The translations under genes were made by a program, and so were the position numbers. A stretch of DNA of 51,811 nt from Candidatus Desulfofervidus auxilii (lineage in GTDB: Bacteria > Desulfobacterota > Desulfofervidia > Desulfofervidales > Desulfofervidaceae). Positions 1 to 51,811 of this stretch are shown piece after piece (the first letter of the stretch is position 1; every line of letters starts with the position of its first letter). The notes beneath the pieces were generated by a model that was not told the DNA's origin, did not search any database, and was given only the letters and a program-made list of their open reading frames with translations. The stretch is from contig NZ_CP013015.1 in assembly GCF_001577525.1 (NCBI RefSeq), forward strand, positions 1,442,618 to 1,494,428, read 5' to 3'.

Positions 1-204
1 TCCGTATCCATTCTTTCCTTCAATTGCAAATGATATTATCCCACCTTCTCTTTTCTCAATCTCTCTAAATTCTCTAACTGCCTTATAAAATTCACTGAAT
101 TTGTGTGCTATCTTCTGGTCATACAAAATCTGTTCTTCATCATCCATGATAATTATGTGATGATTATCACTGCCAATATCGATTCCTCCAGATAACCTTT
201 TCAC
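1..204 (-). CDS. IS110-family transposase, N-terminal part (cut by window edge)
   Basis: This is the first 68 codons of a transposase whose remainder lies outside the window. It starts at a GTG preceded by a strong AAGGAGGG ribosome site. The protein opens with GGIDIGSDNHH, which carries the first RuvC-like Asp (D9). It then has AIEGKNGYG, which carries the second acidic residue (E62) in the place of the family ExxGxY motif. These two acidic positions fit the DEDD catalytic core of IS110 recombinases such as IS621. The family inserts without ordinary terminal inverted repeats and, in the IS110 group, is guided by a bridge RNA encoded upstream of the gene. Whether the element is intact cannot be seen. 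Assignment to IS110 rather than the IS1111 subgroup is not decided by this fragment. Confidence 0.85.
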   Translation of the reverse strand, partial: MKRLSGGIDIGSDNHHIIIMDDEEQILYDQKIAHKFSEFYKAVREFREIEKREGGIISFAIEGKNGYG

Positions 205-400
205 GCCTCACCCTCCTTTATGTTTGATATTTTATGGCTCTGCCAATACCTTTATCCCGTCTATAATAGCCACTTAAAGGCACCTTTCCATTAGACAGGG
301 TATTGGCAGGAGAACATCCGGCAATTCAAACCGAGTCACAATAATTCAACATTATTGACTGACCCCGTTAGCCACAAATGTTCCCCTAGCCATTTATCAT
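205..400 (-). ncRNA. candidate IS110 bridge RNA / non-coding left end
   Basis: The about 200 bases upstream of the transposase are non-coding and rich in dyads. On the minus-strand transcript a long hairpin spans 309 to 240. Its outer 11-bp stem pairs 299-309 with 240-250, and a 7-bp second stem pairs 292-298 with 257-263. The two stems are separated by a one-sided six-base bulge. A second hairpin pairs 339-345 with 351-357 (CAATAAT/ATTATTG) around a five-base loop. Internal loops inside long stems are what bridge RNAs use to hold target and donor guides. The transcript ends, guide bases and element boundary cannot be fixed without the other end of the element. Confidence 0.4.
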
Positions 401-740
401 TTATATCACATAAAGAAGGCTTCTTAATTTCATTCCCTATTTTTTACTCTCACTTTTAATTATAGACCCCAATTCCACTACATTTGGCTATTTCATTCCA
501 TCACTATTTCACTACTCACTGATTTAATGTTTTGGCATTTTGGCCTTTGGATTTCATTTGGCATTTGGATTTTGAAATTTGGATTTTTTAGACCATATAT
601 TTAAACGTTTGTTCTTTAGCACGCCGCTTCGCTTGCTCTCAAAGCTGCTGGTTTCACTTCGCACCCTTTGGGCTTATTCCTTTGACAAAAGGTAAAGAGC
701 TGTAGAAAAGAAATCCAGAAAAACGCTTAGGTTACCTCAC
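401..740. other. non-coding spacer with low-complexity and a repeat copy
   Basis: I see no gene here. About 530-590 is a degenerate run of ATTTGGC/ATTTGGA units, low-complexity DNA. About 618-690 is a degraded copy of the palindromic element seen whole at 10853-10940. No convincing promoter or terminator was found. Confidence 0.6.
618..690. repeat. dispersed palindromic element, degraded copy
   Basis: This stretch matches the reverse complement of 10853-10940: both share AGCACGC, GCTTCGCTTGCT, TCAAAGCTGCT, the block GCACCCTTTGGGCTTA and a CTTTGACA. The right arm is decayed, so the palindrome is no longer complete. Confidence 0.6.
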
Positions 741-947
741 TTATTCATGTTTATTTAATTGGATGAAAGAAGCTATGGATTCATCCATCACTTGAAAGGC
801 AAAATAATCCTGTTTGGCAATAGCACAGTGGATATTTAAAGCACAATATTTTAAGCATATTGTATCTTCAGGGTTAAAGTCACCAAAACAATGAAGCCGG
901 CCTTCCAATTCCTCAGACTTAATTATTTTTACCTTAATCTTTTTCAT
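741..947 (-). CDS. small hypothetical protein with four cysteines
   Basis: This 68-aa ORF begins with MKKIKVKIIKSEELEG and contains cysteines in the segment HCFGDFNPEDTICLKYCALNIHC. It could be a small metal-binding or redox-sensitive protein, but I do not recognise a family. Its ATG overlaps the suhB stop codon in an ATGA arrangement, which suggests translational coupling and supports it being a real gene. There is no signal peptide or membrane segment. Function is unknown. Confidence 0.6.
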   Translation of the reverse strand: MKKIKVKIIKSEELEGRLHCFGDFNPEDTICLKYCALNIHCAIAKQDYFAFQVMDESIASFIQLNKHE

Positions 948-1720
948 AAATTTCTCCCCTGGAGAATTTTTAACATATCTCTATGTAAAAATCCATTGGT
1001 GGCTAAAATCTCCTTACCATAAATGGAATAAAAATTGTTAGAAAAATCAGATACTCTCCCGCCTGCTTCCTGAACAATCAACATCCCAGCTGCGGTATCC
1101 CAAGGATGTAATCGCTCTTCCCAAAAACCATCAAAACGACCACAAGCTACATAACACAAATCTAGGGCAGCAGAACCAGCGCGGCGCACTCCCCTGGCGT
1201 GCATAATCATATTTCTAAATCTGGTCATCACTGGTTCAGGATTTTGTTGAATATCATAGGGGAAACCAGTTGCCAAGAGGGCTTTGCCCAATTCTTTGGT
1301 CTGGGAAACCCTTATTGGTTTTTGATTTAAAAAAGCCCCTTTCTCCTTAATGGCTGAAAAACACTCCTTTAAAACAGGATTATATACTATCCCCAAGACA
1401 ATTTCTCCCTCCACTTCTAAGGCAAGAGAAGTGCAAAACCAAGGCAGACCATGAGCAAAATTGGTGGTGCCATCTAGGGGATCAATGACCCATCTTATAT
1501 CTCCCCTTTCTTCCAATCCACTTTCCTCTGCTAGAATGGTATGATTTGGGTAGCGTTTCCTGATAGCCTTTTTAATAATGGCTTCGCTTTTTAAATCTGC
1601 TTCTGTAACTAAATTGATCGCTCCTTTATAACTAATTTCATGAATTCTAGGGAGTAAATTCAAAATTTCCTCTCCTGCCTTTAAAGATATATCTATACCA
1701 AAATGATAAAACTCTTTCAT
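944..1720 (-). CDS. suhB: inositol-1-monophosphatase family phosphatase
   Basis: This 258-aa protein belongs to the lithium-sensitive Mg-dependent phosphatases that hydrolyse inositol monophosphate and related sugar phosphates. The metal and substrate motifs are all present: AEESG at about residue 63, the WVIDPLDGTTNFAHG block at about 77-91, and HPWDTAAGMLIVQEAGG near the C terminus. Length is normal for the family. It is the first gene of a two-gene minus-strand unit with the 68-aa ORF and is divergent from the hypothetical gene at 1801. In bacteria SuhB can also act in rRNA transcription antitermination, so the physiological substrate is not certain. Confidence 0.9.
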   Translation of the reverse strand: MKEFYHFGIDISLKAGEEILNLLPRIHEISYKGAINLVTEADLKSEAIIKKAIRKRYPNHTILAEESGLEERGDIRWVIDPLDGTTNFAHGLPWFCTSLALEVEGEIVLGIVYNPVLKECFSAIKEKGAFLNQKPIRVSQTKELGKALLATGFPYDIQQNPEPVMTRFRNMIMHARGVRRAGSAALDLCYVACGRFDGFWEERLHPWDTAAGMLIVQEAGGRVSDFSNNFYSIYGKEILATNGFLHRDMLKILQGRNL

Positions 1721-1800
1721 TTTTTCTCCATAGTAAAATTTCCCTATTTACTCTTTTTAAAAATTATGTTATAAGCCCAGATTAAGGTAAAAGCAAGAGC

Positions 1801-3111
1801 ATGCTTGAGCACTCAATCCTCAACCTATTTGAAAACTGTGTTGATGCTAGAAAACATGCTCTTTTATTAAGTAAGGCCTACTTTGACATCCACCAAAGGG
1901 AGAGACTTGTTTCCTTTTTAAAAACTCATTCACACTTTCGGATTGAATTAGAGAAAAATGGGAATTACTTGGTTGCGTGGTTGGGTTCAGATAAGAAAGA
2001 AATTTTTGGTTTAGTAAAAATTTATAAAAAAAGATGTGTCTTAGAATGCTTGACCAAGGAGCGCGTTGAAGAAGGTAAAAAAATTTTGGAAGATGACTTG
2101 AAAGAAGCAATTAGATTTAGAGCATATAGTTATCAAAATATTAATTTAGCATCAAAAGATGATAAAATATCAGATGACTGGTTAAGTTTATGGGGTTTAG
2201 ATAGAACTTGTTTGGAATGTCAATTTCAGGATTACAAACTAAAATTAGAACAGGAAATCTTAACCATTTTAGATACAGGATTTCGTCTTTTACGAGCAGT
2301 AGAGAAAACAGAAACGATTAACCCCTTTATGACAAAAACTTTATCTCATCTTACCCAACTTATAGATAAATTAAGTAATTTTCTTATTTTTTTAGAAACA
2401 ACATGCTCATTTACCACATTAAAAAAAATAAAAAAACAACTTTATTTGCTCTTTGACCAAACTGAGGCAAAATTACTAGAATTACTAGAGGGACTGGGTA
2501 ACAAGGAAGAAGTCATCCGGCTATACCTCAATAAAAATTGGAATCATTTTGATGATATAGATGAAGACCAAGCGATTAATCCTTTACCCAGCAACCTTTC
2601 TGAAGCCTTGATGGCTGGATGGCGTAAGGAAACCGAAAGAATGATTCTTTCTCCTGATATGGATTTAGTCACTGTATTAGAGAAACAGCCCATAGAGTGG
2701 CTAGAAGCTATATATACATTTTCAGGTCTAACTGATGATTGTAGAAATAAAACTCAATATGTTCAGGCTATTAGTAATTTTTTAAAAAAGGAGTCAAATC
2801 TAAAACAAATAGTTCAAGAACTCCACTTTTCTGCTCAAAGAGCTTTGAGTTTTATTTTAGAGGCAAATGGAATATGTCCTTATGAATATTTAATTAACAT
2901 TTTTGGAAATGATAACCAAGATGGCTTTTATTGGCGTGAGAGACCGCCTAAAAGTGTGATTGGTATTTCCAGGGCAAGAGGATTACTGTTTGTGGGTCAT
3001 ATTAAAAAATTAAATAATATCCAAAAAATAGCCTTCATTCCATCTGATTTGCGTCATCCTTTGCAAAGAATTATGTCAATCCCCGATAATAACCACCATC
3101 TACTTGAATAA
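1801..3111 (+). CDS. conserved-type hypothetical protein, 436 aa
   Basis: A long uninterrupted ORF with normal local codon use but no family I can name. The N-terminal about 110 residues look globular and end in a basic segment with KIYKKRCVLECLTKERVEEG. The middle is helical and charged. The C-terminal about 60 residues (YWRERPPKSVIGISRARG onward) look like a separate small domain. No signal peptide or membrane helix is visible. It is divergent from suhB. Its last 41 bases overlap the 3' end of the convergent SDR gene, which is unusual and suggests one of the two 3' ends has been extended. Confidence 0.7.
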   Translation: MLEHSILNLFENCVDARKHALLLSKAYFDIHQRERLVSFLKTHSHFRIELEKNGNYLVAWLGSDKKEIFGLVKIYKKRCVLECLTKERVEEGKKILEDDLKEAIRFRAYSYQNINLASKDDKISDDWLSLWGLDRTCLECQFQDYKLKLEQEILTILDTGFRLLRAVEKTETINPFMTKTLSHLTQLIDKLSNFLIFLETTCSFTTLKKIKKQLYLLFDQTEAKLLELLEGLGNKEEVIRLYLNKNWNHFDDIDEDQAINPLPSNLSEALMAGWRKETERMILSPDMDLVTVLEKQPIEWLEAIYTFSGLTDDCRNKTQYVQAISNFLKKESNLKQIVQELHFSAQRALSFILEANGICPYEYLINIFGNDNQDGFYWRERPPKSVIGISRARGLLFVGHIKKLNNIQKIAFIPSDLRHPLQRIMSIPDNNHHLLE

Positions 3112-3862
3112 TATTTCCAGTTAGATAACTAGCTCGCTCTGAAGCTAAAAATACCACTAAATTGGCAATTTCTTCAGGTGAGGCCAGACGGCCAAGGGGG
3201 ATTTTTTCTTCCCAGTTTTTAAAGATTTCTTTTGATTGAGTATTTTTTTCTTGGGCCAAGTTTTGAGCCAAGACCTTCACTCTTTGCGTAAGAGTATAAC
3301 CAGGACATACGCTATTTACTAAGATATTATCCTTGGCCACTTCATCAGCCAAAGTTTTTGTCCAACCCACTACGGCTGCCCTAAGGCTATTAGACAACAT
3401 TAAACGCCCAATGGGCTGCTTTACGGAAATAGAAGTCATGGCAATAATACGCCCCCATTTTTGTTTACGCATATAAGGGATAGCTTCCCAAGCCATGTTT
3501 AAGGCACTCATTAAGGTAAGGTGAAAGGCCTGTTCCCACATTTGTTCTGTAGTTTCCTCAAAATAAGCAGGTGGAGGTCCACCTGCATTGGTTACTAAGA
3601 TGTGAACCGTCCCCCAATAATTAACTGCTTTTTGAACAAATTTTCTTGCCTCTTTGGATATAGATACATCCGCCTTAATAGGTAAAACTTCACTGCCTAA
3701 AATACTTTCTATCTCATGGGCCGTGGTTTCTAAGAGGTCTTTATGACGGGCACAAATGGCTACCTTTGCTCCTTCTTTAGCCAATCCCAAGGCAATAGCC
3801 TTCCCTAATCCTTTACTAGCGCCAGCTACAAGAGCAATTTTATCCCTAAGACCCAGTTCCAA
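3071..3862 (-). CDS. SDR-family oxidoreductase (FabG-like) lacking YxxxK
   Basis: A 263-aa short-chain dehydrogenase. The Rossmann nucleotide motif GASKGLGKA is at about residues 14-22, NAGG is at about 92, and a C-terminal PEEIANLVVFLASERASYLTG with VDGGYYRG is typical of 3-oxoacyl-ACP reductase-like SDRs. The active-site region reads MTSISVKQPIG then LSNSLRAAVVGWTKTLA, so the classical YxxxK is replaced, apparently by Ser and Arg. A subfamily of FabG-like SDRs has this change, so the gene is probably functional, but the reaction is unknown. It overlaps the end of pepA by 17 bases and its own 3' end overlaps the convergent 436-aa gene. Confidence 0.85.
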   Translation of the reverse strand: MELGLRDKIALVAGASKGLGKAIALGLAKEGAKVAICARHKDLLETTAHEIESILGSEVLPIKADVSISKEARKFVQKAVNYWGTVHILVTNAGGPPPAYFEETTEQMWEQAFHLTLMSALNMAWEAIPYMRKQKWGRIIAMTSISVKQPIGRLMLSNSLRAAVVGWTKTLADEVAKDNILVNSVCPGYTLTQRVKVLAQNLAQEKNTQSKEIFKNWEEKIPLGRLASPEEIANLVVFLASERASYLTGNIIQVDGGYYRGLT

Positions 3863-5336
3863 TGTCAGCTCCTTTTATTAACCAATGAATGATGGTGCGC
3901 ACAGGCACTCCAGTTGCCCCTTCGGCATAATATTTCCATTCTTTTTCTAAAAATGCAGGGCCAGCAATATCAAGATGCACCCAATTTTTTACCTCTTCAC
4001 CCACAAATTCCTTTAAAAACAAAGCCGCAGTGATAGCCCCTCCATAACGGGAACCTATATTTTTAATATCACTAAAAGTGCCCTTAATTTCCTCTTTAAG
4101 TTCTTCATCTAAAGGAAGGGGCCAAAATTTATCTCCCATTTCTTGTCCTATATTTTGGAAAAGGCTTACTAGCCTTTCATTACTACAAAAAATACCAGTG
4201 GTATAACGTCCTAAGGCCACCATACATGCTCCAGTCAGGGTAGCCATGTCCACCATTACCTCAGGTTTTAAATTTGAACCATAAATTAAGGCATCGGCTA
4301 ATATAAGCCTACCTTCGGCATCAGTATTCCCAATTTCAACACTTTTACCATTTTTAAACACAATGATGTCATCTGGCCTAAAGGCATTACCACCAGGCAT
4401 ATTTTCGGCAGTTGGGATAAGCCCATGGATTTCCAAATTTAATTTTAACTCTGCTACTGCCTTTATAATGCCTAATACTGCACATGCTCCAGATTTATCA
4501 CACTTCATGGTCTTCATAAATTTTTCCGGCTTGAGGTCTAAACCTCCACTGTCAAAGGTGATGCCTTTGCCAATTAAAACCACTTTTTTCTGAGGCCTTT
4601 CTCCTTTATAAACAAGATGGATAAAGCAAGGAGGATGTTCACTTCCTTGCCCTACGGCCACAATACCATTCATACCTTCTTTTTCTAGGCGGTTTTTGTC
4701 ATATATTTCGCATACCAAACCATGTTCTTGGGCTAATTTTTGGGAAATGTTAGCCAAATCCATAGGCTTAACTACATTACCTGGTTCATTAACAATTTCT
4801 CTAGTAAAATTGGTGGCTTCAGCTAATATTTTACCTATCTGGATGTACTCTTTATACTCTTTTTCAGCTAAGACCTGGACTTGTTCTATCTCTATTTCTT
4901 CTTTATTAGGTTTTTTATATTTTTTAAATCGATAATCTCCTAATATTATTCCCTCGGTTAGAAATTGGGCACTTTTCTCACCCAAAATCTCTTCTCCTAA
5001 GACTTCAAAATATACATCTTTATTTTTCAATTCCTTGGCCTTTTTTAACCCCACATTTGCTGCCTTGCGGATGGTATCTGAGTTAAGTTTTTCTTTTTCT
5101 CCAAGCCCCACCACCACAATATTTTTGAACTTTACCTCTTTATGCCCAGGCATAAATACCGCTTCACCTGCTTCTGCTTCAAAGTGAATATCCTTTAAAA
5201 AATCTTTTAAAAGAGAAGACATGGCCTTATTTACTACTTCTGCTATTGGGGTTAAATGCTGTTTTTTATACACTCCTACCACTAAGACGTCACCCTTCAA
5301 ACGAAGCACATCCTTTCCTACTAAGTTAAACTCCAT
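3846..5336 (-). CDS. pepA: leucyl aminopeptidase (M17)
   Basis: A 496-aa cytosolic two-metal aminopeptidase that removes N-terminal residues from peptides. The catalytic C-terminal domain has VLIGKGITFDSGGLDLKP, with the metal-binding Lys and Asp, and the M17 signature NTDAEGRLILADAL. The N-terminal regulatory domain (MEFNLVGKDVLRLKG onward) is complete. Length is standard. It lies 18 bases downstream of gatA and overlaps the SDR gene, so the three are probably cotranscribed. Some PepA proteins also bind DNA in site-specific recombination. Nothing here tests that. Confidence 0.95.
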   Translation of the reverse strand: MEFNLVGKDVLRLKGDVLVVGVYKKQHLTPIAEVVNKAMSSLLKDFLKDIHFEAEAGEAVFMPGHKEVKFKNIVVVGLGEKEKLNSDTIRKAANVGLKKAKELKNKDVYFEVLGEEILGEKSAQFLTEGIILGDYRFKKYKKPNKEEIEIEQVQVLAEKEYKEYIQIGKILAEATNFTREIVNEPGNVVKPMDLANISQKLAQEHGLVCEIYDKNRLEKEGMNGIVAVGQGSEHPPCFIHLVYKGERPQKKVVLIGKGITFDSGGLDLKPEKFMKTMKCDKSGACAVLGIIKAVAELKLNLEIHGLIPTAENMPGGNAFRPDDIIVFKNGKSVEIGNTDAEGRLILADALIYGSNLKPEVMVDMATLTGACMVALGRYTTGIFCSNERLVSLFQNIGQEMGDKFWPLPLDEELKEEIKGTFSDIKNIGSRYGGAITAALFLKEFVGEEVKNWVHLDIAGPAFLEKEWKYYAEGATGVPVRTIIHWLIKGADIGTGS

Positions 5337-5354
5337 ACAATAGCTCCTTTTATT

Positions 5355-6809
5355 TTATAATTTGGGTTTTTTATTTAAGTTTATTGCCTGCTCAATTTGA
5401 TAGGCAGTTTGGAGTAAGTTTACTTCGCTAAAATGCGGTCCTATAATTTGTAGACCTATAGGTAAACCATCTTGACTAAAACCGCCAGGTAGTGAAATAG
5501 CAGGTAAACCAGCTAAATTTATAGGAATAGTAAATATATCTGAAAGATACATTTGCAATGGGTCATCTACTTTTTCTCCGATCTTAAAGGCAGGGGTGGG
5601 AGTAACAGGTGTAAGTATAAAATCACATTTTTCAAACGTTTGCATAAAGTCTTGCTTAATCAAAGTCCTCACTTGGGAGGCCTTTTTATAATAGGCCTCA
5701 TAATATCCTGCGGAAAGGGCATAGGTGCCTAACATAATCCGGCGTTTTACCTCTGAACCAAAACCTAGAGACCTTGTTTGACAATACATTTCTATCAAGT
5801 TCTTAGCAGTTTTATCTCGGAAACCATATTTCACTCCATCATAGCGGGCTAGATTGGAACTAGCTTCAGCCGGGGCAATAATATAATATACTGCCACCGC
5901 GTATTCCAAATGAGGTAAGGAAATTTCTACTATCTCTGCACCTAAATCACAAAGTGTGTTTATAGTCTTTGCTATTACCTTTTGAACATCCTTATCTAAC
6001 TCTTCACCTTGTATTTCTTTGACTATCCCAATTCGACAGCCCTTTATCTCTAAATCTAGATGTTGAGTATAATCTTTTCCTTCTATCAGGGCAGAGGTAG
6101 AATCTCTTTCATCATGTCCAGCAATAACAGAAAGCAAAATGGCTGCATCTCTCACGTCCTTGGTTAAGGGCCCGATCTGGTCTAAAGAAGAAGCAAAGGC
6201 TATTAGACCAAAGCGAGAAACAAGACCATAAGTAGGTTTTAAGCCTACCACCCCACAAAAAGAGGCAGGCTGACGAATAGAGCCCCCGGTATCTGAACCC
6301 AATGCCCCTACACATTCATCTGCCGCTACAGCCACCGCCGAACCTCCACTAGAGCCTCCAGGCACTCTTTCCAAATCCCAGGGGTTGTGAGTAATCTTTA
6401 TGGCTGAATTTTCAGTAGAAGAACCCATGGCAAATTCGTCCATATTAGTCTTTCCCACCATAATTGAACCTGCATTTTTAAGGTGTTTTATAACTGTGGC
6501 ATCATAAGGAGGAATAAAGTTATATAAAATTTTAGAGGCACAGGTAGTTTTAACACCTTCTGTGCAAATATTGTCTTTAATAGCTAGGGGTATCCCGGTT
6601 AAAGGAGTAATACCTTCTTTTTTTATCAATCTATTTTCTGCCTCTTCTGCTTGTTTAAAGGCGAATTCTTTAGTAAGGGTAATATACGCCCCTAACCTTT
6701 CTTCTACTCTTTCAATCTGTTGAAAGACATCCTCTACAATTTCTTGAGGCTTAACCTCCCCTTTGTGAAGCAAGTCTTGCAACTCCCAAATAGTCTTTTT
6801 ATTGAGCAT
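5355..6809 (-). CDS. gatA: Asp/Glu-tRNA amidotransferase subunit A
   Basis: A 484-aa amidase-signature enzyme that liberates ammonia from glutamine for transamidation of Glu-tRNA(Gln) or Asp-tRNA(Asn). The Ser-cisSer-Lys triad region is visible: the Lys in [12 protein letters not shown], and the serines in [15 protein letters not shown] and [16 protein letters not shown]. Full length. It heads the gatA-pepA-SDR unit. No gatC precedes it: the upstream 120 bases are non-coding and lead into the damaged bactofilin gene, so gatB and gatC must lie elsewhere. Confidence 0.95.
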
Positions 6810-6929
6810 TTAAATTCCTTTGGGATATCACTCTTTGAGAGGTAGTATACTTCCTTTTTTTCCTTAAAAGTATTTGGAACATATCAAAAATTGTGTCTCC
6901 TGTCAAATAAACCAAAATTCGTAATAACT

Positions 6930-7263
6930 TTAAAAGAAAACCCACCCGCCTGCCGTCGGGCAGGCCTGCCCGACGGCAGGCAGGCAAAGGGAACAAACTG
7001 ATTTTTCTTTTAAATGAAATACCCTGCCCTCAAAAATGCCGCCTTCTGTGATGGCTAGTCTGTCAGTATGTAATTCCCCTTCAAAAATCCCTGTTTCCTG
7101 AATTTCTATAATTTCCTTGGCTACAATTTTCCCAAGTAACCTTACCCCAAATGGTAACTTTGTTTGTTTCTATCTCTGCTTTTTGTCCCACTGTTAACCA
7201 ATCTGCCTTTATGTTTCCTTCCAATCTACCTTCCAGATGTAATTCCTTTTTATCCTTGAGCAA
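6930..7263 (-). pseudogene. bactofilin, frameshifted, with a repeat-derived C terminus
   Basis: Bactofilins are small right-handed beta-helix cytoskeletal proteins. The first frame (ATG at 7263) gives MLKDKKELHLEGRLEGNIK followed by KVTIWGKV, a typical N-terminal half. The reading frame then shifts by one base near 7137-7150. The continuing frame gives LGKIVAKEIIEIQETGIFEG and LAITEGGIFEGRVFHL, the expected second half, and runs to a TAA at 6930. The last about 25 codons are translated from the GC-rich palindrome (6949-6980) and are not bactofilin-like. The start overlaps the stop of the M23 peptidase gene by 14 bases. M23 peptidase plus bactofilin is a known cell-shape pair (Csd1-CcmA type). 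A sequencing error at the shift site is possible. Confidence 0.75.
6949..6987. repeat. GC-rich perfect palindrome
   Basis: 6949-6980 is a perfect 32-bp palindrome: CCTGCCGTCGGGCAGG followed directly by its reverse complement, then CAGGCAA. It is strikingly GC-rich against its surroundings and recurs in expanded form at 21025-21144. Here it overlaps the extended 3' end of the bactofilin frame. Confidence 0.85.
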
Positions 7264-8119
7264 AATTTATTTTTTCTTTGATATAAGGTAAGGGATTTAT
7301 CCTTTTTTTATTTTTCCAAACCTCATAATGAAGATGAGACCCTGTGCTTAAGCCCGTTGAACCTATATAGCCAATAACATCTCCTCTTTTTACTTCTTGT
7401 CCTTCTTTAACAATGTATTTCTTTAAATGTGCATAAAGGGTAGAATAACCACATCCATGCTCAATGATAACAAAATTGCCATTTCCTTTTGTTCTACCTG
7501 TATAAACCACTATACCATTAGCGGTGGACTTTACAGGTGTGCCTATGGAAGCTGCAATATCCACACCATGATGGAAATCCTTTAAGCCCGTTATAGGATG
7601 AATCCGCCAACCAAAGGAAGAAGAAATATAGCCTGATGTAGGCCAACCTAGTGGGGTTGCCAGATAGATAGATTTTTGTCTTTTTAAATATACCTTTAAA
7701 GAAGAAATGCTTCTTATTCTCTTTTCTATCTCTTGTTTTATATCTTCTATTTCTACCGCCCCACTTGATGAAGGCAGGTCTTTGAATTCAGCCTGCTTGA
7801 TAATTTCTTCTTTGGAGCCCAATTTCAATAAACTCCTCAGTTTTTGCTCGGTCTGTTTCAACTGAACTAATGTGTTTTTAAGAGAAGCTACATCTTGTTG
7901 ATATTTATTTTGCCAAAAAACAAGTTCTTTTTCTGACTGGTGCAATTTATAATAGGTTAAGCTTATTGCCCCAACCATGATTGCTAAGGAAAAAACACCC
8001 AGCAGTATTAATCCCCATAAAGGAAAAACTCTTTTAAAAAATTTTTTCTTTTTAGAGGGCACAACTATTATACTTATTGGCATTAAAAACAGATTCCAGA
8101 CCCTTTTCATGCCCATCAC
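7250..8119 (-). CDS. M23 family membrane-anchored peptidoglycan endopeptidase
   Basis: A 289-aa LytM-type metallopeptidase predicted to cut peptide cross-links in peptidoglycan. One N-terminal membrane helix (about residues 33-57) anchors it with the catalytic part in the periplasm. A charged, coiled-coil-like stretch follows at about 60-125. The M23 domain shows HPITGLKDFHHGVDIAA, GNGNFVIIEHGCGYSTLYAH and GLSTGSHLHYEVW, with the zinc-binding His and Asp and the HxH pair. It precedes and overlaps a bactofilin gene, so it likely helps set cell shape. The start could also be the second methionine at codon 2 or codon 4. Confidence 0.92.
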   Translation of the reverse strand: MMGMKRVWNLFLMPISIIVVPSKKKKFFKRVFPLWGLILLGVFSLAIMVGAISLTYYKLHQSEKELVFWQNKYQQDVASLKNTLVQLKQTEQKLRSLLKLGSKEEIIKQAEFKDLPSSSGAVEIEDIKQEIEKRIRSISSLKVYLKRQKSIYLATPLGWPTSGYISSSFGWRIHPITGLKDFHHGVDIAASIGTPVKSTANGIVVYTGRTKGNGNFVIIEHGCGYSTLYAHLKKYIVKEGQEVKRGDVIGYIGSTGLSTGSHLHYEVWKNKKRINPLPYIKEKINFAQG

Positions 8120-8263
8120 TCCTTAAGTTTTTAGGAAATACATATAAAGTTTCTCATTAATTGTCAATAAAAACTGCTGAAGTTCCCGAGTAATGTTAGC
8201 AAATAAGACAAAATTTATGGTTTAGCAATTGACAACTTTCTGGCTTTGCTTTAAAAAGAAGCC

Positions 8264-8863
8264 ATGCATGTTTCTAAATGGATGGCCACAAAAGTCATCA
8301 CTGTAACTAAGAAAACTGACATCAAGGAAGCACTCCAGCTTATGGAAAAGTATTCTATTAGACATCTCCCTGTGGTTGAGAAAGGTCAATTTGTAGGATT
8401 TGTTACTGAGAGTGATTTACGTCCACTTCTCATTCCCGCTATGTTAGAAGATATTAAGGTAAAGGATGCAATGATTACTGAACCTGTGGTAGTAAGTCCT
8501 GATACAGACATTGAAACTGCAGCTAAGTTAATTTATCAATATAAAATAGGCGGATTGCCAGTAATAGAAGGGAAAAAGGTGGCAGGAATTATTACCACTA
8601 CTGATATCCTTAGAGCCTTTATTGAAATAATGGGAATTCTTATGGCTGGTTCACGGCTGGATATAGCCATTGGAGATGCTCCTAATGCCTTTAAAGAAGT
8701 ATGTGATATTATTTCTAACCATCATGGCCGCATCATCAGCCTAGGTATCTTACCCAACGAAGAGGAAACAATTTATGCCTTCCGTTTAGAAAAATGCGAT
8801 TTAAAACCTATTGTGAAGGCACTTTCCACCTCTGGTTATAAAGTAATCTCTACTTTCCCTTAA
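8264..8863 (+). CDS. CBS-domain pair protein with C-terminal ACT-like domain
   Basis: A 199-aa protein. Two CBS motifs occupy about residues 1-125 (MHVSKWMATKVITVTKKTD, then VKDAMITEPVVVSPDTDIET). CBS pairs bind adenine nucleotides and act as energy sensors. The last about 60 residues (GDAPNAFKEVCDIISNHHG onward) look like an ACT-type ligand domain, as in AcuB-like proteins. It is soluble with no signal. Four bases separate it from trmI, so it heads a three-gene unit with trmI and the acyltransferase. The target is unknown. Confidence 0.85.
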   Translation: MHVSKWMATKVITVTKKTDIKEALQLMEKYSIRHLPVVEKGQFVGFVTESDLRPLLIPAMLEDIKVKDAMITEPVVVSPDTDIETAAKLIYQYKIGGLPVIEGKKVAGIITTTDILRAFIEIMGILMAGSRLDIAIGDAPNAFKEVCDIISNHHGRIISLGILPNEEETIYAFRLEKCDLKPIVKALSTSGYKVISTFP

Positions 8864-8867
8864 AAAA

Positions 8868-9635
8868 ATGCGATGGCAACCAAATGATTTGGTGTTAATC
8901 CTCTCACCTGAGGGGAAACGTTTCTTAGTCCGGATAGGGCCCAAAAAGTTTAGCACTCATCATGGGGAGATTAATTTAGAAGCATTAACTCAAATTTCAC
9001 CTGGAGATGTAATTTATACCCACAAAAATATACCATTTATTACCGTAAAACCCACTCTTTATGACCTCATTTTCCGTATTAAGCGTATTACTCAAATTAT
9101 TTATCCTAAAGAATTGGGCTATATCCTTATACGATTAGGCATCAAACCAGGTAGTAGGGTAATAGAATGTGGGAGTGGGAGTGGTGCTTTAACTCTAGCC
9201 CTTGCTTGGTGGGTAAGACCTAATGGCCGTGTTTACAGTTATGAAAAAGAGGAGCGTTTTTTGAAAGTATGTTTAGAAAACTTAAATTATGTCGGGTTAA
9301 AAGAATGGGTGGAGTTGAAACATAAAAATATAGGAAATGGATTTGATGAAAAAAATGTGGATGCCATATTTTTGGATGTAAAAACGCCATGGATGTATTT
9401 TCATCATGCGTGGGAAGCCTTAAAAGGAGGATGTGTATTGGGCATCTTAGTACCCACTACCAATCAAATAACGGAATCATTGAAGTTTCTTGAAAAAAAC
9501 TTGTTTAAAGATATAGAAATTATAGAAATCCTTTTACGCCGTTATAAGACAGTAGCAGAGAGATTGCGACCAGAAGATAGAATGGTAGCCCACACAGGCT
9601 ATCTCATCTTTGCTAGGAAGGTAAATGATAAGTAA
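8868..9635 (+). CDS. trmI: tRNA (adenine-58-N1) methyltransferase
   Basis: A 255-aa class I SAM-dependent enzyme that makes m1A58 in the tRNA T-loop. The N-terminal beta domain has HHGEINLEALTQISPGD and YDLIFRIKRITQIIYPKE, typical of TrmI. The SAM motif is VIECGSGSGALTLALA at about residue 100. The FLDVKTPWMYFHHAWEAL segment and the LVPTTNQI stretch match motif IV and the following family blocks. In thermophiles this modification supports heat tolerance. The gene overlaps the acyltransferase gene by 11 bases. Confidence 0.9.
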   Translation: MRWQPNDLVLILSPEGKRFLVRIGPKKFSTHHGEINLEALTQISPGDVIYTHKNIPFITVKPTLYDLIFRIKRITQIIYPKELGYILIRLGIKPGSRVIECGSGSGALTLALAWWVRPNGRVYSYEKEERFLKVCLENLNYVGLKEWVELKHKNIGNGFDEKNVDAIFLDVKTPWMYFHHAWEALKGGCVLGILVPTTNQITESLKFLEKNLFKDIEIIEILLRRYKTVAERLRPEDRMVAHTGYLIFARKVNDK

Positions 9636-10488
9636 ATGGTTTATAGAAACTGTTTTGAAAATGCTTCCTTTTTCGGCCATTGAGCCTTTGGCTAAATTTA
9701 TTGCGCTTTCAGCTTACTTTGGGCTTGGTAAACGTCGGAGATTCGCTTTAGCTAATCTAAAACTAGCTTTGGGGGAAAGTCTTTCTCCCAAAGAAAGAGA
9801 TAAGATTTTAAGAAAAAACTTGTTTTTATTTATCAGAGGAGTATTGGAAACAGGGAAATCTCTTTATTTATCTCCTGATTTTTTCTCTACCCACTTTGTT
9901 TTTGTAGGAGAGGAGTATTTAAAAGCTGCCTATCTTAAGGGTAAGGGAGTTATTACTGTGAGCGCTCATATGGGTAACTTCCCCCTATTTATAATTTATT
10001 TGGCCTTAAAGGGTTATCGTGTAGCAACTATTGCCAAAATACCCAAGAGAGGTCCTTTAGCTGAATTGTTTGAATCTCTTTCTAAAAAATTTGGGTTTCG
10101 TTTTATCCAAGCTCGGGGAAGAAAAAAAGCAGCCCGTGAGGCCTTAAGACACCTTCGTCAAGGAGGACTGCTTTTTTTACAATTAGACCAAAATGCCCCT
10201 CAACATCGGGCAATGATTCCCTTTTTTGGGTATTCAGTTCCCACTCCCAGGGGGCCAGTGCTTCTGGCCAAAAAAACAGGTGCATCTATTTTACCTGTGT
10301 TTATCTTAGATGAATCTAATTTTTACCATCAGGTATTTATTGAACCCCCACTAAAATTGGGGCGAAATATAGATAACAACCTTATCTACTTAATGCAACG
10401 CATTGAATTATATGCCCGTCGTTATCCAGAGCAATACTGGTGGTGGCATCGACGTTTTAAGAAATATATTGATTACAAACGATTATAG
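9625..10488 (+). CDS. lysophospholipid / Kdo-lipid A acyltransferase family protein
   Basis: A 287-aa member of the LpxL/HtrB acyltransferase family, which adds secondary acyl chains to lipid A precursors at the inner membrane. The block VSAHMGNFPLF holds the catalytic His, FLQLDQNAPQHRAMIPFFG is the second family block, and the C terminus YPEQYWWWHRRFKKY is diagnostic. The HX4(D/E) motif reads HMGNFP, so the acidic residue is Pro. Similar HxGNFPL variants occur in related bacteria, but the activity is less certain. Its presence supports a Gram-negative cell. Confidence 0.85.
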   Translation: MISKWFIETVLKMLPFSAIEPLAKFIALSAYFGLGKRRRFALANLKLALGESLSPKERDKILRKNLFLFIRGVLETGKSLYLSPDFFSTHFVFVGEEYLKAAYLKGKGVITVSAHMGNFPLFIIYLALKGYRVATIAKIPKRGPLAELFESLSKKFGFRFIQARGRKKAAREALRHLRQGGLLFLQLDQNAPQHRAMIPFFGYSVPTPRGPVLLAKKTGASILPVFILDESNFYHQVFIEPPLKLGRNIDNNLIYLMQRIELYARRYPEQYWWWHRRFKKYIDYKRL

Positions 10489-10548
10489 AGCCTTCATATC
10501 TAAACATATGGAGTCACTGGCGAGTTTAAGCTGGTGCAGGCACAATAT

Positions 10549-10671
10549 TTAGTTTATTTTCTTAATCCAGGGTTCTGGTTTTATAATCACGGCAGCGATC
10601 AAACCATAGAGGCCTGTAAATAGAATAATCACAAGGTCAAAAAAATTTGCCTTCACATCTTTTGCTGTCAA
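10549..10671 (-). pseudogene. fragment of a small membrane protein gene
   Basis: The minus strand reads through 40 codons to a TAA with protein-like content. TAKDVKAN is followed by a hydrophobic helix (FFDLVIILFTGLYGLIAAV) and a KPEPWIKKIN tail. Upstream the frame runs directly into the boundary of the dispersed element at 10673, with no ATG and no ribosome site. This suggests a gene broken by the element. A 40-aa TTG-started small protein is the alternative. Family unknown. Confidence 0.35.
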
Positions 10672-10672
10672 C

Positions 10673-10813
10673 AAGGTTAACTTTACCAACCTATTTATAG
10701 CCTAGCAGATTGCTCCGTTAAGCCATCAAGACCAGGCCCTTTCAGGGTGGCTTTCGCCAGTCTTGATGGCACTCCGCAATCTACTTTTTTAAAAAGTAGA
10801 GTTGGTTGAAAGG
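10673..10813. repeat. dispersed element carrying a nested palindrome
   Basis: The left end (AAGGTTAACTTTACCAACCT, 10673-10692) matches the reverse complement of 42797-42816 in 18 of 20 positions. The right end (10791-10813) is identical over 23 bases to the reverse complement of 42765-42787. In the other copy the two ends are almost adjacent. Here a nested palindrome sits between them: AGATTGC (10707-10713) and GCCATCAAGAC (10722-10732), mirrored by GTCTTGATGGC (10760-10770) and GCAATCT (10776-10782). A TCTACTTTTT/AAAAAGTAGA dyad follows at 10780-10800. Confidence 0.75.
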
Positions 10814-10852
10814 GAAAATTTTTTTCTTTCTCGCCAACCTTAATTTTTCAGG

Positions 10853-10940
10853 AGCACGCTACAAAGCGCTGTCAAAGCCGTAAGCCCAAAGGGTGCGGAG
10901 TGAAACGGAGCAGCTTTGACAGCAAGCGAAGCAGCGTGCT
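10853..10940. repeat. palindromic element (88 bp), full copy
   Basis: Nested inverted repeats: AGCACGCT (10853-10860) pairs with AGCGTGCT (10933-10940), and GCTGTCAAAGC (10868-10878) pairs with GCTTTGACAGC (10913-10923). The centre contains GCCCAAAGGGTGC. A decayed inverted copy is at 618-690. No ORF is inside. It resembles REP/MITE-like elements. Confidence 0.8.
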
Positions 10941-11011
10941 AAACTAGGAAACACGTTGGGTAAAGGAATAAAATGTCTTAATGTGCATCTGATTTTTTTC
11001 AACAGCCTGTC

Positions 11012-11033
11012 AAGGGAGGACTTTGCCTCCCTT
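11012..11033 (-). terminator. hairpin after the porin gene, possible terminator
   Basis: AAGGGAGG and CCTCCCTT form an 8-bp stem with a six-base loop, starting 13 bases after the porin stop codon. On the minus strand no strong T-run follows, so it may act as an mRNA 3'-end stabiliser rather than a classical intrinsic terminator. On the plus strand GATTTTCTTT follows. Confidence 0.5.
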
Positions 11034-11045
11034 GATTTTCTTTGA

Positions 11046-12176
11046 TTAAAATTCTATTGCCATTTGGGTAAAGAATAAAGAGCCATTAGTTGGATTACCA
11101 GTAGGATCTCCTCCACCATATCCTTCATTATAATCATTATAAGCATAAGCTAGAGACCAGGTAAGGTAATCATGGAGGCCAATATTGGCACCAACTGCAT
11201 ATCTATTCCTGGGTATTTCATAAATTTCCTGAGCATCTAAAGAACCTTCATATCTAAACATCACCTCTACTGGTTTGGGTAAAGGCACATAATTCTCAAG
11301 CGCAGCACCTACTTCCACTCCCCAGACTCTAGGACGTGCTCCTTTTTCCCCAGAACGTCCAATAAGTCCTTGTCTTTCAAGTGTTGATGTGGCAGTCATA
11401 TATTCTGCAGTAAAATATAGACCTCTATATTCACCGCTAGCATAAACAGCTACTCCATCAATGTCTTTTTCAGTTCTAAATTCTCCATCCCATGCACCTT
11501 CTTCATCAAAGTAATCTTTGAACCCGGAGGAATCAAGCACATTATTGATCCAAGAACCTCCTATTTCAAAACTATAGTCTTCTGTTGAGATGTTATAACA
11601 CAGATTAAAACCAAAGGTATCTACCTGCCTGTTTTCTTCACTATCACTTACATCTGCATAAACCGCAAAACCCTCTAGGGTAATATTAGAAGGCCCAAAG
11701 TCCTGAGTATACCCAATGATAACACCTGGGTCCCAAATTTCACCAAAATAAAGGGTGAGTGGCAAGTTTATAAATGGGTCATCTGGAAAGTGTGTATATT
11801 CTTCTCTTTTCCCAAAGGGGTGATAAAGTAAGCCAGCAGTAAGATATAAAGGTATATTCTCTGTTGGTCCCAGCGTGACATGACCCTCATCTATAAAGAA
11901 TTCGTCTACTTCAAACAGAGGCACTACAGCAACATTTATCCAGTCAGCCACCTCTGCCTCTATAGCCAATGCTGCAGTAGTAAGCTGAATTTCTGAATCT
12001 TCTACTCTACCCTTCACATTTTTATGACCAATACTTTCTAGCCAAAAACCAGCTTCTAATTCACCGTGAAACTCTATTCTCTTAGCTATAGTATCAATAA
12101 TGCCCTTTTCTACCTCAGCAAAACAAAGACTACTAAAAAGCATAAAAACCGCCAACAATGTGCCTACTTTTTTCAT
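11046..12176 (-). CDS. outer-membrane beta-barrel porin, LbtU-like
   Basis: A 376-aa exported protein with a clear signal peptide (MKKVGTLLAVFMLFSSLCFA). The mature part consists of alternating amphipathic strands, as in EFHGELEAGFWLES, PLYLTAGLLYHPFGKREEY and FSLFFTQMAIEF-like ends, and it closes with a terminal Phe (MAIEF), as expected of an outer-membrane barrel. The pattern resembles LbtU-family siderophore porins. It is the last gene of the minus-strand iron cluster and follows the DUF4198 gene, so a role in taking up iron or another metal across the outer membrane is likely but inferred. Confidence 0.65.
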   Translation of the reverse strand: MKKVGTLLAVFMLFSSLCFAEVEKGIIDTIAKRIEFHGELEAGFWLESIGHKNVKGRVEDSEIQLTTAALAIEAEVADWINVAVVPLFEVDEFFIDEGHVTLGPTENIPLYLTAGLLYHPFGKREEYTHFPDDPFINLPLTLYFGEIWDPGVIIGYTQDFGPSNITLEGFAVYADVSDSEENRQVDTFGFNLCYNISTEDYSFEIGGSWINNVLDSSGFKDYFDEEGAWDGEFRTEKDIDGVAVYASGEYRGLYFTAEYMTATSTLERQGLIGRSGEKGARPRVWGVEVGAALENYVPLPKPVEVMFRYEGSLDAQEIYEIPRNRYAVGANIGLHDYLTWSLAYAYNDYNEGYGGGDPTGNPTNGSLFFTQMAIEF

Positions 12177-12207
12177 GACTCCCTCCTACTTAATTTTTAA
12201 ATTTTTT

Positions 12208-12228
12208 AGCAAAACCAATCGTTTTGCT
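12208..12228. other. hairpin between DUF4198 and porin genes
   Basis: AGCAAAAC and GTTTTGCT form an 8-bp stem with a five-base loop in the 110-base gap. No T-run follows on the minus strand, so it is more likely a leader or stability structure of the porin mRNA than a terminator. Confidence 0.35.
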
Positions 12229-12286
12229 GACACCCCTTTGTCTTAAATGAGTTTAACAATCCTGTTACCCTAATCACTGTGCTTAA

Positions 12287-13105
12287 TTATTTCATCTCCC
12301 ATACCTGAACCCAGATGACTGCATCCTGGGAAAGTTCCTTTCCGTTGTGTTTTAGATCCCCGCCTGCACCCAGGGCTGCAAAGCCCCACCAGCCTGCCCT
12401 GGGAAGACCAAAGGTAAATACACCATTTGAGTCTGCCTTGATAGTCTGGGTAACAAATGCATCATGAGGAGCCTCTACCTTGGCTTCCTTAACAAAGGCA
12501 TTCCCCTTGATATCATGGTTCATGTACTCCACTTCGATCTCAGCGTTGGGCACTGGTTTGCCACCGCATGTGACCACACCGCGGAACACATTACCCACCC
12601 ACAGGGCATAAGGTTTGTCCAAAGGGATAATCTCAACCGGCAGAGGGTCACCTACTGCTGCGTCCCAATCTGTTGGTGCACCAGCCACGTTGAAAATGAC
12701 CTTGGTGCAATGCTGTATATATATGTCTTCTGAAGGTTCATAATAGGGAGCAGGCACAAAATAGAAGACATGATCCCCCATGCCTTTTAGTTTAACATCA
12801 GCCTCATAAGCCCTACCGCTATTGGTCAAACTCCTAAAGGTAATTGGCCTTAGTTTTTTTAATAAATCCCTTTTCTTTCCCTTGTGCATTACGCCAAACG
12901 CTATGGGTGGGTGTATCTCACCCTTTTCATCTTTTCCAATGTCCATGGTGTGACCTGCCTCAAATGGGTGGGTGAAGATCAGCTTGAGATTAATCTTTTT
13001 CGTTTTCGGGACGCTGTCCGGGCTATAAATCATCTGAAAATGGGCAAATGCAGAAATACTTAGCATAAATACAAATACCATACTTAATAACATAATTTTT
13101 TTCAT
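12287..13105 (-). CDS. DUF4198-type periplasmic protein
   Basis: A 272-aa exported protein with a signal peptide ending AFA-HFQM. The mature N terminus begins with His, a feature of several metal-handling periplasmic proteins. IFTHPFEAGHTMDIG, the DHVFYFVPAPYYEP block and the late GVVTCGGKPVPNAEIEVEYM carboxypeptidase-regulatory-like beta domain are typical of DUF4198 proteins, which often accompany metal transporters. It lies between the Cys-rich secreted protein and the porin, in line with feoAB. A periplasmic iron- or nickel-binding function is plausible but unproven. Confidence 0.75.
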   Translation of the reverse strand: MKKIMLLSMVFVFMLSISAFAHFQMIYSPDSVPKTKKINLKLIFTHPFEAGHTMDIGKDEKGEIHPPIAFGVMHKGKKRDLLKKLRPITFRSLTNSGRAYEADVKLKGMGDHVFYFVPAPYYEPSEDIYIQHCTKVIFNVAGAPTDWDAAVGDPLPVEIIPLDKPYALWVGNVFRGVVTCGGKPVPNAEIEVEYMNHDIKGNAFVKEAKVEAPHDAFVTQTIKADSNGVFTFGLPRAGWWGFAALGAGGDLKHNGKELSQDAVIWVQVWEMK

Positions 13106-13120
13106 CTCTTATCCTCCTTT

Positions 13121-13441
13121 CTATTCAGTGATGTCTTTACTATCTACCTTAACTGCATGACCTGGCCCTGCATCAAAGACCACTGTATAAGGGACATCTG
13201 GCTTTTTAAAGGTAAATTCACTATCTTCATTCATCTTTCCCTTTATCAATACCTTTCCACTCTTATCCAACACAGTCATACTTACGCCAGCAGCAGAAGA
13301 ACCATCAGAGAATCCACCCTCACATGTCACAGTGCCATCTCCATTGTCACAACAAGAGCAAAGCGGGGTGTGGGCATAGGAATAATTAGCCAAAAACACC
13401 ATAACTATAAGACCAAATAAACAAATTAAGGCCCTTTTCAT
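13121..13441 (-). CDS. small secreted Cys-rich protein
   Basis: A 106-aa protein with a signal peptide (KRALICLFGLIVMVFLA, cut near SYA-H). The mature protein starts with HTPLCSCCDNGDGTVTCEGG, giving four cysteines near the N terminus, followed by a small beta domain (GVSMTVLDKSGKVLIKG). The His plus CxCC cluster is a good metal-ligand set. It sits 15 bases after feoB and 15 bases before the DUF4198 gene, so the three are surely cotranscribed and it probably belongs to the iron system. No named family is recognised. Confidence 0.7.
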   Translation of the reverse strand: MKRALICLFGLIVMVFLANYSYAHTPLCSCCDNGDGTVTCEGGFSDGSSAAGVSMTVLDKSGKVLIKGKMNEDSEFTFKKPDVPYTVVFDAGPGHAVKVDSKDITE

Positions 13442-13456
13442 TATCTCACCTCCTTT

Positions 13457-15964
13457 CTATGCAATTTTTGGTTCTCTTTTGATAAATCCCATTATTGCTG
13501 TGCATATTATTGCCAAGACATAAAAGGCAACCATTGCCTGAATTCCTGAAAGTCCTAAAAGATTTCCTCCCGTGAACACAAGGATTGCTATTATAAGCCC
13601 CAATATAATGGGGTAGATTGTGGCAAATAACATCCATTTTGTGCTTCCGGTCTCCAACCGCACCATGATCAGTGTAGGAATGCAGGGAGGATACATGGCC
13701 ATAAAAAGCATTATGGCCAAGGCATGAAGTGGTGTCCAACCCGTCTCTTTCCTCTTCATCCTCTCCCCAAGTTGTGCCTCTTCACCTGGTGAAGATTGAT
13801 AAATGCTCCCCAGGGTTGCTACAGAATTTTCCTTTGCTGCAAAGGAGCTAATGAGAGCAATATTTATGCGCCAGTTAAATCCTGCAAATCTTGTAAATGG
13901 CTCTATAGCACGGCCAACACGCCCCAGAAAGCTTGATATGACTGTCTCATCCTTGATGTCACGCCTGAGTTTCTTTCTTACCCGGGCAAGTTTCTTGTAT
14001 GCCTTATAGACCTTTTTTGCATCTTTATCATCCTTTATCTTTTTCCCCTCAAGTTTATACTTTCCCTTTTTCACTATCTTGTAAAATTCAATATTTTTGG
14101 CCCTAAACTTTTCATCAATAGCCCTTTTTGCCTCCTTCCCCTTTGCCCTCATCATAGCAACCTTATATGAGTCCCAATATCTGGTAAATTCCATAAGCCC
14201 TTCGCCAGCCAAGCGCTTGGCATATGGATTGTCTTTTCCTATTTCCCTATAAAACTTTTCAATTGCCTGATTTGCCCTTTTTTCATAATAGGCCTTTCTC
14301 TCTTTACTTATTCCAGGCATGCTAATGAGTGCATAGACAATAGTGGCTACTGCGATAATGATGGTTATAACCTTTCTTACAAATAGCCATGTCCTTTCTA
14401 AACAACGGCGTAAGACACCAGAAATTGTAGGGATATGATAAGGAGGAAGCTCCATTACAAATGGAGCACTTTCTTTTCCCTTAAGCACAGTAATGTTTAA
14501 GGCCTTAGCTACACCAAGGGCTATGATTAGTGTGATTGTGGCTATAAAAAACATGGTAGGTGCCTTATATGCAGCAAAGAACATACCAATTAAGAGTACA
14601 TAGAGTGGGATCTTGGCCATACAATTCATAAGAGGTACAGTAAGTATTGTTGCCATACGGGCCCTTTCATCCTTTATGCCACGGCACGCCATGACACCTG
14701 GTATAGCTCAGCCACCTACATATACACCACCCAATATATAAGGCAGAGTAGATTGTCCATGGAGGCCAAAACGCCTAAAGATACGGTCTAAGATAAATGC
14801 CATACGCGCCATATAGCCTGTATCTTCCAGTATGGCTATTAAGGCAAAGAGGATAAGAAAGATAGGGACATAATTTAGGACTGCCACAATCCCATCAATG
14901 ACCCCTAAAGGTACTGAACGAAGGAGTGGGTCAAAGATAAACCCCTCATGGGGAAGGATTTTTGCCATAAGGTTTCTAAAGGAGGCCAAAATGGGCCAGG
15001 TATAATTGGTAATATTGTAGCCTTGGACTATAGAGAGTTCATATAGACCATAGATAACAGCAGCCAGGATAATAAAACCAAAGACCTTATGGCAGACAAC
15101 TTTATCAATCTTATCAGATAGGGTTAAGGTTACTTCCTTTTTTCTCTTAATGACACCTTCTACAATCTTCTCTGCAGTAAGATAACGCCTTTGGGCGATG
15201 ACCTTCTCGGGGGCCTCTTTATATTGAGATATAAATCTCTCCCTTTCTTTTTTTACATAATCTAGGATTTCCTTCCCATCTTTTAATCGCTCTTGAACAA
15301 GCCTTTCTGCCTCACTATCACCTTCCATAAGCTTTACAGCAAGCCACCTTAGGGGATAGCCTTGAGAGAGTGCAGATTCTTCTGAAAGCCTTTTTTCTAA
15401 GGAGGATAGTATAGGCTCTAGGGCATTACCATAATTAATGCGGATAAGGCTAGAATGGATATTTCCCTTGGCAACGTCCCATATTGCCTTCTGAATTTCT
15501 TTTTTCCCTTTCCCTTTATTACCAATTGTTGGGATTACTGGAACCCCCAACTGTCTGCTCAATTTGTATATATCTATCTCAAGTCCCCTGCTTTTTGCTA
15601 CATCCATCATGTTTAAATCAATTACCAATGGAATTCCCATCTCACCAAGCTGAAATGCAAAATAGAGATTTCTTTCAAGATTTGATGCATCTACTATATC
15701 AACTACCAATTTTGGCCTTTCATGGAGGAGAAAATCCCTTGCTATGCGCTCTTCTAATGTGTATGAGGTAAGGCTATAGGTACCAGGCAAATCAACCAGT
15801 TCTATCCTATCTCCTTGAAACTTAAATACTCCAGTCTTCTTCTCAACAGTTACACCAGGATAATTGGCCACATGCTGCCTAGCCCCAGTAAGGAGGTTAA
15901 AAATAGTGGACTTACCAGAATTTGGCTGGCCGGCAACTGCTACTATAATTCTTTCCTTTTTCAT
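13457..15964 (-). CDS. feoB: ferrous iron transporter FeoB, candidate selenoprotein (Sec419)
   Basis: FeoB is the inner-membrane ferrous iron permease with a cytosolic G domain. The frame is 835 codons long and interrupted only by one TGA (14708-14710, codon 419). The G domain shows G1 GQPNSGKS (12-19), G3 DLPG (58-61) and G4 NMMD (118-121). The first gate reads ILGGVYVGG-(TGA)-AIPGVMACRG, so the TGA falls exactly at the conserved gate Cys. The second gate AAKENSVATLGSIYQ and the helices are intact after it. A lysine-rich insert of about 150 residues sits between the gates. A SECIS-like hairpin follows the TGA. Readthrough as Sec is inferred; a nonsense mutation is the alternative. The start overlaps feoA as ATGA. 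Confidence 0.85.
14677..14710 (-). promoter_or_regulatory. candidate bacterial SECIS element with the UGA codon
   Basis: On the transcript the UGA is followed by 11 bases, then UGUCAUGG-CGUG-CCGUGGCA, an 8-bp stem that pairs at every position (with two G-U pairs) around a four-base loop. The loop has G in its second place and lies 20-23 bases after the UGA. As I recall the E. coli fdhF SECIS, its upper stem-loop also begins 11 bases after the UGA. The hairpin lies within codons for PGVMACRGI, so it must serve both coding and structure. Confidence 0.6.
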
Positions 15965-16188
15965 AATGGTTCCACCTCAATACCTCTAGCCTCTGAATGA
16001 CGGAGGCTGACATGATATCCTCTAATATAAAAATCAACTGGGTCTATAAGTGGTGCATTACGCACTACCTTTACCTTTGTTCCAGGCATAAAGCCCATGT
16101 CCATTAGGCGCTGCCCTGTAGCACCGCCTATATTTACCTTTATAATGCGGCATTCTTGACCAGGCTTTATCTCATCTAATGATGCCAC
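15961..16188 (-). CDS. feoA: FeoA, SH3-like partner of FeoB
   Basis: A 75-aa cytosolic protein with the FeoA core: IKPGQECRIIKVNIGGA, QRLMDMGFMPGTKVKVVRNAP and a closing FYIRGYHVSLRHSEARGIEV. FeoA supports FeoB-dependent ferrous iron uptake. Its stop overlaps the feoB start (ATGA), so the two are translationally coupled. The upstream spacer carries an AT-rich dyad at 16208-16229 that is the probable operator. Confidence 0.92.
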   Translation of the reverse strand: MASLDEIKPGQECRIIKVNIGGATGQRLMDMGFMPGTKVKVVRNAPLIDPVDFYIRGYHVSLRHSEARGIEVEPL

Positions 16189-16207
16189 TTTACCTCTCTC
16201 TAAATCA

Positions 16208-16229
16208 ATTTAATTTAACTAAATTAAAT
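16208..16229. promoter_or_regulatory. AT-rich dyad upstream of feoA, candidate operator
   Basis: ATTTAATTTA and TAAATTAAAT form a perfect 10-bp inverted repeat with a two-base spacer, 20 bases upstream of the feoA start. On the minus strand it contains GTTAAATTAAAT, the same 12-base core as the 20939-20955 dyad. The layout suits an iron-responsive repressor site, but the regulator is not identified. Confidence 0.5.
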
Positions 16230-16347
16230 AATGTAGCTTGGTTAAGCCACTTATCACAAAATTTTTTTCTTGTCAAGAGGTTTGACAAAATTTAATTTTT
16301 GAATTAAGGTTTTAATATTAACAAATGTAGACAGTTAAAGGTGGAAA

Positions 16348-16578
16348 ATGAATGGCTTAATCCCACTCAGTATGGTAGATGGAAGCAAGGAAGTGACAGT
16401 AGTAGCCATAAATGCAGGCAGGGGTCTACAGGCAAGACTCTTTAGCCTAGGGCTCATTCCAGGGGTTACCATAAAGGTGCTCAGTAATTCACGTCCAGGC
16501 CCTGTGCGGATATCAATAAAGGATACAAGGCTTGCCCTTGGCTGGGGTGTAGCCCAGAAAATCATAGTAAGCGAATAA
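16348..16578 (+). CDS. second FeoA-domain protein, divergent from feoAB
   Basis: A 76-aa FeoA-like protein: VDGSKEVTVVAINAGRG, QARLFSLGLIPGVTIKVLSNS and DTRLALGWGVAQKIIV give the full SH3-like fold. It is on the opposite strand to feoA-feoB, with 159 bases of shared AT-rich promoter DNA between them. That DNA includes a TTGACA at 16282-16287 and a TTAATT/AATTAA dyad near 16291-16306. Extra free-standing FeoA proteins may be regulators or partners of another transporter. No second feoB is in the window. Confidence 0.88.
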   Translation: MNGLIPLSMVDGSKEVTVVAINAGRGLQARLFSLGLIPGVTIKVLSNSRPGPVRISIKDTRLALGWGVAQKIIVSE

Positions 16579-16615
16579 GCAAGTCCGTTAACCTATTCAC
16601 CTATTTACCGATTTT

Positions 16616-16957
16616 TTATTCACCTTCTGCTGATGCTTCTTTAACTTCTGGAGATGTTGTTTTAATTTCTGTCAGTGCCTTCAAAACAAATTCCATAATT
16701 GTAGAGAAGATATAAATAAGAAGTGCTGCACCTAGTAAAGCTGGAATTATGTAAACATCCCAAATTCTAACAGGTTTAAACCAATGCCCAAAAATAGGAT
16801 GGCCTAGCCAGGCCCCAATAAAACCCACACATATGTTATTAATCAGCCCCCTTATTCCCTTTATAGGCTCAATCCTGGCTACATATTGCATTAACAATGC
16901 AACAACGATACTAATTACTAAAAGCACCAAAAATGATAAAAAACCTATCTCTGTCAT
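16616..16957 (-). CDS. small three-helix membrane protein, GlsB/YeaQ-like
   Basis: A 113-aa inner-membrane protein with helices at about residues 5-25, 40-55 and 70-92. The central segment NNICVGFIGAWLGHPIFG resembles the Gly-rich motif of GlsB/YeaQ/YmgE transglycosylase-associated proteins. The C-terminal tail (about 20 residues) is charged. A good AGGAGG site precedes the ATG. It converges with the second feoA gene. Its role is unknown; the family is often stress-induced. Confidence 0.6.
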   Translation of the reverse strand: MTEIGFLSFLVLLVISIVVALLMQYVARIEPIKGIRGLINNICVGFIGAWLGHPIFGHWFKPVRIWDVYIIPALLGAALLIYIFSTIMEFVLKALTEIKTTSPEVKEASAEGE

Positions 16958-16966
16958 GGTCTCCTC

Positions 16967-17200
16967 CTATGTTTTATTTTGCTTCCACCTACTATCATTA
17001 AATTTTAATTTTATTAAAATATCTAACATTCTGTAAATCATGTTGAAATTCATTCTTTCAATGGCATAGGTATAATGTAAGACGCCCATCAGCAAATTGT
17101 TGATATCATGTGAAAGGCCTGCTGCCAGAAAACTTATGGCTTCCATACGCTGAATCTGGATTGCTTCAATGCATTTATGCCCTGAGTATGAGAGCTTCAT
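16967..17200 (-). pseudogene. histidine-kinase H-box fragment
   Basis: This 77-codon ORF contains QRMEAISFLAAGLSHDINN followed by LLMGVLHYTYAIE, which is the phosphoacceptor helix of a HisKA histidine kinase with its His. No sensor region precedes it and no ATPase domain follows, so it looks like the remnant of a lost sensor kinase. The start overlaps the end of the DUF2325 gene. It could also be a short expressed decoy, but nothing supports that. Confidence 0.5.
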
Positions 17201-17513
17201 GGCTACCCCCTTGTTTTTCTAACCATTTATTTAAGGCCTTTTTAAAAAGAGAAAGACTGGAACTCCTCAAAAAGAAAAAGGGCTTTCCCTGCTTTTTGCA
17301 CCTCTTTTTAATCAGGACACAGGCTGTATGAGAGGTAATATCAATTGGACAAAAAATAACATCAGCCCGCTCTACTAATCTGTACAATTTTCTCTTCCCC
17401 CCATTACAGTCCCCACAATGGTGATAAAACCGACACTTAGAAGCACAAACCGTTTCTTCGTAACGGCTGGCTAACCGATCCAATCCTCCTACAACTAAAA
17501 CCGACTTGCCCAT
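17175..17513 (-). CDS. DUF2325-type Cys-rich protein
   Basis: A 112-aa protein beginning MGKSVLVVGGLDRLASRYEE, the typical Rossmann-like DUF2325 opening, and containing ADVIFCPIDITSHTACVLIK and KQGKPFFFLRSSSLS, the later family blocks. A Cys/His cluster (CASKCRFYHHCGDC) suggests metal or redox sensing. The function of DUF2325 is unknown. A 17-bp dyad (17545-17561) lies 32 bases upstream of the start and matches the dyad before the HTH gene at 20900, so the two are probably coregulated. Confidence 0.75.
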   Translation of the reverse strand: MGKSVLVVGGLDRLASRYEETVCASKCRFYHHCGDCNGGKRKLYRLVERADVIFCPIDITSHTACVLIKKRCKKQGKPFFFLRSSSLSLFKKALNKWLEKQGGSHEALILRA

Positions 17514-17544
17514 AAGAACCTCCTTGAGTTTAAATAATTAAATT

Positions 17545-17561
17545 TGTTTATTAATTTAACA
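17545..17561. promoter_or_regulatory. 17-bp dyad, candidate operator of the DUF2325 gene
   Basis: Read on the minus strand it is TGTTAAATTAATAAACA, with TGTT at one end and AACA at the other. It matches the 20939-20955 site in 15 of 17 positions. Confidence 0.5.
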
Positions 17562-17578
17562 TAATAGATAAATTACCA

Positions 17579-18964
17579 TTATATGTCTGATATTTCAAAA
17601 TTAAATAAACTCTCTAAGTCCCAGGCCCATAGGAGTTGATATTGTAAACTGCTTCGTAATTGTTGAAATTGTTTAATTTCTTCTGAGGTAGCCTCTCCTG
17701 TCTTTACCTTGGTCCTTAAATCAAAAAACCCTTGGGGGAAAATTTGGGGTTTAACCCAGAGAGTGATCTTTTTCCTTAGATGGTAATCTTTAATTTTATA
17801 ATAGTAATTATCGGCATTTAGATACCGTGGGTCTTGAGAACCCTGACTAACAGTAGCAGCCAATTTTTCAAAGGCCTCCCTCGTCCCATGAGTGGTTTGT
17901 TCTGTGAATACTTCCAGATCCTCCTTGTTAGGAATATAGTCTCCTGCTTGATTTAAAGCCAGTTGGAAAGCCTTATAAGCGAAGAGAGCACAAAGGCATA
18001 TCTTCTCGTTATCTTCAATACTATTTTCAATGGTATTGATTTCTTTTAGCTGGCCGTTTTCATAAATGACGATATCTGGAGTTATTGTTTCTGCTATTCT
18101 GGTTTCAATAATTTTTGATACATATTTTGAAGGAAGCAGTGGATCTTCAATGTAAAAAATCTTAATTCCATGAATATGTTCTTTGATTTCATCGGCATAA
18201 CCAGGCACAAGTTGATTGGTAAGAAAACCTGGGGCAAGAAAGAAGGGAATACCAACGAAAGTCTCGTTATTTTCACAATAATTCTCAATACAATAATTTT
18301 TTATCTCTTTTAAGGAATCTAAAAATTCGTATGATAGGCTTTTAAAGGGAAGATTGTATTTAGTCAGAAGATAGTCACCCACTTTCTGAGAAAGACTGGT
18401 AAACATTGATTGCCAAGCATCAATAAATTCTTCATCACCGTGACCTATCAAAACCAAATTTGTATCTGAAATGGATAGGTCACCTCTTTGCAAAAACTCT
18501 TCTAACGCCCACACACGGTCAGCCAAGACTTTCACAGCAAAGGGATGATCATCTATCGCCCTGGTCAATTCAATGGGTAAAACTGTACTCACTGGTTCAA
18601 GTGGCTCCTCAGAAGGATTATCCGGCCTTAGGCCCAAGATGTATTTAATTTCTTCTATATGTCCGCTCTGGGAAGAGATAAATAAAGGCATAGCAATAAT
18701 CTTTTCTATATTTTGCTCTTCCAGGGACGATACTGCTTCAGAAATATTGGGATGGGTAAATTCCAGAAAACCGATTTCCACAGGGAAAGGTGTTTCCATA
18801 TCCTCAACAGCCCATTCCACATACCGATTCCAATCTTTGTTTGGAGAGCCATGAGCAATGACTAAAATACCTATATTAGGTGAAGTTTGAGCAGAAACCT
18901 GAGTAAAAAAGCCTAAAAAGATAAATAACCATAAAAAAACTAGCATTTTAGCTATCTTTTTCAT
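17579..18964 (-). CDS. exported CbiX/CbiK-like chelatase with C-terminal extra domain
   Basis: A 461-aa protein with a signal peptide ending in VSAQ. Two chelatase half-domains follow. The first is LVIAHGSPNKDWNRYVEWA with MPLFISSQSGHIEE. The second is VLIGHGDEEFIDAWQSM with GIPFFLAPGFL. Together they resemble sirohydrochlorin cobalt/iron chelatases. The last about 140 residues (CLCALFAYKAFQLAL, THGTREAFEKLAA) weakly resemble the FmdE domain. Sulfate reducers have a periplasmic CbiK form linked to haem or iron handling, which suits an exported protein in an iron locus. The start overlaps the triple-FeoA gene by 4 bases. Substrate unknown. Confidence 0.75.
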   Translation of the reverse strand: MKKIAKMLVFLWLFIFLGFFTQVSAQTSPNIGILVIAHGSPNKDWNRYVEWAVEDMETPFPVEIGFLEFTHPNISEAVSSLEEQNIEKIIAMPLFISSQSGHIEEIKYILGLRPDNPSEEPLEPVSTVLPIELTRAIDDHPFAVKVLADRVWALEEFLQRGDLSISDTNLVLIGHGDEEFIDAWQSMFTSLSQKVGDYLLTKYNLPFKSLSYEFLDSLKEIKNYCIENYCENNETFVGIPFFLAPGFLTNQLVPGYADEIKEHIHGIKIFYIEDPLLPSKYVSKIIETRIAETITPDIVIYENGQLKEINTIENSIEDNEKICLCALFAYKAFQLALNQAGDYIPNKEDLEVFTEQTTHGTREAFEKLAATVSQGSQDPRYLNADNYYYKIKDYHLRKKITLWVKPQIFPQGFFDLRTKVKTGEATSEEIKQFQQLRSSLQYQLLWAWDLESLFNFEISDI

Positions 18965-19710
18965 TTTGACCCTCCTTGGTTAATTGGGCTGACCATGACC
19001 TTTTCTGCTATTCCACGACCGATAGAAACAGCAAGCTGATTATCTACAGTGAGATAAAAAATACATCCCGCATGTTTTGCCAGGCCGGATGTAGCCTTGC
19101 GAGAGATCAATTCAATCTCCTTACCTATTCCTATTCCCGCCTCTTTTAAACGCTCCTCCAAATGGATACCACCTATGAGGCCGGCGATCTTGCCCCTATC
19201 TCCTAGTGCAAGATAACTAAGCTGTAAGCTCTGCCCATCCTTTTCCACCAAAATTTTTGAGGCCTCTCCAGTGCAAAGCTCAAGTTCTTTGTCATCCACC
19301 TTGATATTAAAGCTCTCTTCTGCTACATGTCCGGTAACTTTTATCTTTGTGCCTTCTTTAAGTCCCAATTTTTCTAAAATGTCCCTCGCCTCCTTACCAG
19401 CCGCTATCCTCTTAAGTATCCCATTTTCTCCTGCCTCCATTTCCAGAAGGTGTTTCTCTACTCCGTTCACATCCATAATCACTTTGTCCGCTATACCCTG
19501 CGCCAGAACAAGCTTTTTTCCTTCTAGCTCAAGACCCAATGGTCCTCGGTGTTCATGGGTAAGGCTACCCTGAAAACTAACCTTTACCCCTTCTCTTATG
19601 CCTAATTCGTTAAGGTATTCCTTTAATTCCTTTCCTCCTTCAATACTTATCACCTCAAAATTTCTCACTTCTCCTTTAACATAGTCTGTCAGCCTTCCTA
19701 CCTCTGCCAT
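18961..19710 (-). CDS. three tandem FeoA-like domains in one protein
   Basis: A 249-aa soluble protein made of three FeoA/SH3-like repeats of about 75-80 residues. Each has the family turn: LNELGIREGVKVSFQGS, LEKLGLKEGTKIKVTGH and LKEAGIGIGKEIELISRK. Each ends with the strand that closes the fold: LAQGIADKVIMD, CTGEASKILVE and IGRGIAEKVMV. FeoA is normally a single-domain partner of FeoB. A triple fusion away from feoB is unusual and may bind metal ions or a nucleotide cooperatively. It lies between the NifX-like gene and the exported chelatase in a tight minus-strand operon. Confidence 0.85.
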   Translation of the reverse strand: MAEVGRLTDYVKGEVRNFEVISIEGGKELKEYLNELGIREGVKVSFQGSLTHEHRGPLGLELEGKKLVLAQGIADKVIMDVNGVEKHLLEMEAGENGILKRIAAGKEARDILEKLGLKEGTKIKVTGHVAEESFNIKVDDKELELCTGEASKILVEKDGQSLQLSYLALGDRGKIAGLIGGIHLEERLKEAGIGIGKEIELISRKATSGLAKHAGCIFYLTVDNQLAVSIGRGIAEKVMVSPINQGGSK

Positions 19711-19734
19711 TTTTAAACCTCCTTTTTATTATTT

Positions 19735-20223
19735 TTAAGGCAGACGCCTCACCCGTCCCCCACATTTAGGACATTGCTTCTCCCGACACGGTAGCCCAGG
19801 TGGTAAAGACAAAACATAACCACAATTGAGGCAGACACATCTTTTCTGCCTACCTTGATAACCACTTAAGTAAGCATTAACACTAATGCGTCCGGGAACA
19901 GATAGTGATTGAAGGTTGTCTCTCTGAAACGCATCAAGTGCCCCTTTTACATTTTCCTGGTGTGTTTTAAAGATTTTAATGCTCGCTGTATGGAGAGCAA
20001 AAAGGGCATTAATATCTATATGCCTGACAATAACCACCTTTACTTCTTGGGCAGCTAACCATTGGCATACCTGGATGCCCACATCCCTGCTTTGTTCCAG
20101 GTAAGGATTTGATAAAAATCTCCCCTTTTTCCCATCGGTGAGGTAGTAATAATTTGATTCCCCAAAACGCTCATTGATCTTTTTGGTAGAGTTTTTCTCC
20201 TTTACCGGAATTGCTATCCACAT
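19735..20223 (-). CDS. NifX/NafY-like Fe-Mo cofactor-binding domain plus zinc ribbon
   Basis: A 162-aa protein. Residues about 1-105 match the dinitrogenase iron-molybdenum cofactor biosynthesis domain (MWIAIPVKEKNSTKKINERFG, and VKVVIVRHIDINALFAL followed by a short helix). The C terminus is a zinc ribbon or rubredoxin-like knuckle (CVCLNCGYVL, CREKQCPKCGG). No nitrogenase genes are nearby. Such proteins often occur with Fe-S and metal metabolism in anaerobes. It lies 24 bases upstream of the triple-FeoA gene and 14 bases downstream of the HTH gene, all in one operon. Confidence 0.82.
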   Translation of the reverse strand: MWIAIPVKEKNSTKKINERFGESNYYYLTDGKKGRFLSNPYLEQSRDVGIQVCQWLAAQEVKVVIVRHIDINALFALHTASIKIFKTHQENVKGALDAFQRDNLQSLSVPGRISVNAYLSGYQGRQKRCVCLNCGYVLSLPPGLPCREKQCPKCGGRVRRLP

Positions 20224-20237
20224 TGTTTTTTACCCCT

Positions 20238-20900
20238 TTATTGTTTATTAAAGCAATTAATAAAATTATATATTTTAACATTTGAACCAAATAAAATATC
20301 CCATTTATTGAGATATGGTTTATAAATACTTTGTGGATTCGTGGCATCAATACAAAGATAGCTTTTTTGCGCAAATATTTTTCTGGGAAAAATAAAAAAG
20401 TAAAATTTTTCTTGAATATATAAAACCACTATTAATATGTGTGCCTTTTTAACACTTGGCGCACTTACACGCACTACATAATAGGTATGTCTATTTAATC
20501 TAGTCACTTTTGTTGAAATTTTAAATTTTATTAATTTATTATTTTTAATCTGCAGCAGACGCAATTTTACCTTACCATGTAATACAGGCTCTAATCCCAT
20601 TTTTTGAAGTCTCTCAATAACCAAAGCATAAGCTTGATTTTTTAAATCTTTGCTTTCCTTCCACTTTTGGCACAACAAAAAAAGTTGTTTTTTAGAATAT
20701 AATTCCCGTTTCCTATAGGACAAAAAACCTTTACCATATATTACATCACAAATTTGCCTGACCCTTTCTCTAGTAAGCCCGAATTTCCCCGCAATGGCGC
20801 TCCCTGAAAGAAAAGGGTCATGTCTTAAATCTTTAATCGCCATTAAAAGTTCCTCACCGTGTCTTTTTTGAAGCCCATGAACAAATTTTTCTAGAGTCAT
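20238..20900 (-). CDS. putative DNA-binding protein with sigma-region-4-like HTH
   Basis: A 220-aa protein. The N-terminal part has LSGSAIAGKFGLTRERVRQI, a helix-turn-helix almost identical in form to sigma-70 region 4. The C-terminal half is beta-rich (HTYYVVRVSAPSVKKAHILI, KFYFFIFPRKIFAQKS) and loosely recalls PD-(D/E)XK-like folds, but I see no convincing catalytic set. As first gene of the NifX/FeoAx3/chelatase operon, with a TGTTA/TAACA dyad 39 bases before its start, it is a candidate autoregulator of the locus. That role is inference. Confidence 0.7.
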   Translation of the reverse strand: MTLEKFVHGLQKRHGEELLMAIKDLRHDPFLSGSAIAGKFGLTRERVRQICDVIYGKGFLSYRKRELYSKKQLFLLCQKWKESKDLKNQAYALVIERLQKMGLEPVLHGKVKLRLLQIKNNKLIKFKISTKVTRLNRHTYYVVRVSAPSVKKAHILIVVLYIQEKFYFFIFPRKIFAQKSYLCIDATNPQSIYKPYLNKWDILFGSNVKIYNFINCFNKQ

Positions 20901-20938
20901 TATTACATTACCTCCTACTAAGTTATATAATTTATATT

Positions 20939-20955
20939 TGTTAAATTAAATAACA
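20939..20955. promoter_or_regulatory. 17-bp dyad, candidate operator of the HTH-led operon
   Basis: TGTTAAATTAAATAACA has TGTTA and TAACA arms around a seven-base AT core. It shares 15 of 17 positions with the site at 17545-17561 and a 12-base core with the dyad before feoA. Confidence 0.55.
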
Positions 20956-21024
20956 TACTAGAAATAAGTTGTCAAGAGGAAAATTTTTTCAAAAATCTGC
21001 GATTGATTTTTGGAAAAAATTCCA

Positions 21025-21144
21025 ACCTGCCCGACGGCAAGCAGGCGGGCCTGCCCGACGGCCGTGTCTGCCGACAGGCAGGCAGGCCCATTTTTTGTTC
21101 TAACGTCTCTCCTGGCAGACCTACCTGCCAACAGGCGGGCGAGC
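21025..21144. repeat. GC-rich palindrome cluster
   Basis: Tandem and inverted copies of CCTGCCCGACGGCAGG-like units: 21026-21045, about 21050-21063, a CTGCCGACAGGCAGGCAGG variant near 21069-21087, and a decayed CCTGGCAGACC/CCTGCCAACAGGCGGGC at the right. The units match the perfect palindrome at 6949-6980. The GC content is sharply above the flanks. Confidence 0.8.
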
Positions 21145-21380
21145 ACTCCTTGACAGCCCCAGCCTTAAAAAATGATTTTTTATAATGTTATAGCTTAAAA
21201 TTAAAAACAATTATCATACTGTGGGTAAGGTCAGTTACTATATTTGACCGTTTTGTTTTAAAGTTATTACTGTTTTGAGTAGCCTACCTTATCTTTTTAG
21301 AAAGCTTCTAAAAATTCTGGGGAAAGTCCTGGAAATAATCAACATTGACTATTAGAAATTTATGGCCTATAAAATAGAAA

Positions 21381-24300
21381 ATGGGAATCATAATTCCTGA
21401 TTATAATATTGGGGAAAAGCTAGGTGAAAGTCCCCAGTCTGTAGTATATAAGGCGTTTCACAAAAAAAATCCCAGGCAGCCATTAGTCCTTAAGATTCTA
21501 AAGGGAGTTTTGCTGTCTGAAGAACAAAAAAGATATTTTCGGCAGAGAATTGAACATCTTAAGGTTTTACATGATACCCGTGTTATCATTCCTTTATCTT
21601 TTAAGATAATAGGGGGTGTCCCGTTTTTCACTCAGAATTATTTTGATGGAATAACACTGGAACAGTGGGCCAAAAGACAAACCAAAATTGCCTTAGATAA
21701 ATTTTTGGTTATAGCTTGCCAAATAGCCGAAGTCCTCCATAATGTTCATGAAGCAGGCATTATTCATGGTGGGGTCAAACCTCATAATATTCTAATTCAA
21801 CCTAAGAATCTTGATATTCGCTTAATTGATTTTATAACCCCTTTAGATGTGAAAGATGTGAGTCATTTTATTTATGACCCTTATTTCATTGAAGGGACAT
21901 TGGCTTATACCTCTCCTGAACAAACAGGACGTATCAACCACAGAGTTGATTTTTCTACTGACCTTTATTCCTTAGGAATCACCTTTTATAAATTGCTAAC
22001 AGGAAAACTTCCTTTTTTTTCCACTGATCCTCTGGAATTAATTCATTCCCACTTAGCAGAGAAGGCAACACCTGTATGTGAATTAAATCCCGAAATTCCT
22101 TCTATTTTAAGTAAGATAGTGGCCAAGTTAATGTTAAAGCAACCTGAAAAACGTTACCAGAGTGCTTCAGGACTGTTGGCTGACCTCAAACAATGTCAGG
22201 ATAATTATTTAACTACCGGTATAATTAGTGAATTTCCTTTAGGAGTTTATGACCGCAGCCATCGCATTACTTTTGTCTCTAAAATGGTGGGACGTGATAA
22301 GGAGACTGAAATTATCCTTGAGGAATATAATAAAGTGACTGATGGGGCTTTTTGCTGTTTATTAATTTCTGGGCTGCCTGGTATCGGAAAGACTCGTTTA
22401 ATTCAAGAGCTTCAGAAATCCATTGTGGAGCATAGAGGTTATTTTACCTCTGGGAAATTTGATGTTTATCAAAAGAATATTCCATATAGCTCCCTTATCC
22501 AGGCCTTTAGGAATTTAATGAGAACTTTTTTGACTGAAAGTGATGAAAGGGTAGCTTTTTGGAGACAAAAGATTATGAAAGCAGTTGGAAATGATGGGCG
22601 GGTGGTCACTGATGTGATTCCAGAACTAGAAACCCTGATTGGCCCTCAACCGCAGGTTAAGCCACTACCACCTGTAGAGTCCAAAAATCGCTTCCAAGAT
22701 GTCTTTGGCCGTTTTTTGGCCTGTCTGGCTGGCAAGGAACATCCCCTGGTGCTTTTTATTGACGACCTTCAATGGTGCGATGTGGCCTCCTTTGATTTTT
22801 TGGCTAACATCTTTGCTAACTACCAAGAACACCCCTATCTGTTACTTTTAGGAGCCTATCGTCATAATGAAGTAGATTCAAGCCATCCACTGACAAAGCT
22901 AATACGGAACATCAGGAAAAACGCTCAACCTTTAAAAGAAATTAGGTTGGAATCTCTTAAACCACAGCATTGTCATGAGATGATTTCTTATATCTTGGAT
23001 TCTCCGCTTTCAGAAACCCAGGCCTTAGCAGATTTTATAACCGAATTTAGCGAGGGAAATCCTTTGTTTGTGAGCGAAATGTTATCTTATCTGTATAATG
23101 AAAATTTACTCTTTTTAAATGGAAACAGACAATGGCAATGGGACATAGATAAAATCAGGCAGTCTGATATGCCACCCACCATTGTAGCCCTTTTTTACTC
23201 AAAGATCAAAAAACTGCCTCCTGAAACCATTGAGTTGCTAGAACTTTGTGCTTGCATGGGAAACCGCTTCACGCCAGACGAGGTTGCATTAGTGAAAGAA
23301 CTCCCGTTGTTTGATACATTTGAAAGGCTAAAGCCTGCCTTAAGTCAGCAACTTCTAATAGAAAATAGGGATGAATTGCGATTTGTTCACGATCGGGTAC
23401 AGGAGGCAGTGCTCTCCACCATAAGAGCTGAAAGGAAAAGAAAAATCCATTGGGAGATTGGAAACCACCTGCTTTCTGTTATTCCCAAAGGAGCAGACTT
23501 AGAAAAACTGGATAACCTCTTTACCATTGCTTCTCATCTTAATTTAGGAAGGGAAGAGGAATTAGATAAAAAAAGGCTTTATCAATTGTCGGATATTAAC
23601 TATCATGCAGGTAACAAGGCCTTAAATGCTTTAGCTACAGAAGCAGCTAATGAATATTTTAGACAAAGCCTTGAATTATTACCAGAGGATTGCTGGGAAA
23701 TGCAATATCAGAGAACATTTAAGATTTTTCAAAAATTGGCCAAGACCGAGTTGATGTGTGGAAGATATGAGAACTCAGAAAAACTGCTGAATCAATTACT
23801 TGAACATGCTAAAACTGATTTGGACAAGGCAGAGGCCCTGGCAGAGCAAACCACTTCGCTTTCATCTATAGGCAATTTTATAAAGGCTATTGAAACCGCC
23901 AACCGCGGATTGGCCTATTTCGGAAAATCTATTCCAGAAGAACCTGAACTTGCAGAGGAGAAACGAGAGCAGTTAATGAATGAAATCAATTCCCAATATG
24001 GTGATAGAATTTGGGACATTCTTCTGAATATGCCATTTACCAAGAAAAGGAGGAGTAAAATTGAATTGGCCTTTTACAGTGAACTTATCCCTGACTTATA
24101 CATGTCAGGTCTGGTGCCCCAACTATATCTTTCGGCAGTGCAGTCCACCAAACACTGTTTAGAAGGGGGCATGGATGAATCGGTAATTTACTCCTTTTCT
24201 ATCATGGGGCTCTATCTGGGGGAACAAGGAAAATTTGAACAGGCTTTTAAGTATGAAGACCTAGCCCTTAATTTGTGTGAAAGATACCCCAATACCTTTG

Positions 24301-26414
24301 GGGCTACACGAGGGATGAATGGAGTTGCTTGGGTCACTATGCATACCAGGCATCATCCTCAAGAGATTGTTAACCATTGTTTAAAAGGAATTCAGTGGGG
24401 GAAAAACTGTGGTGATTTATATAATGCTGGACTCCTGTACGGGCCATTGATGTGGAGTCTTCAGGTGCAAGGGGCTGACCTATTGGCCATTGAAGAATAT
24501 GCCCAAGAGTGCCTCCAGTTTTCTCAAAAATACCATTTAACCTTTTCTGTTGCCCTGGCTGAGGCCATGCAATCTGCTTGGATTGCACCTATGAAGAGAG
24601 ATTACACACCCATTCCTATGGAGGAGAAGATAAAAAAATGGGAGAGGGAAAATCATATTTCTGCCGCAGGAAGCTACATTATCCATATGGCCTTAACTCA
24701 TTATTATTTTGGAGAATATGAAAAAGCGGAACATTATTTACAAATACTCAAGCGCTATCTGAGAGGACTTACTGACCATCTATTAAAGCGACAGTGGTAT
24801 GTATTTCAAGTGCTCAATGCCCTTAGGCTTTATGAAAGGAAAATCATTTATCAAAGCAAACACCAAGTGCTGTCTTATATTCAACCCCTAATCAAAAAGA
24901 TTGAATCCTGGACTCAATATGGTCCCATGCTTAGGCCTTATCTGTCCTTTATCTATGCAGAATTGGAAAGGGCTATTGGTGATTTAAAAAAGGCCAGGAA
25001 CCTTTACTTTGATGCTATAGCCATGGCCCATGAGCAGCGATATACCTTTCTAGAAGCTCACCTTAATGAAAACCAGGGAGAACTTCTCAGGGAACTAGGT
25101 GTAGGAACAGCCGAACTTTACTTTAAAGAGGCAGCTAGGCTATATAAAAAATGCCATGCCGAACGAAAAGAGTTTTTTCTTATAGAAAAATATCCACAGT
25201 ATTTTGAAGAAAAAGTTTCTGTAACAGCTGGACCCCAACCCATTGCTCCTACCCTCCCCTGTTTAGATGCCGATTACCTAATGAAGTCTTCAACTGCTAT
25301 TTCAGCAGAGATAGACCTGGATCTCCTCTTGGGAAAGATTATGAATGTGGCTTTAGAGGCTTCTGGAGCCCAGCATGGTTACCTTTTGATCGAAGAAGAT
25401 AACACACTCCTGGTTGTGGCTGAGAGTCACATCAGCAGAAAAGATAAAACCCGAAATACTAAATATCACTTTGAACAGGCTACAGATATTTGTAAGGCTA
25501 TTGTCCGTTATGTGTATAGAACCAGAGAAAGAATAGTTCTCAACAATGCTTCTCAAGAGGGAGAGTTTAAGGAAAATCCTGAAGTACAGGACATGGGGCT
25601 TCAATCTGTCCTTTGTCTTCCATTGATTAAACAGTCTAAGTTAATAGGGATTTTATATTTAGAAAACCGCTTGGCTGATTCAGTTTTTACTGCAGAAAGA
25701 ACAAAGATGACCCAATTGTTAGCCTCTCAGGCTGCCATTTCTTTAGAAAATGCGCAATTAGTAAATAAAATGAAACAGGCGGAACACCAAATTAAGACCT
25801 CACTTAAAGAGAAAGAGTTACTTCTAAAAGAAATTCACCATCGTGTAAAAAATAATTTACAGATTATTTCCAGTCTGCTCAATCTTCAACTGGAACATAT
25901 CAAAGACCAACAGGCAATTGAGGCATTTAAAGAGAGCCAAAACCGGGTAAAATCCATGGCCCTCATCCATGAAAAATTGTATCAATCCAAAGATTTATCA
26001 AAAATAGAGCTTGCTGAATACATCCAGACCTTAACCACTACCTTGTTCCGCTCTTATAAGACCTCTCCAGGCACTATTGCCTTGAAGATAAATGCCCAAG
26101 ATGTTTTACTGGACATAAATATTGCTATTCCCTGTGGTTTAATTATAAACGAACTTGTTTCAAATGCCCTAAAATATGCCTTCCCTTCAGGTAAGGAAGG
26201 CGAAATCTGTATTAACTTATATCCACAAGATGACAAGATTATCTTGGTTGTTAATGATAATGGAATAGGTTTACCTAAAGATTTAGATTTCCAGAATCCA
26301 AAAACACTGGGTTTGCAGTTAGTAATGACTTTAGTAAAACAACTTAGGGCTACTATTGACTTGGATAGAACTAGAGGAACAGAGTTTAAGGTGACCATTC
26401 CTTATCAGAAATAA
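21381..26414 (+). CDS. giant pseudokinase-AAA-TPR-GAF-histidine kinase
   Basis: A 1677-aa cytosolic signalling protein. Residues about 8-270 are a protein-kinase fold with Lys38, but HRD reads HGG (129-131) and DFG reads DFI (150-152), so phosphotransfer is doubtful. A P-loop ATPase follows: Walker A GLPGIGKT (331-338) and Walker [11 protein letters not shown]. The middle is helical and TPR-like, as in Predator/AAA_16 sensors. A GAF domain starts at about 1294. The histidine kinase of HisKA_2 type has [20 protein letters not shown] (His 1486-1487), [13 protein letters not shown] and [10 protein letters not shown]. The hybrid kinase gene begins 22 bases downstream, so the two likely form one pathway. 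The signal is unknown. Confidence 0.88.
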
Positions 26415-26436
26415 TAAAATTTGATGGAGTAAAATC

Positions 26437-28326
26437 ATGGCTAAGGCACAAATACTGGTGGTTGAAGATGAAGGTATCATTGCCCAAGATATACAGAATA
26501 CATTAAAAAAATTGGGATATGCGGTGCCTGCCATTGCCTATTCTGGAAAGGAAGGTATTGAAAAGGCACAAGAAATACAGCCTGATTTGGTGCTGATGGA
26601 TATCGTGTTGGGAGGAGGAATAGATGGTATTGAGGCGGCTGAGCAAATTCGTAGACGCTTCCATATCCCAGTGGTATATCTTACGGCCTATGCAGATGAG
26701 AAAACATTGGAGCGGGCGAAGATAACAGAGCCTTTTGGTTATATACTCAAGCCCTTTGAAGAAAAAGAATTATACATTACTATTGAAATGGCTCTTTACA
26801 AACATGAGATGGAACGGAGGTTAAAAGAAAGTCAACAATGGTTAACCACTACCCTCAAAAGTATAGGCGATGCTGTAATTGCCACAGATATAAATGGATG
26901 TGTGATATTTATGAATCCTATAGCTGAGTCCCTAACAGGCTGGAAACAGAAAGAGGCTAGCGGGAAACATCTAAAGAAGGTCTTTAATATCATAAATGAA
27001 AAAACAGGTAAGCAAGTTGATGATCCGGTTACTAGGGTGCTAAGAGAGGGTATTGTTGTGGGACTGGCGAATCATACCATATTGATAAGCAAAGACGGAA
27101 CAAGACGATCTATTGATGATAGTGGTGCTCCTATTAAAGATGAGAATGGAAAAATCATAGGTGTGGTTTTAGTCTTCCGTGATGTTAGTGAAAAACGGAG
27201 GATTGAACAAGAGCTAATGAAGGCAGACAAATTGAATTCTCTGGGTATCCTTGCCGGGGGTGTTGCTCATGACTTTAACAACATTTTAACCGCAATCTTG
27301 GGTAATATTATTCTGGCAAAGGAGTTTACAAGACCAGGAGAGAAAATATATGAAAGATTGATTGAGGCAGAAAAGGCGTCCTTACGAGCCAAAGGTTTAG
27401 CTCAACAATTACTTACTTTTTCTAGTGGTGGGGCACCGATTAAGAAAACCATGTTTATTTCAGAATTACTAAAGGAATCGGCGCTTTTTGCCCTTAGTGG
27501 GAGCAATGTGCAGTGTGAATTTTCTATATCCAATAACCTCTGGGCAGTTGAAATAGATGAGGGGCAAATCAATCAGGCGATCAACAATTTAATTATTAAT
27601 GCCATTCAGTCTATGCCAGAAGGCGGAAGAATTAAGCTAACCGCAGAAAATGTCACTGTAAGTGAAGGAGGAAAAAAGGGAAGATATGTAAAAATATCTA
27701 TTGTAGATCAAGGAATTGGTATACCAAAAGAGCACCTTCCCAAAATATTTGAGCCTTATTTTACTACCAAACAAAAAGGGAGCGGTTTGGGACTGGCTAT
27801 TGTTTATTCCATTATTAAAAAACATGGCGGGTATATTGAGGTAGAAACTGAACTTGGAGTGGGAACAACTTTTAAGGTCTATCTTCCTGCTTCTTTAAAA
27901 AATGTATTTGTGAGAAAGGGACTTAAAGAAAAAATTCAGACCGGGAAGGGGAAAATTTTAGTAATGGATGATGAAGAATTAGTTAGAAAGGTAGTAGGTG
28001 AAATGCTTGTATTTTTAGGCTATGAGGTGGAATTTGCTGAAGAAGGAATTGAAGCTATTGAACTATATAAAAAAGCCAAAGCACAAGGGCAACCATTTGA
28101 TGTAATCATAATGGACTTGACTATTCCTATAGGAATGGGAGGCAAGGAAACCATAAACAAGTTATTGGAAATAGACCCTACTGTTAAGGCCATTGTTTCA
28201 AGTGGCTATTCTACTGATCCAGTTATGACAGAATTCACAAAATATGGATTTAAGGGATTTATAATTAAACCCTTTAAAATTAAAGAATTAGGTGAGGTGT
28301 TATACAGAGTGATAATGGAGAAATGA
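26437..28326 (+). CDS. hybrid sensor: REC-PAS-histidine kinase-REC
   Basis: A 629-aa soluble protein. The first receiver domain (1-125) has phosphoacceptor Asp55 in LVLMDIVLGGG. A PAS domain follows at about 135-250 (SIGDAVIATDINGCVIFMNP). The HisKA box is LGILAGGVAHDFNNILTAIL with His near 279. The ATPase shows NLIINAIQSMPEGG and a GSGLGLAIVYSIIKKHGG box. A second receiver (about 505-629) has Asp near 559 in VIIMDLTIP. It can take phosphate from the upstream giant kinase through the first receiver and pass it to the second, a phosphorelay. No DNA-binding output is present in the window. Confidence 0.9.
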   Translation: MAKAQILVVEDEGIIAQDIQNTLKKLGYAVPAIAYSGKEGIEKAQEIQPDLVLMDIVLGGGIDGIEAAEQIRRRFHIPVVYLTAYADEKTLERAKITEPFGYILKPFEEKELYITIEMALYKHEMERRLKESQQWLTTTLKSIGDAVIATDINGCVIFMNPIAESLTGWKQKEASGKHLKKVFNIINEKTGKQVDDPVTRVLREGIVVGLANHTILISKDGTRRSIDDSGAPIKDENGKIIGVVLVFRDVSEKRRIEQELMKADKLNSLGILAGGVAHDFNNILTAILGNIILAKEFTRPGEKIYERLIEAEKASLRAKGLAQQLLTFSSGGAPIKKTMFISELLKESALFALSGSNVQCEFSISNNLWAVEIDEGQINQAINNLIINAIQSMPEGGRIKLTAENVTVSEGGKKGRYVKISIVDQGIGIPKEHLPKIFEPYFTTKQKGSGLGLAIVYSIIKKHGGYIEVETELGVGTTFKVYLPASLKNVFVRKGLKEKIQTGKGKILVMDDEELVRKVVGEMLVFLGYEVEFAEEGIEAIELYKKAKAQGQPFDVIIMDLTIPIGMGGKETINKLLEIDPTVKAIVSSGYSTDPVMTEFTKYGFKGFIIKPFKIKELGEVLYRVIMEK

Positions 28327-28367
28327 TGTTGTTTGTCAATTATGTGATTTAATAGTATTCTATAAAC

Positions 28368-29138
28368 ATGGGACTGAAAGAACAGTTAAAAGAAAAAATG
28401 GCCTTGGATAAACTCTATGCCTCTGCATTAGAAAAAATAAGGAGACATGAAGGGAAAATCATGGCTGCGAAAGAGGCTGTTTTAAATTTTTTAAAGAAAA
28501 ATCACTATGAACTGGTAGAAACAAGGGAACTCAAAATCTATACTCATGATGAGGACATTGTGGTATTGGATAATGAGCTTCCTATTTATCGCCATACTAC
28601 GATAGAAGATGTGGCTATGCGCCGGAACCCCACTATTAAAGAGATGGTAAGCTTTACCAATATAAAAAAGATTCTAGTAAATAGTGATATTGCTTTTAAA
28701 AAACGTCTTGAGGCTGTTGATTATCTTTATAAAAAAGCTCTATCTCAATTAGACCTGAAAGGAACACCCTTTGAAATAAAGCAAATTTTTAAAGAAACCA
28801 TATTGGCCTATGAAAAAAATGACCTGGAAAAAATAGAAGAAGGTTTGGAACTAATATTTGAGATATTGAATTATAAAGAGGTAGGGCCTGAATTGAAACA
28901 TCCCCCAGAACTTATTTATGGCATTCCAGAAAATGACCAATATCGTGATTTGGTAATTATTTCTCCTGACTATACAGAGATAAAACTCATTAGAGGCAGT
29001 TTCTCAACCACAGGAAAGGATACTTTAGCTCATCTCAACCGTATAGTAAGTGGAAAAGAAAGGGCTGATATAGAAGGAATAGATGTGTTTATCTACTGGG
29101 AAGAACAGGCATTAAAGTCACCTCTATTGAAAGAATAA
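28368..29138 (+). CDS. hypothetical protein, 256 aa
   Basis: A soluble charged protein without signal peptide or membrane segment. The N terminus is helical (LKEQLKEKMALDKLYASALE), the middle contains IVVLDNELPIYRHTTIEDVA and the rest is helical with a beta-rich C terminus (DLVIISPDYTEIKLIRGS). I do not recognise a family. It lies between the kinase pair and the pgpA operon, 8 bases before pgpA, so it may be the first gene of that operon. Confidence 0.7.
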   Translation: MGLKEQLKEKMALDKLYASALEKIRRHEGKIMAAKEAVLNFLKKNHYELVETRELKIYTHDEDIVVLDNELPIYRHTTIEDVAMRRNPTIKEMVSFTNIKKILVNSDIAFKKRLEAVDYLYKKALSQLDLKGTPFEIKQIFKETILAYEKNDLEKIEEGLELIFEILNYKEVGPELKHPPELIYGIPENDQYRDLVIISPDYTEIKLIRGSFSTTGKDTLAHLNRIVSGKERADIEGIDVFIYWEEQALKSPLLKE

Positions 29139-29146
29139 GCTTCCTG

Positions 29147-29608
29147 ATGAATTCAAAAATATTGAAGTTCGCCATCCTTTCTCTAGCTACTGGATTGGGC
29201 ATCGGTTATCTACCAGGGGCACCTGGAACTTATGGCACTTTGTTGGCCATGCTTATTTGTTTTCTACTCCCCCATTCCTATGGATACTATTTGGTATTTC
29301 TTATCTTTGCCACATTTATAGGTATTCTAGTTGCTGAAATCGCCCAGAGATACTTCCCAAAAAATGACCCCTCACAGATAGTGATTGATGAAATGCTTGG
29401 TTATTGGCTGGCGATTTGGGCTTTGCCTTTAAGGTGGCCTTATATTATAGGGGCTTTTCTTTTATTTCGTTTTTTTGATATAATGAAACCATACCCCATT
29501 CGTTCCTTGGAAAAAATGAAAGGGGGAATGGGTATTGTTTTAGATGACATGATGGCAGGTTTTTATAGTTGGTGTATATTACAATTAATTAACCTTTGGG
29601 TTAAATGA
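29147..29608 (+). CDS. pgpA: phosphatidylglycerophosphatase A
   Basis: A 153-aa membrane enzyme that dephosphorylates phosphatidylglycerophosphate. The family blocks are GYLPGAPGTYGTLLAM, QIVIDEMLGYWLAIWALP, RFFDIMKPYPIRSLEKM and GIVLDDMMAGFYSW, with the metal-binding acidic residues. Three or four hydrophobic helices. The 3' end overlaps cinA by four bases (ATGA). Confidence 0.93.
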   Translation: MNSKILKFAILSLATGLGIGYLPGAPGTYGTLLAMLICFLLPHSYGYYLVFLIFATFIGILVAEIAQRYFPKNDPSQIVIDEMLGYWLAIWALPLRWPYIIGAFLLFRFFDIMKPYPIRSLEKMKGGMGIVLDDMMAGFYSWCILQLINLWVK

Positions 29609-30828
29609 TGGCTATAGGAGAAATTATTGCTATTGGTGATGAATTACTGGTTGGAGAAGTAATGGACACTAATAGTTTTGAGCTTGCTGGAGAGTTATAT
29701 AAAGCAGGTTTTGTAGTCAATCGGATTACAGTAGTAGGAGACGAACACCAAAGTATCCAAGACGTTCTTCTTTCTAGCTTAAATAAGGTGGACTTTATTG
29801 TGTTGACTGGAGGATTGGGGCCCACCTGGGATGATAAAACAGTGAAGGCAGTAGCAGAGGCTCTGAACTTGCCTTTAAAGCGAAATGAAGAAGCCTATCA
29901 GCATTTAAAGACATGCTTGGCCAAACGAGGAAAGAAATTTTTACCAGCTCATGAAAAAATGGCTTTATTACCAAAAGGTAGCCAACCCATCGGCTTAGCC
30001 TTTCATGCCTGTGGTTTTAAGTTGCTTTATCAAGGGAAACATTTATATTTTCTCCCAGGTGTACCTAAACAAATGTCAAAAATTTTAAAAAACCAGGTGT
30101 TACCTGATTTAAAAACTGCCTTCCCTTCACCTTCTTTAATTTATAAAAAAACCTTGCGTATCTTTGGTCTTTCTGAGAGCGAGGTAGAAGAAAAAGTAGC
30201 TGAGCTATGGACTGATTTTCCTGAAATAAAACCCAGCTCACTTCCTTGTTTCCCAGAAGTTCATCTGGTCTTACGCTCACCCCAAAAGAAAATCCTTAAC
30301 CAAGTAGTAGATAAAATAAAAGATATCTTAGGCCATGATATTTTTGGCGAAGACACAGAAACCATGCCCCAGGTAGTAGGAAAATTGCTCCTTAAAAAAG
30401 GTTATAAATTGGCCACTGCTGAGTCATTAACTGGTGGTCTTATTGGCCACCTTATTACCAGTGTAGCTGGGAGTTCTGATTACTTTGATCGGGGGGTAAT
30501 TACTTACAGTAATCAAGCCAAGATGGAAATCTTGGGGGTTCCAGCAGAAATTATAGATACTTATGGTCCAGTGAGTAAACAAACTGCTAAATACATGGCA
30601 GCAGGTGTTCGTCATTTAGCTAAAAGTAATGTGGGGTTAGCAGTAACTGGTTACGCTGGCCCTACAGGTGGCCCAGAAGCTCCAGTAGGAACGGTGTTTA
30701 TTGCCTTGGCCAAATCAGAAGATGGTATAGAAGTGAGTGAGTATTTCTTCAGTGGCTCAAGAGAAGAAATAAAAATGCTTACTGCCATGACTGCCTTAGA
30801 CAAATTGAGGAGATATCTGATTTCATGA
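29605..30828 (+). CDS. cinA: CinA: nicotinamide-nucleotide amidohydrolase / competence-damage protein
   Basis: A 407-aa two-domain protein. The N-terminal MoCF-like domain (MAIGEIIAIGDELLVGEVMD, VLTGGLGPTWDDKT) is linked to ADP-ribose hydrolysis. The C-terminal PncC domain (TAESLTGGLIGHLITSVAGS, GYAGPTGGPEAPVGTVFIAL) deamidates NMN. Full length, with two adjacent ATG starts. Overlaps pgpA and thpR. Location just before recA is common in bacteria. Confidence 0.94.
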   Translation: MMAIGEIIAIGDELLVGEVMDTNSFELAGELYKAGFVVNRITVVGDEHQSIQDVLLSSLNKVDFIVLTGGLGPTWDDKTVKAVAEALNLPLKRNEEAYQHLKTCLAKRGKKFLPAHEKMALLPKGSQPIGLAFHACGFKLLYQGKHLYFLPGVPKQMSKILKNQVLPDLKTAFPSPSLIYKKTLRIFGLSESEVEEKVAELWTDFPEIKPSSLPCFPEVHLVLRSPQKKILNQVVDKIKDILGHDIFGEDTETMPQVVGKLLLKKGYKLATAESLTGGLIGHLITSVAGSSDYFDRGVITYSNQAKMEILGVPAEIIDTYGPVSKQTAKYMAAGVRHLAKSNVGLAVTGYAGPTGGPEAPVGTVFIALAKSEDGIEVSEYFFSGSREEIKMLTAMTALDKLRRYLIS

Positions 30829-31391
30829 TTCGGAGTTTTATTGCTATTCCTTTACCGCAGTCTGTGAAACAGAGTTTAGAAGAAATTCAAAAGGAATTAA
30901 GACTCATCTTTCCTAAAGTGAACTGGGTAAAGGCTTCTAACATCCACCTTACTATTAAGTTTTTGGGGAATATAGAAGAAACACAAATTTCTGCTCTAAA
31001 ACAGGTAATGGCTGTGGCAGCAGAAAAAATAAACCCTTTCAGCTTACAGGGATATGGCCTTGGAGCTTTTCCCTCTTTAAACAGGGCACGGGTAATCTGG
31101 ATAGGACTTCAGGGAGACCTTGCACCGTTAAAAGCATTACATAATGCTTTGGAAAAGGGATTAACTCAATTAGGTTTTCCTGAAGAAAATCGCAATTTTG
31201 CTCCCCACCTTACTTTGGGAAGAATTAAAAAAAGAATAAATACCCAATTATTATCAAAAATCGTTGAAAAATATGGAAATTTCACTACGCCTTCCTTTAT
31301 AGTAAAAGAAATTGTATTATTTAAAAGTGAGTTACATCCTAAAGGAGCAAAATATACAGCCTTAGAAAAAATTATTTTTAAAAAGGAGTAA
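30825..31391 (+). CDS. thpR: RNA 2',3'-cyclic phosphodiesterase
   Basis: A 188-aa 2H phosphoesterase (LigT family). Both catalytic motifs are present: HLTIKFLG near residue 43 and HLTLGRIK near residue 129. It hydrolyses 2',3'-cyclic phosphates on RNA ends. The start overlaps the cinA stop (ATGA), and recA begins three bases after its stop. Confidence 0.92.
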   Translation: MIRSFIAIPLPQSVKQSLEEIQKELRLIFPKVNWVKASNIHLTIKFLGNIEETQISALKQVMAVAAEKINPFSLQGYGLGAFPSLNRARVIWIGLQGDLAPLKALHNALEKGLTQLGFPEENRNFAPHLTLGRIKKRINTQLLSKIVEKYGNFTTPSFIVKEIVLFKSELHPKGAKYTALEKIIFKKE

Positions 31392-31394
31392 GTT

Positions 31395-32435
31395 ATGAAT
31401 ACACAAAAACAGCAAGCAATTCAAATGGCCATGAGCCAAATTGAAAAACAGTTTGGCAAAGGGGCCATCATGCGCCTGGGGAGTAGGGAAAAAATCTTTG
31501 ATGTTCCCTCTATCTCTACTGGGGCACTCTCTCTGGATCTGGCCACCGGCGTTGGTGGTATACCTAAAGGTCGGGTAATAGAAATTTTTGGACCAGAATC
31601 CTCTGGGAAAACTACCCTTGCCTTACACATTATTGCTGAGGCCCAAAAACAAGGTGGGGTAGCGGCCTTTGTTGACGCTGAGCATGCCCTAGATGTTTAT
31701 TATGCCAAAAAATTAGGAGTAAACACAGATGAACTCCTGGTCTCTCAGCCTGACTATGGCGAACAGGCCTTAGAAATTGCAGAAATGTTGGTAAGAAGCG
31801 GAGGGGTAGATATCGTAGTGGTAGATTCAGTAGCTGCCTTGGTGCCTAGAGCTGAGCTGGAAGGAGATATGGGTGATAGTCATATGGGATTACAAGCCAG
31901 GCTTATGTCCCAGGCCTTACGAAAATTAACAGGTATTGTGAGTAAATCTCACACATCTTTGATTTTTATCAACCAAATCCGGACAAAAATTGGGGTAATG
32001 TTTGGTAACCCAGAAACCACTACCGGCGGGAATGCCTTAAAATTCTATGCTTCTATGCGTATAGATATTCGTCGGATTGGACCCATCAAGGAGGGAGAGC
32101 AGGTAATTGGGAATAGAACTAGAGCAAAAGTAGTAAAAAATAAAATTGCTCCTCCTTTTAAAGAGGCAGAATTTGATATCATTTATGGCGAAGGTATATC
32201 CCAAGAAGGAAACATTTTAGACCTAGGAGTAAATTGGGGTTTTATAGAAAAAAGCGGGGCATGGTATACTTATAAAAACCAGAGATTAGGTCAGGGTAGA
32301 GAGAATGCCAAAAGTTACTTAAAGGAACACCCAGAAATAAAAAAAGAGATAGAAAAAATGATTAAGCAAAAAGCGGGTTTAATAAAAGAAGAAAAGTCAA
32401 AACAACCATCCCAAAAGACCCAGCAACCTGGATAA
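31395..32435 (+). CDS. recA: RecA recombinase
   Basis: A 346-aa RecA, full length. Walker [14 protein letters not shown] is at about residue 65, Walker [19 protein letters not shown] follows, and the DNA-binding loops show [15 protein letters not shown] and [19 protein letters not shown]. It drives strand exchange and induces the SOS response. No SOS box was found upstream and it lies in an operon, so it is probably expressed from a distal promoter. No recX follows; alaS begins 20 bases downstream. Confidence 0.98.
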
Positions 32436-32455
32436 TGTTACTATAAGGAGATGTT

Positions 32456-35098
32456 ATGTTATCAACGGAGATTCGAAAGCGATTCTTGGATTATTTTGAA
32501 AAAAGAGGACATACTATAGTTCCATCTTGTCCTTTAATTCCCCCTGGTGACCCCACTTTACTTTTCACCAATGCAGGTATGGTGCAGTTTAAACGGGTAT
32601 TTTTAGGTGAGGAAAAGAGAAGTTACAAACGGGCAGCCAGTTGCCAAAAATGTGTACGCGCAGGGGGGAAGCATAATGATTTAGAAAATGTTGGGCATAC
32701 TATTCGTCATCACACATTTTTTGAAATGTTGGGCAACTTTTCCTTTGGAGATTATTTTAAGGAAGAAGCTATTGCCTATGCGTGGGAATTGGTGACTAAA
32801 GAATTTGGCTTATCTAAGGAAAAACTCTGGATTACTGTGTTTAAAAATGACGATGAGGCCTATCAAATCTGGCATAAAAAAATAGGCATTCCCACAGAAC
32901 GTATTGTGCGCCTGAGTGAAAAAGACAATTTTTGGTCCATGGGGGAAACTGGTCCTTGTGGTCCTTGTTCAGAAATTATTTATGATTTAGGTAAAAATTT
33001 TAGCTGTGGACGACCAGAATGTGCAGTGGGGTGTGACTGTGACAGATGGTTAGAACTTTGGAACCTGGTATTTATGCAATATAACAAAGACAGTGAAGGG
33101 AGACTTACCTCTTTACCCAATCCTTGTGTGGATACAGGAATGGGCCTAGAAAGAATGGCTATGGTAATTCAAGGAGTGGATTCTAATTATGAGACAGATT
33201 TATTTAAACCTATCATAGATGCCCTTTGTAATATGACGGAAATTTCTTATGGTAAAGATGGAAAAAAAGATATCTCCTTTCGAGTAATTGCTGATCACAG
33301 CCGGGCCATTAGTTTTATTATGGCTGATGGAATTTTGCCTTCCAATGAGGGACGGGGTTATGTCTTACGAAGGATTTTAAGAAGAGCTGTGCGACATGGT
33401 CATAATTTAGGTCTAAAAAAGCCCTTTTTATATACCCTTACTGATATTGTTAAAGATACCATGGGAGATATCTATCCTGAAATCAAAGAGGCACATCCTT
33501 TAATTAAAGAAATTACCCAAAAAGAAGAAGAACGTTTTCTGGAAACATTAGATTTTGGTCTTAAACTGCTGAGCCAAGAAATAGAAAAAATTAGGCAAAA
33601 AACAGTACATATTCTTCCTGGGGAAACCGCGTTTAAACTTTATGATACTTATGGCTTTCCTATAGATATTATCACTGATATGGCCAGAGAAGAAGGGGTG
33701 GAAGTAGATATCGCTGGTTTTGAAAAGGCCATGGCTTTACAAAAAAGCCGTGCCCGAGAAGCACAAAAAGCTGGCACTGGTATTTTGACTGGAACAGATA
33801 TTTATACAGAATTTACATATAGAGGAGAAAAAACGGTATTTGTTGGTTATGAGACTTTAGAAACCAGGTCTAAAATCACCCATTTAATAAAGAAAGGAAA
33901 GGAGTTAAAAAGTATCAGAGTGGGAGAGGAATGTGAGCTTATCACCGAAAAAACGCCTTTTTATGGAGAAAGTGGGGGACAGGTAGGGGATACAGGTATT
34001 ATCATCTCGGGGCAAGGGGAGGCTGAAGTAAAGGATACTCAACGGGCAGGAAACATCTTTGTGCACTTGGTAAAGATAAAAAAAGGTAAGTTTTCTGTAA
34101 ATGATGAAGTGGAATTAAAAGTAGATGAAAAGAGACGTTTAGCCATTGCTTGTAATCACACTGCCACCCATCTTTTACAGGCAGCCTTAAGAAATATATT
34201 AGGAACCCATATTAAACAAGCAGGTTCTTTAGTGGCTCCTGAACGTCTGCGTTTTGATTTTACCCATTTTGCCCATATAGACCCTGAAATATTAGAAAAA
34301 ATAGAACTTTGGGTAAATAGGAGTATCCGAAAAAATTTACCTGTAGAAACACAGGAGATGCCTCTTATTCAAGCCATAAAATCAGGAGCTATTGCTATAT
34401 TTGAAGAAAAATATGCGGATATGGTGAGAGTGGTTTCCATTGCTGGTTTAAGTAAAGAGTTATGTGGCGGTACCCATGTTAAACGTACTGGAGATATAGG
34501 GTATTTTAAAATTCTCTCTGAGAGCAGTGTGGCTGCAGGGGTGAGACGGATTGAGGCCGTTACAGGGGAAGCAGCCGTAAAATATGTCCAAGAAAAAGAA
34601 CGTCTTTGGCAAAATTTAGCCTCTCTTTTAAAGGCAAAACCAAAGGATATTTTGTTAAAAATAGAACATCTCTTGCAACAGAATAAACAAATGGAAAAGG
34701 AAATTACTGTCTTAAAGTCACGATTAGTTAGTAGACAGTCTGAAGAAATATTAAAAGGAGTAAAAAAGATAAATGGCATCTCTGTTTTGGCCACCGAAGT
34801 CCCAAATACAGATATGGAAACATTAAGGCAAATGGGAGACAAGTTAAGAGATAAATTAAAAAGTGGGGTTATTGTTTTGGGAACCCGTACCGATAGTAAG
34901 GCCCTGTTATTGGTCATAGTGACCCAAGATTTAACCCCAAAGATTCAGGCCAATGAAATTATAAAAAACATTGTGCATTTTATTGATGGGGGTGGGGGTG
35001 GAAAACCAGAAATGGCTCAAGCCGGTGGGAAGAAACCAAAGAGGTTAAAGCAAGCCCTAGAAGGAGTCTATAAAATCATTGCTAATTTACAAAACTAA
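32456..35098 (+). CDS. alaS: alanyl-tRNA synthetase
   Basis: An 880-aa class II synthetase with all domains. The aminoacylation core has HHTFFEMLGNFSFGDYFK and GRGYVLRRILRRAVRHG. The editing domain has ACNHTATHLLQAAL and the CGGTHV zinc/editing motif. The C-Ala domain ends with GGGGGKPEMAQAGG. A Cys-rich insert (CGRPECAVGCDCDRW, about residues 183-197) is present in the core. It is the last gene of the recA operon. Confidence 0.97.
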   Translation: MLSTEIRKRFLDYFEKRGHTIVPSCPLIPPGDPTLLFTNAGMVQFKRVFLGEEKRSYKRAASCQKCVRAGGKHNDLENVGHTIRHHTFFEMLGNFSFGDYFKEEAIAYAWELVTKEFGLSKEKLWITVFKNDDEAYQIWHKKIGIPTERIVRLSEKDNFWSMGETGPCGPCSEIIYDLGKNFSCGRPECAVGCDCDRWLELWNLVFMQYNKDSEGRLTSLPNPCVDTGMGLERMAMVIQGVDSNYETDLFKPIIDALCNMTEISYGKDGKKDISFRVIADHSRAISFIMADGILPSNEGRGYVLRRILRRAVRHGHNLGLKKPFLYTLTDIVKDTMGDIYPEIKEAHPLIKEITQKEEERFLETLDFGLKLLSQEIEKIRQKTVHILPGETAFKLYDTYGFPIDIITDMAREEGVEVDIAGFEKAMALQKSRAREAQKAGTGILTGTDIYTEFTYRGEKTVFVGYETLETRSKITHLIKKGKELKSIRVGEECELITEKTPFYGESGGQVGDTGIIISGQGEAEVKDTQRAGNIFVHLVKIKKGKFSVNDEVELKVDEKRRLAIACNHTATHLLQAALRNILGTHIKQAGSLVAPERLRFDFTHFAHIDPEILEKIELWVNRSIRKNLPVETQEMPLIQAIKSGAIAIFEEKYADMVRVVSIAGLSKELCGGTHVKRTGDIGYFKILSESSVAAGVRRIEAVTGEAAVKYVQEKERLWQNLASLLKAKPKDILLKIEHLLQQNKQMEKEITVLKSRLVSRQSEEILKGVKKINGISVLATEVPNTDMETLRQMGDKLRDKLKSGVIVLGTRTDSKALLLVIVTQDLTPKIQANEIIKNIVHFIDGGGGGKPEMAQAGGKKPKRLKQALEGVYKIIANLQN

Positions 35099-35376
35099 TC
35101 TGATTTAAATCCAAAATCCGTGATAACTTTAAAAGTAGATTATAGGGTCAAACCTACAAAATACAGTTGACAAAGAAGGTATTCCTATGATAACTCCCAA
35201 AATCCCTGATTGATTTTTGGACAAAGCCATTTTATAACAACTCCTCTAACTCTCTGTGTATCTTTTGACTTGGCTTTTATCCTTGGCTTATTTTTCAGAA
35301 AATATAAAAACAGCTATGATAGAATACAAAAAATTTGTAAGCCCTCAGGCAAGACAAGTCTCTTTTAAAGCTATTT
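35099..35376. other. intergenic region with dispersed repeat
   Basis: No gene is seen. 35148-35170 carries TCAAACCTACAAAATACAGT followed by TGA, whose reverse complement recurs at 51728-51748. A GATTGATTTTTGGA string (about 35209-35222) also occurs near 21001-21014. No strong alaS terminator was identified. Confidence 0.55.
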
Positions 35377-35589
35377 TCAAACTTTAAGTCCATTTTCAAT
35401 TATATCCATAATTTCATTTTTACTGACAAATTCATTCTTTCTTCCCTCTTCAATAGCTTTACTTAGTGCAATATCTTCTATAACTTCCTCTACAATCTCC
35501 TTAAAAAATTCCCGTTTCTCTGTAAAAAGCTTAAAAATTATTTCTTCTAATAGTTGTTTGAGTTCCTGCTCTTTTAAAATTATTTCCAT
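35377..35589 (-). CDS. orphan antitoxin-like small protein
   Basis: A 70-aa acidic helical protein (MEIILKEQELKQLLEEIIFK, EDIALSKAIEEGRKNEFVSK). The pattern resembles short antitoxins of type II systems that precede a toxin with the same orientation. No toxin follows on the minus strand: the downstream bases to 35099 are non-coding. It is therefore either an orphan or a different small protein. The assignment is weak. Confidence 0.5.
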   Translation of the reverse strand: MEIILKEQELKQLLEEIIFKLFTEKREFFKEIVEEVIEDIALSKAIEEGRKNEFVSKNEIMDIIENGLKV

Positions 35590-35648
35590 CTCGTTCCTCT
35601 ATAAATTTCGTTTTAATTTTAATTTTGACACTTTTCAAAAATTTTTCA

Positions 35649-35708
35649 ACCCAACGACTGAGGTCAGCAGCGAGCGGGAAGCGAGTCCGCTGCACCGATT
35701 GGTTAGAT
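35649..35708 (+). other. attC-like site (integron cassette recombination site)
   Basis: The ends fit the attC consensus: ACCCAAC (RYYYAAC, 35649-35655) and GTTAGAT (GTTRRRY, 35702-35708), 60 bases apart in total, the classic 59-base-element size. The inside is an imperfect palindrome in which the CAGCAGCGAGC side mirrors the GCGAGTCCGCTG side. It is much richer in GC than the flanks. No integrase and no second site are in the window. Confidence 0.55.
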
Positions 35709-36055
35709 GTTATTTATTCAGAAAAAGGAATCTTTGCCCTGGAGACGCAAAATGTTTAATAGCCCTAAACCGCAGAGAAGGAGAATTTGAAAGATATAAA
35801 GGTGAAGAAGCAGCCATTGTGGAAATTGTGGATTGCGGTGAATGTGAAGGAAATAGAAATAGGGCTTTGCTCAGCTTTGGTCTACTTAAGATGCAACTTG
35901 TAGCCTTAAATGAGACTGTAGATGCTATCCATGTAGGAACTTGCATTATGAACTTTTGTCCCCGAAAGGACCATATTTTGGAAGCTTTAAAGGAAAAAGC
36001 AGGAGTAGAGATTATAGAAGGAACTCATAAATATATGCCACCCACTATATTTTAG
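35699..36055 (+). CDS. CGGC-domain protein, N terminus truncated or altered
   Basis: The recognisable part starts with RKRNLCPGDAKCLIALNRRE and continues through IVDCGECEGNRNRALL and GTCIMNFCPRKDHILEAL, the Cys pattern of CGGC-domain proteins, which are small putative metal-binding proteins of anaerobes. The family normally begins about ten residues earlier with a beta strand. Here that part runs into the attC-like palindrome at 35649-35708. The frame stays open upstream to an ATG at 35558, but that stretch is not family-like. The TTG at 35699 is the most natural surviving start. Translation is uncertain; convergent with ruvB. Confidence 0.65.
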   Translation: MVRCYLFRKRNLCPGDAKCLIALNRREGEFERYKGEEAAIVEIVDCGECEGNRNRALLSFGLLKMQLVALNETVDAIHVGTCIMNFCPRKDHILEALKEKAGVEIIEGTHKYMPPTIF

Positions 36056-36091
36056 TTTTTTATACTGCCTATGAGGAATTAAAGACATAAT

Positions 36092-37111
36092 TTAAAATAG
36101 ACCCTGCTGTCCCTTAGTTATCTTTATATGAAGGTGTTGGTAAGCAGTAGAGGTGGCAATACGCCCCCGGGGAGTGCGTTGTAAATAGCCTTTTTGCACT
36201 AGATAAGGTTCATAAACTTCAGAAATAGTATCTTTCTCTTCTCCAATCGCTGCTGCTAAGGCGTCGATTCCTACTGGTCCTCCATTAAACTTCTCAATAA
36301 TAGTCCGGAGAATTTTTCTATCCAGACAATCCAGCCCACATTTATCTATATCCATAAATTCTAGGGCCTCATCAGCAACCCGTTGGGTGATAACCCCATC
36401 TGCTTTGATTTGAGCAAAATCCCGCACTCTTTTTAAAAACCGCAAGGCGATTCTAGGAGTGCCTCGCGAACGGTTGGCAATTTCAGCAGCACCTTGGGGT
36501 TCAATTTTTACATTTAAACGCTTAGCAGCCTGAAGGATGATCTTTTGCAAATCTTCTGGAGTATAAAAATCAAGGTAAATAAAAACTCCAAATCTATCTC
36601 TTAATGGTGAAGTCAATAAACCTGTTCGGGTAGTAGCTCCCACTAAAGTAAAAGGTGATAAATCTATTTTAATAGTGCGAGCATTAGGTCCCTGACCAAT
36701 AACCAGATCTAGCTTGAAATCTTCCATTGCAGGATATAAAATTTCTTCTATTACAGGATGTAAACGGTGGATTTCATCAATAAAAAGCACATCTTTAGGG
36801 TTTAAATTAGTCAAAATTGCTGCCAGGTCCCCTGGTTTTTCCAAAACTGGTCCGGCCGTGGCTCGTAAATTAACACCTAGTTCTTTAGAAATCAAATAAG
36901 CGAGAGTGGTTTTACCTAAGCCTGGTAAACCATGTAAAAGGACATGATCTAATTCTTCCCCCCTGTTTTTGGCTGCCTCAATAAATACTTTTAGTTTTTC
37001 TTTAATTTCCTCTTGACCTAAAAACTCGTCTAGAGAACGGGGGCGAAGCCCTATTTCCTCTTTAGCTTCTTTATCTCTGGCTAAAGGTTCTACTAAACGA
37101 AAGTCATTCAT
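36092..37111 (-). CDS. ruvB: Holliday junction branch-migration ATPase RuvB
   Basis: A 339-aa AAA+ motor of the RuvABC resolvasome. Walker A is [14 protein letters not shown], Walker B is [10 protein letters not shown], sensor 1 is [20 protein letters not shown], and the C-terminal winged helix ends with [15 protein letters not shown]. Full length. The start overlaps the ruvA stop by four bases (ATGA). Confidence 0.97.
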
Positions 37112-37692
37112 AATTGCCTCAAGACTTCTTTAATCAAGTTTTCCAGACTGGGTGAGGAAGAAAATTGTTTTAGCGCCTTTTGTAAGGCACTCACTGCCTC
37201 TTGCTTTTGATAACCAAGATTTAGTAAGGCTGAAAGGGCACTGTTCCACATAGTATCATCAATTTTTTCTTCTTTAACTGACTTGGTTTTTTTCTTCCAG
37301 GTATCTCTTAATTCTAACAACACCTTTTGGGCCATCTTATGGCCAATTCCAGGTATGGCCTTAAGGCGGCGAATGTTACCTTCTAGGATAATATCTCCAA
37401 ATTCAGATGGAGAAATACGGGACAAGACATTTAAAGCCAATTTGGGACCAATTCCAGAAACCCCAATCAATTTGGCAAAAAATTCCTTTTCTTCCAAGGA
37501 AGAAAATCCATATAATTTCAAAAAATTTTCTTTTAAATAGGTATATACATGGAGCTGAACCTTCTCTCCTGGTTGCGGTAAATCAGAAAACGTGCTCAAA
37601 GATACCTCTATTTGATAACCTACCCCATTAGTTAGGACCACAATATAGCTAGGTAGTTTTAAAAATAAGATTCCTTCTAAATAACCAATCAT
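37108..37692 (-). CDS. ruvA: Holliday junction DNA-binding protein RuvA
   Basis: RuvA tetramers hold the four-way junction for RuvB. I start the gene at the ATG at 37692, which gives the canonical [12 protein letters not shown] opening and an ATGA overlap with the ruvC stop. An ATG 24 bases upstream would add eight residues that the family lacks. Helix-hairpin-helix motifs are [16 protein letters not shown] and [16 protein letters not shown]. The C-terminal domain III is present ([17 protein letters not shown]). Confidence 0.95.
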
Positions 37693-38159
37693 AAGCGTAA
37701 ATGCTGTAAATGACACAAAGCTACACCTAATGCGTCTGCTGCGTGCTGACCAGGTGTTTCTTTTAGATTTAACAACCGCTGCACCATATTCTTCACTTGT
37801 TCTTTATGGGCCAAACCATATCCTACTACTGCCTGTTTTACCTTTAAAGGACTATAGGAAAAAACAGGTAAACCGCACCTTTCTGCCAAAAACACAACCA
37901 CTCCCCTTACTTGACCTAAAGCAAGGGCGGTTTTGACATTGTTTGCCAGATAAATTTCTTCTATTATTACCTCATGAGGATGATATTTTTTTATAATTGC
38001 TTCTATTTGTTCATAAAAAACACACAATTTTTGTCCTACTGGTGCTTTTTTGGGTAAATGAATTTCTCCCCAACAAAGACAAGAGAAATCCCGACCATTC
38101 CGCTCCACTATGCCATAACCACTTTGCAATAAACCTAAATCTATACCTATGACCCGCAT
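37689..38159 (-). CDS. ruvC: Holliday junction resolvase RuvC
   Basis: A 156-aa RNase H-like nuclease that cuts Holliday junctions. Asp7 is in MRVIGIDLG, the catalytic Glu in EVIIEEIYLANNVKTALALG, and the final acidic pair in HAADALGVALCHL. The usual GIDPG motif reads GIDLG. Its ATG overlaps the final base of the yebC stop (TAATG). Confidence 0.95.
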   Translation of the reverse strand: MRVIGIDLGLLQSGYGIVERNGRDFSCLCWGEIHLPKKAPVGQKLCVFYEQIEAIIKKYHPHEVIIEEIYLANNVKTALALGQVRGVVVFLAERCGLPVFSYSPLKVKQAVVGYGLAHKEQVKNMVQRLLNLKETPGQHAADALGVALCHLQHLRL

Positions 38160-38911
38160 TAACCTGCTTCTGCCTCTAAAATTTCATCTGGAATGTCAAA
38201 ATTGGCATAAACTTTTTGCACATCATCATGGTCTTCTAAGGCGTCCATAAGTTTCAATATACGTTCTGCTTGGTTTTTATCAGTAATCTTTACTACATTT
38301 TGGCAAATCATAGTGATTTCTGCCCTTTCATATTTTAAGCCTGCTTTATCAAAAAATTGTTTTATGTGTTCAAATTCCTCAGGGGCAGTAATCACCTCAT
38401 ACTCGTCTTCCTCTATCTTAATATCCTCTGCCCCTGCCTCAACAGCCACTTCCATCAATCTTTCTTCCTCTATTCCATCTTTGGCAAAGGCAATAACGCC
38501 CTTTTTTTCAAACATCCAAGAAACACAACCTGTCTCACCCAAATTTCCACCATATTTATTGAACAAGTATCTCAACTCACTTACTGTACGGTTACGATTA
38601 TCAGTGAGGACAGAAATCAAAATAGCAATTCCCCCTGCTCCATAACCTTCATAGGAAACCTCTTCATAATAGCTTCCTTCTAATTCACCTGTTCCTTTTT
38701 TAATTGCCCGCTCTATATTCTCTTTAGGCATATTTTCTGCCTTGGCTGCTTCTATGGCGGCCCTTAACCGAGCGTTGCTATCAGGGTCTCCTCCTCCCAA
38801 TCGTGCGGCCGTGATAATTTCCCTAATTAACTTGGTAAAAATCTTACCTCTTTTAACGTCTGTGGCTGCCTTCTTCCTCTTAATTTGTGCCCACTTGGAA
38901 TGACCTGACAT
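38159..38911 (-). CDS. yebC: YebC/TACO1-family protein
   Basis: A 250-aa protein with the family opening [20 protein letters not shown] and the block [10 protein letters not shown]-like [14 protein letters not shown]. YebC proteins were long annotated as transcription regulators. Recent work places members at the ribosome, easing translation of difficult stretches. It is next to ruvC as in many genomes. Confidence 0.95.
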
Positions 38912-38920
38912 AACTAACCC

Positions 38921-39508
38921 CTATTTCTTTTTTAAACCAATTAAAAAAACCTCTCTACTCTTAGGACGTGAACTTTCTGGTTTAAACAGTTTAACAAAAG
39001 AAAAAATCTTTTTACATTCTATCAAAAATCCTTTGGTTTCTTTTCCCTCAAATAACTTACATACAAAATGACCACCTGGTTTAAGGAGGTCATGAGCAAT
39101 GTTCAACGCCCTTTCTGCTAATTTAAACGAACGATAGGCATCGCCATCCTTATTACCTGTAGTCAAAGGAGCCAAATCACTTACTACTACATCAAAAAAA
39201 GGGGCTAATACTCTAGCCTCCTCCTGCTCCCATTTTAATACATCTCTTTGCCAAAAACGAACATGTGAAGGTAACGTTACCCATTTTAAAGGATTAATAT
39301 CAATACCTAAAACTAATCCCTTTTTCTCCACTACTTTGGCAATATATTGCAACCATGAGCCCGGAGAAGCACCTAAATCTAAAACTTTGTTGCCTTTTTT
39401 AAAAAGGTGATAGCGTTTATCCATTTCTTGTAATTTATAGACAGAGCGGGCTACATAACCTTCTTTTTTTGCCTTTTTAAAAAAGGCATCCTTTGCCGCA
39501 TAAATCAC
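38921..39508 (-). CDS. rlmE: 23S rRNA (uridine-2552-2'-O) methyltransferase
   Basis: A 195-aa FtsJ-family SAM methyltransferase. The SAM site is VLDLGASPGSWLQYIA. The K-D-K-E tetrad is visible as Lys in YVARSVYKLQEMD, Asp in VVVSDLAPLTTGN, Lys in HFVCKLFEG and Glu in SRPKSREVFLIG. Modification of U2552 aids assembly of the large subunit. It lies 10 bases upstream of yebC. Confidence 0.92.
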   Translation of the reverse strand: MIYAAKDAFFKKAKKEGYVARSVYKLQEMDKRYHLFKKGNKVLDLGASPGSWLQYIAKVVEKKGLVLGIDINPLKWVTLPSHVRFWQRDVLKWEQEEARVLAPFFDVVVSDLAPLTTGNKDGDAYRSFKLAERALNIAHDLLKPGGHFVCKLFEGKETKGFLIECKKIFSFVKLFKPESSRPKSREVFLIGLKKK

Positions 39509-39563
39509 ATTTAATTTCTACCATATCTTTAAAAATTTGACAAACAGTTATGGATATTAATCT

Positions 39564-42500
39564 TCAAACTTGTTCAACATATATCTTATTCTTTAAAACA
39601 TATACTAAATAGGCTTCACAATGATAGTTAGGGAAGATTTTTCTCAGAATAGTTTGATATTGTCTAACTTGCTGGATATATTCCTGTTCTCTTTCAGGAT
39701 TTAACTGGGTCTTGTAATCAAGAACTACTATTTTATCTTTTAAAAGAACTACCCTGTCTGGTCTATAGGATTGAATTTTATCCTGGATAAACAAAAGGGG
39801 ACACTCGGTTAATACCTTATTCTTTGAGAAAAAATAAGGTTGTAAATCAGGACAATTAAGCACCCTTAAAGCCCTATTTTCTATATCTTCGAAGTCTGTT
39901 TTCGTTAGATAAAGGCCATATTTTTCTCTTGCTCTATCTATGGCTTTTTTCACATTGTCTTTTTTGCTTCTTAGCCATGACATCACATAATGAAAGGCTT
40001 CTCCAAAAACCTGTTCTAATTGAGGATGATTTAATACTATAAGCTCAGGGGTTTCTGTTTTAAATGGCCGTTGTAAATGGCTTATTTCAAAAGTAGATTG
40101 AAAATAATAAGAAGGTTTTTGAGGGGGTTTTGTTCGTGGCAAAATTTCTCCCTCTCTTTCCAAACATATTTCTGAGATGTTTTTTAGGGTATTTAAATCT
40201 AATTTTTTTCTTAAGGCCCTAACTACATAATTTAGCCAACAGTTTCTGGGTAATCGGTAATTTTTGCTGGGTTGACCTATCATCATCAAGATAGACTTGG
40301 CACGGGTTGAGGCCACATAAAAAAGATTTAGCTCATCTCTTAAGTGTGTTTCTTCAGCATATGCCTTTACTTCTTTTAAAGTAGGGCTAAGTGCTGCTTC
40401 ATTCTTATCGGGTTTAATATAAATACCTTCAAGTTTCATGCTCTCAGGGCTATATTTAAAGATGAGTTTGTCCTTATTTTTTAAACAGTCATAGCCCATT
40501 TCTGGTAAGATAACAGCTTCAAACTCCAATCCCTTGGCCTTATGTATAGTCATGACTTGAACTGCATCCGCCATAGCCTCCTTTGCTTGGGATAAATACT
40601 CTTTTTTTTCATTAACATAATTTAAAAATTCCCGTAGGCTCCTAATATTGTTTTTTTCAAATTCATAAGCGATATCTAAAAGTGCCAATAAGTTTTCTCT
40701 ATCGGGATAGATACTAAAAAGGTTAAATATCTCATAAATTTCTTTTAATAACTGAGGTAAGGGCACCAAATCTACCTTTTGCCAAATTTGTTTGACCTTT
40801 TCTTCTATAGCTGCAGGCAAGGCAGATAATAACGGCCTTTTGCTTAAAGCAAGACGGTGTATTTCTTTAGGAGAAAGGTTGATAGCCTTAAGGAATGTGA
40901 ATAACTCAATTTCTTGTTGAGGGTCATCTAAAAAATGTAAAAGGGCTAATACTGTTCGTGCAGCCGGGGCCAAAACCAATTGCACCTGAGTTTCTGTGCC
41001 ACAGGGAATATTTTTTGCCTTTAAAATAGGAAGGAATTTATCTGTAGTGCTGCTTTTGCGGACTAAAATAGCGATGTCTTTATAAGATAGACCAGCTCTC
41101 TTTAATTGCTGAATTTTTTTTGAGATGAACTCCCCTAAATAACTATGCTGGTCATCGTCTGGAGACAATAGGGAAAGTTCAATATAAAAGGGTGAATCCT
41201 GGTTTTCCTCTGAGGGTTTTTGAGGATAAAAAGGAAATTTCTCATTTTCAGCTAAATCCTTAAACACTATATTGACAAAGTTTATAAGGCCTGCTGCGCT
41301 ACGGAAGTTTATGGGAAGGGTTTTTTCTGTTATCCAGCCTGAAAAACGCCTTTTCACATAGTCAAATAAACCTACCTCTCCTCCACGAAATCTATAAATA
41401 GCCTGTTTTTTGTCCCCTACATAAAAAAAAGAACCTGCGGTATCTCTAGTTCCAATGCCTGCTATTAGTTCATTCACCAAAGGCTCTAAAACTTGCCATT
41501 GAACAACACTAGTATCTTGAAATTCGTCTAATAATAGATGTTTTACCCGTTTATCTAAACGATAATAAAAGAATTCTTTGTTTCTAGCCAGAAGTCCGTC
41601 TTTGACTAATAAGTTATAAGTGAGACCTGCCAAATCCGAAAAGGTGATACAATTTTCACGCTTTTTAATAGTCTCAAAACAATGATAAAAACGGTGATAG
41701 AGACGGAGCAAAAGCCCTACTTGCCATTTATTCCCTTGTTCTACATATTCCATAATGGTTTGCCTTAGTTTTTCAAAGCTAGATTCACAATCAGGTGGAA
41801 GATTTTTAAAGTATCCATGGTCATTAAGAGAGGATTTTGATAAGAAGTTTATTTTAAAAATTTCTTTAATATTTTTTCTTTCTTTAGCCTGTTTTAGTTT
41901 TTCTATCTCCTGCTGTGCACCCTTGTGTTTTAAGTGGGGAGTAAGGGTTTTAATAAAGCATTCAATGGCAGCAAATACCCTTTCTGTTTCTTTCAAGTCT
42001 GATAAATCTAAGGATAAATTTTCAAAATAGGTTTCTTCTATTTCCTGGTGGTGAATAAGACAAGTAGAAAAAAAATCTTTTAGCCAGGCACGAACATTGT
42101 AATCCCTTCTAGCCAACCCTAGACGGTATATTTCTAAAATGCCTTTTTTTAAATTTTTATCTTCATTAATTTCAGTGAAAAGTCTATCTAATGCCTCTTC
42201 AAACATAATTTTTTCTTTGGCTTCATCAGCAATTTCTACATCCAGACCAACACCTGTTTCAAAGGGAAAAAGGCGGATAATACTAGAAAAAAAACTATCT
42301 AAGGTGCCAATCTCTAAGGCTGAAAAATCATTTAACAAGGCCTGATAAATCACCAGGGCCTTTTTTTGTAATTGTTTGGGTTCAATCTGAGGAGGTAAGA
42401 TATTAACTATATCACTGTTTTTGGAGTTCTTTCCAAGGGTGATGCAATCTTTGAGCCATTTTAATAATCTCTCCTTCATTTCCTGGGCTGCCTTATTGGT

Positions 42501-42680
42501 AAAAGTAAGGGCCACAATTTCTTGAAAAACCTTTCTTAATTCTTCAGGATTGGTAATAGAGGATGATATTTGCCCAAGCAATAAATGGAGCAATCTTAAA
42601 GTGAGATTATAAGTTTTTCCTGTGCCTGCACTGGCCTCTAAGGCAATATGAAAATGGGGGTCATAAATTTCTGAATCCAT
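39564..42680 (-). CDS. UvrD/RecB-type helicase-nuclease (AddA-like)
   Basis: A 1038-aa SF1A helicase fused to a C-terminal PD-(D/E)XK nuclease, as in AddA and RecB. Motifs in order: Walker A LEASAGTGKTYNLTLRLL, ALTFTNKAAQEMKERLL, Walker B LLLDEFQDTSVVQW, GDKKQAIYRFRGGE, VQVMTIHKAKGLEFEAVIL and LFYVASTRAK. The nuclease shows FGEAFHYVMSW, SYRPDRVVLL and VVLDYKTQL with the catalytic Asp and Lys. It should process double-strand ends for RecA. The usual AddB-type partner is not adjacent; upstream is only non-coding DNA. Confidence 0.88.
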   Translation of the reverse strand: MDSEIYDPHFHIALEASAGTGKTYNLTLRLLHLLLGQISSSITNPEELRKVFQEIVALTFTNKAAQEMKERLLKWLKDCITLGKNSKNSDIVNILPPQIEPKQLQKKALVIYQALLNDFSALEIGTLDSFFSSIIRLFPFETGVGLDVEIADEAKEKIMFEEALDRLFTEINEDKNLKKGILEIYRLGLARRDYNVRAWLKDFFSTCLIHHQEIEETYFENLSLDLSDLKETERVFAAIECFIKTLTPHLKHKGAQQEIEKLKQAKERKNIKEIFKINFLSKSSLNDHGYFKNLPPDCESSFEKLRQTIMEYVEQGNKWQVGLLLRLYHRFYHCFETIKKRENCITFSDLAGLTYNLLVKDGLLARNKEFFYYRLDKRVKHLLLDEFQDTSVVQWQVLEPLVNELIAGIGTRDTAGSFFYVGDKKQAIYRFRGGEVGLFDYVKRRFSGWITEKTLPINFRSAAGLINFVNIVFKDLAENEKFPFYPQKPSEENQDSPFYIELSLLSPDDDQHSYLGEFISKKIQQLKRAGLSYKDIAILVRKSSTTDKFLPILKAKNIPCGTETQVQLVLAPAARTVLALLHFLDDPQQEIELFTFLKAINLSPKEIHRLALSKRPLLSALPAAIEEKVKQIWQKVDLVPLPQLLKEIYEIFNLFSIYPDRENLLALLDIAYEFEKNNIRSLREFLNYVNEKKEYLSQAKEAMADAVQVMTIHKAKGLEFEAVILPEMGYDCLKNKDKLIFKYSPESMKLEGIYIKPDKNEAALSPTLKEVKAYAEETHLRDELNLFYVASTRAKSILMMIGQPSKNYRLPRNCWLNYVVRALRKKLDLNTLKNISEICLEREGEILPRTKPPQKPSYYFQSTFEISHLQRPFKTETPELIVLNHPQLEQVFGEAFHYVMSWLRSKKDNVKKAIDRAREKYGLYLTKTDFEDIENRALRVLNCPDLQPYFFSKNKVLTECPLLFIQDKIQSYRPDRVVLLKDKIVVLDYKTQLNPEREQEYIQQVRQYQTILRKIFPNYHCEAYLVYVLKNKIYVEQV

Positions 42681-42764
42681 GATGGGTTATTATTTAATAT
42701 AAATAAACTGTGAATTTGTAAAGAAGAAAATAAATGTTAAAGTTTCCATATTAAGACATTTATT

Positions 42765-42816
42765 CCTTTCAACCAACTCTACTTTTTTTATAAATTAGGT
42801 TAGTGAAGTTAACCTT
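42765..42816. repeat. dispersed element, compact copy
   Basis: 42765-42787 is identical to the reverse complement of 10791-10813. 42797-42816 matches the reverse complement of 10673-10692 in 18 of 20 bases. The two ends are separated by about 10 bases here, whereas the other copy carries an extra about 100 bases with a palindrome. Confidence 0.7.
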
Positions 42817-42873
42817 AAGGATATTTTGCGTGAGGTGTATGGTGGGGTTCAGCAGCATTAAAATGCAAAGCTA

Positions 42874-43287
42874 TTAAAAATTGCGGATTTTGTGATGTGC
42901 TTTTACAAAATATTTCCCAATTGCTTTTGCAACCAATTGATTCTTTTTATTTTTAACTTCAGCTTCAGCTATACAAAATCCCATCTTTTTCTTAACAATA
43001 TGGGCATTGACATATAAATTTTCTTGTGCTGGGGTATGAAACTCTATTTTAAACGATTTTGTATAACAAAGACCATAATTTATGGTAATAATTACAGCCA
43101 TTGCTGTATCTGCTAACGATGCAATAGCCCCACCATGGATAATCCCATGGGGATTTGTTAGCTCTTTTTTATAAGGTAAAAACATTAAAATACCGTTTTC
43201 TTTTACTTGGATATTTTTCATTCCTAAAAGCTTTTTAAATTCGTCTTTGCCGTACCACCTGTGAATTTCTTCCAGAATATCTTGCAT
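42874..43287 (-). CDS. PaaI-type hotdog-fold thioesterase
   Basis: A 137-aa acyl-CoA thioesterase-like protein. NPHGIIHGGAIASLADTAM is the PaaI signature with the HGG turn and catalytic Asp, and a helix plus strands follow (AEAEVKNKKNQLVAKAIGKY). It is monocistronic. The substrate may be an aryl- or acyl-CoA and is not determined. Confidence 0.88.
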   Translation of the reverse strand: MQDILEEIHRWYGKDEFKKLLGMKNIQVKENGILMFLPYKKELTNPHGIIHGGAIASLADTAMAVIITINYGLCYTKSFKIEFHTPAQENLYVNAHIVKKKMGFCIAEAEVKNKKNQLVAKAIGKYFVKAHHKIRNF

Positions 43288-43434
43288 TCTTAAAAGCCTT
43301 TCAAATTCTTATGCAATTTTATCAAAATTCTCATAAAATTGAATATTACATTGCAAATTTGGACACTTTTTATTTCACACTACTACCTCTTGGGAAATCT
43401 TGTAAATGTGAATATCATGTGATATATTTTTAAT

Positions 43435-43944
43435 ATGGCAGTGAAAGAGTTGAAAAAACTTTATAGGTTTTTTCAGCAGGCTGTTAGAAGTAGTTTTTAT
43501 GACTTGGGCATTACAGCACCTGAGATTACATACTATATAGCAGAGGTTCTTACTGAGTTTGCCAGGACAGATAGTTTATACAAAATCAGAGATGCTCAAG
43601 GTGAAAAACTCACCACTATAGTTGATATGTTGCTTGAAGCCTCTATATCTTACAGAGAAAGAGAAATAAAAAAGCATATTGGTGATTATACACTCTTTAT
43701 GAGTGGTATATTCAGGGAATATGTAGAGAGACGGGGTTTCTTAGGGTTTTATTTAGAAGAAGGTAGAAAGGCATATTTTTCTGTTTTTGATTTTAATAAA
43801 TCCTTTCTTTTTTGGGAGTTGGCTAAGGATTTTGAGCTTTATTCTGGGGCCCTAGATTATATGAGAAAAACATTTTTTAAAGGCCTTAAAGGAAAAGACC
43901 CATTTTCAGATTTTGCCTATCAAATCTCAAAGTATATACATTAA
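43435..43944 (+). CDS. hypothetical helical protein, 169 aa
   Basis: A soluble all-helical protein without signal peptide. Features are LKKLYRFFQQAVRSSFYDLG, ITAPEITYYIAEVLTEFART and REYVERRGFLGFYLEEGRKA. It looks like a conserved protein rather than a random frame, because codon use and amino-acid content are normal. I cannot name a family. It stands alone between a thioesterase gene and the Mla cluster, which are on the other strand. Confidence 0.65.
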   Translation: MAVKELKKLYRFFQQAVRSSFYDLGITAPEITYYIAEVLTEFARTDSLYKIRDAQGEKLTTIVDMLLEASISYREREIKKHIGDYTLFMSGIFREYVERRGFLGFYLEEGRKAYFSVFDFNKSFLFWELAKDFELYSGALDYMRKTFFKGLKGKDPFSDFAYQISKYIH

Positions 43945-44049
43945 TCAGATGCATTTAACCCAACTTTCCTGGTTTTTGTCTGAAATTGCCCTAAATTGAG
44001 AAAAACGAAACATATTTTGAAGGTATAGCAAAGGGAAATGAAAAGTGAG

Positions 44050-45399
44050 CTATAATTTCAAAAAATAGAAAATCTTTATATATTTTTTTTGTTCTAAACT
44101 CCGTATTTGCAAAATACCAGCCAGGAAAGAAAGCTTTTTTTCTTCCTCTTTTTTTTCATAGTTAAATAAGGGAAATAAGTGATATGTTTCTCTCTCTTTA
44201 TTCTTCTTATGGGTATATAATCCCCAAAACCAATTAGTATAGCTCTTCTGAGCATTTCTTTCATGATAATAAATTCTTAAAATAGGTGCTATGTTTCTTT
44301 CAAAACCAGGGTGTTCAATGGGTAAAATAGCAGGAAAATAGGCTTTTATATGATTATTTTCTGCCTTATAATAATAAAAAGGCCAAAATCGGGCTAGCTT
44401 TAAAGTCTGGTTACCTGTCTTATCATATCGCCTTTCATAGCGGTCAAAAACCAGAAAAAAATCTGTCACAATAGTTTCTTTTTTACCCTGCTCTATTTGG
44501 TGTTTGTAAAGCGGGTAAAGCCAATAAGTGCTCTCCTTTTCTTTATCTTTTTCATGGATATAAAAGGGTAGAAACCTAAAGGCATAATAATCTTTCCCTT
44601 TTGACCATCCAAGTATGGGCCAAGGAAAATCATAGTGACGATACTCTTTATAATGGTGGACTCTAAAAAATGGCCATAAAAAAGTATAGGAATAACTAAC
44701 AGGAGACTTATCAGAGATATAAAAGGGGAAGACAGAAAAATAGGTATGTGGTTCTGAGGTATTTAATTTTGTTTTTTGATAGAGAAAAATAGGCCATAAG
44801 AAAAAATACTTGGAAAATTCTCCCTGTTTACGGTCATAACCAAAAAGGGGCAAAAATTTGAATCCTTTTCTTCCTGCACCTTTATGGTAGCTGAAAAAGG
44901 GCCACAAAAAACGATATGTGTGTGAATCTGCCTTTTTAGAACTGATATAAAAGGGCCATAAAACAAATTTAATTTCATCTCTATCAAAGCGTTGTTTATA
45001 TTTCCCATAAATAGGAAAGATACCCCCATACTTTTCACCAGTTTTAGTCTTTCCCCAAAATACAGGGAAATATTCTTTATAGCTTTCTCCTTGGTGTCTT
45101 TCTTCTTGATTTATCAAGGGAAGGAGTTGGAATCTTTTTCCCCAATTATCTCTCCTGTATCTTATCAAAGGATAAAGAATATCCCAGGAAAGGCCCTGTG
45201 GTGTCTTTTCATAAGAAAAAAAAGGACGGAAGGCAAAAGTTTTGAACTCAGGCCCTTTTTGGTATGAAAAAAAAGGACCTACGGCCTCAATGGATTTTGT
45301 CTCTTCTGAAACATAATAATTGAGTAAAGGAGATTGAGAGATTTCAGAAGATGCCTGAAGTGGTAAAAGCACCAGGATGCATAAAAAGAGGTATCTCAT
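44050..45399 (-). CDS. exported aromatic repeat protein (WPF-type)
   Basis: A 449-aa protein with a signal peptide (MRYLFLCILVLLPLQASS). The mature part consists of about 15 irregular units of 25-35 residues, each with an aromatic-Pro core: FRPFFSYEKTP, VLWPFYISSKK, YRFLWPFFSYHKG, FLWPIFLYQK, FSVFPFYISDKS, FLPFYIHEKDKE, YWLYPLYKHQ and ARFWPFYYYK. Alternating short strands and charged turns suggest an outer-membrane barrel or periplasmic solenoid. It is two bases after mlaD in one operon, so it may be the outer-membrane partner of the phospholipid pathway. No known family is recognised. Confidence 0.75.
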   Translation of the reverse strand: MRYLFLCILVLLPLQASSEISQSPLLNYYVSEETKSIEAVGPFFSYQKGPEFKTFAFRPFFSYEKTPQGLSWDILYPLIRYRRDNWGKRFQLLPLINQEERHQGESYKEYFPVFWGKTKTGEKYGGIFPIYGKYKQRFDRDEIKFVLWPFYISSKKADSHTYRFLWPFFSYHKGAGRKGFKFLPLFGYDRKQGEFSKYFFLWPIFLYQKTKLNTSEPHTYFSVFPFYISDKSPVSYSYTFLWPFFRVHHYKEYRHYDFPWPILGWSKGKDYYAFRFLPFYIHEKDKEKESTYWLYPLYKHQIEQGKKETIVTDFFLVFDRYERRYDKTGNQTLKLARFWPFYYYKAENNHIKAYFPAILPIEHPGFERNIAPILRIYYHERNAQKSYTNWFWGLYTHKKNKERETYHLFPLFNYEKKEEEKKLSFLAGILQIRSLEQKKYIKIFYFLKL

Positions 45400-45401
45400 T
45401 A

Positions 45402-46385
45402 TTATTTAGCAATACCCACGGCAGTGCCTATTACACTGAGTGGAGTTTGTTCCCTCACCGTAGCAGATGTTTCTCTAACATTACGTAATGTTTCTCTGGC
45501 TTCCTGGTAAAGGGTTTCGTCATTAATAAATTTCCCTAGTGTCCCCTCACCTTTTTCTACCTTGGTTATAATATTGTTTATCCTGTTAATAGTATCATTG
45601 GCTTGGTCATAAAGGCTTTCGTCCTTCCATAATTTCCCTATAGTACCCTTTCCTGCCTTGATATCAGCCACTAAATCACTCAAATCATCTATTGTATTTT
45701 CTGCCTTTTGATAAAACTCCTCATCATTAACCAGCTTTCCCAATGTGCCTTCTCCCCTTTCTATTTTAGCCACGATATTATCCAACCTGTCTGAAAGGTT
45801 CTCTAAGTCCTTATAAAGTTTATCTTCTTTGACCAATTTGCCCAAACTTCCTTTTCCCCTATTTATATCTTGAGAAATGTCTGCTAAATTAGCTGAGGCT
45901 TCTTTTATATTTTCTGTAATTTCTTTTAGGCTTTCCTTTTCTGTCTTTAAATAATCCTCTATTTCATTTAAAATAGAGTCCACATTGGCCACAGAAGTTG
46001 TATTGGTAAGGGTCTCTTTTGGCTTAATAAATTCTTTAGACGTCCCTTGGACAATTTCTAAATATTTTGTCCCTACCATACCATAACCCCGTATCCTTAC
46101 CTGAGCATCTTTGGTAATTTTTACATGAGGTTTAATTAAGGCAGTTACTTTGGCCTTTCCATTTTCCAAGGAAATCTCCTTAACCCTGCCAATCCCCACT
46201 CCAGCCATTAAAACACTATTATTTCTTTTTAATCCTGCTACATCGTCAAAGACAGTATAAATTTCATATCCCTTCATGACCAGCAATTTTTTATATTTGG
46301 TAATTTTGATAGTCATATAACCCAAGGCTATTAATCCTAATAGCACAAAAATTCCCACTTTAAAGGCCAAACCTGTGGTTTTCAT
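45402..46385 (-). CDS. mlaD: MCE-domain lipid-transport protein MlaD-like
   Basis: A 327-aa protein with one N-terminal membrane helix (about residues 8-26) and a periplasmic MCE domain (YTVFDDVAGLKRNNSVLMAG, VRIRGYGMVGTKYLEIV). MCE proteins form hexameric rings or tubes that carry lipids. The C-terminal 170 residues hold four tandem units of about 36 residues with the core GxG(S/T)(L/I)GK(L/F)xx(D/E)xxLY, such as GEGTLGKLVNDEEFY, joined by helices. The repeat suggests an extended helical tube. It lies 12 bases after mlaE. Confidence 0.88.
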   Translation of the reverse strand: MKTTGLAFKVGIFVLLGLIALGYMTIKITKYKKLLVMKGYEIYTVFDDVAGLKRNNSVLMAGVGIGRVKEISLENGKAKVTALIKPHVKITKDAQVRIRGYGMVGTKYLEIVQGTSKEFIKPKETLTNTTSVANVDSILNEIEDYLKTEKESLKEITENIKEASANLADISQDINRGKGSLGKLVKEDKLYKDLENLSDRLDNIVAKIERGEGTLGKLVNDEEFYQKAENTIDDLSDLVADIKAGKGTIGKLWKDESLYDQANDTINRINNIITKVEKGEGTLGKFINDETLYQEARETLRNVRETSATVREQTPLSVIGTAVGIAK

Positions 46386-46397
46386 CTTTTATCCTCC

Positions 46398-47159
46398 TTA
46401 AAAACTCCAAAATATCAAATAATTAAAAATGGTAGTAAATATATAGTTATCTATAAGTATCACAATCAAACAAATCACCACTGTTTCTGTTACTGCATTA
46501 CCTACACCAGCTGCTCCCCCTTTGGCATAAAAACCTTTATAACAGGCAATCACTGGGATAAGGAAACCAAAGGTCATGGCCCTCAATATACCCCTAAGAA
46601 TATCAGAAAAATCAACGGTTTGGACAGTATTTGCCATATAGCTTCCAGCATTGACCCCCAGCATTTTCACTGAGGCTATATAACCCATAAATACTCCAGA
46701 GACATCACAAAAAATAGTCAGAATAGGCAACATAATAATACAGGCCAAAAGACGGCGGCCTACTAGATAATGAATAGGGTCAATGGCCATTAGTTCTAAG
46801 GCATCTATTTGCTCTGTTACTCGCATGGTGCCTATTTCGGCTGCATAGGCTGCTCCTACCTTAGCAGCTACCATAATGCCTGTAAGTACTGGTGCCAACT
46901 GAGCTACTACTGCCAGGGCCACCGTTGAACCCAACCACTCTTCTGCTCCTAATTTCACAAATCCTACATAACTACCCAAAGCTACCACCATCCCAGTAAA
47001 CATTCCCACTACACAAATTACTGTGAAGGATTTAATTCCTACAAATTCTAACTCTTGAAAGATTAATTTCCATCTAAAAGGGGGTGTAAATATGGCTTTT
47101 AAGGCCTTTATAAAAAAGATGGTTACTTGACCTAGTTCAATGATAAATGTTTTTAACAT
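46398..47159 (-). CDS. mlaE: MlaE-family ABC permease for phospholipids
   Basis: A 253-aa permease with five or six helices. The MlaE signature is strong: AYAAEIGTMRVTEQIDALEL with the EIGTM coupling segment, and GFLIPVIACYKGFYAKGG. It is the inner-membrane channel that works with an MCE ring. The cognate ATPase gene (mlaF) is missing on both sides: upstream is PBP1A, downstream is mlaD. It must be provided from another locus. Confidence 0.9.
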   Translation of the reverse strand: MLKTFIIELGQVTIFFIKALKAIFTPPFRWKLIFQELEFVGIKSFTVICVVGMFTGMVVALGSYVGFVKLGAEEWLGSTVALAVVAQLAPVLTGIMVAAKVGAAYAAEIGTMRVTEQIDALELMAIDPIHYLVGRRLLACIIMLPILTIFCDVSGVFMGYIASVKMLGVNAGSYMANTVQTVDFSDILRGILRAMTFGFLIPVIACYKGFYAKGGAAGVGNAVTETVVICLIVILIDNYIFTTIFNYLIFWSF

Positions 47160-47202
47160 AATTTTATTCTAAGAAACTGCCATTTTTTTTCAAGTAGTAA
47201 TA

Positions 47203-49224
47203 TTAAAAATTTCTTGTTTTATATATGGTTTCTGTGAAATCCCTTTCTTTCTCAGGAAATAAGCTTAAGGAAAAATAACCTCTTTTAAAACACTCTAATT
47301 TGGCATCAGGGTCCTCAGGACTAGCTAAAGTGCCTGTGTGAGGGTCTATTTTGGCGAATACTACGCTTGGTGGAATAGGGAAGGGTCTGCTAGGCAAGTC
47401 TTTTTCTACTTTTTGCATAAAATAAAGCCAAATAGGAGCCGCTGCCTGACCACCTGTTTCCCGTTTTCCCAAACTTTTCAAATCATCATAACCTACCCAA
47501 ACCCCGGTGATATAATAAGGGGTATAGCCTATGAACCAAGCGTCGGTGTAGTTATTAGTGGTGCCTGTCTTACCAGCCACCGGTCTTCCAAAGGCCTTCA
47601 CTTTTCTTCCTGTGCCCCTTTTTATCACATCTTCAAGAATATTAGTGATAATATAAGCCGTATCACTATTGATTACTGGTTGAGGATGAGGGATGTTCTC
47701 TTCCAATACGTTTCCTCGCCTATCTAAAATTTTTATAATTGGAGTGGGCTTAATATATTGTCCCTGATTGGCAAACACAGAGAAGGCGGTAGTAAGCTCT
47801 AATGGGGACACACAGCTGCTTCCTAATCCTAAAGAAAGATCAGGAGTTAAAGGCGAAGTTATTCCCAAACGACGAGCATAGTTAATAACATAATGAATCC
47901 CAATGTTATTTAATAATCTTATAGTTGCCACATTGCGGGAATGCACTAATGCCTCCCGTAGAGATATCTGCCCATAAAAACGATTTTCATAATTATGGGG
48001 CCGCCAGACCTTTAATCCTTTTTTTGCCTGATGCCTGTCTGCCGAACTGGCAGGTTGCACATAAATTATGGGATAATCATACACTATTGAGGCAGGGGTA
48101 TAGCCTTTATCTAAGGCTGCTGCATAAACGATGGGTTTAAAAGCAGAACCAGGTTGGCGGCAGGCTTGCGTAGCACGATTAAATTGGCTTTTTTTAAAGT
48201 CCATTCCTCCAATCATGGTCTTTATCAAACCTGTTTGTGTCTCTATACAGAGTAATGCTCCTTGCATTTCCTCAGATTCATTCTGGGTTTTATGCCTGGC
48301 CTTAATTTCCTCAATACCTTTCAATAAAGCTTCTTGAGCCATGGTGTGCATAGCAATATTGGCTGAGGTATAAACAGAAAGACCTCCTTTATATGTCAAA
48401 TCATAACCGTATTTTTTTAAAAGATATTGTCTGAGATATTCCAAAAAATAGGCGGTAAAGGGTTTTTTATACTCTAATTTATGAAGATTAATAGGGGTAT
48501 TTAAAGCCTGTTCTGCTTCTTCAGGGATGAGATAACCGCATTTTACCATTCTGTTTAACACATATTGCTGTCTTCTCTTAGCCCTTTGAAAGTGTCTGTA
48601 AGGTGAGTAATAGTTTGGTCCTTTTGGTAATCCAGCTAACATAGTAGCTTCTGCCAAACTCAGTTCACTGACATGTTTTCCAAAATACACCCTAGAGGCA
48701 GCTTCTACCCCATATGCCCCGTGGCCAAAATAAATCTGATTAAGATAAATAGTCAAAATTTCTTCTTTAGTTAAATGTTTTTCCAAAAGATAAGCCAATA
48801 TAACTTCTTTAATCTTACGAGAAATAGTGCGTTTTGGAGAAAGTAATAGTGACTTTACTGTCTGTTGGGTGATGGTACTCCCTCCCTGGATGATTGCTCC
48901 AGCCTTGATGTCTTTTATCAAGGCCCGTAACATTCCCAGCCAATCAAGACCTTTATGTTCATAAAATCTCTCATCTTCAGCCGCAATGAAGGCCTTAATA
49001 AGATAATGAGGCATTTGCTCCAATGTGGTAAAATAGCGTCGTTCACTAAAAAACTCCCCTAATATTTGTCCATCATCTGCATAAACAACCGTGACCAGAG
49101 GTGGTTGATAATCTTCAATATGTTTAATATTAGGCAAGCTGAGGAAAATATAACCTCCATAAATAAAAACACCCAATAGGCACAGACAAATAAAAATGAA
49201 GAGATATTTTATTACCCGCATCAC
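47203..49224 (-). CDS. mrcA: class A penicillin-binding protein 1A
   Basis: A 673-aa bifunctional peptidoglycan glycosyltransferase-transpeptidase with one N-terminal helix. GT51 motifs are FIAAEDERFYEHKGLDWLG, GGSTITQQTVKSLLL and IYLNQIYFGHGAYGVEAASR. Transpeptidase motifs are GSAFKP (SxxK), SRNVAT and KTGTTNNYTDAW. Between YVQ and KGLKVWRPHNYE the sequence PASSADRHQAK is coded by a GC-rich palindromic repeat (48026-48058), an in-frame insertion that the family does not need. Start at 49224 has tandem ATGs. Confidence 0.95.
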   Translation of the reverse strand: MMRVIKYLFIFICLCLLGVFIYGGYIFLSLPNIKHIEDYQPPLVTVVYADDGQILGEFFSERRYFTTLEQMPHYLIKAFIAAEDERFYEHKGLDWLGMLRALIKDIKAGAIIQGGSTITQQTVKSLLLSPKRTISRKIKEVILAYLLEKHLTKEEILTIYLNQIYFGHGAYGVEAASRVYFGKHVSELSLAEATMLAGLPKGPNYYSPYRHFQRAKRRQQYVLNRMVKCGYLIPEEAEQALNTPINLHKLEYKKPFTAYFLEYLRQYLLKKYGYDLTYKGGLSVYTSANIAMHTMAQEALLKGIEEIKARHKTQNESEEMQGALLCIETQTGLIKTMIGGMDFKKSQFNRATQACRQPGSAFKPIVYAAALDKGYTPASIVYDYPIIYVQPASSADRHQAKKGLKVWRPHNYENRFYGQISLREALVHSRNVATIRLLNNIGIHYVINYARRLGITSPLTPDLSLGLGSSCVSPLELTTAFSVFANQGQYIKPTPIIKILDRRGNVLEENIPHPQPVINSDTAYIITNILEDVIKRGTGRKVKAFGRPVAGKTGTTNNYTDAWFIGYTPYYITGVWVGYDDLKSLGKRETGGQAAAPIWLYFMQKVEKDLPSRPFPIPPSVVFAKIDPHTGTLASPEDPDAKLECFKRGYFSLSLFPEKERDFTETIYKTRNF
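48026..48058. repeat. GC-rich palindromic unit inside the PBP1A gene
   Basis: CTGCC and GGCAG arms around a short loop, flanked by CCTG and CAGG, resemble the units at 21069-21087. The insertion keeps the reading frame and adds about ten residues (PASSADRHQA) before the transpeptidase SRN motif. Confidence 0.6.
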
Positions 49225-49268
49225 CCCAAATATAGCACAGCTAAACCCTTTGACAAGTTTTTGTAAGC

Positions 49269-51287
49269 ATGTTATTTGTTAACATAGTGAAACGAAAAAT
49301 TTTTGCTATAGTATCTTGCCTTATAGGTATTTTTTCCCTCTTTGTGGCTTCAGCCACTGTCTTTAACCTCCCCTACCTGAAGCCCATCAGTCAATGGCTT
49401 GCTTTAAAACTTAAAAAAATATTTGGCTTTAGCCTGTTTTTTCTCCCTTTGCTTTTTATCTATTTAGGCATCCAATCTTGGAAAAATTTTGAGGTTAAAA
49501 AAACTGTTTTTATTTTATTGGCTTTTCTATTATTAATCTTAGGCTTTTCTTCTATTTCCCATTTTGCCTTTAGTTCTGGTGGTGAAATAGGCGTATTTTT
49601 TCACCATTTATTAATAAAACGTTTTCCTATCTGGGGTGTGTGGTTAATAGAAATGTCCTTTATTTTTGCCGGGCTTATTTTATTAAAAGGGATAAATTTT
49701 ATATGTAATATCTTTGACAAATTGTTTTTTTGGTTAAAACAACCCTGGATAAAGTTCTATAGTTGGTTTAAAACGGCCTTTAGTCTCAAACCATCTACTT
49801 ACTCAGAACCAAAAATTCAGGTAAAAAAAGCTAAAACAGAAAAATTTCCTCAAATAAGTGGAATTTGGCATTTCCCTAGCTTAGACTTATTTAGTAGTGA
49901 TAAAACCCTACGCCATAAATATCCCAATAATGCCCATTACCAGGCTACGGCCCAATTACTAAAAGAGAGTTTAGAAGATTTTGGTATTGATGGAGAAGTG
50001 ACCCGAGTTAATCCAGGTCCAGTGGTTACCTTATATGAGTTTGCTCCTTCTCCAGGTATAAAAATCAGTCAGATTGCCTCTTTGGCTGATGACTTAGCCC
50101 TTAAACTAAAAGTAGGAAGTATTCGGGTAGTAGCTCCTATTCCAGGGAAGTCTGTGGTAGGAATTGAAGTCCCAAATGCCCAAAGGGAAATAGTGTATTT
50201 GCATGATATTCTTATTTCACCTCCCTTTCAAAAAACAAAACAAAAACTTATCTTGCCCCTGGGTAAAGATATCTTTGGGAATCCAACAGTAGCAGATTTG
50301 ACTAAGATGCCTCATATGTTGATTGCGGGGGCTACAGGCACAGGGAAGAGTGTTTGCCTGAATAGCATTATCTGTGGTTTTTTAATGCGATGCACACCAG
50401 AGGAATTAAAGTTTCTTCTGGTTGACCCTAAAAGGATTGAGCTTTCTCATTATAATGGTATTCCTCACTTACTCTACCCGGTAATTACCGATATGGAAGA
50501 AGCTAATCAGGCTTTGAAGTGGGCGGTTTGGGAAATGGAAAAAAGATACGAACTATTAGCAGAAATGGGAGCAAGAAATCTTGAAGGATATAATGAGAAA
50601 GTCAAAGGTCTTTCCACTGAAAAAAGGGAACACTTTCGTCCATTACCTTATTTAGTAATTATTATAGATGAGCTAGCTGATTTGATGATTATTGCCTCTA
50701 AAGAAGTGCAAACTTCCTTAATTCGATTAGCTCAGATGGCTCGGGCCGCTGGTGTTCATCTAATTCTGGCCACCCAAAGGCCATCAGTAGATGTGCTAAC
50801 AGGTGTCATTAAAGCCAATTTTCCTGCTCGCATTTCTTTTCAGGTTTCTTCAAAAGTGGATTCTAGAACTATTTTAGATACTATTGGAGCAGAAAAACTT
50901 TTGGGTATGGGAGATATGCTTTTTCTTCCTCCAGGCACAGCCAGATTAAAGCGACTTCATGGGGCTTATGTATCAGAGGAAGAGGTAGTTAGGTTAGTAG
51001 ACTTTTGGAAGTCTCAGGCCGAGCCTCAATATCTACCTGGATTTGATTTTGAAAAGGAAAAAGGACAAGCAGACTTAAACGGTGGTTATGATGACGAAAA
51101 GTATCAGGAGGCAGTGCGTCTAGTAGTGAAGACCGGAAAGGCCTCCATTTCCATGGTGCAACGTTATCTACGCATAGGCTACAATCGGGCTGCCAGGCTA
51201 ATTGAAAGAATGGAACAGGAAGGTATAGTCAGTCCTTCTGATGGTGTGCGACCTAGACAAGTATTGATAAAGGAATTGAAGGAATAA
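49269..51287 (+). CDS. ftsK: DNA translocase FtsK/SpoIIIE
   Basis: A 672-aa septal motor that pumps chromosome ends during division. Four N-terminal helices lie within the first about 150 residues. A short linker and the motor domain follow, with Walker [16 protein letters not shown] and Walker [14 protein letters not shown]. The C-terminal gamma winged helix ([37 protein letters not shown]) reads KOPS-like polarity sites. The linker is short compared with E. coli. Divergent from PBP1A, 44 bases apart. Confidence 0.96.
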
Positions 51288-51297
51288 CTCTAATTTT

Positions 51298-51346
51298 TGG
51301 TAGCGGTGGCAGGATTTGAACCTGCGTCCTTTGGGTTATGAGCCCA
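51298..51346 (-). pseudogene. 3' fragment of tRNA-Met (CAT)
   Basis: Read on the minus strand the fragment begins in the anticodon stem (TGGGCTCATAACCCA with anticodon CAT) and continues through a perfect T-arm (GCAGG-TTCAAAT-CCTGC) to an acceptor strand and CCA. The D-arm and the 5' acceptor strand (expected AGCGGTG) are not found upstream, where AT-rich DNA begins. It cannot be a working tRNA. It may be an att-type scar. Confidence 0.75.
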
Positions 51347-51727
51347 TTTCTATAGCTGTTTTTAATCTATATCTAAATGTTCCCAAAATCCGCGTTTGCC
51401 CTATAAGAAGCCCTGCAGGTGTGGTATAATAAAGCAATTTCGAAAAACTCCAATTCACCTAAAAGGTGAAAACACACTGGTAAGAACAATGATAAAACAA
51501 AATTGGAGGAAAAAGAGAAAGTGCGCCAGGACTTCGTCAAAGTAATTTTAACGGAGATCCAAATGATAAGCGCAATGGCTCAATGCAGAATGCAAATTGA
51601 AAAATGCAAAATCGCCTTCTGTTAAATTGGAACGTTAGCACGTTTACACGTTTGCACGTTAGAACGTTGTAAATGGGAATTGGAAATTGGGAAATGGGAA
51701 TTTCTGTTTTCCGTTTTCTATTTTCTT

Positions 51728-51748
51728 AACTGTATTTTGTAGGTTTGA
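51728..51748. repeat. 21-bp motif shared in inverted form with 35148-35168
   Basis: AACTGTATTTTGTAGGTTTG followed by A is the exact reverse complement of the sequence at 35148-35168. Both copies lie in non-coding DNA beside an operon end. Confidence 0.6.
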
Positions 51749-51811
51749 ACTTTCCATTTAAAAAGTCAAGTAAAAAATGGAAATATTTTTTAAGCAGCCT
51801 TCTCCATTTCC

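Follow-up and report, generated by a model that had tools for sequence, protein, structure and literature searches.

The feoB gene in the DNA analysed here (the window, 51,811 nucleotides of the Candidatus Desulfofervidus auxilii contig NZ_CP013015.1) very probably encodes a selenoprotein form of FeoB, with selenocysteine (Sec) at the in-frame UGA of codon 419; the probability of this reading is put at about 0.87. Bacteria import ferrous iron very widely through FeoB, by a membrane mechanism that is still unsolved. Prokaryotic selenoproteins are mostly redox enzymes; Sec in a transporter is unusual. The direct observations behind the reading are the codon, its open frame, selection on the gene, the recurrence of TGA among relatives, the presence of selB, selC and selD, and other UGA genes in the same genome. 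A preliminary description of the window, made from its letters, had proposed that Sec stands in place of Cys in a ferrous iron transporter, and this prediction is now supported by machinery, homologues and selection.

The gene occupies positions 13457-15964 of the minus strand and reads as 835 residues with a lone TGA at codon 419 (14708-14710, minus), followed by a TAG stop. The predicted Sec, which is Cys in nearly all relatives, lies in the protein context VYVGG-U-AIPGVMACRG. That the frame is open on both sides of one TGA over 835 codons had already been described, and renewed inspection bears this out: the strand is minus, and no second frame break exists. The product matches TIGR00437 with 481.6 bits (cut-off 315.65; NCBIfam) and contains FeoB_N, FeoB_Cyto, two Gate stretches and FeoB_C (Pfam/NCBIfam), which correspond to a G domain, a helical domain and a membrane domain with a possible CNT-like fold; by curated cut-off and domains it is FeoB, a predicted Fe2+ transporter. 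A small FeoA-like protein of 75 aa (15961-16188, minus), named from position, length and similarity, is encoded with a four-base overlap (ATGA) with feoB, and its gene terminates at a TGA that is a genuine stop, which excludes wholesale reassignment of UGA. The remainder of the common cassette comprises a divergent second small FeoA-like protein of 76 aa (16348-16578, plus; named by sequence similarity), an exported-looking protein of 106 aa just downstream of feoB (13121-13441, minus) without a Pfam match, and, as the final gene, a DUF4198 protein (12287-13105, minus).

Relatives were searched with stop read-through in 148 genomes and then in 395 genomes of the phylum, in addition to a one-genome-per-species scan, and FeoBs of this subfamily were recovered. 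Codon 419 is TGA in four genomes, namely that of the window (G000) and three related ones labelled G001, G015 and G160, whose FeoBs are 91%, 70% and 69% identical to the G000 copy, respectively; G001 belongs to the same family as G000 and to a different genus, and the G160 contig stops about 123 codons past the TGA. Four independent genomes exclude a sequencing error at the codon. TGT or TGC occupies it in 76 of 81 tree rows, and residue 419 is Cys in 39/39 other sequences of a 40-sequence alignment, in which the invariant membrane-domain cysteines are residues 419, 448 and 761. The preliminary description had looked to homologues for Cys or TGA at this codon, and these two were found, TGA in the three further genomes just named. 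One FeoB (L147, position 2737) has GGC for the invariant Cys codon inside GGGGGGGG, a run of G; this is probably a sequence error, or else a Gly variant. When the 81 FeoBs were placed on a tree with codon 419 masked, the four TGA copies required four changes, of which well-supported branches force at least three, and a single clade of TGA copies was rejected (AU test, p-AU 8.8e-64); Cys is found in the nearest relative of G015 (G087) and in relatives of G160. On this tree, the TGA form of feoB arose, or was swapped with Cys, at least three times. A census of stops placed all in-frame TGAs of the TGA copies at residue 419, and the few other in-frame stops among relatives lie at residues 223-230 or at the C-terminal end, as expected from frame breaks or assembly errors. 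TGA matches in G105, G017 and G118 were set aside, being elsewhere than at the gate codon, where these genomes have Cys. The G001 bin additionally holds a 5.2-kb contig (L042; G001:C52) with a Cys copy of FeoB, 88% identical, possibly a selenium-independent paralogue or material of a related strain (strain mixture).

Purifying selection acts on the half of feoB past the TGA. A comparison of the G000 and G001 TGA copies gives a dN/dS of 0.13 before the TGA and 0.17 after it; on the G000 branch alone, with the Cys copy as third taxon, the part after the TGA has a dN of 0.031 and a dS of 0.23 (dN/dS about 0.13), and variation in codons 420-424 (AIPGV) is synonymous only. Neither a true stop nor a pseudogene or split gene would predict these results. 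One base change suffices to turn a Cys codon into TGA, as a feoB broken by a nonsense mutation would require, but the recurrence of the same codon in at least three lineages, the purifying selection past it and the lack of any other frame break leave a pseudogene scarcely credible, and the selection test contradicts it. Nor is there much chance that residues 1-418 and a second product starting at ATG425 are separate proteins: an ATG does stand six codons past the UGA, and each half forms a long ORF, but residues 420-424, which would fall outside both products, are conserved at the protein level, the G160 copy has CTC (Leu) where ATG425 stands, and the cut would sit within an invariant motif.

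The cassette around feoB has a history of its own. The segment 12284-16575, which contains the second feoA-like gene, feoA, feoB, the gene for the 106-aa protein and that for the DUF4198 protein, has 91% DNA identity to its counterpart in G001 (L155), while the genes to either side of it are unrelated; the 106-aa protein is kept beside feoB in G001, G015 and G087. For G000 and G001, dS is about 0.3 in feoB but far higher, at a saturated 2.3, in selB. Given this gap and the unrelated flanks, the cassette was probably transferred horizontally, in an exchange between two Sec-decoding genera by which one TGA version would have moved as a feoA-feoB unit.

The preliminary description had proposed a search for the Sec machinery, and the outcome is mixed, selB, selC and selD being present and selA not being found in the assembly. 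The latter is a single contig of 2,540,211 bases, 99.97% complete, and carries full-length selB, selC (UCA anticodon) and selD, the last with an in-frame TGA of its own (start region MSYRLTEKVKASG-U-AAKLS). Sampling of UGA genes in G000 went family by family and recovered two FlpD/MvhD domains with TGA (...AGUHLGECHYLEGN... and ...GGUHLGECHYLEGN...), both having TGA counterparts in G001; among sulfate reducers, MvhD with Sec is an established selenoprotein (PMC2702500). The selB gene is present in each of the four TGA genomes. Searches of G000 for selA (TIGR00474; PF03841 up to E 10) found none, whereas PF03841 used in the same way recovered the gene from 16/16 further genomes, among them G001 and G015; an archaeal-type SepSecS, as a SelA substitute, likewise had no match in G000. 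The selA neighbourhood of G001 is split in G000, where 650 kb separate rho-prfA from the other flanking gene, and no selA occurs between or beside these neighbours (L073, L074, L067). A run of N in a transposase-like ORF (L065, 3013-3054) indicates that the single-contig assembly is not gap-free. An assembly gap, a recent loss or a substitute of another kind may account for selA, and the first two are favoured, since selection still seems to act on the UGA genes. Membership of FeoB among the selenoproteins is accordingly claimed from the four-copy family and not from G000 by itself.

Should selA have been lost recently from G000, UGA would be a former Sec codon, and feoB and the other UGA genes would now be truncated or mis-decoded, for example with Ser from unconverted Ser-tRNA(Sec). 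This reading is unlikely, if far from negligible: the failure to find selA in so complete a contig, with its G001-type neighbours apart and lacking the gene, speaks for it, but the frames of selB, selC, the Sec-type selD, two UGA mvhD genes and the UGA feoB are intact, and the feoB branch leading to G000 still shows the low dN/dS past the UGA given above; an assembly gap is possible, as the run of N illustrates, and so is a very recent loss that left no trace. It is distinctly improbable that the organism makes Sec without SelA, by way of a Sec synthase not yet recognised or some other path to Sec-tRNA(Sec), with selB, selC, the Sec-type selD and at least four UGA genes, feoB among them, kept. 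The idea that a suppressor tRNA reads the UGA as Cys, or as some other standard amino acid, has some footing in an extra tRNA of G000. This tRNA (2167631-2167723 of the genome; L011 1501-1593, L066 3632-3724) is tRNA(Sec)-shaped, scores 66 bits to RF01852 and bears the Cys anticodon GCA; it is a selC*-type tRNA(Cys), a deltaproteobacterial class of which some members have a UCA anticodon (PMC7609411). Nevertheless, GCA does not read UGA, and a normal UCA tRNA(Sec) is present, so decoding by such a tRNA is very unlikely. The extra tRNA lies directly upstream of presumed selenium genes of the DUF3343 and YedE types (named from sequence reading), and elsewhere (L064, 2920-5262 and 5329-6369, both minus) selD has immediately behind it a single long ORF that resembles a cysteine synthase-cysteinyl-tRNA synthetase fusion on the same kind of reading.

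For Sec insertion at codon 419, a signal in the message would be expected, and a bacterial SECIS is a hairpin directly downstream of the UGA with G among its first two loop bases. The candidate in feoB (14676-14697, minus) consists of arms at 14689-14697 and 14676-14684 and a loop at 14685-14688, GUGUCAUGG-CGUG-CCGUGGCAU; its 9-bp stem is made up of 8 bp and a closing G-U, and its loop lies 20-23 nt past the UGA and has G as its second base, so that the geometry given in the preliminary description (8 bp, a four-base loop, G at position 2, 20-23 bases from the UGA) is as described. A downstream hairpin whose first two loop bases include G is present in all four TGA copies, those of G015 (-8.8 kcal/mol) and G160 (-4.3 kcal/mol, a weak one) being weaker than that of G000. 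Among synonymous recodings, a G-loop hairpin at -10.7 kcal/mol or better arose in 12 of 1000 for the G000 segment, and one at -8.8 in 124 of 1000 for that of G015. Folding of the 51-nt segment overall is no better than that of shuffles (z -0.62), an alternative structure wins when all 54 nt of the G001 copy are folded, and synonymous-site conservation near the hairpin between G000 and G001 (16 identical codons) yields no evidence, equal runs occurring elsewhere in the gene. The hairpin is not confined to TGA-bearing relatives: an equally stable G-loop hairpin is found in 20 of 86 Cys homologues; it is common there because the conserved peptide (VMACRG) tends to encode one, and the hairpin was dropped as stand-alone proof. 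The most telling comparison is between the TGA and Cys copies of G001, the latter having CAUG in place of the CGUG loop, with loss of the loop G, and weakened stem pairs, all through synonymous changes. Taken as sequence, the hairpin is consistent with a SECIS and serves as supporting evidence, not proof: it is moderately beyond chance, and the position of the TGA is beyond chance. Sec-MvhD (FlpD) and Sec-SelD of sulfate reducers, found in the same genomes, resemble feoB in combining a UGA with a hairpin and an apical-loop G, but they belong to known families and share a GGA loop, whereas the FeoB loops are CGUG, UGUA and CGUGC.

In the predicted structure, residue 419 lies between short helices 406-414 and 420-429, with low confidence at the tip, and Cys761 takes the matching spot of the second gate, between helices 745-757 and 762-772. 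The membrane domain was folded alone because a fold search with the whole FeoB model gave, among the families listed, matches to the G domain only. Its model aligned best with CNT chains (VIA-align Z 14-16 over ~325 residues at 10% identity), followed at a clear distance by the ArsB family (Z 11); Foldseek with the same model returned no significant match (E above 0.05), and a PDB sequence search with FeoB retrieved the cytosolic domain only. The fold of the model may be CNT-like; the substrate is different. In CNTs, both re-entrant hairpin tips bind substrate, and it may be inferred that Sec419 and Cys761 lie on either side of the Fe2+ site. The equation of the TGA site with the gate Cys of known iron-conduction work, made in the preliminary description, had to be abandoned: C429 (FMSCGARL) and C675 (YVPC) of Pseudomonas aeruginosa FeoB map to C448 and C761, respectively, according to our own mapping from published primers (PMC4847171). 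C429S kept Fe-stimulated GTPase activity and C675S lost it, and a counterpart of residue 419 is absent among the mutants found in that work (PMC4847171). As residue 419 maps elsewhere than the tested cysteines, its part in iron conduction is something we infer and not something known. Recurrent Cys-to-Sec change at just one of three invariant membrane cysteines would mark 419 as the chemically active one, and the exchange of Cys and Sec there would argue that the thiol or selenol contacts iron, or is redox-active, in transport.

In the mechanism proposed, SelB would bind the mRNA hairpin just past UGA419 and bring Sec-tRNA(Sec) with its UCA anticodon, whereupon the ribosome would place selenocysteine at position 419 and complete the 835-residue protein. 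The first re-entrant helical hairpin of the membrane domain would then have Sec in place of the invariant Cys at its tip, pseudo-symmetric to Cys761 at the second tip. A selenolate is better deprotonated and softer than a thiolate, and in a sulfidic habitat it would likely bind Fe2+ or pass it on at the substrate site.

Sec-FeoB would represent a new predicted selenoprotein family, the Sec variant of FeoB; what is new is the family and its iron-importer role, Cys-to-Sec exchange within known families being already well known. The Cys form (TIGR00437) has the same domains and the same FeoA operon partner, and its C448 and C761 are retained here, but it has Cys419 where the four genomes have an in-frame UGA. 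In line with the preliminary description, no earlier account of a Sec-FeoB was found: FeoB is absent from the 2026 review of prokaryotic selenoproteins, with 'Feo' and 'ferrous' nowhere in it (PMC13188914); two Haft papers on novel selenoproteins were covered through this review, which cites them. FeoB is also not mentioned in the deep-Sep paper, the 2022 and 2006 reviews and surveys, or the marine survey, and a full-text literature search for FeoB with selenoprotein or selenocysteine returned nothing relevant. Predicted Sec transporters are listed in the 2026 review, namely SO_0444 Cu/Zn efflux, YeeE/YedE, SaoB/SaoP, a mercuric transport protein and a cation ATPase (PMC13188914). Like Sec-FeoB, these are membrane proteins with Sec for Cys, mostly predicted without experiment, but none of them is FeoB or a ferrous iron importer. 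The TGA form, known here from a few sulfate-reducer-type bacteria, would therefore be a previously unlisted selenium protein, and such feoB genes will have been annotated by gene callers as two ORFs. Upstream of the feo cassette lie genes for a protein with three FeoA domains (18961-19710, minus) and a CbiX-domain protein (17579-18964, minus), neither of which is conserved in G001.
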